Shown here in pieces: positions 1 through 47,075 of a stretch of 47,075 bases of DNA (positions within the stretch are counted from its first letter, which is position 1; each line of letters starts with the position of its first letter). Under the pieces are notes generated by a model, which was given only the letters and a program-made list of their open reading frames with translations, ran no database searches and was not told where the DNA came from. Made by a program: the position numbers and the translations under genes. The stretch comes from Clostridia bacterium 41_269 (lineage in GTDB: Bacteria > Bacillota > DTU086): NCBI GenBank assembly GCA_001508005.1, contig LGEZ01000017.1, forward strand, positions 1-47,075, written 5' to 3'.

Positions 1-100
1 CACCCGGTGGTAATGTGTGACCAGGAATCCCTATGTGATTGTCAAAGATCTTTTTGCTTTAGCCTATTGACTCTTCGTAGCACGTCTTTATATTAAATTT

Positions 101-490
101 TCAACTGCTTCTATTGGGGAAGTTGTTGCTGTATCTTTTGAGAAATTTTTCTAAAACGGCTTTTCTTCTGCGGATGGTATGTACCCAGGAATGGAGCATA
201 TCTTCTCCATCCATGGTCAATTTATATAAACGGCGGGCTGGGCCTGTTTCCTGGGTATACCATTGAGAGGATACCAGACCTTCTTCTTCCAGCTTTCTTA
301 AATTTCGGTATACAGTGGCTGCATCAAGGGAAAGATCAAACTCTAAAAGCTTTTCCATAAGTTCGTAACCATGGGACGGTTTTTCATAAAGCAGCAGAAG
401 CAGACAGGGTTGGATGAAGGGCAGTTTAGAGACATGGCTGTGACAGCTGCATTCCTTTTCTTCCTGGGAAGGTGGATAATCTTTGCACAT
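101..490 (-). CDS. PadR family transcriptional regulator
   Basis: A 129-residue winged-helix repressor-type protein. The PadR-like core runs from about residue 25 (LLLLLYEKPSHGYELMEKL) through a recognition-helix region (AATVYRNLRKLEEEGLVSS, about 57-75) to a basic C-terminal helix. PadR proteins bind DNA as dimers and usually repress a neighbouring gene and themselves until a ligand binds. The start is ATG at 490, preceded by AGGGAGGG. The N-terminus before the wing domain carries the cluster CSCHSH (residues 14-19) plus Cys2 and Cys29, unusual in this family and suggestive of metal or redox sensing (inference). It is divergent from the small zinc-ribbon gene at 742. Family call is confident; ligand and targets unknown. 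Confidence 0.85.
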   Translation of the reverse strand: MCKDYPPSQEEKECSCHSHVSKLPFIQPCLLLLLYEKPSHGYELMEKLLEFDLSLDAATVYRNLRKLEEEGLVSSQWYTQETGPARRLYKLTMDGEDMLHSWVHTIRRRKAVLEKFLKRYSNNFPNRSS

Positions 491-510
491 ATTATAAAAC
501 CCTCCCTATA

Positions 511-521
511 TGCATAATGCA
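511..521. promoter_or_regulatory. Perfect palindrome TGCATAATGCA, candidate PadR operator
   Basis: TGCAT-A-ATGCA is a perfect inverted repeat lying between the padR promoter and its ribosome binding site, so a dimer bound here could autoregulate padR. PadR operators are short dyads of this kind. The assignment is inference from position and symmetry. Confidence 0.4.
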
Positions 522-534
522 CATATTTACTTTT

Positions 535-564
535 ATAATATAAAGTGCTAGGTTTTTTAGTCAA
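535..564 (-). promoter_or_regulatory. padR promoter
   Basis: Read on the minus strand, TTGACT (559-564) is followed after 18 bases by TATTAT (535-540), a good sigma-A-type match. The predicted transcript start falls just upstream of the palindrome at 511-521. Confidence 0.55.
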
Positions 565-642
565 GGCTTAGTTTTTAAGTTACAGGGAAATACAGGATGC
601 TGTATACTTCAGTGGTATCCTAGTATACTTGCGCTCAAGGCA

Positions 643-672
643 TTGACGGATGGTCTTTGCCATTTATATAAT
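643..672 (+). promoter_or_regulatory. Promoter for the small zinc-ribbon gene
   Basis: TTGACG (643-648), an 18-base spacer and TATAAT (667-672). It lies 70 bases upstream of the ATG at 742. Confidence 0.55.
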
Positions 673-741
673 CTTCTTAGGAAAAATGGTTTTGAAAAGT
701 CTGAATATTATGAATTTTAAAATTAACCAGGGGGTGATTAT

Positions 742-909
742 ATGGTTAACCAGTGTGAGTTTTGTGGTGAGAAAAATGCCAAAAGAGTCTGTACCCTGGT
801 TTTTGCAGATGAAAATTATCCTCAGGAATACTGCTGGTTAATATGTGAAAAATGCAAAAGGGAAATGAAGCTGAAAACTATGAAGGTTTTGGTTGAAAAG
901 GCTGGATGA
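742..909 (+). CDS. Small CxxC...CxxC protein (zinc-ribbon-like), 55 aa
   Basis: A 55-residue frame starting MVNQCEFCGEK and ending VLVEKAG, with ATG at 742 and the ribosome binding site AGGGGGTGATT. Cys5/Cys8 and Cys35/Cys38 form two CxxC knuckles 26 residues apart, as in small zinc ribbons; Cys17 and Cys31 are extra. The C-terminal tail is lysine-rich. It has its own promoter and a rho-independent terminator directly after the stop, so it looks monocistronic. A longer frame over the same bases (650-841) is a shadow with no binding site. I do not recognise a named family; a role in nucleic-acid or protein binding would be a guess. Confidence 0.7.
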   Translation: MVNQCEFCGEKNAKRVCTLVFADENYPQEYCWLICEKCKREMKLKTMKVLVEKAG

Positions 910-954
910 GATAATTTAAAGGCATAATAAATAAATTTTATTTCTTTTTTACTT

Positions 955-980
955 AGCTTTCTGCGGAAAGCTTTTTTTGT
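955..980 (+). terminator. Rho-independent terminator of the small zinc-ribbon gene
   Basis: AGCTTTC (955-961), loop TGCG, GAAAGCT (966-972), then a run of T residues. Confidence 0.8.
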
Positions 981-1085
981 TTTTATGGATCAGAGCATCA
1001 AAGGTTCTGTTTTTTTACTTTAGCTTGCAGTGGCAGTGGATATTTGATACACTCTTAGACAAATAATGGTATGTGGAGGGGCTTT

Positions 1086-1718
1086 ATGATAAAAAATAAA
1101 AGTAATGAGGAGTACAGAGCTCTTGGAATAATGGGAGGAACTTTTGATCCTATACATTATGGACATCTTGTTACAGCCGAAGAGGCAAGGTGTCAGTTCG
1201 ACTTGGATGCTGTTATTTTTGTTCCTTCAGGAAAGCCTCCCCATAAAAAAAATTATAGGGTTTCAGATGCTAAGCACCGCTATTTGATGACAGTGTTGGC
1301 TGTGGTAACCAATCCGTTTTTTGATGTTTCAAGAACTGAAATTGACAGAGAAGGCTATTCATATACAATTGATACTGTAAGGGAATTTAGGGAAAAGTAT
1401 CCCAATACGGAGATATTTTTCATAACTGGTGCCGATGCAATATTGGAGATCCTAACTTGGAAAAAGGTTGAAGAGGTTATGGACCACTGCAGGTTCATTG
1501 CGGCAACCCGTCCGGGGTATAACCTTAATGATCTTGATAAAAAATTTAAAACTATTATGCCTGAATACTCTTCCAGAATACAGACGATTGAGGTACCTGC
1601 ACTGGCAATTTCTTCGACGGATATACGGCGAAGGGTTGCCAATAATATGTCCATAAAGTATCTTGTTCCCGAAGCAGTGGAGCAGTATATACTGAAAAAT
1701 AATTTATATAAAAGCTGA
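1086..1718 (+). CDS. nadD: Nicotinate-nucleotide adenylyltransferase
   Basis: Transfers AMP from ATP to nicotinate mononucleotide, giving deamido-NAD in NAD biosynthesis (cytoplasmic). The 210-residue product has the nucleotidyltransferase signature [12 protein letters not shown], with the HxGH motif at residues 24-27, and the C-terminal ISSTDIR motif at 175-181; length is normal for the family. ATG 1086 is chosen because GTGGAGGGG lies at 1073-1081; an upstream in-frame ATG at 1071 overlaps that site and has none of its own. It is followed by yqeK and rsfS in the order usual in Firmicutes. Confidence 0.95.
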
Positions 1719-1769
1719 TTTTTGGGGTTAAAAATTTAAAATTTTAAACTTAAAAGAGAGAAATCCTAA

Positions 1770-2435
1770 ATGAAAAAAGAATATGAGGAGTTAAATACTA
1801 CCAAAGTTAATATTACTCCTGAACAATGGAATAGGTATGAAGAAGCCCTGCGGAAAAGAGTTAGGTCTGGTCGGTTTGAACATTCTAAGTCAGTGGCTGA
1901 AGAAGCTGCTGTCCTTGCAAAAAAATATGGTGCAAATGTTGATGCAGCAATGTTAGCGGGACTGCTTCATGACTATGCTAGGGATCTTCCAGACAGCGAA
2001 CTTTTAAGTATTGCTGAAGAGAACAATCTTGTGAGCTGCTGGGTTGAGGAAAAGATTCCTCTGCTGCTGCACGGGCCAGTGGGAGCAGTTTTGATAAAGG
2101 AAGAGTTGGGCATAAATGATGAAGAGGTGCTTGAAGCAGTCTCCAGGCATACCACTGGTGCTCCTGATATGGGAAAGATTGCAAAGATTGTTTATCTTGC
2201 AGATTCCATTGAGCCTTTAAGAAAGTATAAAGGAGTAGAAAACTTCCGACGGCTTTCCCGGATAAATTTAAACATTGCTGTATTTGAGGTTATGAATTCC
2301 AGCATCCAGTATTGTATTTCAAAAAACAGCCTTATCCATCCCTTTACCCTGGAAGCCAGGAACAAGCTTCTTTATGAGCTTGAAAGTATAAACTTAGATT
2401 TTAAAGAACTTTTTGGGAGGGATGTTATTGGTTGA
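1770..2435 (+). CDS. yqeK: HD-domain hydrolase YqeK, symmetrical Ap4A hydrolase type
   Basis: A 221-residue HD-superfamily protein. Metal-binding residues are visible as His38 (RFEHSKSV), the HD pair His67-Asp68 (GLLHDYARD), a later HGPVGA segment, RHTTGAP, and a C-terminal Asp in YLADSIEP. YqeK proteins of Firmicutes cleave diadenosine tetraphosphate symmetrically to two ADP. Residues 1-20 are an extension ahead of the usual start. The gene sits 51 bases after nadD, and its stop overlaps the start of rsfS, so the three form one unit. Confidence 0.9.
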   Translation: MKKEYEELNTTKVNITPEQWNRYEEALRKRVRSGRFEHSKSVAEEAAVLAKKYGANVDAAMLAGLLHDYARDLPDSELLSIAEENNLVSCWVEEKIPLLLHGPVGAVLIKEELGINDEEVLEAVSRHTTGAPDMGKIAKIVYLADSIEPLRKYKGVENFRRLSRINLNIAVFEVMNSSIQYCISKNSLIHPFTLEARNKLLYELESINLDFKELFGRDVIG

Positions 2436-2796
2436 AGCCCAAAAGGCAGCTCTTGCTGCAGCAGGTGCCGCAAAGGATGCAAAGGCAAAGGAAGTAGTGG
2501 TATTGGATCTGAGGGGCTTGTCTTTTGTAACGGACTTTTTTGTTATTGGAAGCGGTGATTCTGATATTCAAGTACAATCTATTGCAGACAAGGTAATGGA
2601 AGAAATGGAGAAGATAGGTACAAAGGTGCTTCGTATAGAAGGGTATCGAGAAGCAAGGTGGGTGCTTCTGGATTACGGTGACGTTGTGGTTCACATCTTT
2701 CACAGAGATATAAGGAGTTTTTACAATTTAGAACGCTTATGGTGGGATGCTCCGGTGCTAGAAGGCAGTTATCCCCTAGAGAATAGTGAGATTTGA
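2428..2796 (+). CDS. rsfS: Ribosome silencing factor
   Basis: RsfS (Iojap/YbeB family) binds ribosomal protein uL14 and blocks subunit joining when nutrients are limiting. The product is about 122 residues and shows the family core VVVLDLRGLSFVTDFFVI, the AIADKV-type helix (SIADKVMEEMEK), and the tail GDVVVHIFHRDIRSFYNLERLW. I chose TTG 2428 because GGGAGG at 2415-2420 is correctly spaced for it; ATG 2422 is only one base from that site and TTG 2413 precedes it. The start overlaps the yqeK stop by 8 bases, suggesting translational coupling. Confidence 0.92.
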   Translation: MVEAQKAALAAAGAAKDAKAKEVVVLDLRGLSFVTDFFVIGSGDSDIQVQSIADKVMEEMEKIGTKVLRIEGYREARWVLLDYGDVVVHIFHRDIRSFYNLERLWWDAPVLEGSYPLENSEI

Positions 2797-2820
2797 CTTA
2801 ATTAGCGTCTTAAATATAAT
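2793..2820 (+). promoter_or_regulatory. Promoter of the T-box/leuS transcript
   Basis: TTGACT (2793-2798), 16-base spacer, TATAAT (2815-2820). The -35 box overlaps the rsfS stop codon, and the T-box leader begins about 20 bases downstream. Confidence 0.65.
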
Positions 2821-2837
2821 ATTAAATTGTATTTATA

Positions 2838-3092
2838 TAATGAAAAAGGCTGTGAACGGGAAAAGTAGGTGGGCATACCCTTTTAAAGAGAGCTGCTGGG
2901 GGTGGAAATGCAGCAAAGGGTTCCCTCCGAACTCGCCCGGGAGCGGTGGGGGTGAAATTGGAAATTGTATGAGTAGCTCCCAACGGCTGCCTTCCGTTAA
3001 AAGGCTTTGAGTGGGCATGGGGAATCCCATGTCAAAAAGGGTGGTACCGCGGAACTTAAACCTTCCGTCCCTGGGGATGGGAGGTTTTTTTA
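2838..3092 (+). promoter_or_regulatory. Leucine-specific T-box leader of leuS
   Basis: The T-box sequence AGGGTGGTACCGCGG lies at 3038-3052 and is followed by a terminator. In Stem I the 5' side has GAACGGGAAAAGTAGG (from about 2854), and GGGC at 2871-2874 pairs with GCCC at 2935-2938. This frames an internal loop whose 3' side reads GAA-CTC, so the specifier is most likely CTC (2932-2934), a leucine codon matching the downstream gene. Uncharged tRNA-Leu with a GAG anticodon would stabilise the antiterminator and switch leuS on. Element identity is certain; the exact specifier register is inferred from pairing. Confidence 0.93.
3061..3092 (+). terminator. T-box regulated terminator
   Basis: The arms CCTTCCGTCC and GGATGGGAGG pair around a short loop (two G-T pairs) and are followed by a run of seven T residues. 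The 5' arm follows the T-box bulge sequence that would form the competing antiterminator. Confidence 0.85.
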
Positions 3093-3114
3093 CGAATAAG
3101 AGGAGGTGCAGCAG

Positions 3115-5604
3115 ATGGGAAAAAGATATAATTTTGAAGAAATAGAAAGCAGATGGCAGAAATATTGGGAGGATAAAAAACTTTATAAAACTGTCGAAAG
3201 AGAGGATAAGGAAAAATATTATGTACTGGAAATGTTTCCCTATCCATCGGGAGCCCTTCATATGGGCCATGTAAGAAATTACTCCATTGGCGATGTGGTA
3301 GCGCGTTTTAAGAGAATGCAGGGCTATAATGTACTCCATCCCATGGGATGGGATGCTTTTGGACTTCCTGCGGAAAATGCTGCTATAAAACACGGGACCC
3401 CTCCAAGCCAGTGGACCTGGCAGAACATTGCCAATATGAAGCAGCAGCTAAAAACTTTAGGATTGAGCTACGATTGGGATAGGGAAATAGCCACATGCCA
3501 TCCTGATTATTACCGCTGGACCCAATGGATATTCCTGCAGCTTTATCACAATGGATTAGCTTATAAAGCTAAAGCTCCAGTTAACTGGTGCCCTTCCTGC
3601 TGCACCGTTCTGGCCAATGAGCAGGTGGTAGGAGAAGGACGGTGCGAGCGCTGTGGAACCATTGTAAAAAAACGTGATCTGGAACAGTGGTTTTTCCGCA
3701 TTACCAATTATGCTGAAGAACTTCTACGGGATTTGGATAAGCTTCCCGGCTGGCCTGAAAAGGTAAAAATCATGCAGAGAAACTGGATTGGTCGAAGCGA
3801 AGGGGTAGAAATAAACTTCAGAACTGAAGAAGGAGACCCCATTCCCGTTTTTACCACCAGACATGATACTGTTTTTGGAGCAACATACCTTGTGTTGGCT
3901 CCGGAACATCCCTTGGTGGAAAAACTTATCAGGGGAACTGAATTTGAAAAACCCGTAAGAGAATTTGTTGAAAAGGTTAGACAGATGGACTACATTCAGA
4001 GAACCTCCACAGAACTGGAAAAGGAAGGAATGTTTACGGGAGCTTATGCTGTAAATCCCCTTAACAATGAAAAAATTCCCATTTGGGTTGCCAACTATGT
4101 ACTAATGGAATATGGTACGGGAGCAGTAATGGCAGTACCTGCCCATGATCAAAGGGATTTAGAGTTTGCAAAGAAATACGGACTTCCAATTAAAATTGTT
4201 GTTCAGCCAAAAGAAGGAGAAAAACTGGATGAAGGCAGCTTAAAAGAGGCCTTCGCTGAAGAAGGGATAAGTGTTAATTCTGGACTTATAAGCGGACTGC
4301 CAACGGCTGAAGCAAAGGAAAAGATAGCAGATTATATTGAGGAAAAAGGTTTAGGAAAAAGAAAAGTAAACTACAGGCTTAAGGATTGGCTGATATCAAG
4401 GCAGAGGTATTGGGGAGCTCCCATACCAATTATTTACTGTGACCGCTGCGGCATTGTACCGGTACCGGAGAAAGATCTTCCCGTATATCTTCCTGAAGAT
4501 GTGGAATTTAAACCCACAGGAGAATCCCCATTAAAATATAGAAGCGACTTTTTGAACACAACCTGTCCTGAATGCGGAGGCAGTGCCGTCAGGGAAACGG
4601 ATACAATGGATACCTTTGTGTGCTCTTCCTGGTATTTTTTGAGATATACAAGCCCCCACGAAAAGGATCGTCCCTTTGATAAGGAAAAGGTGGATTACTG
4701 GATGAACGTGGATCAGTATATAGGTGGGGTGGAACATGCAATACTTCACCTGATGTATGCACGCTTCCTAACTAAAGTTTTAAGAGATTTGGGTTATGTT
4801 TCTGTAGATGAACCGTTCCAAAACCTTCTTACTCAAGGAATGGTGCTTAAAGACGGTGCTAAGATGTCAAAATCCAAGGGCAATGTTGTTACTCCTGAAG
4901 AAATTATTTCCGAATATGGTGCCGATACAGCAAGGCTCTTTATACTTTTTGCTGCTCCACCTGAGAGGGATTTGGAATGGAGCGATGAAGCTGTTGAAGG
5001 ATGCTACCGCTTTTTAAATAGGGTATGGCGTCTTGTTACCCGGTATACCGATGATTTAAAGGAAATAAGGGATTATAATGAAATTCTTTTAAATACTTCT
5101 GAGGAGAAGAATTTTAATCGTTTGATGCATGCCACAATTAAAAAGGTAACAGAAGATATAGAGAAGAGATTTAATTTCAATACAGCTATCAGTGCAGTTA
5201 TGGAATTTGTTAATGGAACTTACGACTATATTGAAAATACTCAAAGTGAAAATCTCAATTTACCTCTTCTTAAAAAAGCTTTTACCAACCTGATTCTGCT
5301 AATGGCACCCTTTACTCCACATATTGCCGAAGAACTTTGGGTGCGCATAGGAAATGAACCAAGCGTTCACGAGCAGAGCTGGCCAAAATACGACGAAGAG
5401 GCTTTGAAAACCCAAATGGTAACTATGATTGTTCAGGTAAACGGGAAGGTTCGCGGCAGAATGGAAGTTTCTGTAGATACATCAGAAGAAGAAATTAAAG
5501 AAAAGGCCATGGAGCTTGAGAATGTTAAAAACCACATCAAAGGAAAGAAAGTATTGAAGGCTATTGTTGTTCCCAACAAGCTGGTAAACTTTGTTGTGAA
5601 ATAG
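3115..5604 (+). CDS. leuS: Leucyl-tRNA synthetase
   Basis: A class I aminoacyl-tRNA synthetase that charges tRNA-Leu in the cytoplasm; 829 residues, normal for bacterial LeuRS. The HIGH-type motif is HMGH at residues 49-52 and KMSKS is at 583-587. Between them lie the CP1 editing domain ([12 protein letters not shown]) and zinc-type Cys pairs (CPSC, CERC, CDRC, CPEC). The start ATG 3115 follows AGGAGG at 3101-3106; an in-frame GTG at 3106 overlaps that site and is rejected. Expression is controlled by the leucine T-box leader. Confidence 0.98.
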
Positions 5605-5690
5605 CATAAGGAAAAAGAGGAAATTTTCGGAACAAGTAAAATAGATTATATATTAGGGCAGCAGGCTGTGAACAATTTGGAGTGGAAAAC

Positions 5691-6320
5691 ATGTTTGGAT
5701 GGGATAGGCGCACCCAGATAGTGGTTTTGGTTCTTGTGGGAGCACTTCTTTTTGGTGCAGGGGTAAAATATACACAGCTTAATTCCCAAAAAAGCTCTGA
5801 GGAAATTATCGTAGGGAATCCTTCCCATGGAAATGGGAATGCAGTTGAAAAACCCGGGGACAGCTCTGGTAAAATCTTTGTTCATGTAGCCGGAGCTGTG
5901 GAGAACCCCGGGGTTTATTCCTTTAATTCAGGGGCTCGAGTTAATGATGCTGTTAATGCAGCGGTTCCCCTTCCCGAAGCTGATCTGGACAGCTTAAATC
6001 TTGCAGCTCTTCTTAAAGATGGGGAGAAAATCATCGTTGGAGAAAGGGAACTTTTTAAAGAATCTGAAGGGGAAATAAGCGGCACCCAAGATCAAAGGGA
6101 TACAGATTCTTCTTCTATGGAATCTGGTAAAATTAATATAAATAAAGCAACGTTGGAGGAGCTGGACATGCTGCCCGGCATCGGACCTGCTTATGGAGAG
6201 AGAATTATTGATTATAGGGAAAAAAGCGGTGGGTTTAAAAGCATTGAAGAGATTATGGATGTTCCGGGGATAGGACCTAAAACCTTTGAAAAGATAAAAG
6301 ATCAAATTACTGTTAATTAA
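5691..6320 (+). CDS. comEA: ComEA-type DNA-binding competence protein
   Basis: ComEA is the membrane-anchored DNA receptor of natural transformation; it passes incoming DNA to the ComEC channel. The 209-residue product has one N-terminal membrane segment ([15 protein letters not shown]), a SLBB-type domain ([16 protein letters not shown]), an acidic linker, and a C-terminal helix-hairpin-helix pair ([16 protein letters not shown], then [14 protein letters not shown]). ATG 5691 is preferred for the GGAG at 5679-5682; GTG 5682 overlaps that site. It precedes comEC with one small gene between them. There is no ComEB-like gene in the window. Confidence 0.93.
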
Positions 6321-6339
6321 TTGTTTTGGGGGGATTAAA

Positions 6340-6642
6340 ATGGCTGTTGTGGAGATAACTGTGGTTCCTTTGGGAACAGGAACACCAAGCGTGAGCAAAT
6401 ATGTTGCAGACTGTCATAGGGTGCTTCAGGAAACAGAAGGTATAAAATATCAGCTTACAGCAATGGGAACCATTCTTGAAGGAGATCTTGATAGGCTCAT
6501 GGAGGTTGTGAGGCGCCTTCATGAAGTGCCCTTCCAGGCAGGAGCCCAGAGGGTAACGACCATCATAAGGATTGATGACCGCAGGGACAAGGAAGTAACC
6601 ATAGAGGGTAAGATAAAGGCTGTAGAGGAAAAGCTTAAATAA
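6340..6642 (+). CDS. MTH1187/YkoF-type thiamine-binding family protein
   Basis: A 100-residue DUF77 (MTH1187) protein. It begins [22 protein letters not shown], with the family's central [20 protein letters not shown] and the C-terminal [13 protein letters not shown]. Members form small ferredoxin-like oligomers, and several bind thiamine or its precursors. The gene follows comEA by 19 bases with a GGGGGG binding site and ends two bases before comEC, so it is co-transcribed with competence genes. No functional link to DNA uptake is evident; I regard the placement as incidental. Confidence 0.85.
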
Positions 6643-6643
6643 A

Positions 6644-9037
6644 ATGAACAGACCCTTAATTTGGATTTCCCTATGTTTTTCCATTGGGATAGTACTGGAG
6701 AAAATTTTTAATTTTGAGGCGGTATACTACTTTGCTGCTGCAGCAGCTTTGACGTTATGCGCCCTTATTTTTTTTAGGCTGAACAGAAATGCCGTTTTTT
6801 TGATTTTTGCTCTGGCTGCAGCTGCAGGTGCTCTCCGCCTAGATTTGGCCGAAAAAGAAATGGTTTCCCATTTGATTGCCTTTGAAAGGGAAGAGGTCCA
6901 GCTTGAGGGTATCGTAACTGGAAGTCCTGAAATTAATAAAGACAGAGCCCTTTGGCATCTTAAAGCTGACAGGGTTGGAAGAGAAAATGGTGAGTGGTTT
7001 ACGATTCCTCGGGAAACTGTGATGGTTTATTATTTTTTTGACGGTGATGAAAAAAATAGCCTTTTTATTGAACCGGGCAGAAGAATCCGCATAGAAGGAA
7101 TTCTAAATCTTCCCCGGGAGAGAAGAAATCCCGGGGAATTTAATTACAGAGAGTATCTTTCTCATAGAGGTATCTTTGCTCTTTTGTATGTGGAAAAAGG
7201 GAAAGATTTGCTTATTTTAGACCATAAAGAAAGGGGTCTTAGCTACTATATTGCGGATATTAAAGCTGAGTTTAAAAAATTTGTTGCATCTGAAATTCCT
7301 AAGAGGGAGGCCGGGCTCCTTCTGGCTGTGCTTTTTGGAGATAAAGAAGGAGTGTCCCGAGAAGATAGGGAAATGTTCAGCAGCATTGGAGTTGCCCATA
7401 CCTTTGCAGTGTCCGGTCTCCATGTGGGTTTTGTTCTTCTGTTTGTTATATCAGCGGCCAAAATTTTGAATTTTAGAAATTCTTTCTATGTTCCTATTGT
7501 TTTGGTAAGTTTGTTTATTTACTGTGTGCTTTCGGAATTTGCTGTTACAGTAGTAAGGGCTGCTATTATGGGAAGTTTAGCCCTATTGGGAGTATATTAT
7601 GGAAGAGAGAAAAATTCCTATTTGGGGCTTGCCCTATCTTCCATAATAATTTTAATCTGGAATCCTTTTTTTCTTTTTGAACCGGGATTTCAGCTTTCCT
7701 ACGCCGTTGTGATTTCTCTGCTCTATTTTTCACCTTTCATTGAAGATCTGCTGTCCTTTTTGCCCTATAACCTAAATAAAGCAACTGCGGTGCCCATTGC
7801 TGCTCAGCTTGGTACAGCACCTTTTACTGCTCTGCATTTTAATTATTTTTCTCTGGTTTCCATTGCTGCCAACATTTTATTAATTGCTGTCATGGGATTG
7901 GTGGTTCTTATTGGGCTTTTGGGTTTTGTTCTGTTTTTTTTCTTTAAGCCCCTTGCGGGTGTTTCTCTGCAGGGAGTAGGTCCCCTTCTAAAGCTTTTTT
8001 ATTCCCTATCGGAGATTATAAATTCCCTACCCTTTTCGTCCATCAATATGGCTTCTCCAGCTCTTTACCATATAACAGCGTATTTTCTTATTCTTGTGGG
8101 AATAAAGGAGTTTATGGAGAACCGAGAAAACTTTCTGCAGTATAACTTAAAAAATCTGGGAAAGTCAGCTTTGTTTGCGGGTATACTTATAATGTTTATT
8201 TCTGCTGTTTTTGATATATTTGCTGAGAAACCTTTAGAGGTAATTTTTTTGGATGTAGGGCAGGGGGATTCTATTTTTATTGAAACTCCTTCAGGGCGAA
8301 AAATTCTTATTGACGGAGGAGGAAAGCCGGAATATTATGACGACAGCAGCAGTCCTGGCAGATATGTAGTGGTGCCTTTCTTGAAAAGTAGGGGTGTCAA
8401 TAGGCTGGATTATATTATAAACACCCATCCCGATGCAGATCATGCAGAGGGACTGTTTCATGTAATTTCAGCTGTAAAAGCTGAATACATAATCACTCCA
8501 CCCGTTGGGATGATGAAGGAAGAATATGGCGACCTATTGAAGGCCTCAAAGAGGGAAGGAATTCTCCACAGGGAGTTTTCTAGGGGAATGGAAATAGATT
8601 TTGGAGATGGGGTTAGGATAAATGTTTTGGCTCCGGGAAAAAACCGGGTTTACAAAGGAACAAATGAAAATTCCCTGGTACTGAAAGTAATTTATGGGGA
8701 TACTTCTTTTCTGCTCACAGGGGACATAGAAGGAGAAGGACTTTTTGATCTTACTGCTCTTTCGTCGGATTTTGATTCCACAGTATTAAAGCTTCCCCAT
8801 CATGGAAGTGTAAATTCCTTTGATCAGATATTTTATAATAAAGCGGATCCAGAAGCGGTTGTTATATCGGTGGGAGAAAGTAATAGATTTGGACATCCTT
8901 CGGAAAAAGTGGTGGAGTATTGGAATAATCTCAAAATTCCCCTATACAGGACAGATGCTCATGGAGCTGTTATAATGAAAAGTGATGGGAAAAAATGCAG
9001 TATCAATACGATAATAAATGAAAATAATAAAATTTAG
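6644..9037 (+). CDS. comEC: ComEC/Rec2 DNA uptake channel
   Basis: The 797-residue inner-membrane channel through which single-stranded DNA enters during transformation. Order: N-terminal membrane segments with a DUF4131 region (about 1-190), the polytopic Competence domain (about 200-500; SGLHVGFVLL, AVTVVRAAIMG), and a C-terminal metallo-beta-lactamase-like domain (from about 525; VGQGDSIFIETPSGRKILID, then THPDADHAEG near residue 594, and LPHHGS). That domain is proposed to act as the nuclease degrading the non-transported strand. All three parts are intact. It overlaps the first possible holA start. Confidence 0.95.
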   Translation: MNRPLIWISLCFSIGIVLEKIFNFEAVYYFAAAAALTLCALIFFRLNRNAVFLIFALAAAAGALRLDLAEKEMVSHLIAFEREEVQLEGIVTGSPEINKDRALWHLKADRVGRENGEWFTIPRETVMVYYFFDGDEKNSLFIEPGRRIRIEGILNLPRERRNPGEFNYREYLSHRGIFALLYVEKGKDLLILDHKERGLSYYIADIKAEFKKFVASEIPKREAGLLLAVLFGDKEGVSREDREMFSSIGVAHTFAVSGLHVGFVLLFVISAAKILNFRNSFYVPIVLVSLFIYCVLSEFAVTVVRAAIMGSLALLGVYYGREKNSYLGLALSSIIILIWNPFFLFEPGFQLSYAVVISLLYFSPFIEDLLSFLPYNLNKATAVPIAAQLGTAPFTALHFNYFSLVSIAANILLIAVMGLVVLIGLLGFVLFFFFKPLAGVSLQGVGPLLKLFYSLSEIINSLPFSSINMASPALYHITAYFLILVGIKEFMENRENFLQYNLKNLGKSALFAGILIMFISAVFDIFAEKPLEVIFLDVGQGDSIFIETPSGRKILIDGGGKPEYYDDSSSPGRYVVVPFLKSRGVNRLDYIINTHPDADHAEGLFHVISAVKAEYIITPPVGMMKEEYGDLLKASKREGILHREFSRGMEIDFGDGVRINVLAPGKNRVYKGTNENSLVLKVIYGDTSFLLTGDIEGEGLFDLTALSSDFDSTVLKLPHHGSVNSFDQIFYNKADPEAVVISVGESNRFGHPSEKVVEYWNNLKIPLYRTDAHGAVIMKSDGKKCSINTIINENNKI

Positions 9038-9056
9038 GGAAAGGCTGGGTACAGCC

Positions 9057-10082
9057 GTGCCGGAAATTATTGGTTATGATAATTTTTTAAAATCCCTTGA
9101 TGATGAAATTATCTATCCTGTTTATCTTTTCTGCGGTGGGGAAAAATTTTTCCTAACAGAGGCTGTGATCCGCTTAAAGGGTGCTCTGCTTTCAGAAAAG
9201 GAATCTCAGTGGAATTATGTGGAGCTTGATGCGGAAAAAATAGATGATAAAGATCTTTTTTCTGAACTTATTGCCGTTCCCTTTTTTGGGGAAAAAAGAA
9301 TTTTAATCATTAAAAATTCCCAAAAATATTTTGGTTCTGAAAGCAAAGCGTCCAAAAAGGAAGGAGAAGTTATTGAAGAATATTTTGACCGCATCAATTC
9401 TTCCTGTACTGTTGTTTTTATAATGGATGGAAAAGTGGATAAGCGCAAAAAAATATATGGAAAGCTTCTGGAAAAAGGAGCAGTGGTAGAGTTTTTACCC
9501 CTAAAGGGTAAAAACTTAACAAAATGGATTGGAGATCAGTTTAATGCTTATGGGAAAAAGATTGAAAAGACAGCTCGTGAATATCTTGCGGCAGGCTTTG
9601 ATGATCTTGAATTACTGAAGACTGAAATTCAAAAAATTGTTCTGTTCTGCGGCGAAGAAAGCAGTATGGTGACCTTAGAACAGGTTAAAGAAGCTGTGAG
9701 TAGGACTCAGAGTGTTAATATTTTTGATATTATTGATGCAGTGGGAAATAGGAATTCTTCTCTGGCTGTGGAGCTGGTCAGGGAAATGCTGGCAGCAGGT
9801 GAATCTCCAGTATTTATTCTTTACATGATTTCAAAACATCTCAGGACAATTTTTAGGGTAAAAAGTCTGCTGCAGGATGGATATTCGGAAAAACAGATTG
9901 TTGCAAAGCTTCAGCTTCATCCCTATGCTTTTCGTAAGATAATGGAACAATCAAAAAATTTCAGCATGGAAGATCTAAAAAAAATACTGCGGCTGCTGTT
10001 AAAAATTGATCTTATGCTGAAAACTTCTTCTGTTAATTCTAAACTTCTGCTGGAAATGGGAGTTGTGGAGTTATGTTTGTAG
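9057..10082 (+). CDS. holA: DNA polymerase III subunit delta
   Basis: The clamp-loader subunit that opens the beta sliding clamp. The 341-residue product has the family N-terminus (YDNFLKSLDDEIIYPVYLFCGGEKFFLTEA), the AAA+-like middle (LISDxxFFGEKRIL-type segment), and the C-terminal helical collar (SPVFILYMISKHLRTIF). I prefer GTG 9057 because family members start about 10 residues before PVYL and AGGGAAAGG lies upstream, though 12 bases away. An in-frame ATG at 9018 would add 13 residues and overlap comEC by 20 bases but has no binding site. A hairpin follows the stop. Confidence 0.9.
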   Translation: MPEIIGYDNFLKSLDDEIIYPVYLFCGGEKFFLTEAVIRLKGALLSEKESQWNYVELDAEKIDDKDLFSELIAVPFFGEKRILIIKNSQKYFGSESKASKKEGEVIEEYFDRINSSCTVVFIMDGKVDKRKKIYGKLLEKGAVVEFLPLKGKNLTKWIGDQFNAYGKKIEKTAREYLAAGFDDLELLKTEIQKIVLFCGEESSMVTLEQVKEAVSRTQSVNIFDIIDAVGNRNSSLAVELVREMLAAGESPVFILYMISKHLRTIFRVKSLLQDGYSEKQIVAKLQLHPYAFRKIMEQSKNFSMEDLKKILRLLLKIDLMLKTSSVNSKLLLEMGVVELCL

Positions 10083-10083
10083 A

Positions 10084-10111
10084 CCTGCTGCAGATTATAA
10101 ACAGCAGGTCT
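10084..10111 (+). terminator. Hairpin after holA
   Basis: ACCTGCTG and CAGCAGGT pair around an 11-base loop directly after the holA stop. The following bases are only moderately T-rich, so termination may be weak; it also ends the convergent Gln-rich gene region. Confidence 0.5.
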
Positions 10112-10125
10112 ACTATTTTGTTGTG

Positions 10126-10311
10126 TTAGTACTGCTGGTTATTCTGTTGTGTCTGCTGCTGCATCTGCTGCTGCGCCTGCTGGAACTGCTGCTGTTGCTG
10201 TTCCCTTTGGATTTCAGCTTGTGTTTTTGCTCCGCCGGGGTTTTGACGTGCTACTTGGGAAAACTGCTGTGCTTGCTGTTTGTTTTTTTGCTGCCTCTGC
10301 TGCTTGGGCAT
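10126..10311 (-). CDS. Gln-rich 61-aa protein, possible gamma-type spore protein
   Basis: A 61-residue protein in which 29 residues are Gln, with runs of five. It starts MPKQQRQQKNKQQ, has a short segment FSQVARQNPGG, and ends QQNNQQY. The ATG at 10311 is preceded by a strong AGGAGGG at correct spacing, so I consider it a real gene rather than a low-complexity artefact. The composition and the xQQxFxxVRxQN-like segment recall gamma-type small acid-soluble spore proteins, which serve as amino-acid stores in spores. It lies where the SASP protease gene gpr is found in Bacillus. The function is inference. Confidence 0.6.
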   Translation of the reverse strand: MPKQQRQQKNKQQAQQFSQVARQNPGGAKTQAEIQREQQQQQFQQAQQQMQQQTQQNNQQY

Positions 10312-10384
10312 TAAATTTATCCCTCCTTTCTCTTTTATTATTATTTGTTGGGCAGAAAAAAAGATAAGCGTTTATTTTTGGAAC

Positions 10385-10417
10385 AAAAAAACCCTGCTGA
10401 TATCAGCAGAGTTTTTT
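10385..10417 (-). terminator. rpsT terminator
   Basis: The 16-base palindrome CTGCTGATATCAGCAG (10394-10409) is flanked by an A-run on the left and a T-run on the right. On the minus strand it is a rho-independent terminator just past the rpsT stop, separating rpsT from the Gln-rich gene. The symmetry would also allow termination on the + strand. Confidence 0.8.
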
Positions 10418-10685
10418 AGCCTGCAAGGACTTTATTTAATTTTTTATGAAGTCTTGACTTTCTTCTTGCAGCTGCATTTTTATGAATAATTCCCTTTGAA
10501 GCTACTTTATCAATAAATTTGTAGGCTTCCATAAACCGTGCCTTTATTTCTTCTACGTTTCCAGTTTCCAGTGCTGCTTCAAATTTTTTGATTTTTGTTT
10601 TCATTGCTGATTTGAAGGATTTATTACGCAGTCTCCTTTTTTCAGCAACCCTAATTCTTTTTTTAGCTGACTTGGTGTTGGCCAA
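10416..10685 (-). CDS. rpsT: 30S ribosomal protein S20
   Basis: An 89-residue, strongly basic primary 16S-binding protein, with the family start [27 protein letters not shown] and C-terminus [16 protein letters not shown]. The start codon is TTG at 10685, preceded by AGGAGGTGA. A TTG start is common for rpsT and in other bacteria contributes to autoregulation. The gene opposes the strand of the surrounding operons, as in Bacillus, where rpsT is divergently oriented between holA and gpr. Confidence 0.97.
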
Positions 10686-10835
10686 AAAGTTTCACCTCCT
10701 ATAGTACGCCTTTAGCGAATTTTACAACGGCAATAGACAGCGTTTATTTTACCATGAATAGCTGGAAAACGCAATATTATGCAATGTTTATGAATCATGT
10801 GATTTTTGTTATATCCATAATTTAACATTTTTGTT

Positions 10836-10864
10836 AAGGCTGTATAAACAGCCTTTTTTTTTGG
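10836..10864 (+). terminator. Orphan rho-independent terminator before the holin-like gene
   Basis: AAGGCTGT (10836-10843), loop ATAA, ACAGCCTT (10848-10855), then a T-run. It is oriented for the + strand, yet there is no + strand gene between holA and this site other than the divergent rpsT region. It could attenuate transcription into the next gene or end a short RNA. Confidence 0.75.
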
Positions 10865-10904
10865 TCATTATAAAAGATGAAACTTTCTAAGGAGGTGAAT
10901 ACAA

Positions 10905-11237
10905 TTGCTTATTGGCAGTATAATCAGATTTGTTGTTTCCGCACTGGTTTTATTTTTGGTTGCCTGGCTGCTGCCGGGGATCAGCGTAAGCGGTTTTACA
11001 GGGGCAATATTAGCTGCCTTAGTTATTGCAGTACTGGGTTATATTGTTGAAGCACTGCTGGGAGAAAAGGTTTCGCCCCAAAGAAGGGGACTTATTGGTT
11101 TTGCTACATCTGCAATAGTGATTTATCTTGCACAATTTGTGGTTCCTGATTTTTTGTCTGTAAACATAATCGGAGCTCTTCTTGCAGCTTTAGTTATTGG
11201 TATAATTGATGCCTTTGTTCCAACGGAACTGAGATAA
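10905..11237 (+). CDS. Phage-holin-4-like small membrane protein
   Basis: A 110-residue protein, almost entirely hydrophobic, with four predicted membrane segments separated by a short basic loop (GEKVSPQRRGLIGF). The pattern matches the 'phage holin family 4' group (PF04020-like), which despite the name is widespread as a chromosomal membrane protein in spore formers. TTG 10905 follows AAGGAGGTGA. There is no endolysin or phage gene nearby, so I do not read it as prophage. It has its own terminator. Function unknown. Confidence 0.75.
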   Translation: MLIGSIIRFVVSALVLFLVAWLLPGISVSGFTGAILAALVIAVLGYIVEALLGEKVSPQRRGLIGFATSAIVIYLAQFVVPDFLSVNIIGALLAALVIGIIDAFVPTELR

Positions 11238-11268
11238 ATGCCTGATCAAAATTGTTAAATTAAGAAGA

Positions 11269-11302
11269 AGAGCGGTTTAAAAGCCGCTCTCTTTTCTTTC
11301 TT
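11269..11302 (+). terminator. Terminator of the holin-like gene
   Basis: AGAGCGG (11269-11275) pairs with CCGCTCT (11284-11290), followed by a pyrimidine tract rich in T. Confidence 0.8.
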
Positions 11303-11386
11303 GGAGTTTTTTGCATATTGGTAAGTTTTTATTAATAAAAATACAGTATCAAGGAACGGGATAAAAGGATTGGCGGTGAGACTGTT

Positions 11387-12553
11387 TTGCGCAAAATAAC
11401 CTTTTTTGTTGGAATTAAAGCCAAAAGAAGAATAGGTTTGTTTTTTGCTGCTTTATTCTTTACAGCAGCTTTAACTGCATTTTCGTTTCAGGCTAATATT
11501 GATGTGGCGGATTATGTAAAGAAATATTTACCGGAACAGGAAGTTTATGATTTGGTAAATATTTCTCAAAGAATTTTTTTTTCAGATGATTTTTTAAGAT
11601 GGATTTTGAGGCAGGGTTTTCCCCTGCTGCTTTATCAGCAGGACAGCGGAGCTTTATCTATGGGAGAAGTTGTTAAGCAGGCTGTATGGGATTTGACGGA
11701 AATAGATGTGGAAGATCCTAAGACTTTTATTGGTTCCCAGCTCAGCTTTTTGATTGAAATGGATGGTGAAAAGGATTCTGAAAAAGCAGATCCTTCTTTA
11801 GATAAAAACAGCAGTAGAATTTTAAAAGAGAATGTAGAAAACACAGCTGCCGAAAAAAGGGATTCTGAGAATGCTGAAAATACTGCTGTTGATGTTTTTA
11901 ATGAAAATTCATCTAAGAGCCAGTTTTCAGCTGGGGACAACCCTTTAGTGGGAATATATAATACCCATAATTCTGAAACTTATATGGCTACCGATGGAGT
12001 AAAACACAAAAAAGGTAAAAATGGTGGGGTTGTTAGAGTTGCTGAGGTGCTTGAAAGATGTTTAGAAAACAAATATGGTGTTCCTGTGGTAAGGAGCACA
12101 AAGATTCATGATTATCCAAGCTGGAGCCTTTCTTACAGCAGATCTAAGGAGACGGCAAAGAGTATGCTGGCCCAACATCCTTCCATACAGATTTTGTTGG
12201 ATATTCATAGGGATGCAGGTTTGCGCAACAAAAAAATTGTGAATATAAATGGGAAAAACGCTGCTCAGATTCTTCTGATAGTGGGGAGCAATAAAAGGCT
12301 TTCCCATCCTAACTGGGAGAAAAATAAGGAGTTTGCTGAAATTATCAACAAAAAAATGAATGAAATGTATCCAGGTTTCAGCAGAGGGGTGCGGGTTCAA
12401 AGCGGAAGATATAATCAGCATCTTCATCCCCATGCTGTTCTTGTGGAAATTGGAAGCGTAAAAAATTCACTAAGAGAAGCAGAATATTCTGTTGAACTTT
12501 TTGCAGCTGTTATAAACGAAGTGCTTAAAGATTTAAAGAAAAAAACATTATAA
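11387..12553 (+). CDS. spoIIP: Stage II sporulation protein P
   Basis: SpoIIP is the amidase/endopeptidase that, with SpoIID and SpoIIM, thins septal peptidoglycan and drives engulfment of the forespore. The 388-residue product has an N-terminal membrane anchor (about 17-36), a Ser/Asn/Glu-rich linker (about 125-180), and the SpoIIP catalytic domain: IYNTHNSETY near 190, VAEVLERCLENKYG, DIHRD at 272-276, and HPHAVLVEIGS. The start is TTG 11387 after GGCGGTGAG. In Bacillus the gene follows gpr, which is absent here. Sporulation-sigma control is expected, but I could not fit a convincing promoter. Confidence 0.93.
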   Translation: MRKITFFVGIKAKRRIGLFFAALFFTAALTAFSFQANIDVADYVKKYLPEQEVYDLVNISQRIFFSDDFLRWILRQGFPLLLYQQDSGALSMGEVVKQAVWDLTEIDVEDPKTFIGSQLSFLIEMDGEKDSEKADPSLDKNSSRILKENVENTAAEKRDSENAENTAVDVFNENSSKSQFSAGDNPLVGIYNTHNSETYMATDGVKHKKGKNGGVVRVAEVLERCLENKYGVPVVRSTKIHDYPSWSLSYSRSKETAKSMLAQHPSIQILLDIHRDAGLRNKKIVNINGKNAAQILLIVGSNKRLSHPNWEKNKEFAEIINKKMNEMYPGFSRGVRVQSGRYNQHLHPHAVLVEIGSVKNSLREAEYSVELFAAVINEVLKDLKKKTL

Positions 12554-12679
12554 AAATTATAAAGCTAAACAGTTTAAAGAGAAAAGTTAAAAATTATTAT
12601 GCAGGGTATTAAAGCGCCGCACATTGGAGCAGATTTAGAAATAGAAATTTGTGATTAAAGGAGGCAGAAAAAGAAGCAG

Positions 12680-13087
12680 ATGTTTAAAAAGGCGCTTATT
12701 TCTATCCTTGCTTTGATGCTGCTGTTTGCCTGCGGACTTTATGCAGTTTCTGTAGGGGTTAACCGCTTGATAGGAAGGGAAGTGGCAGAAGTTTTTGATG
12801 TGGAAAGGAATCTTCAGTGTCTAACCTTTACTTTTCTCAATAAAAGTTATACCGTAGATTTGGGAGCGATCAAAGGTGAAACCTTAAAAACTGTAAATAG
12901 TTTTAAAAGTTTTTTGGGTTCATGTGTTGATGCAGGGGGCTTGGAAGCTAAAATTCTATATGAAAAGATGTGGAAATTAGCGGAACGTCTAAGGGGTTAT
13001 GTAGAGGAACAGATGCAAAAAATCAAAGATGCGCCTCTTGATTGGAAGGACTTTTTAATTTTTATAAAAATTGATATAATTGTTTGA
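12680..13087 (+). CDS. Short membrane-anchored protein following spoIIP
   Basis: A 135-residue protein: an N-terminal hydrophobic helix (about 5-25, ending VGVNRLIGRE), a short middle domain (LQCLTFTFLNKSYTVDLGAI), and an amphipathic helical C-terminus (YEKMWKLAERLRGYVEEQMQK). I do not recognise the family. In Bacillus the gene after spoIIP is yqxA, a membrane-anchored protein of similar size, so this may be its positional counterpart; that is inference from order only. GGAGG lies about 15 bases before the ATG, rather far. Its stop overlaps the frame leading into murJ. Confidence 0.7.
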   Translation: MFKKALISILALMLLFACGLYAVSVGVNRLIGREVAEVFDVERNLQCLTFTFLNKSYTVDLGAIKGETLKTVNSFKSFLGSCVDAGGLEAKILYEKMWKLAERLRGYVEEQMQKIKDAPLDWKDFLIFIKIDIIV

Positions 13088-13110
13088 ACCTTTTTGAGAG
13101 GAGCTTCCCC

Positions 13111-14679
13111 ATGAGCAGAAATAGTGTTGTAAGGGCTGCGGGAATAGTAATGGTTTCCATGGTTCTTTCCCGCATATTGGGTTATATACGGGATGTGGTT
13201 ATATATTATGAATTTGGACAAAATCAGCTTACCGATGCTTATAATGCTGCTTTTTCCATTCCCGATTTTCTGTACATGATGCTTGTTGGAGGTGCTTTAA
13301 GTTCCGCTTTTATACCGGTATTTTCTAGCTATTTGGCCAACTGCAGGGAGGAGGATGCCTGGCGTGTGGCCAGCATCATATTTAACTTGGTGATTACACT
13401 AATGCTCTTAGGTATTGCTGTGGGTATGATTTTCACACCCCAGCTGATAAAACTGCTGGTTCCCGGATTTTCTCCCAGGACTGCTGCTCTTACGGTGAAG
13501 CTAACGAGAATCATGTTTATTCAAGCTCTATTTATGGGGCTTTCGGGAATCTCCATGGGCATACTTCATTCATATAAGCATTTTTTAATGCCCGCTGTGG
13601 GGTCTGTTCTTTATAATTTGAGCATTGTTTTATTGGGCTGGATTTTATCCAAGTTTTACGGTATTGCTGGATTTTCTCTGGGAGTAGTTGTGGGAGCTGT
13701 TCTTAATTTTGCTGTTCAGCTTCCTAAGCTGTACAGTTTAGGTCTTAGATATTCTTTTTCTTTTAATATTTTCCATCCCGGAGTTAGAAAAATTTTTGAG
13801 CTTATGCTTCCTGTGCTTGTAGGGCTGTCTGTAACTCAGTTTAATCTTTTTGTTAATCAAAACCTGGCTTCCAGACTATCACCTGGTATTGTTGCAGCTT
13901 TAAGGACTGGTCAGCGTTTGATGCAGCTTCCCATTGGAATTTTTGCTGTGGCTGTAGCAGTGGCGGTATTTCCAACCCTTACGGAATATGCAGCCAAGGG
14001 AGAGATGAATCAATTTAAAAAGACCATGTCTTTAGGGGTTAGATCTGTAATTTTTTTGACTCTGCCTGCGGCTGCGGGGCTGATAGCCCTGAGGGTTCCT
14101 ATAGTTCGTCTCCTTTTTGAACAGGGAAAATTTACCAGGGAAGCTACCCTTGCCACTTCCTATGCCCTTCTTTTCTACAGCATAGGTCTGTTTGGATATT
14201 CAGCCCAGCAGGTGCTTAACAGAACTTTTTATGCCATACAGGATACCTTAACTCCTGTTAAAGTGGGAGTATTGACCATTCTTCTAAATATTGTTCTTAA
14301 CTTTATTCTTTTAGAATATCTTTCTTATGGGGGATTGGCTCTAGCCTATTCCTTAGCGGGTATTTTTAACATGGCTGCCCTTTTATACTATTTAAGAAAG
14401 AAAATTGGATCCATTAATGGTAGGGCATTTTTGATTTCCTTTTTTCAAACTCTAGTTTCTTCTGTGATAATGGCTGTTGTGGGTTATTATACTGCTGTAT
14501 ACATAGAAAGTATTTTGGACATGTCTTACAAAATAAATCAGCTGATCCAGGTATCCCTTTCCATTGCTGTATCTGTTGTAGTTTTTGCTGCCCTTTCCTT
14601 TTGTTTTCGAGCCGAGGAAATGTTCCTTGTTTTAAACATTCTTTCCAGGCGTTTTAAGGGCAACAATAGGATGTCTTGA
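13111..14679 (+). CDS. murJ: Lipid II flippase MurJ
   Basis: A 522-residue MOP-superfamily flippase of the MviN/MurJ family that moves lipid II across the membrane for peptidoglycan synthesis. Visible are the N-terminal SMVLSRILGYIRD (essential Arg region, about 16-28), YNAAFSIPDFLYMMLVGGALSSAFIP, and about 14 membrane segments throughout. ATG 13111 is chosen for the GAGAGGAG upstream; the frame is open back to 13084. Its presence between spoIIP and lepA is not the Bacillus order. Confidence 0.93.
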   Translation: MSRNSVVRAAGIVMVSMVLSRILGYIRDVVIYYEFGQNQLTDAYNAAFSIPDFLYMMLVGGALSSAFIPVFSSYLANCREEDAWRVASIIFNLVITLMLLGIAVGMIFTPQLIKLLVPGFSPRTAALTVKLTRIMFIQALFMGLSGISMGILHSYKHFLMPAVGSVLYNLSIVLLGWILSKFYGIAGFSLGVVVGAVLNFAVQLPKLYSLGLRYSFSFNIFHPGVRKIFELMLPVLVGLSVTQFNLFVNQNLASRLSPGIVAALRTGQRLMQLPIGIFAVAVAVAVFPTLTEYAAKGEMNQFKKTMSLGVRSVIFLTLPAAAGLIALRVPIVRLLFEQGKFTREATLATSYALLFYSIGLFGYSAQQVLNRTFYAIQDTLTPVKVGVLTILLNIVLNFILLEYLSYGGLALAYSLAGIFNMAALLYYLRKKIGSINGRAFLISFFQTLVSSVIMAVVGYYTAVYIESILDMSYKINQLIQVSLSIAVSVVVFAALSFCFRAEEMFLVLNILSRRFKGNNRMS

Positions 14680-14705
14680 TACTTTTTGCCCAGGGGTGCT
14701 ATAAT
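14676..14705 (+). promoter_or_regulatory. lepA promoter
   Basis: TTGATA (14676-14681), 18-base spacer, TATAAT (14700-14705). It starts at the murJ stop codon and lies about 50 bases upstream of the lepA start. Confidence 0.55.
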
Positions 14706-14753
14706 TAAGCAAGTGTTTATAATATTAAGCTGGTGTTGTCTAAGGTGATGATT

Positions 14754-16565
14754 ATGGAAATGCAGTATGATCAGAGCAGAATACGGAATTTCTGTATAAT
14801 TGCCCATATAGACCACGGAAAATCTACTCTTGCAGACCGCTTCCTCGAGTATACAGGTGTCTTATCGGAAAGAGAGCTGAGGGACCAGTTTCTTGATCAA
14901 ATGGATATAGAAAGGGAGCGGGGTATAACCATCAAGATGCAGGCGGTAAGGCTGCCTTACCGTGCCAAGGACGGCCATTTATACATCTTAAACCTCATAG
15001 ATACTCCGGGTCATGTGGATTTTTCCTATGAAGTTTCCAGAAGCCTTGCAGCCTGCGAAGGCGCTGTTCTTGTGGTGGATGCTGCTCAGGGCATAGAAGC
15101 TCAGACCCTTGCCAATGTGTATATGGCTTTAGAACACGATCTTGAAATAATACCCGTGATTAATAAAATAGATCTTCCCAATGCTGATCCCGACAGGGTT
15201 CAAAAGGAAATAGAAGATGTTCTGGGTATTGACGGTAAAGAAATTATCAGAGCATCAGCCAAAAAGGGATGGGGAATAGAAGAGATTCTTGAGGCATTGG
15301 TTAAACGGGTTCCGCCTCCTATAGGCAGTATTGACAGTCCTTTGCGTGCACTTATCTTTGATTCAATGTTTGACAGCTATAGGGGAGCTGTACCTTATAT
15401 AAGGGTTGTGGAAGGCGTTGTAAAAAAGGGAATGAAGATTAAAATGATGTCTTCCGGTAAGGTATTTGAAGTTAATGAAGTGGGGGTATTTACTCCAGAG
15501 CAGAAAAGTACGGATAAGCTGTGTGCGGGAGAAGTGGGTTATCTTACTGCCAGTATAAGAAATGTCCAGGATACAAGGGTTGGAGATACCATAACCGATG
15601 CTGAGAAGCCTGCGGAGGAACCCCTCCCGGGTTACAAAAAGGCTACTCCTATGGTTTACTGTGGGCTTTTTCCTGTGGATGCCAATGATTATGAGGATCT
15701 CAAAGAAGCGCTGGAAAAACTGCAGCTCAATGATGCTTCTTTAGTTTTTGAAAAGGAAAATTCTGCAGCGCTGGGCTTGGGTTTCAGATGCGGTTTTCTG
15801 GGGCTTCTTCACATGGAGATTATTCAGGAACGGCTGGAGAGGGAGTACGGTCTTAATTTGATAACAACAGCCCCCAGTGTTATATATAAAGTTGTTAAAA
15901 ATAATGGAGAGGTACTTTATATAGACAATCCCACAAAACTTCCTCCTGTAAATGAAATTGATAGAATAGAGGAACCTTATGTTAAAGCCACAATTATGGT
16001 ACCCAGTGATTATGTGGGACCGGCAATGGAGCTGGCGGAGAATAGGCGGGGTACTTTTATAAATATGGAGTACCTCAGTGAAAATAGGGTTGTTCTTACT
16101 TATGAGCTTCCCATGGCAGAAATAGTATATGACTTTTTCGATCTGCTGAAATCAAGTACCAGAGGCTATGCATCCCTTGACTATACCTTTGAAGGTTATA
16201 AAGAAGCCGATCTTGTAAAGGTGGATATTTTAATTGCAGGGGAACCTGTGGATGCCCTATCCTTTATTGTTCACAGAGATAGAGCATATTCTAGGGGCAG
16301 AAGCCTTGTGGAAAAGCTGAAGGAGCTTATACCAAGACAGCTTTTTGAGGTCCCCATTCAAGCAGCAATTGGAAGCAAGGTTATTGCCAGGGAGACCATA
16401 AGGGCTCTGCGCAAAAATGTCTTGGATAAGTGCTACGGCGGTGATGTCACAAGAAAACGCAAGCTTCTTGAAAAGCAGAAAAAGGGCAAAAAGCGGATGA
16501 AGCAGGTGGGAAATGTGGAAATACCCCAAGAAGCGTTTATGGCAGTGCTTAGTATTGAAGATTAA
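14754..16565 (+). CDS. lepA: Elongation factor 4 (LepA)
   Basis: A translational GTPase acting in ribosome assembly and back-translocation; 603 residues, standard. The G1 motif AHIDHGKST is at residues 17-25, with RGITIKMQ (G2), DTPGHVDF (G3), NKIDLPNAD (G4) and SAKKG (G5). The C-terminal LepA-specific domain ends [23 protein letters not shown] 14754 is favoured by AAGGTG at 14742-14747; GTG 14733 and ATG 14748 are alternatives in the same frame. Confidence 0.97.
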
Positions 16566-16581
16566 AGGTAGATGGATAAGT

Positions 16582-17715
16582 ATGAGTATGGGATTATATA
16601 TTCACATTCCCTTTTGCTTAAAAAAATGTCATTACTGTGATTTCCTTTCCTTTTCCCTTTCTAACAAAAAAATCCTTTATCAATATGTTTATTATATAAA
16701 TAAAGAGGTTAAACTTTGGTATAAAACTGCTGATGAGAAAAAAATAGATACCCTTTATATTGGAGGAGGAACCCCTTCCCTTCTTCCACCCCACCTTTTA
16801 AGGAAAATTATGTCCGTCCTCTCTCAGCATTTTTCCCTGGACAAAAATTTTGAGTTTACTATAGAGGCAAATCCTGGAACCCTTACTTATGATTCCCTAA
16901 AAGGATATGTAGGCGAGGGAGTAAACCGCATTTCCCTTGGGGTGCAGTCCTTTGATGCTGCAGTGCTTAAAAAAATGGGGAGAACTCACGGTGAAAAAGA
17001 AGTTGAAGAAAGCGTTGTTCTTTCCCGAAAAGCTGGTATAAGAAATCTTGGGTTTGACCTCATATACGGGCTACCAGAACAAACCCTTTCCCAATGGGAA
17101 AATACCCTTAAAAAGGCTCTGGAAATGGAACCAGAGCACGTATCGGTGTACGGCCTTTCTCTGGAAAACCAATCCCTGTGGGCATTGAAAAAGAAGAAGG
17201 GAGAGCTTTTTTTACCGGATCAGGATACTTTGGCTGATATGTATTTTTTGAGCAGGGAAATCCTTCTTGCCCATGGATATGAACATTATGAAATATCAAA
17301 TTTTGCAAAGCCCGGTTTCCGTTGCCGGCATAATTTGAAATATTGGAGGCTTGAACCGTATATAGGGATTGGTTTAGGAGCTACTTCATACATCGGTAAA
17401 TGCAGGATAAATAATTTCAGCAGTTATGATGATTATTATAAATCCCTGGAAAAGGGGGAACTTCCCTTTGAAACTGTAGAAAAGCTGTCTTTGGATCAGG
17501 AAATGGCTGAGTTTATGTTTTTGGGGTTGAGAACCGCTGAGGGAGTGGATGAAGGAGAATTTTTTGAAAAATTTGAAGCTGATATGTACCAGGTGTATGG
17601 AAAGGAAATAAAATTTCTTCTTGAACAAGGTATTTTATGGAAAAGAAACGGCAGAATCATGCTTAATCCCTGCTATTATCCGGTGGCAAACGAAGTTTTT
17701 TTAAGATTTATATGA
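16582..17715 (+). CDS. hemW: Radical SAM heme chaperone HemW
   Basis: A 377-residue radical SAM protein with CxxxCxxC at Cys12, Cys16, Cys19 (CLKKCHYC) binding the 4Fe-4S cluster, then GGGTPS (SAM binding) and LGVQSFDAAVLKKMGRTH. Its length and N-terminus fit HemW, the heme-trafficking paralogue of coproporphyrinogen oxidase HemN, rather than HemN itself. ATG 16582 gives the normal MSMGLYIHIPF beginning; the frame is open upstream into lepA. It follows lepA by 16 bases, as in Bacillus. Confidence 0.92.
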   Translation: MSMGLYIHIPFCLKKCHYCDFLSFSLSNKKILYQYVYYINKEVKLWYKTADEKKIDTLYIGGGTPSLLPPHLLRKIMSVLSQHFSLDKNFEFTIEANPGTLTYDSLKGYVGEGVNRISLGVQSFDAAVLKKMGRTHGEKEVEESVVLSRKAGIRNLGFDLIYGLPEQTLSQWENTLKKALEMEPEHVSVYGLSLENQSLWALKKKKGELFLPDQDTLADMYFLSREILLAHGYEHYEISNFAKPGFRCRHNLKYWRLEPYIGIGLGATSYIGKCRINNFSSYDDYYKSLEKGELPFETVEKLSLDQEMAEFMFLGLRTAEGVDEGEFFEKFEADMYQVYGKEIKFLLEQGILWKRNGRIMLNPCYYPVANEVFLRFI

Positions 17716-17738
17716 ATTTGAAAATGAAAAATGTAGAA

Positions 17739-17793
17739 GGACAGACTTATGCTAATTCTGTGGTTGTCTGCTAAAGGTTCTGTCCAATTTTTT
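17739..17793 (+). terminator. Probable terminator after hemW
   Basis: GGACAGA (17739-17745) pairs with TCTGTCC (17779-17785), followed by AATTTTTT. The loop is long (33 bases) and contains a competing pairing, so the structure is less certain. Confidence 0.5.
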
Positions 17794-17886
17794 GCCAGGA
17801 TTTACAAACGACAACTGAAAAGCATATTAAGGTTATTTTGCACTTTGTTTTTAGGTATAATGATTCATCAACTTGCATATTGTTTC

Positions 17887-17916
17887 TTGACAAAATAAGG
17901 GATGGGATGGTATGTT
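17887..17916 (+). promoter_or_regulatory. Heat-shock operon promoter
   Basis: TTGACA (17887-17892), 18-base spacer, TATGTT (17911-17916). The CIRCE operator begins 13 bases downstream, the usual arrangement for HrcA control. Confidence 0.7.
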
Positions 17917-17928
17917 TAAAATGAAGTT

Positions 17929-17955
17929 CTAGCACTCGTCGGACGAGAGTGCTAA
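17929..17955. promoter_or_regulatory. CIRCE operator for HrcA
   Basis: CTAGCACTC, nine bases, GAGTGCTAA: the consensus CIRCE (TTAGCACTC-N9-GAGTGCTAA) with one mismatch in the left arm. HrcA bound here represses the hrcA-grpE-dnaK-dnaJ operon until GroEL is titrated by unfolded protein. This is the only CIRCE I found in the window. Confidence 0.95.
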
Positions 17956-17975
17956 CAAAAGGCTGGTGGTTTAAT

Positions 17976-19007
17976 ATGCTTGACGAAAGAAAAGAAAAAA
18001 TACTTCTTGCCATAATACAGGATTATATAGCCACTGCAGAGCCTGTGGGGTCTAGAACTATTTCAAGGAAATATGAACTGGGCGTAAGTCCTGCAACTAT
18101 ACGAAATGAGATGGCTGATCTTGACGAAATGGGACTCATAGAGCAGCCCTACACCTCTGCGGGGCGCATTCCTTCCGATAAGGGCTACCGTTATTATGTG
18201 GATTTCCTTATGGAAAAATATCCCCTTAGTGCAGAGGTTCAGCAGGCTGTTAGGGAAAGATTTAAGCGCAAGCTTTCGGATCTTGAAGAAGTAATCCGCA
18301 CTACAGGGGAGCTCCTTTCTCACATGACGGATTATATAGCCATAACCTTAGGGCCCCAGGTTAAACAGAGTGCCCTAAGGCATATTGAGCTAAGCAGAAT
18401 AAGCGAGAGCCGAGGTCTTCTTGTGGTTGTTACGGATTCAGGAGCAGTGGAACATAGATTTTTTGATCTTCCTGAATCAGTGACAGCGGAAGAATTAAAG
18501 GCCATTTCTGAAGTTTTAACCCAAAAGCTCATGGGAATAACTCTTGATAGGGTTACTAAAACTGTGCTTGAAGAGATATACATCAACCTTGCTGTGAAAC
18601 GCAGGTTGCTGGATGCCATATTAAATATAATAGAAAACATCCTTTCTGAAAGCGATGAAACCAAAGTATTTTTCTGCGGTACCAGCAATATTTTAAAGCA
18701 GCCTGAGTTTAAAAATATTGAAAAACTTCAGTTTCTCTTAAGCTTCCTTGAAGAAGAGAGGTTGGTAAAGGATTTAGTCAGCCAGCAACTTCTTTCGGAA
18801 GGTTTAACTATAAAAATAGGTGGAGAAAACAATTATGAAGGTGTACATGACTGCAGTTTGATAACTGCTGCCTATCATGTGGGCGGCGAAGTAGTGGGGA
18901 CCGTTAGCGTTTTGGGACCCACAAGGATGGACTATTCCAAAGCCGTTGCGGTGGTTGAGTTTGTAACGGAAGCCCTTTCGGAAACACTGACAAAATACTA
19001 CAGATAG
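17976..19007 (+). CDS. hrcA: Heat-inducible transcription repressor HrcA
   Basis: A 343-residue repressor of class I heat-shock genes. It has the N-terminal winged helix (LDERKEKILLAIIQDYI... PVGSRTISRKY... SPATIRNEM) followed by a GAF-like dimerisation domain (YEGVHDCSLITAAY; GTVSVLGPTRMDY). The frame is open back into the CIRCE element at 17949, but the family always begins MLDxRKxxIL, so ATG 17976 is taken. First gene of the hrcA-grpE-dnaK-dnaJ operon; autoregulated through the CIRCE directly upstream. Confidence 0.96.
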   Translation: MLDERKEKILLAIIQDYIATAEPVGSRTISRKYELGVSPATIRNEMADLDEMGLIEQPYTSAGRIPSDKGYRYYVDFLMEKYPLSAEVQQAVRERFKRKLSDLEEVIRTTGELLSHMTDYIAITLGPQVKQSALRHIELSRISESRGLLVVVTDSGAVEHRFFDLPESVTAEELKAISEVLTQKLMGITLDRVTKTVLEEIYINLAVKRRLLDAILNIIENILSESDETKVFFCGTSNILKQPEFKNIEKLQFLLSFLEEERLVKDLVSQQLLSEGLTIKIGGENNYEGVHDCSLITAAYHVGGEVVGTVSVLGPTRMDYSKAVAVVEFVTEALSETLTKYYR

Positions 19008-19018
19008 AGGTGAGGGAT

Positions 19019-19765
19019 TTGCTCGGGGATAAAGAAAGAGAAATGGGATGCTGTGAAAGTGAAAAAAATAATGGAGATGAGAGCTGTTATACCGGGGGTG
19101 AAACCCCCGTTATTGGTGATATAGAGAAAAAAGAAGATGGGAAGATAAGCGGTGAAGATAATTGCGGGCTTTGTAAAGAAGATGAAATTAAAGAAGACAA
19201 AGCCCAAGAGGGAAAAGGTGCAGAGGATGAAAGTGTAGAGGTAAAGAGTAAGGAAGAAATTTTAGAAGAATTGAAGCGTAAAACACGGGAATTGGAACAG
19301 GAAATAGACTTAAAAAACAGCCAGATTAACGAACTGGTCAATAGGTTAAGACGCCTTCAGGCGGATTTTGATAATTATCGAAAAAGAACTCAAAAGGAAA
19401 AGGAAGAAATGGCAGAACATGCCGGCAGCGAACTTATTAAAAAACTGCTGCCGGTGCTGGATAACTTTGAAAGAGCCCTAAAAGTTGAAGATGACTTTAT
19501 TACGGGAGAGGGATCATTTAAAGAGGGCATTGAAATGATTTATAACCAGCTTAAAAATATTTTGAATGAGGCTGGTGTAGAAGTTATCAAGACGGTGGGA
19601 GAGCAGTTTGATCCCACTAAGCATGAAGCCATAGCGCGTGTAGAGTCTGCTGATCATGAGGACAACACTATTATTGAAGAAATACGCAAAGGATATAAAA
19701 TAAAAGATAAAATTATCAGGCCGGCTATGGTCAAGGTTGCTTCTAAAAAGGATGCAGAGAAATAA
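19019..19765 (+). CDS. grpE: Nucleotide exchange factor GrpE
   Basis: GrpE releases ADP from DnaK. About 248 residues, of which the first 75 or so are a highly charged, Glu/Lys-rich low-complexity extension with several Cys. Then come the long coiled coil (about 78-130: LKRKTRELEQEIDLKNSQI, LQADFDNYRKRTQKE) and the C-terminal beta domain (GVEVIKTVGEQFDPTKHEA, VASKK). GAGGTGA at 19007-19013 fits TTG 19019; GTG 19010 overlaps that site, and ATG 19043 is a further option. The N-terminal extension is longer than in many homologues. Confidence 0.95.
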   Translation: MLGDKEREMGCCESEKNNGDESCYTGGETPVIGDIEKKEDGKISGEDNCGLCKEDEIKEDKAQEGKGAEDESVEVKSKEEILEELKRKTRELEQEIDLKNSQINELVNRLRRLQADFDNYRKRTQKEKEEMAEHAGSELIKKLLPVLDNFERALKVEDDFITGEGSFKEGIEMIYNQLKNILNEAGVEVIKTVGEQFDPTKHEAIARVESADHEDNTIIEEIRKGYKIKDKIIRPAMVKVASKKDAEK

Positions 19766-19820
19766 CGAAAATTTCTATTGCAAAATTTCATAAACCCTAT
19801 GGCAAATGGAGGTGGCTGAT

Positions 19821-21656
19821 ATGGGAAAAGCAATTGGAATAGATCTTGGAACTACTAACTCCTGCGTGGCAGTAATGGAAGGAGGAGAAGCTGTTGTAAT
19901 TCCTAATACGGAAGGGAACAGAGTAACTCCTTCCGTTGTGGCTTTCACAAAAGATGGAGAACGCTTGGTAGGAGAGGTTGCCAAAAGGCAGGCCATAACC
20001 AATCCTGAGAGGACTGTTATTTCCATTAAGCGCCACATGGGAACCGATTATAAAGTTAATATAGATGGTAAAAGTTATACTCCCCAGGAAATTTCGGCAA
20101 TGATACTTCAAAAGCTTAAGCAGGATGCCGAAGCCTACCTGGGAGAGCCTGTGAAAGAGGCTGTGATTACAGTTCCTGCATATTTCACAGATAGTCAGCG
20201 TCAGGCTACCAAAGATGCGGGCCGAATTGCGGGCTTAGAAGTCAAGAGAATAATTAATGAACCTACTGCAGCTGCATTGGCTTACGGTCTTGATAAAGGA
20301 GAAGACCAAACCATACTTGTTTATGACCTGGGGGGTGGAACCTTTGATGTATCTATTTTGGAGCTGGGTGATGGAGTGTTTGAGGTTAAAGCCACAAGCG
20401 GAAACAACCGCCTGGGTGGAGACGACTTTGACCAGAGAATCATGGATTGGATGATAGAAGAGTTTAAGAAAGCTCACGGTGTTGATTTAAGTGAAGATAG
20501 AATGGCTCTCCAAAGGTTGAAAGAAGCTGCTGAAAAGGCTAAAAAAGAGCTTTCTTCCACTATGACTACGAATATAAACCTTCCTTTCATTGCAGCAACC
20601 AGCAAGGGACCACTACACCTCGATCTTACTCTAACCAGAGCTCAGTTTGAAAAAATGATTGAAGATCTCATTGAAAAAACTCTGGAACCCACCCGTCAGG
20701 CTTTAAATGATGCCGGTTTAGAGCCTAAAGATATAGATAAGGTTATACTGGTGGGAGGTTCCACAAGGATTCCTGCTGTTCAGGAAGCAATTAAAGGACT
20801 CATTGGGAAAGAGCCCCATAAGGGTATTAATCCCGACGAGTGTGTAGCCTTAGGAGCAGCGATCCAGGCTGGAGTTTTAACTGGCGAAGTAAAGGATGTT
20901 CTTCTGCTGGATGTTACTCCGTTATCCTTGGGTATCGAGACCCTGGGTGGAATTTTCACCCGTATTATAGACAGGAACACTACTATTCCCTGCTCCAAAA
21001 GCAAGATATTCACCACTGCCACTGATAACCAGACCAGTGTGGAGATACATGTGCTGCAGGGTGAAAGGGAACTGGCTAAAGACAATAAGACTCTTGGCAG
21101 GTTTGAGCTTACAGGTATACCTCCAGCTCCCAGGGGAGTGCCCCAGATAGAGGTTACCTTTGACATTGATGCCAACGGAATTGTTCATGTTTCTGCAAGG
21201 GATAAGGCAACGGGGAAAGAGCAGGATATTACCATTCATGCTTCGAGCGGCCTAAGCGAAGAGGAAATTGAACGCATGGTCAAAGAAGCAGAAAAATATG
21301 CTGAGGAAGATAGAAAGAAGAAGGAAAAAATTGAGGCAAGAAACCAGGCAGATTCCCTAATTTATCAGGCTGAAAAAACCGTGAAAGAATTTGAGGGTAA
21401 GGCTGATCCCGCAGATGTTGAAAAAGTTAACAAGGCTAAGGAAGAGCTTAAGGATGCCCTAAATAAAGATGATACTGAACTTATCAAAAAGAAAACCGAA
21501 GAGCTGTCCCAGGCTGTTTTTGCGATGACAACAAAAATTTATCAGAAAGCTTCTTCTTCGGAAAACACTCAGCAGCAGAGCAGCGGCAGCGGATCCCAGG
21601 GGGACGAAAATGTAGTGGACGCAGATTATAAAGTTGATAATGATGAAGCTAAGTAG
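19821..21656 (+). CDS. dnaK: Molecular chaperone DnaK (Hsp70)
   Basis: A 611-residue Hsp70 chaperone. The N-terminal ATPase domain begins [17 protein letters not shown], with [14 protein letters not shown] and [12 protein letters not shown]; the substrate-binding domain follows ([14 protein letters not shown]); the helical lid ends in a Ser/Gln/Gly-rich tail with DADYKV. ATG 19821 follows GGAGGTGG; the frame extends to 19806, but that start overlaps the binding site. Works with GrpE upstream and DnaJ downstream under HrcA/CIRCE control. Confidence 0.98.
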
Positions 21657-21681
21657 TTATAATAATTTTATAGGAAAATGT

Positions 21682-21715
21682 CCGGCTGTATTATGCAGCC
21701 GGGCTGACTTATTTT
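21682..21715 (+). terminator. Hairpin between dnaK and dnaJ
   Basis: CCGGCTG (21682-21688) and CAGCCGG (21696-21702) form a stable stem; a weak T-tract (ATTTTT) follows nine bases later. It may be a partial terminator or an mRNA stability element setting more DnaK than DnaJ. Confidence 0.5.
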
Positions 21716-21760
21716 TAAAATTTAAAAGTTATCCCTTCTCCAGCAAAGAAGGTGATTTTT

Positions 21761-22924
21761 GTGACTAAAAGGGATTATTATGAAATATTAGGGGTACCAA
21801 GGAATGCCACAAAAGAAGAAATAAAGAAAGCTTACAGAAAGCTTGCACGGAAATATCATCCCGATGTTAATCCCGGAGATAAAAATGCCGAAGAAAAGTT
21901 CAAAGAGATAAAAGAAGCTTATGAAGTGCTTTCCGACGACAACCTCCGTGCCCGTTATGATCAGTTTGGTCATCAGGGTGTCAGTGATGAGGGGGGCTTC
22001 GGAGGGTTTGGAGATTTTGGAGGTTTTGGCGGATTTGGTGAAAGCACTTCTGATTTTGGTGAATTTGGCGATATATTTGATATTTTCTTTGGAGATGGTT
22101 TTGGTATAAAAGGGCAGCAGAAAAAAGGTCCCCGTAAGGGGAGCGACCTTAGGGCTGATCTGGAACTCACTTTTGAAGAGGCAGCTTTTGGGGTTGAGAA
22201 GGAATTGAGAATAACAAGGTTTGAACAGTGTGATGTGTGTGGAGGTACTGGCGCAAAACCCGGTTCCCAGCCCACAACTTGTTCTGCCTGTGGCGGTACA
22301 GGTCAGATAAGGGTATCCCAGAGAACGCCCTTTGGTCATTTTCAATCCATTAGAACCTGTCATCAGTGCGGGGGCGAAGGAACTGTAATATCCTCGCCAT
22401 GCAGTAACTGCGGAGGAAAGGGGCAGGTTAAGAAGCAGAGAAACATCAGAGTTAAGGTTCCTCCTGGAGTGGATGATGGTACTCGTTTAAGGATATCTTC
22501 AGAAGGAGACTGCGGTATCTATGGCGGTCCTCCTGGTGATTTATATGTACATGTTCATGTCAAACCCCATCCGCACTTTAAACGGCAGGGGTACGATGTT
22601 ATTTATGAACTGCCTCTGTCCTTTGTAAAGGCTGCTTTGGGCTGTGAGGTTAAAGTTCCTACCCTCGATGGTGAAGTGGAGCTTAAGATACCTGAAGGGA
22701 CACAGCCGGATACTGTTTTTAGAATTCGAGGAAAGGGTATTCCCCGTCTTAGGGGCGGCAGCAGAGGTGATCAGCTGGTAAGGGTCAAGCTGTTTACGCC
22801 CACAAATCTTACTGAGGAACAAAAAGAAATTTTAAAGGAATTTGAGAGCGCATTAAGTGAGTTTAACCATAAAGTAAAAGATAAAGGTTTTTTTAGGCGT
22901 GTAAAAGATGCTTTTATGGGCTAA
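21761..22924 (+). CDS. dnaJ: Molecular chaperone DnaJ (Hsp40)
   Basis: A 387-residue type I J-protein that stimulates DnaK ATPase. The J domain is at about 1-70 with HPD in YHPDVNPGD, then a Gly/Phe-rich stretch (about 75-115), four CxxCxGxG zinc repeats ([32 protein letters not shown]) and the C-terminal substrate domain. GTG 21761 is taken as start, giving [12 protein letters not shown], with GAAGGTGA upstream; GTG 21752 lies inside that site. Confidence 0.97.
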
Positions 22925-22945
22925 GGATAAGGAGCAGGATAATTT

Positions 22946-23896
22946 ATGAAATGGCAGGAAATAAAACTTACCACTTCTAAAGAGGCTGCTGAGGCAGCAG
23001 CCAATATTTTTTTTGAAATAGGAGTTCAAGGAGTAGTTATTGAAGATGAAGATTCTTTCAGTTCATATAACGGCAGCGGTACTTTGTGTGGTGGAGACGA
23101 CCAGCTTGAACCCCAAAATTTGTTAATTCCCAGTGATTTTGTGGTAATAAAAGGTTACCTGCCTGTAGATGAGCATCTTGGGAAACGAATGAATGTTTTT
23201 TATGAAAAAATAAAAGGGCTCAAAACTTACTTTCCTGACTGTTATAGGGATTTGGAAATGGAAGAAATAGATGAAGAAGATTGGTCTTCTTCGTGGAAAA
23301 AGTTTTTCAAAACCCAGAAAATAGGCAAAAAAATAGTTATAAAACCAAGATGGGAAGATTATGAGGCAGAAAAAGGAGAAATTGTTGTAGAGGTTGATCC
23401 CGGAACTGCCTTTGGAACGGGAACTCATCCCACCACTATTGCCTGCCTTGAAATGATAGAAAAATATCTTAGAAAGGGCCAAATTGTTTTTGATGTGGGA
23501 TGCGGCTCGGGTATATTATCCATAGCAGCTGCAAAATTGGGGGCATATTTTGTTTATGCTCGAGATGTTGATCCTGTGGCTGTGAAAGTTGCAAGGAAAA
23601 ATTTTGCATACAATAAAGTTCAGGATTTGGTTGAAGCTAAAGAAGGGAATTATCTTGATGGAATAAAGGGCCGCGCTCATATGGTTGTGGCCAATATTAT
23701 CGCTGATTCCATAATCGAATTTTCACCCCAAGCTTATGAAAAGCTTCTTTTTGGGGGTATATTTATATCTTCGGGAATTATCAACAGAAAGAGTGAAGAA
23801 GTAAGGCGCAGAATAGAACAGAGTGGTTTTGAAATAATGGAAGTGCGAATTTCAGGGGAATGGGCAACCATTGCTGCCAGAAAGCCTAAGGATTGA
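22946..23896 (+). CDS. prmA: Ribosomal protein L11 methyltransferase
   Basis: A 316-residue SAM-dependent enzyme that trimethylates ribosomal protein L11. The N-terminal substrate-recognition domain (MKWQEIKLTTSKEAAEAAAN...) is followed by the catalytic Rossmann fold with FGTGTHPTT, VFDVGCGSGILSIAAAKLGA (motif I) and MVVANIIAD (motif IV). Follows dnaJ by 21 bases, as in Bacillus, and so is probably transcribed with the heat-shock operon. Confidence 0.96.
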   Translation: MKWQEIKLTTSKEAAEAAANIFFEIGVQGVVIEDEDSFSSYNGSGTLCGGDDQLEPQNLLIPSDFVVIKGYLPVDEHLGKRMNVFYEKIKGLKTYFPDCYRDLEMEEIDEEDWSSSWKKFFKTQKIGKKIVIKPRWEDYEAEKGEIVVEVDPGTAFGTGTHPTTIACLEMIEKYLRKGQIVFDVGCGSGILSIAAAKLGAYFVYARDVDPVAVKVARKNFAYNKVQDLVEAKEGNYLDGIKGRAHMVVANIIADSIIEFSPQAYEKLLFGGIFISSGIINRKSEEVRRRIEQSGFEIMEVRISGEWATIAARKPKD

Positions 23897-23925
23897 TTTT
23901 TAAAGGAGAGTTGGTGAGTTTCTTC

Positions 23926-24681
23926 ATGAACAGGTTTTTTGTGGACCCTCAGCAGATAAACGGTACGCGGGTTGTTATAACCGGTGGGGACGCCCACCAT
24001 ATAATAAATGTACTTCGCTTAAAATTGGGCAGTAGAATTGTGCTCAGCGATGGAGAAAACTATGAATATGAGGGCATAATTGATAAGTTGGGCAGTGATT
24101 CCGTGAGTGTGGCGATTGAGGTTATGAAAAGGTCCCTTTCTGAACCGCCCGTGGATATAATTTTGGCTCAGGGAATAACAAAAAAAATGGATAAGTTTGA
24201 GCTGGTGGTTCAGAAAGCTTCAGAGCTGGGAGCAGTTAGAATAGTCCCTCTGGTTACTGAAAGAACAGTTGTGGAGATTGCTTCGGAAAAAGGGGAAAGG
24301 CGCAGAGAACGATGGCAGAGAATTGCCCTTGAAGCTGCAAAACAGTCTCAGAGGGCTAGGATTCCAGAAGTTGATACCCCTACTGATATGGAGTCATTCC
24401 TTAACTCCATACCCCGGGATATTCTCTGTATTATTCCTTGGGAAGGGGAAACCGCGGTGGGTATTAAGGAAATTTTAAAGTTGGAAAAAGAAAAAAGAGA
24501 AATGGCTGGAGCAGCCTTGATAATAGGTCCCGAAGGAGGATTTTCAAAAGAGGAAGTGGATAGGGCAAGAAGAGCAGGAGCTGTACCGGTTTCCATGGGA
24601 CCGAGAATTCTTAGAAGTGAGACTGCAGGTATAGTAGCTTTGGGAATACTCATGTATGAACTGGGGGACCTTGGAGGTTAA
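23926..24681 (+). CDS. rsmE: 16S rRNA m3U1498 methyltransferase
   Basis: A SPOUT-class methyltransferase of 251 residues that methylates U1498 of 16S rRNA. Visible are the PUA-like N-terminus (MNRFFVDPQQINGTRVVITGGDAHHI), then ILAQGITKKMDKFELVVQKASELG, and the knot motifs LIIGPEGGFSKEEVD and LGPRILRSETA-type SMGPRILRSETAG. ATG 23926 gives the usual family start and has GGTGAG seven bases upstream; GTG 23914 with GGAG is possible. The frame itself opens at the prmA stop. Confidence 0.95.
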   Translation: MNRFFVDPQQINGTRVVITGGDAHHIINVLRLKLGSRIVLSDGENYEYEGIIDKLGSDSVSVAIEVMKRSLSEPPVDIILAQGITKKMDKFELVVQKASELGAVRIVPLVTERTVVEIASEKGERRRERWQRIALEAAKQSQRARIPEVDTPTDMESFLNSIPRDILCIIPWEGETAVGIKEILKLEKEKREMAGAALIIGPEGGFSKEEVDRARRAGAVPVSMGPRILRSETAGIVALGILMYELGDLGG

Positions 24682-24685
24682 AGAA

Positions 24686-25993
24686 ATGAACAGAAAAAAA
24701 GCTGCAGTATATGTGCTGGGATGTAAGGTCAACCAAGCTGAAGCAGAAGCTATTGCTCAAATGTTTAGTTCAGCAGGCTATGAAATTGTGGATTTTTCTC
24801 AAAAAGCCCATGTGTATGTAATTCATACATGCACTGTTACAAAGGAAAGCGACCGCAAATGCAGACAGGCTATCAGAAGGGCTGTCAAATTAAATCCTGA
24901 TGCTGTGATAGCGGTTACGGGATGTTATGCCCAAACCTCCTTTGAGGATGTTCTTTCCATTGAAGGTGTCGATGTGGTAGTGGGCACCAGCGGCAGAAAC
25001 AGAATAGTGGAACTGGTAGAAGAAGCCCTAAATAAAAAGAAGACCGTTGTGGAAGTGAAGGATATTTCCCATGAAGAGTTTAAGTCCTTTGAGGAACTTC
25101 CCCTTTACTATTCTAAAAGAGCCCGTGCCTTTCTTAAAATTCAGGAAGGCTGTGAGGAGTTCTGCACTTACTGCATCATACCTTATGCCAGGGGACCCAT
25201 TAGGAGTATGCCCCGAGAAGATGTTCTTAGAAGGATTAGGGAAATAACAGATCGGGGATATAAGGAAGTTGTTATTTCTGGGATACGCTTAGGGGCTTAT
25301 GGTAGGGATTTTAATCCTCCGTATTCTCTAGCTGAGCTTTTAACTGATATTTTAAATAAAACAGATATAAAAAGATTAAGGTTGAGCTCTATTGATCCTC
25401 AGGATTTTACACCCCAGCTGGTGGAAGTATTGGCGAGTGAAGAAGCTGTCTGCCCTCATTTTCACATTCCCCTGCAGAGCGGCGATGATTATATACTGAA
25501 GAGAATGGGCAGAAAATATACCACTGAGCAGTATGCTCGGTTAATAAAAGAGTTAAGATCCAAAAGACCTGAAGCATCCATTACCACCGATGTTATGGTG
25601 GGGTTTCCTGGAGAAAAAGAAGAGAATTTTTTAAATACTTTGAATTTTATTGAAAAAATTGGTTTTATGGATGTTCATGTATTTAAATTTTCACCGAGAA
25701 GGAGGACCCCAGCATATTCTTTTCCAGATCAGGTGCCGGGAAATGTGAAAAAAGAAAGAGGTGAAAAAATACAGGAGCTTGCGGGGAAATTATACCGCAG
25801 GTTTGCTTCAGCATTTTTGGGAAAAACTTTGGATGTTCTGGTGGAGCAGCTTAAGGATGGTTTATGGGTGGGACATGCTCCCAATTACCTGCTTGTAAAA
25901 TTTCCTTCTTCCCAAAATCTACAGGGTAAAATAATAAGGGTTAAAATAGTTGATGTGGGGGACAAATTTGCTGTGGGTGAAGGAATGTTTTGA
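24686..25993 (+). CDS. mtaB: tRNA t6A37 methylthiotransferase MtaB
   Basis: A radical SAM enzyme that converts t6A37 to ms2t6A37 in tRNAs reading ANN codons. The 435-residue product has the N-terminal MTTase domain with its Cys triad (VLGCKVNQAEA, HTCTVTKES, VTGCYAQ), the radical SAM CxxxCxxC at Cys156/160/163 (CEEFCTYC), and a C-terminal TRAM domain. ATG 24686 follows GGAGG at the end of rsmE; the frame opens inside rsmE. Its order after rsmE is conserved in Firmicutes. Confidence 0.95.
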   Translation: MNRKKAAVYVLGCKVNQAEAEAIAQMFSSAGYEIVDFSQKAHVYVIHTCTVTKESDRKCRQAIRRAVKLNPDAVIAVTGCYAQTSFEDVLSIEGVDVVVGTSGRNRIVELVEEALNKKKTVVEVKDISHEEFKSFEELPLYYSKRARAFLKIQEGCEEFCTYCIIPYARGPIRSMPREDVLRRIREITDRGYKEVVISGIRLGAYGRDFNPPYSLAELLTDILNKTDIKRLRLSSIDPQDFTPQLVEVLASEEAVCPHFHIPLQSGDDYILKRMGRKYTTEQYARLIKELRSKRPEASITTDVMVGFPGEKEENFLNTLNFIEKIGFMDVHVFKFSPRRRTPAYSFPDQVPGNVKKERGEKIQELAGKLYRRFASAFLGKTLDVLVEQLKDGLWVGHAPNYLLVKFPSSQNLQGKIIRVKIVDVGDKFAVGEGMF

Positions 25994-26029
25994 TATAATG
26001 TTGTATCTATTTTTCAGGAGGTGGAAAAT

Positions 26030-26377
26030 ATGGCAGAAAAGGACTGCGTCTTTTGCAAAATTGTAGCGGGGGAGCTTCCTTCAGAAATAGTATATGAAAA
26101 TGATGATATTTTAGCTTTTAAAGATATAAATCCTGTAGCTCCTATTCATATTCTTCTGATTCCCAAAAAGCATATTCCCACAATAACTGACATTACTGAA
26201 GAGGATACCACCCTTATGGGCAAGCTTCTGCTGGCTGCTGGAAAAGTGGCGGAAAAGCTGGGCATTTATGAAAGGGGCTTTCGCCTGGTAAACAACTGCC
26301 GTGAAGAGGGAGGTCAGGTAATCTATCACCTTCATTTTCACCTCTTGGGAGGAAGAAAATTTGGTTCTGTGGGGTAA
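26030..26377 (+). CDS. hinT: HIT family hydrolase (HinT)
   Basis: A 115-residue histidine-triad purine nucleoside phosphoramidase. It shows CVFCKIVAGELPSEIVYEND, LLIPKKHIPTI and the C-terminal triad HLHFH at residues 100-104 followed by LLGGR. CxxC at the N-terminus fits the zinc-binding HinT subgroup. ATG 26030 has AGGAGGTGG upstream; GTG 26021 overlaps that site. It is the last intact gene before a stretch of broken signalling genes. Confidence 0.95.
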   Translation: MAEKDCVFCKIVAGELPSEIVYENDDILAFKDINPVAPIHILLIPKKHIPTITDITEEDTTLMGKLLLAAGKVAEKLGIYERGFRLVNNCREEGGQVIYHLHFHLLGGRKFGSVG

Positions 26378-26434
26378 TTTTTAAAAGGGCTGATAGCCGT
26401 GCATAGGAATAAAATTGAAAATTTTCACGACTAG

Positions 26435-28277
26435 AGGGGTAAATTTTTTATCCTTTATGAAAAATTGGATCGTGGAGTAGTATTTCAGGATGCTGGGGAA
26501 AGGATTCTTGCTGCCAATCCCGCAGCGGAAAAAATTTTAGGATTTGATGAGGAAAAACTGCTGGGACATACTTTTGGGGATCTTCAGCTAAAAAGTCTCA
26601 AAAAAGAAAGTTCCATTGAAGATAAAGAAAACAGTATTTTGGTGACTAGAATCTTTAATTCTCAAAAAGGGGTAGATCTGTGGATTAAAGCCAGGTGGGA
26701 ACCAATCTTAAGGCAGGGGGATGGAACTCCCCATGCCTTTTGTATCTTTTTAGAGGATATCACAGAACGTAAAAGGATTGAACAGGAATTAAAGGAAAAA
26801 TTTCTTGCCGTTGAACTGGAAAGGGAAATCTAGAATTCTTATTCAATGTTGTTCCCGTAGCCATGTTTCTCCTGGATGAAAATGCTGTAGTAGTTAAATC
26901 TAACCGTGCAGCAGAGGAACTAGTGGGCAAAAAAGGGAAGATGATGATCTTCCCCGCTCTCAGCCCGGCGAAATCCTGTGCTGCATACATGCCGTTAGAG
27001 GGATAAAAGGCTGTGGAAAAGAGGAAGAGTGTTCTAAGTGTCCGTTAAGGCAGGCTCTGGAAAGAGTTTTGATGTTTGGCGAATCCGTAAAAAACCTTGA
27101 ACTGGAGCGGCAGCTGCTAATTGGGGGACAGGAAAGGACTTATTGGATTTCCGTATCCATTTCTCCTTTTCGTTTAGAAGAGAGAAGACATATTATCCTT
27201 AACTTTAGTGGATATTACCCAGCGAAAAAAATGAAGGAAGAAATTTTAAGAGAGAAAGAAAAGGCTCTGGCTGCGAGCAGAGCGAAGGACGAATTCCTAT
27301 CTAATATAAGCCATAAAATCCGCACTCCCATGAATGTAATAGTGGGAATGGCCGGTCTTTTGGCTGAGGCCGATCTTCCTCATGAACACAAAGAATTTGC
27401 CCACCTGATCAAAGAGTCTGCAGTTTCCCTTTTAAGGATTTTAAATGATATTTTGGACTTATCTAAAATATAGAAACAGGAAAGCTGGAATTGGAAAAGG
27501 TGCTTATTAACCTGCGGGATTTAGTTAAAAAACTGTTTCATCTTTCGCTTTGCAAGCCAAAGAAAGGGAAACCATCAATGACGGAAGGGATCAGTAAAAG
27601 AGTTCAGTGGAAATTCTCCTTGTTGAGGATAAGCCCATGAATCAGAAGCTGGCCAGAAAACTTTTGGAGAAAAAGGGATGGAATGTTACATCTGCATACA
27701 GCGGCAGAGAAGCTTTGGAAATACTTTCTTCCCGCAGGTTTGACGTTGTGCTTATGGATATTCAGATGCCGGAAATGGATGGGTTTGAGACTACTAAAGA
27801 AATACGCAGAAAGGGAGATACATTTTCAAAGCCATCGATCCTCATCAACTTTATGCTGTCATAGAAAGCATGATATCTGCGGAAAAAGTTTCTTATTCTG
27901 GAACTGCTGAGAGTTCTGATAATGCTGGTAAAAAAGATGCTGGTAAAACAGCAGAAGAAGTTTATCGTGTTTTGAAGCGGCTTGGTGATGATAAAGATCT
28001 GCAGAAGGAGATGATTGAGCTTCTAGTGGAAGATGCCCAAATGGGCATGAAAGATCTGAAGGGCAGGATCTCCAAAGGTGACCATGCGGAAGCCCTTTTA
28101 TAATACACGGTCTTAAAGGTGAATTGGCCAATTTGGGTTTAAAAAGCTCTTTGTTTTATGCGGAAAAAGTAGGGGGGTTTAATTAAGGATAAGAATTTTT
28201 TTGAAGCTGATAAGTATTTAAATAAATTGGAAGAGGAGATTTCACTTCTAGAAAACTTTTTTGATAATCCAAACTGA
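26435..28277 (+). pseudogene. Decayed hybrid histidine kinase (PAS-PAS-HisKA-REC-HPt)
   Basis: Fragments of one ancestral gene read in shifting frames. PAS1 (26435-26830; AANPAAEKILGFDEEKLLG to EDITERK) lacks a start codon. A frameshift near 26830 leads to PAS2 (FNVVPVAMFLLDENAVVV), and another near 26930 leads to its CxxC-type end (GCGKEEECSKCPLRQAL). HisKA follows (FLSNISHKIRTPMN; the usual Glu after the His is Lys), then a shift at 27469. The catalytic ATPase domain is missing around 27560. The receiver (27607-27840; ILLVEDKPMNQKL, LMDIQMPEMDG) has an internal deletion joining KEIRRKGD to YIFKAIDPHQLY. The HPt still has HGLKGELANLG but is broken near 28100 and 28180. It cannot make a working kinase. 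Confidence 0.9.
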
Positions 28278-28312
28278 CAGTTTTTGTTGGAGAAAGCGGG
28301 GTCCTAAAGAAA

Positions 28313-29195
28313 ATGATTTTATCCCATAAGATGCCTGCCATACTTATTGTGGATGATAAAAAAATAAACCGCAGTCTGCTGAAAAAATATCTGCTTCATG
28401 CAGGATATACTGAGATTTTTGAAGCAGAAAATGGTGAGCAGGCTTTAGAAGAGGCGCGGAAAATAAAACCCGATCTGATACTCCTTGATATTGTTATGCC
28501 TGGGATGAGTGGATATGAAGTCTGCGGAATTATAAAGAGGGATCCTAAACTAAAAAATATTCCCATTATTTTTTTAAGCGTTCTTTCTGATGTTGATAAT
28601 AAGATTAGGGCATTTGAAGCGAGAGGAGTTGACTACATAACCAAGCCCTTTGAGTTTGAAGAAGTTAGGGCAAGGGTACAGACCTACTTGAGGCTGTTTT
28701 ATCTCCAGCGGGAGCTGGAAAGGTACAACAGATATTTGGAAGCTATGGGAGAAGAGAAAATAAAAGAAATTTACAATGCTCAGGTTTCCACCATCTATGC
28801 CATCGCTCGCCTTGCTGAGAAGAGGTAAATCCCATACCATAATTGGAGCACAAACTCTTCAGGAGGTTAAGGAAAAATATCCAGAAAATGCATTTATATC
28901 TATAGGGATTGAAATTGCCCGTTCCCACCATGAAAAATGGGATGGCAGCGGATACCCTGATGGGCTGAAAGGTGAAGAAATACCGCTGTCTGCAAGGATT
29001 ATGGCTGTAGCGGATGTCTACGATGCCCTTCGTTCCCCAAGACCATACAAAAAGGTTTTTCCCCATGAAAAGGCACGGGAAATAATAGCAGCGGAAAGGG
29101 GAAAGCATTTTGATTCCTTTTTGGTGGATGCCTTCCTGGCTGTTGAAAGAAATTTTGCAGAGGTTCATGAATATGATTATGCCGTGGTAAAGTAA
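28313..29195 (+). pseudogene. Decayed response regulator with HD-GYP domain
   Basis: The receiver domain is intact (28313-28700; ILIVDDKKINR, LILLDIVMPGMSGYE, LSVLSDVDN, ITKPFEFEE). It is followed by the linker helix leading to QVSTIYAIARLAEKR, where the frame stops at 28828. The rest resumes in another frame at about 28826 as GKSHTIIGAQTLQEV, HHEKWDGSGYPDGLKGEEIPL and ARIMAVADVYDAL, ending at 29195. Relative to intact RpfG-type phosphodiesterases, the segment carrying the HDIGK metal site is deleted at the junction. Cyclic-di-GMP hydrolysis is therefore lost; the receiver alone could still be made. Confidence 0.88.
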
Positions 29196-29234
29196 TCTTT
29201 TTATATAGGATTTAAATCGTAAGCTTGGTATTAG

Positions 29235-29264
29235 TTGACTGGCAAGGTTTCATTATAGTATAAT
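29235..29264 (+). promoter_or_regulatory. rpsU promoter
   Basis: TTGACT (29235-29240), 18-base spacer, TATAAT (29259-29264), followed 50 bases later by rpsU. Confidence 0.65.
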
Positions 29265-29314
29265 GCACGTGGGTACTTTTTTTTTGACAGTATCAGGCAT
29301 AGAGAGGGGGGAGT

Positions 29315-29491
29315 TTGGTGAAGGTTACAGTTGGCAAGAATGAATCCTTGGACAGCGCCCTACGACGTTTTAAACGCAGCTGCCAACGGGCTGGGATATT
29401 AAGCGAAGTAAGGAAACGGGAACATTATGAAAAGCCCAGTGTCCGGAGGAAGAAAAAATCTGAAGCTGCAAGAAAGCGTAGGTGGAACTAA
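29315..29491 (+). CDS. rpsU: 30S ribosomal protein S21
   Basis: A 58-residue basic ribosomal protein: [16 protein letters not shown], then [20 protein letters not shown], ending [16 protein letters not shown] 29315 matches the family N-terminus length (six residues before the invariant Gly); GTG 29318 is the alternative. GAGGGGGGAG lies directly upstream. In Bacillus rpsU is followed by yqeY; here no yqeY can be seen and the following 300 bases have no clear gene. Confidence 0.95.
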
Positions 29492-29707
29492 AATAGGCAT
29501 GCAGAGGTAAAAGATTGGGGCGCGGGAATCTTGTTCTTCCTGTGTTAAAAGATGTTCCGGCAGGTGATTGACCCCCTCAGTTAGGAAAGTTGGTATTGAG
29601 ATAGTGAAGTAGTGAGCTGTATTAAGGAAAAAATGTAGAGCAGAGTAGTTAATCAGTGCCTTGAATATAATAATAAATAAAAATATTATACTGAAGGGGT
29701 TTGGAAT

Positions 29708-29788
29708 TTGACTAAAAAGCTGCTGTATAAATTCCTGTTTATTATCAGCCTGGTTTTGTTAAGCCAGGCTTTTTATATCTATTTTTGA
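29708..29788 (+). CDS. Possible 26-aa hydrophobic peptide
   Basis: TTG 29708 opens a frame starting MTKKLLYKFLFIISLVLL and ending FYIYF, with GAAGGGG about 10 bases upstream. Two lysines followed by a single hydrophobic helix fit a one-pass small membrane protein or a detached signal peptide. The frame runs through a rho-independent terminator, so it may be only chance. Confidence 0.25.
   Translation: MTKKLLYKFLFIISLVLLSQAFYIYF
29747..29787 (+). terminator. Terminator before nfeD
   Basis: AGCCTGG (29747-29753) pairs with CCAGGCT (29764-29770), followed by TTTTATATCTATTTTT. Confidence 0.7.
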
Positions 29789-29800
29789 TGCGGAGTGAGA

Positions 29801-31120
29801 ATGGTGGGTCTATTCTTCAAAAGAAAGTCTCAATTTTGGATAATGGTTGTTCTTTTTATTCTTGTACCTCTTTCTCTTTCTGCAGCAGCTCCAAAGGTAT
29901 GGGTTGTTCCTATTTCAGGAACCATTGATAGGGTTACCGTAATATATGTGGATCGTGTTTATAATGAGGCCGAAAATCAGGGAGTGGATAAGATTATTAT
30001 GGAGATAGACACTCCTGGGGGGTTGGCTCATTCTGCAGTAGAAATTAGAAAAATCATAAAAAACAGTTCTGTGCCCACAACAGCATTTGTAAAAGGCGAA
30101 GCCATATCAGCAGGAACTCTACTTGCTCTGTCAGCAGAAAACATATATATGGCTCCTGGAACCACCATAGGAGATGCTGAGCCTCAGTATGGAGGCAAAA
30201 GGGCAGACGAAAAAGTAGTTTCCTATTGGGCTTCTCTCTTAGCAGCTGCTGCGGAAGAAAGGGGAAGAGATGGGAAAATAGCTAGGGCTATGGCAGATAG
30301 GGATATGTCGGTTCCCGGCTTAAAGGAAAAGGGGAAGCTTCTTACCCTTGCCCATAGGGAAGCTATAGAGGTAGGATATGCTGAAGGACAGGCTGAAAAT
30401 CTTCAAGGGGTAATAGAGGCTTTGGGGCTTAAAGGTGCTGAAGTGGAGAAAGTGTCCATGAAAAATTCTGAAAGGGCTGCTCGAGTAATTACCAATCCCT
30501 ATGTTGCCCCTCTTCTTCTTACTTTTGGCTTTTTATGCCTTGCAGTGGAACTAATCACTGTGGGTTTTGGAATTGCGGGCATTCTATCCCTGGCTGCTTT
30601 TCTTTTGTACTTTTGGGGACATATCTTTGCTGGAATAAGCGGAGTCCTACCTGTGCTTTTATTTGTTGGGGGTATAATTTTAATACTTTTGGAGCTTATG
30701 GTAATTCCTGGTTTTGGAGTAGCGGGTTTGGGGGGTACAGTTTTTCTTCTTGCTGGTATAATTTTTTCTGCAGGAAGTTTCAAGCAGGGAATAATTACTA
30801 TTATACTTGCTTTATTAGGAACCAGTGCTGCTGTCTATTTATCCTTTAAATATGGAAAAACAAGAAAAATGTGGAAGAGTTTGATTTTAGAGGAAAGATT
30901 GGATGCGGAATCGGGATATATTTCTTCCCAAAGCAATCTAAAAGAATACATAGGTAAAAGGGGTATAGCCATAACACCTTTAAGGCCTGCAGGAACAGCT
31001 TTAATTGAAAGGGAAAGAGTTGATGTGGTATCGGAAGGGGGATACATAGAGAAAAATGCTTCCGTGGAAGTGATTAAGGTTGAGGGTAATAGAGTTGTGG
31101 TAAGGGAAATAATAACTTAG
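29801..31120 (+). CDS. NfeD family membrane-bound ClpP-class serine protease
   Basis: A 439-residue long-form NfeD protein (YqeZ type). An N-terminal signal/anchor (about 11-30) is followed by a ClpP-like extracytoplasmic domain ([31 protein letters not shown], with Ser103 in ISAGT as probable nucleophile). Then come four to five membrane segments (about 230-345) and a C-terminal OB-fold NfeD domain ([19 protein letters not shown]). Long NfeD proteins pair with flotillin-like proteins, and the floA gene follows by 16 bases. ATG 29801 follows GGAG at 29792-29795. Confidence 0.92.
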
Positions 31121-31136
31121 GAGGTGGGAGTTGGGT

Positions 31137-32138
31137 ATGGGCTACATATTGTTTATGTTTTTTGTCCTGCTGATAGCTTCAGGTATTGTAATGCTTTTTT
31201 ATTTTATTCCCGTGGGGTTGTGGATTTCAGCCCTGGCAGCGGGAGTAAAGGTGGGTATTATTTCTTTAGTGGGGATGCGTCTTCGTCGGGTGCCGCCGGT
31301 AAAAATTGTTGCCCCTCTTATTAAAGCTGTAAAAGCAGGCTTGGATTTAACGGTAGATAAGCTGGAAGCTCATTATCTGGCAGGAGGAAATGTCGATAGG
31401 GTTGTGGATGCTCTTATTGCTGCGGAAAGAGCAAATATAAATCTTCCCTTTGAACGGGCTGCGGCCATTGACCTGGCTGGCCGGGATGTGCTGGAGGCTG
31501 TTCAGATGAGTGTTAACCCTAAAGTTATAGAAACTCCTGTTGTTGCAGCTGTTGCCATGGACGGCATTGAGGTTAAAGTGCGTGCCAGAGTAACTGTCCG
31601 AGCTAATATTGACCGCCTTGTAGGAGGAGCTGGAGAGGAAACGGTTATTGCTCGGGTTGGGGAAGGCATCGTTACCACTGTTGGTTCTTCAGAAAGCCAT
31701 AAAAAAGTTCTCGAAAATCCAGATCTCATTTCCCGAACTGTTCTTGAGAAGGGATTGGACTCTGGTACGGCCTTTGAAATTCTCTCCATTGATATTGCTG
31801 ATGTTGATGTGGGCAGAAATATAGGTGCTCAGCTTCAAATAGATCAAGCCCAGGCTGATAAAAGTATTGCCCAGGCGAAGGCGGAAGAGCGCAGAGCTAT
31901 GGCTGTCGCAAAGGAGCAGGAAATGAAGGCAAAGGTTCAGGAAATGCGTGCAAAAGTGGTAGAGGCTGAAGCCGAGGTGCCCCTTGCGCTGGCGCAGGCC
32001 CTTAGGGAAGGGAACCTAGGGGTGATGGATTATTATAATTTGAAGAATATCCTTGCGGATACAAGGATGCGGGAGAGCATAGCTAAGGATGTCTTGAGCA
32101 GCGGATTGCCTCAGGAAAAGGATGAAGATAATAAGTAA
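31137..32138 (+). CDS. floA: Flotillin-like protein FloA
   Basis: A 333-residue scaffold of functional membrane microdomains. The N-terminal membrane hairpin (about 1-45) is followed by the family core [28 protein letters not shown], the SPFH-like domain ([21 protein letters not shown]... [23 protein letters not shown]), and a C-terminal coiled coil rich in Ala/Glu/Lys ([21 protein letters not shown]). TTG 31131 is also possible; I chose ATG 31137, with GGGAG at 31126-31130. It forms an operon with nfeD upstream and the basic membrane protein downstream. Confidence 0.95.
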
Positions 32139-32156
32139 TGAATGAGGTGTGCTTCT

Positions 32157-32591
32157 GTGGGTGATCTCATATTTTTGCTGCTGATTCTTTATCTGGTTTT
32201 TCGGTCCTATGCTAGGGCAAAAAGGAGAAGATGGGAGTATGAAGAAAAAAGGCGCAGAAGCAAGCAGGATTTGCATAAGCATATAAAACCCGAACCCTCC
32301 ATTCCTAGAACTATACCTGTAGAGGAAGTAGTGCCTAAAATAGAGGAACTAAAAGAAAACCTTTTTTCTTTACCTTCCTTTGAAGAAACTGAGGAGAAGA
32401 CTGCCAATTTTCCTGATGAAAAAGCTGAATTGACTTGTCCAAAAGAAATTGTTGCTGAGAAGGGTAAAAGTGCCGATTTAAAGAGAAGAATTGTTCCTGC
32501 AGAGCTTTACAAAGGTGTAGTTTATGCAGAAATTTTAGGTCCTCCAAGGGCAAAAAAACCTTGGCTTCCAAAAAATGGTTGGGAGTGCTGA
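32157..32591 (+). CDS. Basic single-pass membrane protein of unknown function
   Basis: 144 residues from GTG 32157, which has GAGGTG at correct spacing; an upstream in-frame ATG at 32142 overlaps that site. One membrane helix (DLIFLLLILYLVFRSYA) is followed by a strongly basic stretch (RAKRRRWEYEEKRRRSKQ), an acidic, proline-containing middle, and a C-terminal block VVYAEILGPPRAKKPW. That last block resembles short proteins encoded beside flotillin and sporulation genes in Firmicutes, but I cannot name the family. The position right after floA suggests a membrane-domain partner (inference). Confidence 0.75.
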   Translation: MGDLIFLLLILYLVFRSYARAKRRRWEYEEKRRRSKQDLHKHIKPEPSIPRTIPVEEVVPKIEELKENLFSLPSFEETEEKTANFPDEKAELTCPKEIVAEKGKSADLKRRIVPAELYKGVVYAEILGPPRAKKPWLPKNGWEC

Positions 32592-32625
32592 CCTTCACCT
32601 TCCCCAAAAGCATTTATTGGTAATT

Positions 32626-32675
32626 ATCCCCCTTTCTGCAGCATAAGCTTAGTACAGGGAAAGGGGGATTTTTTT
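32626..32675 (+). terminator. Terminator containing the yqfC ribosome binding site
   Basis: ATCCCCCTTTC (32626-32636) pairs perfectly over 11 bases with GAAAGGGGGAT (32659-32669), with a 22-base loop, followed by seven T residues ending exactly at the yqfC ATG (32676). The 3' arm contains AAAGGGGG, the only ribosome binding site for yqfC. Read-through transcript would therefore be both prone to termination and poorly translated. Confidence 0.85.
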
Positions 32676-32978
32676 ATGTCTGAAAATATAAAGAATTATA
32701 TCAAACAAAAAAAGAATAAACTTATACATGATTTTGCAAGTATTCTTGAAATACCAGAAGATATATTTCTTAATATGCCTAAAATAACCTTTATAGGCAG
32801 CATACAGGTTTATATTGAAAATCATAGAGGTGTAATTGAATATACTGCGGAAAAACTACGGGTTGGAGTTAGCGGTGGGGAAGTTGAGATACTTGGTGAA
32901 AATTTAGTGCTTAAGAATATTTTGCCTGACGAACTTTTTTTAGAAGGAAAGATCAGTTCCATGGTGTTCAAAAAGTAA
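32676..32978 (+). CDS. yqfC: Sporulation protein YqfC
   Basis: A 100-residue protein of the YabP/YqfC family: ASILEIPEDIFLNMPKITFIG, IENHRGVIEYT, and LRVGVSGGEVEILGENLVLKNI. Members are made in the mother cell under sigma-E in Bacillus and act with YqfD in forespore/coat development; the precise role is unclear. ATG 32676 sits directly after the T-run of a hairpin that also holds its binding site. It is followed 16 bases later by yqfD, as in other spore formers. Confidence 0.92.
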   Translation: MSENIKNYIKQKKNKLIHDFASILEIPEDIFLNMPKITFIGSIQVYIENHRGVIEYTAEKLRVGVSGGEVEILGENLVLKNILPDELFLEGKISSMVFKK

Positions 32979-32994
32979 CTGGGGAGGGGTGAGG

Positions 32995-34257
32995 GTGCTT
33001 TTTCAAAGGATTTTTCTTTTTTTTCAGGGATATGTCATTGTAACGGTAAAAGGACGTCATTTGGAAAGGTTTATAAATTTAGCAGTAAGCCGGGGATATA
33101 GTTTATGGAATATTTCCAGACCTTCTCCTGAAGTCATGACTGCCGCAGTTCCGGTAAGTATTTTCCCCTATTTAAGGCATATTGCAAAAGCATCAAAGTG
33201 CAGAATTAAAATTGAGAGCAAAAGGGGTATGCCCTTTATACTCTTAAAAATCTGCCGCCGGAAAATGTTTTTTACAGGGGCAGTGGTTTTTTTAATTTCC
33301 CTTTATGTTTTATCTTTATTTATATGGTCCGTGGAAGTAGTTAGAAGCGGGGAATTGAAGCTCATAAAGGAAAAGCAGATATTAGATGAGGCTTCAAAAA
33401 ACGGTCTCAGAATCGGGGCATTCAAACCCAGCTTGGCTACGGATACTATTCAAAAGGCTATTTTATATAAATTTCCCCAGCTGAGTTGGGTAGGGGTGGA
33501 AATACGGGGAACAAAAGCCACCATAGAAGTTATGGAAAAAATTCTCCCTGACAAATCCCATTTGGACCGCAGACCGGGCAGTATTGTAGCGGCAAAGGAT
33601 GGAATTATAGAAGAAATATTAGTTCTTTCAGGGGAAGCCAAGGTTGCTGAAGGGGATACTGTAAGAAAGGGAGATATTTTGATTTCTGGTGTTATTTTTC
33701 CGGAGGATGAAGAGAATGAACCCCAGCGAACTAACGACGGAAAGATCACAAATGATGAAGAGCAGAAAAGAGAACCTATGCGGTTCAGAGCCAGGGGAAT
33801 TGTTCGAGCGCTGGTGTGGTATGAGGCTGAAAAAACAGTGCCTTTGATAGAAGAAAGAAGTAGGCCTACGGGTAGAAAAAAGGAGCTTTTAGTTTTACGC
33901 TTTGGCGGAAAGGAAATGATTCTTAAAGGGGGGAAGGGGGTTCCCTATAAAAATTATCGTTACATGAAAAGATCCTGGAAAATTCCAAGAATAGGGAAAA
34001 CGATTATTCCTGCAGAACTAGCTTTTGAGACATATTGGGAAATAAAAAAAGAAAAAGTTTACCACAGCATGGCTGAAGCTAGGGATATTGCTGTAACTCG
34101 GGCAGAAAAGGAAATCAGCGGTAAACTGAAACCGGAAACAAAAGTGATCAGCAGGAAGGTGAATGTTAAATCTCTGGAAGAAAAGAGGATTCATGTGGTA
34201 CTGATTGTAGAGGCTTTGGAAGATATAACTAGGTTTGTTCCTATGAAAGAAAAATAG
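32995..34257 (+). CDS. yqfD: Sporulation protein YqfD
   Basis: A 420-residue membrane protein of the YqfD family, needed for efficient sporulation in Bacillus. The N-terminal domain (GYVIVTVKGRHLERFINLAVSRGYSLWN) is followed by a single membrane segment near 95-112 (MFFTGAVVFLISLYVLSLF) and an extracytoplasmic part (ILDEASKNGLRIGAFKPSLATD; SWVGVEIRGTKATIEVMEK). The segment at about 240-260 is a charged low-complexity insert. GTG 32995 has GGGGAGGGG upstream; GTG 32989 overlaps it. Confidence 0.93.
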   Translation: MLFQRIFLFFQGYVIVTVKGRHLERFINLAVSRGYSLWNISRPSPEVMTAAVPVSIFPYLRHIAKASKCRIKIESKRGMPFILLKICRRKMFFTGAVVFLISLYVLSLFIWSVEVVRSGELKLIKEKQILDEASKNGLRIGAFKPSLATDTIQKAILYKFPQLSWVGVEIRGTKATIEVMEKILPDKSHLDRRPGSIVAAKDGIIEEILVLSGEAKVAEGDTVRKGDILISGVIFPEDEENEPQRTNDGKITNDEEQKREPMRFRARGIVRALVWYEAEKTVPLIEERSRPTGRKKELLVLRFGGKEMILKGGKGVPYKNYRYMKRSWKIPRIGKTIIPAELAFETYWEIKKEKVYHSMAEARDIAVTRAEKEISGKLKPETKVISRKVNVKSLEEKRIHVVLIVEALEDITRFVPMKEK

Positions 34258-34275
34258 AAAAGGAACAAGTTGCTA

Positions 34276-34304
34276 TTTAAGACCTATAACCGTTGTTGTA
34301 TAAT
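34276..34304 (+). promoter_or_regulatory. Candidate phoH promoter
   Basis: TATAAT (34299-34304) with TTTAAG 17 bases upstream (34276-34281). The -10 box is perfect and the -35 weak. Lies between yqfD and phoH. Confidence 0.45.
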
Positions 34305-34353
34305 GTAAATGATGTAGTTGTACTGCTGCAGAAATTAGGGGGTATGCTTAATT

Positions 34354-35388
34354 TTGAAGAAAACTTCACAGGATAATTTTAATGTAAAGCTGATTATTGG
34401 AAGCAACGGAGAAGCAGCTAATTTATTGGGATACAGAGATAAGAATCTGCGTTTTATTGAGGAAAACAGCCGCGTAAATATAACAGCCCGGGGTAATGAA
34501 ATAACCATAGCAGGGCCCCGGGAAGATGTAGAATTTACCAAGGAGCTGTTCCAACAGCTGGAGGTTCTGAGCAGGGCTGGACAGAATATAGATACCGCTA
34601 CTATTAATTATGTTATGAGGGAGCTCAGGGAAAAACAAATAAAGGGGGATGAAGAATCTCTGGCGGATATACTTTCTGAACCCATATTTATTTCATATAG
34701 AGGTAAGCCCATTAAACCTAAAACTTTAGGTCAGTACAGATATGTGGAAGCTATTAGGAAGCATGATCTCGTTTTTGGAATTGGCCCTGCAGGAACGGGT
34801 AAAACTTACCTTGCTGTTGTAATGGCAGTAAAGGCTTTAAAAGAGAAACAGGTTGCAAGAATAGTACTGGCAAGGCCTGCGGTTGAGGCGGGTGAAAAGC
34901 TGGGCTTTCTCCCTGGGGACCTTATAGAGAAGGTAAATCCTTACCTCCGTCCGCTCTATGATGGTCTCTTTGATGTACTGGGGGTGGAAGCAGCTCAAAA
35001 ATACATGGAAAAGAATATAATAGAGGTAGCACCCCTTGCCTATATGCGGGGAAGAACCCTTTCAGATTCTTTTATAATTTTAGATGAAGCCCAGAACACA
35101 ACACCTGAGCAGATGAAAATGTTTTTAACACGAATTGGTTTTGGATCAAAGGCTGTAGTAACGGGTGATATTACTCAGGTTGATCTGCCAAAAGAACATC
35201 TTTCTGGATTGATTCAGGTTAGGGAAATATTAAAAGGAATTGAAGGAATAGCTTTTGAATATCTTACGGAAAAAGATGTGGTGCGCCATCCACTGGTACA
35301 GAAAATTATTCTTGCATATGAAAAATACAAGCTTCCTTCCGGGGGAGGAGAATTGAATGAAGAAGGGCAAGAGGGGGCCCGGCGCTAA
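34354..35388 (+). CDS. phoH: PhoH family ATPase
   Basis: A 344-residue PhoH-like P-loop NTPase with an N-terminal KH-like region. Walker A is GPAGTGKT at residues 144-151 and Walker B FIILDEAQNT (near 245), with the family segments LARPAVEAGEKLGFLPGD and VVTGDITQVDLP. PhoH proteins are linked to RNA metabolism and often neighbour ybeY, as here. The start is TTG 34354 after AGGGGGT. Its 3' end overlaps pgpH by 32 bases, indicating tight coupling. Confidence 0.94.
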   Translation: MKKTSQDNFNVKLIIGSNGEAANLLGYRDKNLRFIEENSRVNITARGNEITIAGPREDVEFTKELFQQLEVLSRAGQNIDTATINYVMRELREKQIKGDEESLADILSEPIFISYRGKPIKPKTLGQYRYVEAIRKHDLVFGIGPAGTGKTYLAVVMAVKALKEKQVARIVLARPAVEAGEKLGFLPGDLIEKVNPYLRPLYDGLFDVLGVEAAQKYMEKNIIEVAPLAYMRGRTLSDSFIILDEAQNTTPEQMKMFLTRIGFGSKAVVTGDITQVDLPKEHLSGLIQVREILKGIEGIAFEYLTEKDVVRHPLVQKIILAYEKYKLPSGGGELNEEGQEGARR

Positions 35389-37507
35389 AAAACTCCTGCT
35401 TAGGGGCCAAAACATCTTCAGCACCCGCCGATTGATTTGGGGTGTTATATTTTTTATAGCTACTACTCTTATTTTAAGTACAAGTTTTCTTCCTGAAAGG
35501 ATAAATGTAAAAGTTGGGGATGTAAGTAATAGACAGATTAAAGCGCCTAATGAAGTAGTATATGTAAGTGAAGTGTTAACGGAAAAGGCGCGGCAGGAAG
35601 CAGCAAGCCAGGTTGAACCCATTTTTAAGATAGATCAAACAGTTGTGGCTGAGATTGAAAAAAACATAAGCGGATTTTTTAATACCATAAGAACCATTAG
35701 GGAGGATGACGATCTCAGCAAAAACGAAAAAATAGCAGCTCTGCAGAAAAAGCTGAATTTTGATCTGCCTCAGTCTGCTTGGGAATCTGTGATAGGGGGG
35801 GATGTTCTTTCCTTAAATACTTGTGAAAATGTTATTAAAAGTGTAGTTAATGAGCATATGGGGAAGGGAGTACAGCTTGAAGCACTGGACACGGCCAGAG
35901 AAGAGATTTTAAAAGGAATTCTTGCTTCAGATATTCCCCAGAGCCTAAAACCGTTGGCTGAAGAAGTAGTGGAAAAAATGGAGCTCAAACCCAATCTAAT
36001 ACTTGACGTCGAAGGTACCGAGCAGAAGAAAAAAGAAGCTATGGAAAAAGTGGAACCTGTCCGCGTAACCATCAGAAAGGACGAAAAAATCCTTGGAGAT
36101 GGGGAAGTGGTTACAGAAGAAAAAATTGAGGCACTGGAGCATTTGGGACTTCTAAGGACCCGCAATCTTTACTTGAGCCTCCTTGGGCTTTCGGGTTTCG
36201 TGCTGGTTTCTTATGTGCTGCTGATGCTTTATCTGTACATATATAATAAGAACATTTTTGAAGATGAAAAAAAGCTTCTTCTTCTTGGTATTCTTGTTAA
36301 TGTGGGTCTTCTCATAGACAAAGGTATTATTTCCATCAGGCTCAGTGATAATGCTGAAATAGCTTCCCTTGTGGGATTCATGGTCCCCACAGCAGCAGTT
36401 TCCATGCTTACAGCTGTTCTGCTTGATAGAAAGCTGGCTGTTTTTATAACTATGATATTAAGCATATTTGTGGGTATGCTGATGGGAAATCAGCTGCATT
36501 TCATGAGTGTTTCCTTTATAAGCGGTGTTGTGGGTATCTATAGTGTTTCTGATATAAGTGAAAGGACTGATCTTACAAGGGCTAGCATTTATATTTCTCT
36601 GGCAAGCCTTGCTGCAGTCATTGCTGTTATCTTTATACGTACCAATTCTTTGAACCTTGCTGCCCTTGGAGCGGCTGTTGGTCTTATCAACGGTATACTT
36701 TCTTCAGTTCTTACCATTGGTACCCTACCTTTCTTAGAAAGTGCTTTTGGAATTACCACTCCTGTTAAGCTGCTGGAACTTTCAAACCCCAACCAGCCCT
36801 TGCTTAAAAGGTTGATGCTCGAAGCTCCAGGGACTTATCACCACAGTATAATGGTGGCCAATCTGGCTGAAAGGGCTGCTGATGCGACGGGAGCTGACCC
36901 CTTATTAACTAGGGTTGGAGCCTATTATCATGATATAGGGAAACTTAAAAGGCCTTACTTTTTTATAGAAAACCAGGTTGCAAATGAAAATCCCCATAAT
37001 AAGCTTTCGCCAAATTTGAGCACTTTAGTTATTACCTCTCATGTTAGGGATGGGGTGGAGCTGGCTGAAGAGAATAACCTTCCCCAAGAAGTAATCGATA
37101 TTATTGAACAGCATCATGGAACCTGTCTGGTAAGCTATTTTTATCATAAAGCCCTTGAGAGTGAAAACTGCGAACATGTAAATGAGATTGACTTCCGCTA
37201 CGAAGGGCCCAAGCCCCGCACCAAAGAAGCTGCTATTGTAATGCTTGCGGATTCTGTAGAGGCTGCTGTTCGCTCACTGCCTTCAACGGCTCATGGAAAG
37301 CTGGAAGGGTGTGTAAAAAGGATAATCAGGGACAGATTAGAAGACGGTCAGCTGGAAGAATCAGAGCTTACCTTTAGAGAACTGGAAATTATAACAAAAG
37401 TTTTTGTTAGAGTTCTAAGCGGTATCTTTCATTCTAGGATTGAGTATCCTGAAAATTTACTTCAGGAGATAGAAGGGAGAAAGGGGAATGGAGATCACGG
37501 TAAATAA
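35357..37507 (+). CDS. pgpH: Cyclic-di-AMP phosphodiesterase PgpH (YqfF, 7TMR-HD)
   Basis: A 716-residue membrane HD hydrolase. Order: one N-terminal membrane segment, an extracytoplasmic 7TMR-HDED domain (about 50-270), seven membrane helices (about 275-470), and a cytoplasmic HD domain with PGTYHHSIMVANLAERAA, the HD pair at 525-526 (YYHDIGKLKRP), SHVRDG and EQHHGT. PgpH-type proteins degrade c-di-AMP to pApA, affecting potassium and cell-wall homeostasis. ATG 35357 follows GGGGGAGG within phoH. Confidence 0.94.
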   Translation: MKKGKRGPGAKKLLLRGQNIFSTRRLIWGVIFFIATTLILSTSFLPERINVKVGDVSNRQIKAPNEVVYVSEVLTEKARQEAASQVEPIFKIDQTVVAEIEKNISGFFNTIRTIREDDDLSKNEKIAALQKKLNFDLPQSAWESVIGGDVLSLNTCENVIKSVVNEHMGKGVQLEALDTAREEILKGILASDIPQSLKPLAEEVVEKMELKPNLILDVEGTEQKKKEAMEKVEPVRVTIRKDEKILGDGEVVTEEKIEALEHLGLLRTRNLYLSLLGLSGFVLVSYVLLMLYLYIYNKNIFEDEKKLLLLGILVNVGLLIDKGIISIRLSDNAEIASLVGFMVPTAAVSMLTAVLLDRKLAVFITMILSIFVGMLMGNQLHFMSVSFISGVVGIYSVSDISERTDLTRASIYISLASLAAVIAVIFIRTNSLNLAALGAAVGLINGILSSVLTIGTLPFLESAFGITTPVKLLELSNPNQPLLKRLMLEAPGTYHHSIMVANLAERAADATGADPLLTRVGAYYHDIGKLKRPYFFIENQVANENPHNKLSPNLSTLVITSHVRDGVELAEENNLPQEVIDIIEQHHGTCLVSYFYHKALESENCEHVNEIDFRYEGPKPRTKEAAIVMLADSVEAAVRSLPSTAHGKLEGCVKRIIRDRLEDGQLEESELTFRELEIITKVFVRVLSGIFHSRIEYPENLLQEIEGRKGNGDHGK

Positions 37508-37967
37508 TGTTCAGCAGAAAGTGGAGCTGTCCTTTGATTATGAAGAGCTGATAAAAAAATGCGTAGAGGAGGTATGCAGAAGGGAAAAGGTGCCTGATAA
37601 CTGTAAGGTGGGAATAACGCTGATGGATGACGAAGGCATAAGGCTATTAAACAGGGATTTTAGAGGAATTGATGACCCCACGGATGTTTTATCTTTTTCC
37701 GCTATGGAGCGCGTGGAAGAAGAGCCGGAGATTTTTTACCAAAATGATGATGAAGGTCCTCTGGTTTTGGGAGACATTGTGATTTCAGTGGAAACAGCAG
37801 CAAGACAGGCTGAAGAATATGGGCACACTATGGAAAGGGAGCTTTCGTTTTTAGTTGTGCACGGTATGCTTCATCTTTTAGGATATGATCACGAGGATGA
37901 AATTTCAGAACAAAAGATGTTCAGCCTGCAGAGGGATATATTAAATCACTTGGGAATTCTAAGGTAG
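37488..37967 (+). CDS. ybeY: Endoribonuclease YbeY
   Basis: A 159-residue metalloendoribonuclease in 16S rRNA maturation and ribosome quality control. The zinc motif HGMLHLLGYDH places ligands at His125, His129 and His135; the conserved ADVLSFS-type segment appears as PTDVLSFSA. Starts at ATG 37488 inside the end of pgpH (20-base overlap) with GGGG upstream. The phoH-pgpH-ybeY-dgkA-era order matches other Firmicutes. Confidence 0.96.
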   Translation: MEITVNNVQQKVELSFDYEELIKKCVEEVCRREKVPDNCKVGITLMDDEGIRLLNRDFRGIDDPTDVLSFSAMERVEEEPEIFYQNDDEGPLVLGDIVISVETAARQAEEYGHTMERELSFLVVHGMLHLLGYDHEDEISEQKMFSLQRDILNHLGILR

Positions 37968-37977
37968 GGATTTATTT

Positions 37978-38352
37978 ATGATGAAAAGCAATACACTAAA
38001 AGAAAGCTTTATAAACGCCTGGGAAGGTTTAAAATATGCCGTAAAAACCCAGAAAAATATGCGTATTCATTTATCTGCAGCTTTTGTAGTGCTGCTTTTG
38101 AGCTGGCTTTTAAGCATCAATGCCAGGGATTTTCTCTATATAGTTTTTGCCATTTCCTTTGTGCTTTTTGCTGAAATGATCAACACTGCTGTTGAGAAAA
38201 CTGTGGATCTGTTTATGAGCACCTACCACCCCTTAGCAAAAACGGCGAAAAATGTTGCAGCTGGTGCTGTCTTAATTGCGACCATAAATGCAGTGATTGT
38301 GGGTTTAATTATTTTGGGAAAACCCTTACTACGGATACTAATTTCATTTTAA
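37978..38352 (+). CDS. dgkA: Diacylglycerol/undecaprenol kinase DgkA
   Basis: A 124-residue integral membrane kinase with three membrane helices. The family signature FAEMINTAVEKTVDLFM carries the catalytic Glu, and the N-terminal part GLKYAVKTQKNMRIH is typical. In Gram-positive bacteria the enzyme phosphorylates undecaprenol for lipid-carrier recycling. Two adjacent ATG codons (37978, 37981) are possible. Confidence 0.94.
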   Translation: MMKSNTLKESFINAWEGLKYAVKTQKNMRIHLSAAFVVLLLSWLLSINARDFLYIVFAISFVLFAEMINTAVEKTVDLFMSTYHPLAKTAKNVAAGAVLIATINAVIVGLIILGKPLLRILISF

Positions 38353-38427
38353 AAAATTTTGTTTTGGAAATATAACCTTTTGGATTTATAAACTTTTGTC
38401 ATATTTGTATGGGAACATTATGAGGGA

Positions 38428-39516
38428 GTGAAGGGGAAATTGATTGAGGCGAAGTTTAAAAAAGAAAACTTTATAAACAAATTTTTACCTGCAATTATAT
38501 TTTTTATGATGCTTATTCTCATACTTAATTCCCTTCTTCTTGCTAGAACACTGGGTTATATTGATCTGCCGGGAGAAATGGACAGACTTGAAGTGGCGCG
38601 AAAGGCAGCTGAAATGACAGTGGCGTATTTAGAACAGAAGGCTAAAGATGCCATGGTCTACGATAATGCTGCGGTAAGAGAAGTTCTAGCTCAGCTAAAA
38701 TTTGAGCTGGAGAAAGCCAGCACACCGGAAGAAATTATTGAAGTTCAGAGTACATACGGAGAAAAGGTAAGGGAAGTTATAGAAAGGGAGCTGGATAATA
38801 AAAGAAATGAGGCTGTGCTGGACATCATTAATAAAGATGCAAATGTAAAAAAATTCAATGGGGAAACCATCATAGATATAAGCAAAATAGAGGGTAAAGG
38901 AGTTGTGGTAGAAGATAGGGCAGGGATTTTGTCTGAAAATACCATAAATATGCTTAAGCAGAACGAACTGCTGACAAAGGGTGTTTGGCCTTTAATTGAG
39001 GTTAGGGTATACAAAGGTAGGGCTGAGATAATAACGTCTAGAACTCTTATTGACAGGCTGAAGCAGTATGAAAAGGAAATTGAAAACTTTAGGACAAAGC
39101 TGCAGGAGCTGAGAGTTGCAGCTGGATATACAGAGCTGACAGGTTCAGGAATTACTGTAAGAATGTATGATGCAGAAGAAGGATACAGTAGCATTGATAT
39201 TGTTCATGATAGGGATGTAAGAGATATAGTAAATGAGCTGTTTGCTGCAGGGGCTAAAGGAGTTTCTGTGGGGGGGCAGCGCTTGGTAGCTAATTCTTCC
39301 ATCAGATGTGCGGGTCCAGTAATATTGGTTAATCAGCAGCCCATAACTGTTAACCCCATTGTAATACAAGCTGTTGGGGATCCCGATGTTTTAGCCAGCA
39401 GCTTAGATCTCATCAGGTCTCAGCTTAAAGAGTTCGGCATAAGGGTTGATATTTCTAAGGAGAAGCAGATAAAGCTTCCTGCATTCAAGGAAAAGAACAG
39501 CTATGCGGAGGAATAA
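38428..39516 (+). CDS. DUF881 family membrane-anchored coiled-coil protein
   Basis: A 362-residue protein with an N-terminal membrane helix (LPAIIFFMMLILILNSLLLA), a long charged region of about 200 residues, a coiled coil (LKQYEKEIENFRTKLQELR), and a C-terminal DUF881 domain (LTGSGITVRMYDAEEG, IVHDRDVRDIVNELFAAGAKGVSVGGQRL, CAGPVILVNQQP, IQAVGDPDVLASSL). DUF881 proteins such as YlxW usually sit near division genes. The middle region (about 60-200) is extra compared with the short form. GTG 38428 follows GAGG closely; TTG 38440 is possible. Ends two bases before cdd. Confidence 0.8.
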   Translation: MKGKLIEAKFKKENFINKFLPAIIFFMMLILILNSLLLARTLGYIDLPGEMDRLEVARKAAEMTVAYLEQKAKDAMVYDNAAVREVLAQLKFELEKASTPEEIIEVQSTYGEKVREVIERELDNKRNEAVLDIINKDANVKKFNGETIIDISKIEGKGVVVEDRAGILSENTINMLKQNELLTKGVWPLIEVRVYKGRAEIITSRTLIDRLKQYEKEIENFRTKLQELRVAAGYTELTGSGITVRMYDAEEGYSSIDIVHDRDVRDIVNELFAAGAKGVSVGGQRLVANSSIRCAGPVILVNQQPITVNPIVIQAVGDPDVLASSLDLIRSQLKEFGIRVDISKEKQIKLPAFKEKNSYAEE

Positions 39517-39518
39517 AA

Positions 39519-39905
39519 ATGGGTTTTAATGTTGAGAAGCTTATTGAGGAGGCAGAAAGGGCTCGAAGACAGGCTTATGCTCCCTATTCCAATTTTTCTG
39601 TGGGCTGTGCGGTGCTTGGATCTACGGGCAGAATCTACAGGGGATGTAATGTTGAAAATGCTTCCCTATCCCTATCTCTGTGTGCAGAAAGGGCTGCGGT
39701 TGCCAATGCCCTTTGTGCTGGAGAAAAGGAGATTTTGGCTATTGCGGTTATTTCTGATTCCAATGAGCTCTGCAGACCCTGCGGTGCCTGCAGGCAGTTC
39801 ATAATGGAATTTGGAGAAAATATAATCGTAATAATGGCTGACAAAGAAAGGAAATATGAAGTAAGAAAAGTCAAAGATCTTCTTCCCATACCCTTTAAGT
39901 TTTGA
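39519..39905 (+). CDS. cdd: Cytidine deaminase
   Basis: A 128-residue tetrameric-type enzyme converting cytidine and deoxycytidine to uridine forms in pyrimidine salvage. Catalytic CAE is at Cys55-Glu57 (SLCAERAAVANA), and the zinc-binding PCGACRQF has Cys88 and Cys91. YAPYSNFSVGCAVL and GCNVENAS bind substrate. ATG 39519 has GGAGGAA upstream. Placed between dgkA and era as in Bacillus, but separated from dgkA by the DUF881 gene. Confidence 0.96.
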   Translation: MGFNVEKLIEEAERARRQAYAPYSNFSVGCAVLGSTGRIYRGCNVENASLSLSLCAERAAVANALCAGEKEILAIAVISDSNELCRPCGACRQFIMEFGENIIVIMADKERKYEVRKVKDLLPIPFKF

Positions 39906-39935
39906 AAAGCTTTTTTACCTGTGGGGTGAGTTTTT

Positions 39936-40829
39936 TTGGAGAAAGAATTTAAATCCGGTTTTGTAAGTATAATAGGCAGACCTAATGTGGGTAAATCCAC
40001 CCTTTTGAACAGTTTGGTGGGGACTAAAGTAGCAATTATGTCTGATAAACCTCAGACTACTCGTAACAAAATAAGGGGTATTTTAAGCACTGAAGATTAT
40101 CAAATAATCTTTATTGATACGCCGGGAATACATAAGCCCAGACATAAGCTTGGTGAATATATGGTTGCCTCTGCTGTAAATTCCCTTGAAGAAGTGGATC
40201 TAATTCTTTTTATGGTTGATGTATCGGAAGAAATAGGTCCTGGCGATGAATACATTATAAATATTTTGAAAAAAGTAAGCACTCCAGTTTTTCTGGTTAT
40301 AAACAAAATTGATCTAGTAAAGAAAACAAAAATTATGGAGAAAATAATTTCATTAACCTCAAAATTTGATTTTGCTGAGGTGGTGCCTGTTTCTGCTGCT
40401 ACTCGAGAAAATCTGGAAACTCTTTTAAAGTTGATTGTTCAGTATATGCCCCAAGGTCCCAAGTATTATCCTGATGATATGGTAACTGATAATCCTGAGA
40501 GGTTCATAATTGAGGAGATTATAAGGGAAAAGGTTTTAAAAACCACTAGGGATGAGGTTCCCCATTCAGTAGCGGTTCAGGTAGAAGAGCTGAACAACAA
40601 AGAAGACTTAACTTATATAAGGGCAACAATATATACGGAAAAGGATTCTCAAAAGGGTATTATCATTGGAAGCAAAGGGCAAAAGCTTAAAGAAATTGGC
40701 AGAGAAGCTCGTTTGGAAATTGAAAATCTTTTTGGAAATAAGGTCTACCTTGATCTGTGGGTAAAAGTTAAAAAGGATTGGCGTAAGAAAGAGGGTGCTC
40801 TGCATCAGTTTGGCTATTATTTGGATTAA
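39936..40829 (+). CDS. era: GTPase Era
   Basis: A 297-residue GTPase needed for 16S rRNA processing and 30S assembly. G1 is GRPNVGKST at 14-22, then KPQTTRNKIRGI (G2), DTPGIHKPRHKLG (G3), NKIDLVKK (G4) and SAATRENL (G5). The C-terminal KH domain shows GIIIGSKGQKLKEIGREAR. TTG 39936 follows GGGGTGAG at 39923-39930. Confidence 0.97.
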   Translation: MEKEFKSGFVSIIGRPNVGKSTLLNSLVGTKVAIMSDKPQTTRNKIRGILSTEDYQIIFIDTPGIHKPRHKLGEYMVASAVNSLEEVDLILFMVDVSEEIGPGDEYIINILKKVSTPVFLVINKIDLVKKTKIMEKIISLTSKFDFAEVVPVSAATRENLETLLKLIVQYMPQGPKYYPDDMVTDNPERFIIEEIIREKVLKTTRDEVPHSVAVQVEELNNKEDLTYIRATIYTEKDSQKGIIIGSKGQKLKEIGREARLEIENLFGNKVYLDLWVKVKKDWRKKEGALHQFGYYLD

Positions 40830-40834
40830 TTTTG

Positions 40835-40863
40835 TTGACAGGGGATATAAAAATTGGTACTTT
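40835..40863 (+). promoter_or_regulatory. mgtE promoter
   Basis: TTGACA (40835-40840), 17-base spacer, TACTTT (40858-40863). The predicted transcript begins near 40870, giving mgtE a leader of about 120 bases. Confidence 0.6.
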
Positions 40864-40893
40864 TTAAAAGGAAATTATCAGGGGGTGTATTTT

Positions 40894-40926
40894 GTGGAAG
40901 GTATCCCTGGTTTCCGTCTAAAGTGA
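40894..40926 (+). CDS. Possible 10-aa leader peptide upstream of mgtE
   Basis: GTG 40894 begins a frame encoding MEGIPGFRLK and ending at TGA 40924-40926, with GGGGGTG six bases upstream. TTG 40892 gives another short frame (MWKVSLVSV). A good binding site on a very short frame just before a switch-like RNA structure suggests a regulatory leader peptide; no homologue is known to me. Confidence 0.4.
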   Translation: MEGIPGFRLK

Positions 40927-40932
40927 TAAGGC

Positions 40933-40984
40933 TCCCAGGGGCTGTCCTATAGGTTGAGATGCTCCTGGGGAAGGGAGTGTCTCA
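40933..40984 (+). promoter_or_regulatory. Switch-like leader structure of mgtE
   Basis: Helix A: CCCAGGGGC (40934-40942) pairs with GCTCCTGGG (40961-40969). Helix B: TGAGATGCTCC (40955-40965) pairs over 11 positions, two of them G-T, with GGAGTGTCTCA (40974-40984). They share 40961-40965 and cannot coexist. Helix B covers the AAGGGAG binding site of mgtE, so it is the off state by inference. I do not see the conserved core of the ykoK/M-box magnesium riboswitch. Confidence 0.55.
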
Positions 40985-40989
40985 AAAGG

Positions 40990-42348
40990 ATGATCCAGAA
41001 CAAGCAGGAAATAATTCAGCTGCTTCTAAAGTACTTGGAGGAACAAAACCACGATAAAATACAAGAGTTTTTGGAAAAATATCAGCCGGCAGATATAGCA
41101 GAGATATTAAAGGATATGGATGCTGCTGAACGGGGGAAGATATTTAAGCTGCTGGATAAAGGGGCTGCGGCACTGGTTTTGGATATGCTGGATATAGGAA
41201 CCATTACCTCCCTTTTGGAAACATTGGGTCCCCAATACATTGCTGAAATTTTAAATGAAATGTCTTCCGATGATGCAGCGGATCTTTTAGGGCATTTCCC
41301 TGAGGAGCTTAGGAATACACTGCTGGGCCTTATGCAGGCAGAAGATGCCGGTGAGGTTCAGGGGCTTTTAGAGTATGATATTGAAAGCGCCGGCGGTATA
41401 ATGACAACGGAATATGTAGCCATTCCCAAGGATATTACAGCCGGCAAAGCCATTGAAATTTTGCGAAAAACTGCTCCCGATGCTGAGACCATTTATTATG
41501 TTTACGTTGTTGATTCCCAAAATAGACTTGTGGGAGTAATTTCCCTTAGGGAGCTTATAGTTGCTGACCCTGATACACTGATAGAAGATATAATGCATAA
41601 AAAGGTGATCAGCGTTTCTGTTGATATGGATCAGGAAGAAGTGGCAGAAGTGGTTTCAAAATATGACTTTTTAGCTGTACCCGTTGTGGATCATGATAAC
41701 AGGCTAGTGGGAATTATTACAGTTGACGATGTTATTGATGTTATTTATGATGAAGCATCAGAGGATATTTTTCGCTTAGGTGGAAGCACTGAACTTGTTG
41801 ATGATTATGTTGGAACAAGAATCAGCCGAGCGCTTAAATCAAGGCTGCCGTGGCTTTCTGTGACCATGCTGGAAGGAATAATAGCTGGACAGGTGTTGCG
41901 GGGACTCGAAAACGAACTGAGGGCTGTTGTGGCATTGGCTTTTTTTATACCTCTCCTAACAGGTATGGGTGGTAATGTAGGTACCCAATCTGCAACTGTT
42001 ACCGTTCGAGGACTTGCTACAGGAGATATTGACGAAAATAATGTGCTTTCAGTGATTTTTAGGGAACTTTTAACAGGAGTTCTCCTGGGGATAATAAACG
42101 GCATTCTTGTGGGCAGCATTGCATGGGTGTGGCAGAAAAATGCAGTGTTGGGCTTCATTGTGGGACTGGCAATGGTTGGAAATATGACCATCGCTGCTCT
42201 GATGGGCGCCCTTGTTCCCCTTACTTTTAAGAAAGTTGGAATTGATCCCGCAGTTGCTTCTGCTCCCTTTATAACAGCTTCCATAGACATCACCGGCCTG
42301 CTGATATATTCCACCCTGGCAAGATTATTTATTGGTTTTCTGCTCTAA
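40990..42348 (+). CDS. mgtE: Magnesium transporter MgtE
   Basis: A 452-residue magnesium channel. The N-terminal superhelical MgtE_N domain (about 10-125; LSSDDAADLLGHFPEEL-type EMSSDDAADLL) is followed by two CBS domains (about 130-260; YVYVVDSQNRLVGVISLREL, FLAVPVVDHDNRLVGIITVDDVIDV), a plug helix, and five membrane helices (about 285-452; MGGNVGTQSATVTVRGLA). ATG 40990 is chosen over a non-ATG start at 40954 that lies inside the leader hairpins. It is not part of the Bacillus order between era and recO. Confidence 0.95.
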   Translation: MIQNKQEIIQLLLKYLEEQNHDKIQEFLEKYQPADIAEILKDMDAAERGKIFKLLDKGAAALVLDMLDIGTITSLLETLGPQYIAEILNEMSSDDAADLLGHFPEELRNTLLGLMQAEDAGEVQGLLEYDIESAGGIMTTEYVAIPKDITAGKAIEILRKTAPDAETIYYVYVVDSQNRLVGVISLRELIVADPDTLIEDIMHKKVISVSVDMDQEEVAEVVSKYDFLAVPVVDHDNRLVGIITVDDVIDVIYDEASEDIFRLGGSTELVDDYVGTRISRALKSRLPWLSVTMLEGIIAGQVLRGLENELRAVVALAFFIPLLTGMGGNVGTQSATVTVRGLATGDIDENNVLSVIFRELLTGVLLGIINGILVGSIAWVWQKNAVLGFIVGLAMVGNMTIAALMGALVPLTFKKVGIDPAVASAPFITASIDITGLLIYSTLARLFIGFLL

Positions 42349-42457
42349 TCAGATATGGAAAAATAACGCCAGTATAGCTTAAAAATAAAAGAGCTACCCT
42401 AACTATTAACAAAAATATTTAATAATTTTCTTTATTTATTAAGGGGTGGTGGGTTTT

Positions 42458-42604
42458 ATGGGTATCAGCGATGCATTATGGAGTATTTTTGAAAATACCG
42501 GTCATATTGGGGCTTATCTTCTTTATAAGGATTATAAGCGTTTAGAATGCGGGAATAATCAGGAGGATGAAGCTGATTTTGATGACGGTACCCTTAACTG
42601 CTGA
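42458..42604 (+). CDS. yqzL: YqzL family small protein
   Basis: A 48-residue protein: MGISDALWSIFENTGHIGAYLLYKDYKRL followed by an acidic tail (EDEADFDDGT). Short proteins with the pattern W-x-x-F-x-x-TG-x-I-x-x-YLLYK are found between era and recO in Bacillus (YqzL), and the position agrees. ATG 42458 follows AGGGGTGG. Function is unknown. It ends 17 bases before the recO coding region. Confidence 0.8.
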   Translation: MGISDALWSIFENTGHIGAYLLYKDYKRLECGNNQEDEADFDDGTLNC

Positions 42605-42621
42605 GGGGAGGAGGGGAAAAT

Positions 42622-43392
42622 ACGGGAAAGCTTTTAAAAACCCAAGGCATTGTACTGCACAGTTTAAAATATGGAGAAGCTGATGTTATAATTACACTGT
42701 TTGGGAGAAAAACGGGCAAAATAAGTGCAGTAGTTAAAGGTGCAAGGAAACCCAAAAGCTCCATGCGGGGAACGGTTCAGCTTTTTAATTACGGCTATTA
42801 TCTTTTATACAAGGGGAAGAGTCTTTATACAGCTGTCCAGTGTGAAACGGTGGAACCTTTTGTTCCCTTAAGGGAACAGCTTTTAAAACTTGCTTATGCT
42901 TCTTACATTTCTGAACTTCTTACCCACATAATGCCCCATGAGGAGGTAAATCCTGCTGCCTTTGATCTGCTGCTGTCCTCTCTAAAATTAATTTCCGATG
43001 AAAATGAAGTGCTGGGAGCGCGGTATTTTGACATAAATTTGATGAAAATTTCAGGATTTTTTCCAAGACTTTTATCCTGTGTGGTTTGTGCTAAAAATGT
43101 ACTCAATGATAGGGGTACCATTGTATTCACTGCTTCTAAAGGAGGCGTTCTCTGTTCCCAATGTTCCCAGAATGAGGATGAAGGAATTCCCGTCAGCCGA
43201 GGAACCCTTGTTCTTACAAATCGCCTTTCGTCTATGGAGCCGGATTTTTTGAAAAAACTGAAAATAGCTCCGCAATTTTATGAAGAAATGGCTGAGATTA
43301 CAAAGGAATTTTGGAAGTTTATATTGGAAAGAGAGTTAAAAACCTTAAACTTTATTAATAATGTCAAAGATATGAATAAAAAAGAACGTTAA
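42622..43392 (+). CDS. recO: DNA repair protein RecO, with non-canonical ACG start
   Basis: RecO loads RecA with RecF and RecR during recombinational repair. Reading from 42622 gives the whole family sequence: OB fold (GKLLKTQGIVLHSLKYGEAD, ITLFGRKTGKISAVVKGARKPKS), helical domain, and a zinc site CVVC (153/156) with CSQC (178/181). No ATG, GTG or TTG lies in frame between the upstream stop and ATG 42763, which would delete the OB fold. GGAGGAGGGG at 42609-42616 is spaced correctly for ACG 42622, so either ACG is used or an ATG was lost by mutation or sequencing error. The stated start is therefore inferred. Confidence 0.85.
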   Translation, partial: TGKLLKTQGIVLHSLKYGEADVIITLFGRKTGKISAVVKGARKPKSSMRGTVQLFNYGYYLLYKGKSLYTAVQCETVEPFVPLREQLLKLAYASYISELLTHIMPHEEVNPAAFDLLLSSLKLISDENEVLGARYFDINLMKISGFFPRLLSCVVCAKNVLNDRGTIVFTASKGGVLCSQCSQNEDEGIPVSRGTLVLTNRLSSMEPDFLKKLKIAPQFYEEMAEITKEFWKFILERELKTLNFINNVKDMNKKER

Positions 43393-43428
43393 TAGGGAAA
43401 AAAAACTTGAAAGGAGTGAGCAGTATAA

Positions 43429-43848
43429 ATGACAGAAGAATACCTGCAGAAAATAGAGGTAATTAGGGAAAGGTTGGGAGTTTCTTATAAAGAGGCAAAG
43501 GAAGCGTTGGATCAGGCAGGGGGAGATGTGGTACAGGCCATAGTCAATCTAGAAGAAAAGGGAAAAGAAGCTTTGGAAAAAAATGAACTGGGTAAAAAGC
43601 TTTTTGCCCGAATAAAGTCCATAATTCAAAAGGGAAATGCGACCAAAATAAAAGTCAAAAAGGACGATAATGTGGTTTTGGAGATTCCTGCCACGTTGGG
43701 AGCTCTGGGCGTTCTGGGAATGCTTATGAGTGCAGAATTTGCTATTATTGCAGGGCTTGGATCCGTTGCTGCCATGCTCAATGAATATACCTTGGAAATC
43801 GAGAAGAAAGATGGGACCATTGAAGAGGCAAAGATAGATGATGCATGA
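43429..43848 (+). CDS. UBA/TS-N plus DUF4342 domain protein
   Basis: A 139-residue protein. Residues 1-45 form a UBA-like TS-N helix bundle (IEVIRERLGVSYKEAKEALDQAGGDVVQAIVNLE). Residues 55-135 match DUF4342 (LFARIKSIIQKGNATKIKVKKDDNVVLEIPATLGALGVLGML... LEIEKKDGTIEEA), with a hydrophobic hairpin. The combination is widespread in Clostridia; the biochemical role is unknown. ATG 43429 follows AAAGGAGTGA, and a terminator follows the gene. Confidence 0.85.
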   Translation: MTEEYLQKIEVIRERLGVSYKEAKEALDQAGGDVVQAIVNLEEKGKEALEKNELGKKLFARIKSIIQKGNATKIKVKKDDNVVLEIPATLGALGVLGMLMSAEFAIIAGLGSVAAMLNEYTLEIEKKDGTIEEAKIDDA

Positions 43849-43871
43849 CTTGGAATCTGATGCAGGTTGCT

Positions 43872-43901
43872 GCCCCTATCTTGCGGGGCTCTGATTTTTT
43901 A
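43872..43901 (+). terminator. Terminator of the recO/DUF4342 unit
   Basis: GCCCC (43872-43876) and GGGGC (43885-43889) with an eight-base loop, followed by TCTGATTTTTT. Confidence 0.7.
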
Positions 43902-43995
43902 ACAAAAAGTAAATTTTTAATTTTAAAATGCAGCATCTTTAAAATTAATGATGAAATAGTTGCAAAGCTGTAATTAATTATGGAGGCAGGGCCTG

Positions 43996-44510
43996 TTGAA
44001 AAGAATTGAGGCAGAAGAATTGAGGCCCGGTATGAAGCTGGCTCTTCCCATTAGATGCCCCATGTCTTATAAAATCCTGTTAAATGCTGGAACAGTACTT
44101 ACTGCTGGTCAAATTGAGAGGATTAAAAATCTCAGCCCAAAAGAAATTTTCATCAGTACTTCAAAGTATTCCTATCACCCGGCTAAAATGCTGTTTTTTG
44201 AGGCAGTGGAGGCGCTGGATAAAGTTTATTCTGATTTTTTTGGATAAGAGGCATGCCCAATTAAAACCCCTTAAGAACACAGCATAAAATAAAATTTAGA
44301 AAAAGATGCTCAGATTCTTTTAAATCTTGCTTTATTGAACAACGCTGATAGTTATTCCTTAAGCCACTGCGTCAATGTATGTGTTTATTCTCTTTTCATT
44401 GGGCAGAAAATGAATTTAAGCAAAACGAAATTAATAGAATTGGGGTTAGGGGTACTGCTTCATGATGATATAGGAAAGGCTTTGGTGCCTATAGAATTTA
44501 TTTATCTGAA
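43996..44510 (+). pseudogene. Broken HD-GYP domain protein
   Basis: Frame 43996-44247 (TTG start, GGAGG upstream) encodes the N-terminal domain typical of HD-GYP proteins (RIEAEELRPGMKLALPI... NAGTVLTAGQIERIKNLSPKEIFI). After in-frame stops from 44245, the same frame resumes from about 44305 with DAQILLNLALLNNADSYSLSH, CVNVCVYSLFIGQKM and GVLLHDDIGKALVP. The active-site motif reads HDDIGK instead of HDIGK, an in-frame insertion of one GAT. The gene is cut off soon after, before the GYP part, and joined to unrelated sequence near 44500. Confidence 0.82.
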
Positions 44511-44762
44511 ACTCAGGATTACCGATTGCTTATTCCTGCAAGAAATTATTACAGGAATATTTTTTTACGCAGTGTTTTGAAGTCAGCGGCTTTCTTAAAT
44601 TACCAGAAAAAATATAATGAAGCTGAATTATTATACGAGAATGCTTTAAAATTTGATCCCTTTGATGAAGATTTAAATTATATGTATATCAATATTTTGG
44701 CAAAGCAGAAAAAGCAAAGCCAGTCCATAAAACATATCATGGAGAACATTGGATTTATCTAA
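44500..44762 (+). pseudogene. C-terminal fragment of a SARP/BTAD-type regulator
   Basis: In a different frame from the HD-GYP remnant, this stretch encodes LSETQDYRLLIPARNYYRN, IFLRSVLKSAAFLNYQKKYNEA and ALKFDPFDEDLNYMYINILA. That is a tetratricopeptide-like pattern matching the end of bacterial transcriptional activation (BTAD) domains. There is no DNA-binding domain and no convincing start; the only start codon in frame is TTG 44526. It is best read as the surviving 3' end of a regulator fused by deletion to the preceding pseudogene. Confidence 0.65.
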
Positions 44763-44786
44763 AACATAATTTTTAAGGAGGAGAGA

Positions 44787-45476
44787 ATGAAAAATATTAA
44801 AAGTACTGTAGTGGAAGTACTCCTGGCTGTCCTACCTGTAACTGTTATTGTAATTATCCTTCAGATTTTACTGCATTTACCCTTAGAGCTTATGATTCAA
44901 TTTTTAATTGGAGCAGCAATGATTTCCGTTGGTCTCATTCTTTTTTTATTGGGTGTGCGTATTGGACTGTTGGAAATAGGTGAAGCCATTGGTGCTGCCC
45001 TTCCTCAGACGGGTAAAGTATGGATTCTGGTTCTTTTTGGTTTTCTCTTGGGTACAGTTGTTACTGTTGCAGAGCCTGACGTAAGGGTGCTGGCTACTCA
45101 AGTAGATGCTGTATCAGGAGGAGCTATACCCAAAAACCTTTTAATAATAACAGTGGGGCTGGGTGTGGGAATTTTTGTTGCTCTTGCCATATTTCGAGTT
45201 ATCCTTAATATTCCCCTTAAATACATTCTATTGGTAAGCTACACCCTTGTTCTTATACTTGCTGCCCTAGCACCTGCTGAATTTGCAGCAGTATCCTTGG
45301 ATGCTGGGGGTGTGACCACTGGTCCCCTTACAGTACCCTTTATTATTTCCCTGGGGATTGGGGTTGCTTCGGTTATGGGTGGAAGAAGTGCATCGGCTGA
45401 TGGTTTTGGATATGTTGCTCTGGGCTCCATAGGTCCGATTTTGGCTGTACTGCTGTTGGGGGTGATTTATGGTTGA
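44787..45476 (+). CDS. DUF1538 membrane protein, first of a pair
   Basis: A 229-residue integral membrane protein with about seven helices. Motifs shared with its neighbour: AEPDVRVLA (about 93-101), SGGAIPKNLL, LDAGGVTTGPLTVPF (about 170-184) and the C-terminal GSIGPILAVLLLGVIYG. These define DUF1538, whose members are thought to be transporters or channels of unknown substrate. ATG 44787 follows AAGGAGGAG. It overlaps the next gene by four bases, and a double P-II protein follows, so the three genes look like one transport-and-sensor unit. Confidence 0.9.
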   Translation: MKNIKSTVVEVLLAVLPVTVIVIILQILLHLPLELMIQFLIGAAMISVGLILFLLGVRIGLLEIGEAIGAALPQTGKVWILVLFGFLLGTVVTVAEPDVRVLATQVDAVSGGAIPKNLLIITVGLGVGIFVALAIFRVILNIPLKYILLVSYTLVLILAALAPAEFAAVSLDAGGVTTGPLTVPFIISLGIGVASVMGGRSASADGFGYVALGSIGPILAVLLLGVIYG

Positions 45477-46222
45477 AGGTAATTAATTTTTTTGCAGGTT
45501 TTGACCATGTGCTGCTGGAAGTTGCCCTTGCTTTGCTGCCTTTAACTCTTTTATTTATCATTTTGCAGGTTTGGCTGCTTAAATTCCCGAAGGAAAAAGT
45601 TTATGTCATTATTAAAGGTTTATTTCTAACCCTTATAGGTACATCTTTATTCTTACAGGGCGTATATATGGGATTTCTGCCTGTGGGAGAAGTTATGAGG
45701 AAAACTTTAGGAACACTAAAGTATAAATGGCTTATTATTCCCTTAGGTTTTGTTCTGGGATTTGTGGCAGTTTTTGCAGAGCCGGCAGTACGGGTACTTA
45801 ATTATGAAGTGGAAAAGGCATCAGGAGGATATATACCGCAGCAGCTGATGCTGTATACGCTCTCTTTGGGAGTTGCTTTTTCTGTGGCACTGGCCATGGT
45901 GAGAATTCTTTACGGCGTTCCCCTTTTGTATTTCATAATCCCGGGATATGGGCTGGCTTTTATAATGGCTCATTATTCCACTCCAACCTTTGTGGCCATT
46001 GCTTTTGATTCAGGCGGCGTTGCTGCTGGTCCCATGACCGTAACTTTTTTTCTTGCCATGGCTTTGGGGATTGCTGCAGCTATAGAAGGGCGCAATCCCT
46101 TGATTGAAGGTTTTGGAATGATAGCCCTTGTTGCCCTATCTCCCATTTTAGCAGTTTTATTATTAGGACTCCTTTATAGAAGAAAGGAGAAGCAGATTGA
46201 ACGTGAAATTACAGAGATGTAA
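45473..46222 (+). CDS. DUF1538 membrane protein, second of a pair
   Basis: 249 residues, about seven helices, clearly homologous to the preceding protein: AEPAVRVLNYEV, SGGYIPQQLM, FDSGGVAAGPMTVTF, and SPILAVLLLGLLYRRKEKQ. The Glu/Pro and Asp-x-Gly-Gly-Val motifs sit in equivalent positions, as expected for two halves of a pseudosymmetric transporter; in many genomes they are fused. TTG 45473 overlaps the first gene's stop (TTGA) after GGGGGTGA. The end overlaps the P-II gene by 26 bases. Confidence 0.9.
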   Translation: MKVINFFAGFDHVLLEVALALLPLTLLFIILQVWLLKFPKEKVYVIIKGLFLTLIGTSLFLQGVYMGFLPVGEVMRKTLGTLKYKWLIIPLGFVLGFVAVFAEPAVRVLNYEVEKASGGYIPQQLMLYTLSLGVAFSVALAMVRILYGVPLLYFIIPGYGLAFIMAHYSTPTFVAIAFDSGGVAAGPMTVTFFLAMALGIAAAIEGRNPLIEGFGMIALVALSPILAVLLLGLLYRRKEKQIEREITEM

Positions 46223-46922
46223 ACTGCTGGTTACCATTGTTAACCATGGGATGGCAAGAAAGATTGTTGGAGCTTCAAAGAAGGCCGGGGCTGAAGGAGG
46301 AACCACTATTCTTGGTAAGGGAACGGGAAGTCATGAGATAGCAGAAATTTTCGGTATACCCTTTGAACCGGAAAAGGAAATAGTTCTCACTCTAATCTCA
46401 GAAGATAAGTTGGAGGATGTGTTAAATGCTGTGGTATCCACAGGAAAGCTTTATAAAGCCGGTCATGGAATTGCTTTTGTAGTGAATGTAAAGAAAGTTG
46501 CGGGTATATGTCATCCATGTGCGTTAAAAGAAGCAAGCGGTGAGTTCTTGGGAGGGACAGAAATGGAAGATGGCTGTGAGACTGTATATGACTTGATTGT
46601 AACTATAGTTAATAAGGGGGATTCTGAAAGAGTTATTAGCTGTACAAGGAAATTGGGTGCCACAGGAGGAACAATAATGTTTGGTCGAGGAACGGGAGTC
46701 CATGAGCAGACCAAATTATTTGGTATTACTATTGAACCGGAAAAGGAAATAGTTCTTACTCTCGTTGAACGTGGACTTACAAAAAAGGTTTTGGAAGCTA
46801 TTGAAAAAGAAATTGAACTGAAGAAACCTGGAAAGGGAATAGCCTTTGTTCTTGAAGTTGATAGGGTTGCTGGTATAAATCATGATATTAACAATATAGT
46901 AAAAAATGATAAAAATAAATAA
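46197..46922 (+). CDS. Tandem P-II-like protein (two GlnB-type domains)
   Basis: A 241-residue protein made of two P-II-like domains, about 8-105 and 130-232. Each shows the pattern LLVTIVNHG / LIVTIVNKG, GAEGGTTILGKGTG / GATGGTIMFGRGTG, FEPEKEIVLTL / IEPEKEIVLTL and GHGIAFVVNV / GKGIAFVLEV. P-II proteins sense nucleotides and metabolites and bind partner transporters. The Tyr of classical GlnB T-loops is not evident. The linker carries CHPC and a further Cys. TTG 46197 follows AAAGGAGAAG and lies within the second DUF1538 gene, so the three are translationally coupled. Confidence 0.88.
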   Translation: MNVKLQRCKLLVTIVNHGMARKIVGASKKAGAEGGTTILGKGTGSHEIAEIFGIPFEPEKEIVLTLISEDKLEDVLNAVVSTGKLYKAGHGIAFVVNVKKVAGICHPCALKEASGEFLGGTEMEDGCETVYDLIVTIVNKGDSERVISCTRKLGATGGTIMFGRGTGVHEQTKLFGITIEPEKEIVLTLVERGLTKKVLEAIEKEIELKKPGKGIAFVLEVDRVAGINHDINNIVKNDKNK

Positions 46923-46959
46923 AAATAAGCAGAAAATGCTATAATTGTATAAAGAAAAT

Positions 46960-47014
46960 TACCAGCTGCATAATAAAAATTATAAACAAAATTTTTATTT
47001 TTGATATGCTGGTA
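46960..47014. terminator. AT-rich nested inverted repeat, likely bidirectional terminator
   Basis: Outer arms TACCAGC (46960-46966) and GCTGGTA (47008-47014) enclose perfect inner arms AATAAAAATT (46972-46981) and AATTTTTATT (46990-46999). It lies between the P-II gene on + and a gene entering from the right on -, fitting a shared terminator, though the inner stem is pure A/T. Confidence 0.5.
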
Positions 47015-47037
47015 GTGATGCAGTATAAAAGGAAAGA

Positions 47038-47075
47038 CTACCATTCTTCTTCTTCTTCTTCTTCTTCTTCTTCTT
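47038..47075 (-). CDS. Partial gene ending in poly-glutamate and Trp
   Basis: Read on the minus strand, the window edge gives ten GAA codons, TGG and TAG (stop 47038-47040). This would be the C-terminus of a protein ending in at least ten Glu and one Trp. The rest is outside the window, so the family cannot be called. Acidic C-terminal tails of this kind occur in several unrelated families. Confidence 0.45.
   Translation of the reverse strand, partial: EEEEEEEEEEW
47044..47075. repeat. (TTC/GAA)n trinucleotide repeat
   Basis: Ten perfect TTC units plus two bases reach the end of the window. If coding on the minus strand it adds glutamates without shifting frame; its true length cannot be seen. 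Confidence 0.9.

Follow-up and report, generated by a model that had tools for sequence, protein, structure and literature searches.

Few signal proteins known are as widespread as P-II proteins, and the transporter cargo documented for them comprises ammonium, nitrate, urea and bicarbonate; the P-II-controlled transporters listed in a 2023 review are AmtB, Amt1, NrtABCD, UrtABCDE and SbtA, all of which can be trimers (PMC10710835). Regarding DUF1538 membrane proteins, the only functionally tested members found in the literature are the UmpA/UmpB pair from Halomonas zhaodongensis, described in 2017. When co-expressed they rescue the E. coli strain KNabc on Na+ and Li+; they co-immunoprecipitate and are reported as a heterodimer, and in vesicles they exchange Na+, Li+ or K+ for H+, optimally at pH 9 and with K0.5 values of 0.26-0.46 mM (PMC5484666). 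The clone comprised ORF1-4 only, and UmpAB functioned in E. coli in the absence of its cognate P-II, so that P-II is not required for transport; P-II is not mentioned in that paper (PMC5484666). The corresponding NCBIfam equivalog models, NF041627 (UmpA) and NF041628 (UmpB), are annotated as Na,Li,K/H(+) antiporter subunits, and papers on cable bacteria already name UmpAB homologues as salt adaptations. No paper joining DUF1538 or UmpAB to P-II was found in a literature search whose coverage excluded subscription journals and preprints.

The locus analysed here lies in a window of 47,075 nucleotides, contig LGEZ01000017.1 of Clostridia bacterium 41_269. An earlier note, made from the sequence alone, had described it as a candidate undescribed transport system with its own sensor. 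For the carrier this does not hold, since DUF1538 pairs are UmpAB, an antiporter known since 2017 (PMC5484666); what appears to be new is the class of P-II partner and the P-II subclass.

The operon and its DUF1538 pair

DUF1538-A, DUF1538-B and the tandem P-II gene form a single overlapping operon (Table 1), with coordinates of the three forward-strand frames exactly as first noted. The start of DUF1538-B and the stop of DUF1538-A share 4 bases (TTGA), an overlap also present in 85 of the surveyed two-gene operons, and the P-II gene overlaps DUF1538-B, the product of which has a K/R-rich C-terminal tail, by 26 bases. The description of two adjacent homologous membrane proteins was borne out by 41.5% identity between A and B over 207 residues (E=1.8e-44), and the motifs AEPxVRVL, SGGxIP, DxGGVxxGPxTV and PILAVLLLG do stand at equivalent positions in both.

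Table 1. Features of the DUF1538/P-II operon, with positions in the window.
Feature	Position	Strand	Remarks
Ribosome-binding site GGAGGAG of DUF1538-A	44777-44783	+	3 bases 5' of ATG 44787, read from sequence
DUF1538-A, UmpA-like antiporter subunit, 229 aa	44787-45476	+	ATG; PF07556 E=2.1e-71
DUF1538-B, UmpB-like antiporter subunit, 249 aa	45473-46222	+	TTG; PF07556 E=2.4e-71
Ribosome-binding site AAAGGAG of P-II gene	46183-46189	+	within 3' end of DUF1538-B, read from sequence
Tandem P-II protein, UmpAB-linked subfamily, 241 aa	46197-46922	+	TTG; PF00543 E=2.8e-14, two stretches
N-terminal P-II domain, divergent copy, GKGTGSHE	46221-46505	+	PF00543 E=8.3e-7 (whole-genome search)
C-terminal P-II domain, conserved copy, GRGTGVHE / IEPEKE / KPGKGIAF	46593-46877	+	PF00543 E=5.5e-8 (whole-genome search)

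Both membrane proteins belong to PF07556 (DUF1538), each scoring 240 bits against a cut-off of 22.6, and the window holds them as two adjacent homologous genes, which together with fusions define a DUF1538 pair. The UmpA and UmpB models gave 111 and 104 bits for A and 114 and 108 bits for B (E 1e-30 to 1e-33), and neither protein reached the equivalog cut-offs of 490/500 bits; scores of 104-114 bits therefore mark a distant member, to which the substrate can be transferred only with caution. Common architecture and key residues place the pair within the UmpAB family, at a distance from its characterised members. It resembles UmpAB (PMC5484666) in consisting of two adjacent overlapping genes for homologous PF07556 membrane proteins with AEP and DxGGV motifs that would form a heteromer, and differs from it in being 20-25 residues shorter and in having GP after DxGGVxx, where ST is seen in the clade closest to the characterised pair.

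Across 305 DUF1538 domains, the most constant polar residues are the E of AEP (99%), the D of DxGG (~100%) and an arginine, R137/R144 (92%). The motif DxGGVxxGPxTV, as first formulated, holds family-wide in its D-x-GGV part only, ST taking the place of GP in the clade closest to the UmpAB of known function. The proposal of a heteromer is supported by the co-immunoprecipitation of UmpA with UmpB (PMC5484666). For the substrate, which had been left as an ion or small organic anion that could not be named, an organic anion found no support, and the substrate can provisionally be named, after NCBIfam, as Na,Li,K/H(+).

In the predicted structure of a fused DUF1538 family member (pLDDT 87.6), the AEP and DxGG motifs coincide with breaks in helices. 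Helices broken at conserved motifs suit an ion-binding carrier. Homology of the fold to solved transporters was rejected, the best Foldseek match (E=0.04, TM ~0.15) not being credible, and a DUF1538 sequence search against solved structures gave no match; because the model lacks a credible match among solved folds, a structure of the UmpAB/P-II complex would be new on both counts.

Several other features of the window were recorded. Just 5' of the operon, at 43996-44760, lies what appears to be a decayed HD-GYP-type gene, with a DUF3391-like start (43996-44247), a separate HD-domain-like frame containing LGLGVLLHDDIGKA, and after it a TPR-like stretch lacking a start. A small protein (43429-43848) joins a UBA-like N-terminus to DUF4342, an MgtE Mg2+ transporter with CBS domains (40954-42348) is encoded a few genes upstream of the operon, a T-box leader (139 bits) occupies positions 2843-3075, and the 3' end of the contig (47048-47075) is a run of CTT repeats, probably the point at which assembly stopped.

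Linkage of P-II genes to DUF1538 operons

The operon survey covered 80 named genomes, samples of Bacillota, of the Methanoculleus phylum and of the Pseudodesulfovibrio phylum, and plasmids, and comprised 158 DUF1538 operons, some from one species and 139 distinct by sequence. A P-II gene directly follows DUF1538 on the 3' side in 150/158 of them, with a median spacing that is an 11-base overlap of the longest frames. Among the eight operons without an adjacent P-II, four lie at a contig edge and four have none within reach; at one of the latter (L169) the P-II is found 2.7 kb downstream, behind an IS605 OrfB-type insertion. Truly P-II-less operons number 3/158 (two Sutcliffiella and one Metabacillus, all Bacillaceae), in genomes with canonical P-II only.

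Genome co-occurrence gave the same picture. Among 399 Bacillota genomes, DUF1538 was detected in 138 and the P-II subfamily, counted with the subfamily profile A7, in 138, with both in 136 (Fisher 1e-102, a descriptive value because the genomes are related), and the P-II subfamily and DUF1538 occur in 98 and 99 of 267 genera. The Bacillota exceptions are a contig that ends at the DUF1538 gene (G304), a weak DUF1538 only (G058), a truncated P-II relic only (G051) and an orphan P-II (G367). In the archaeal Methanoculleus phylum sample, DUF1538 above the cut-off and the P-II subfamily occur in the identical 31/31 genomes, and in the Pseudodesulfovibrio phylum sample the subfamily is present in 12/12 DUF1538 genomes. 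Queries of 72,556 plasmids with DUF1538 and with P-II found the identical nine records; the four inspected carry DUF1538, DUF1538 (or a fusion), then a 'P-II family nitrogen regulator', and Methylocystis and Chelativorans are the only Pseudomonadota among the matches. P-II is present in the clade nearest to the characterised UmpAB too (UmpA 355 bits, UmpB 316 bits), as well as at 17 further near-UmpAB loci, two of which were scored against UmpA/UmpB. The gene order is common to Bacillota, Desulfobacterota, methanogenic archaea, Balneolaceae and alphaproteobacterial plasmids, and no recurrent third gene family was found beside the operon in the surveyed neighbourhoods. The tie between P-II and the DUF1538 pair that the earlier note proposed is upheld by both survey and co-occurrence, which decisively contradict the possibility, raised there, that the two families share no conserved neighbourhood. 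Across the 139 distinct operons, mutual information between P-II and DUF1538 exceeds that of shuffled pairings, but the top columns resemble clade markers (Neff 75), so that the excess carries no information on contact.

Regarding domain architecture, two separate DUF1538 genes are followed by a one-domain P-II in 60 operons, by a two-domain chain, as in the window, in 34 and by two one-domain P-IIs in 14, and fusions of the two DUF1538 halves, which it had been suggested to look for, are followed by a two-domain chain in 30, by two one-domain P-IIs in six and by a three-domain chain in one; five operons have a single DUF1538 domain in view. The loci L191 (331-3594) and L192 (290-3549) encode 369-381-residue chains with three P-II domains beside a fused DUF1538 partner of 706-713 residues with extra inserts; the obvious reading of such a chain is a putative single-chain ring, and the occurrence of one, two or three P-II domains per chain fits a P-II ring. 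No fusion of DUF1538 to P-II in one chain was found among the surveyed operons.

The UmpAB-linked P-II subfamily

The third protein of the operon scores 53.7 bits against PF00543 (cut-off 25 bits) and does contain two P-II-like domains, as first described: its halves are 50.5% identical (E=3e-31), and an AlphaFold2 model built from 51 sequences (pLDDT 80.5) consists of two GlnK-fold domains, for which Foldseek against the PDB returned GlnK/GlnB chains with a probability of 1.00 and TM ~0.7 per domain. Neither the homology of the membrane pair nor the tandem P-II domains can be put down to chance. One PDB lead, 9p1x (a 105-aa P-II), was weak and set aside as merely another P-II. In two-domain chains the N-terminal domain is less conserved than the C-terminal domain, the latter matching the subfamily profile with E=4.9e-48 in the window.

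Column-wise comparison of the subfamily with ten canonical P-IIs revealed a T-loop region ~5 residues shorter and the loss of the residues that contact the ATP phosphates (K90 replaced by I, R101 by G, R103 variable), and the B-loop TGxxGDGK has become LxxPGxGIAF, with T83/G84 lost. K58 and the loop glycines are retained, and GRGTG-HE and EPEKE are novel conserved features. The canonical GlnB/GlnK ATP/2-oxoglutarate site was not recognised in these proteins, and because the phosphate-binding residues are lost, canonical ATP/2-oxoglutarate sensing appears unlikely; on these residues, ATP and 2-oxoglutarate bound in the canonical mode are probably not the ligand. As a guess, c-di-AMP or an adenine nucleotide carrying fewer phosphates may take their place. 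In the tree, UmpAB-linked P-IIs stand apart from the canonical GlnB/GlnK clade (support 1.0, stem ~2.0 substitutions per site), that clade comprising all 10 canonical sequences plus two single P-IIs, probably weak ones (25-27 bits) away from DUF1538. A role as nitrogen regulator was considered and rejected, given that the canonical site is lost and that no P-II other than the DUF1538-linked protein was found in Enterococcus lactis. A further divergent P-II of the window's genome (G000:C28:36035-36310) scores 31.7 bits and misses the UmpAB-linked profile at E 1e-10.

Compared with GlnK-AmtB, the operon likewise has a P-II gene of GlnK fold adjoining that of a membrane partner, but the partner belongs to an antiporter family rather than to Amt, and the P-II differs in its shorter T-loop, the loss of K90/R101/R103 and its separate clade. 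SbtB-SbtA also combines a non-canonical P-II-like protein with a Na+-coupled carrier; the carrier, however, is a different one, the SbtB R-loop (CGPxGC) and RxxR are absent from the conserved columns of UmpAB-linked P-IIs, and a profile search found SbtB chains only at chance level (E=0.78-0.86). PII-NG genes are linked to metal efflux pumps, and the signal of PstA is linked to K+ homeostasis in Bacillota. PII-NG, the label given to Geobacter GSU2134 (PMC7726332), is likened here by description: it is a P-II relative in a metal-stress setting, with a different class of partner. PstA, a c-di-AMP-binding PII-like protein (PMC4316997), shares the P-II-like fold, but its Pfam family does not match the window P-II, for which PF00543 is the sole Pfam family up to E=0.1.

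At many loci with UmpAB-type operons in one order (that of G768) of Desulfobacterota, the P-II is followed by a 131-167-aa CBS-domain protein (L253:3412-3804, L254-L261 and L264), possibly a second nucleotide sensor.

A proposed gating subunit and alternative readings

The reading that we regard as moderately probable is that A and B together form a heteromeric Na+(Li+,K+)/H+ antiporter of the UmpAB type, and that the third gene supplies a dedicated cytoplasmic P-II subunit that senses a ligand and gates the carrier. P-II would assemble into a trimer-like ring of three domains, supplied by one-, two- or three-domain chains, and dock on the cytoplasmic face of UmpAB. There it would hold the carrier closed or open it in response to a small bound ligand reporting ionic, pH or energy state, on the model of GlnK for AmtB and SbtB for SbtA. 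The contact of P-II with UmpAB, the gating, the stoichiometry of the ring and the class of ligand are what we infer. Counting against gating by P-II are the activity of the Halomonas pair in E. coli with no P-II alongside, the three Bacillaceae that keep DUF1538 without an UmpAB-linked P-II, and the report of UmpAB as a heterodimer, the P-II targets so far being trimers (PMC5484666, PMC10710835).

The pairing points to a further role of P-II switches in the control of salt and pH balance. Control of a Na+(K+)/H+ antiporter, if true, would add ion and pH balance to the roles of P-II beyond nitrogen and carbon, in a pairing that spans about one third of the sampled Bacillota genomes as well as methanogens and sulfate reducers; the little-studied DUF1538 family would gain a regulator, and many annotations as 'P-II family nitrogen regulator' would be explained, for proteins that are probably unrelated to nitrogen.

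Regarding the wider genomic context, CPA-type Na+/H+ exchangers (PF00999) lie near 7/80 loci from several lineages, with ~0.57 expected from 2.1 genes per 3.1-Mb genome in 18 genomes, a non-random set (Poisson ~2e-6 by our own arithmetic), and NhaB flanks the UmpAB operons at L252 and L253. Among orphan members of the P-II subfamily, one immediately follows NhaB in a genome without a DUF1538 match (L220), another immediately follows a CitMHS_2 permease (L269), and others precede a CitMHS/MamN-like permease (L205) or CNNM and CorA (L270); P-II therefore tracks ion carriers even where the carrier has been swapped. In Desulfobacterota, further orphans of the subfamily (L218:3492-4313, L219:3504-4347 and L216:3995-4813) immediately precede a ~158-aa membrane protein that has no Pfam match, possibly a second P-II/membrane pair. 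A broader reading, to which we give an even chance, is that a separate class of P-II uses a remodelled ligand site to gate ion carriers in general. Most of these would be monovalent-cation/proton antiporters from families unrelated to one another, UmpAB foremost, and also NhaB and CitMHS-type permeases.

With bit scores far below the cut-offs and GP in place of ST in the central motif, the substrate could differ from that of UmpAB. The real substrate of the window's clade would then be something other than Na+ or K+ against H+, the KNabc screen would have picked up a side activity, and P-II would gate a carrier of another ion or metabolite. That there is a single functional paper to be found, and that some orphan P-IIs adjoin CNNM/CorA or CitMHS-type proteins, would agree with this, but antiport of Na+, Li+ and K+ was measured in vesicles with sub-mM K0.5 (PMC5484666), Na+/H+ exchangers are enriched among the neighbours and NhaB adjoins an orphan P-II, so we consider such a substrate unlikely. 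Quite unlikely, in our view, is that P-II is no ligand-responsive switch but a structural part that the antiporter always needs, as a cap or for assembly. UmpAB alone gives antiport in E. coli (PMC5484666), DUF1538 is retained without P-II in three lineages, and the GRGTG and EPEKE loop residues are highly conserved, as expected for a binding site. In favour of a structural role are the near-invariant linkage with overlapping genes, the lost nucleotide-phosphate residues and the chains of one, two or three domains.

Signalling might also run in reverse, the active transporter sequestering P-II and free P-II acting on other targets, for which GlnK sequestration by AmtB is a precedent (PMC10710835). 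A second conserved partner was, however, not seen in the neighbourhoods, and near-confinement of the subfamily to DUF1538 genomes suits a dedicated partner more than a hub, which makes this scheme very improbable. Passive co-inheritance of neighbouring genes can occur within a clade, but hitchhiking in an operon with no functional link is already contradicted by the survey, through the same order in all the lineages and plasmids named above, the splits and fusions of both partners and their reciprocal absence, and its probability is close to negligible. A UmpAB-type antiporter gated by its own P-II is the reading that we prefer.

A Na+ or c-di-AMP riboswitch, sought as a clue to the substrate, gave no Rfam hit in the window or in 37 loci. 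The Rfam hits in this set were T-box, BsrF, M-box (beside mgtE), tRNA and one fluoride riboswitch, none of them at the operon. At locus L063, the DUF1538 pair has an M-box riboswitch and mgtE on its downstream side.
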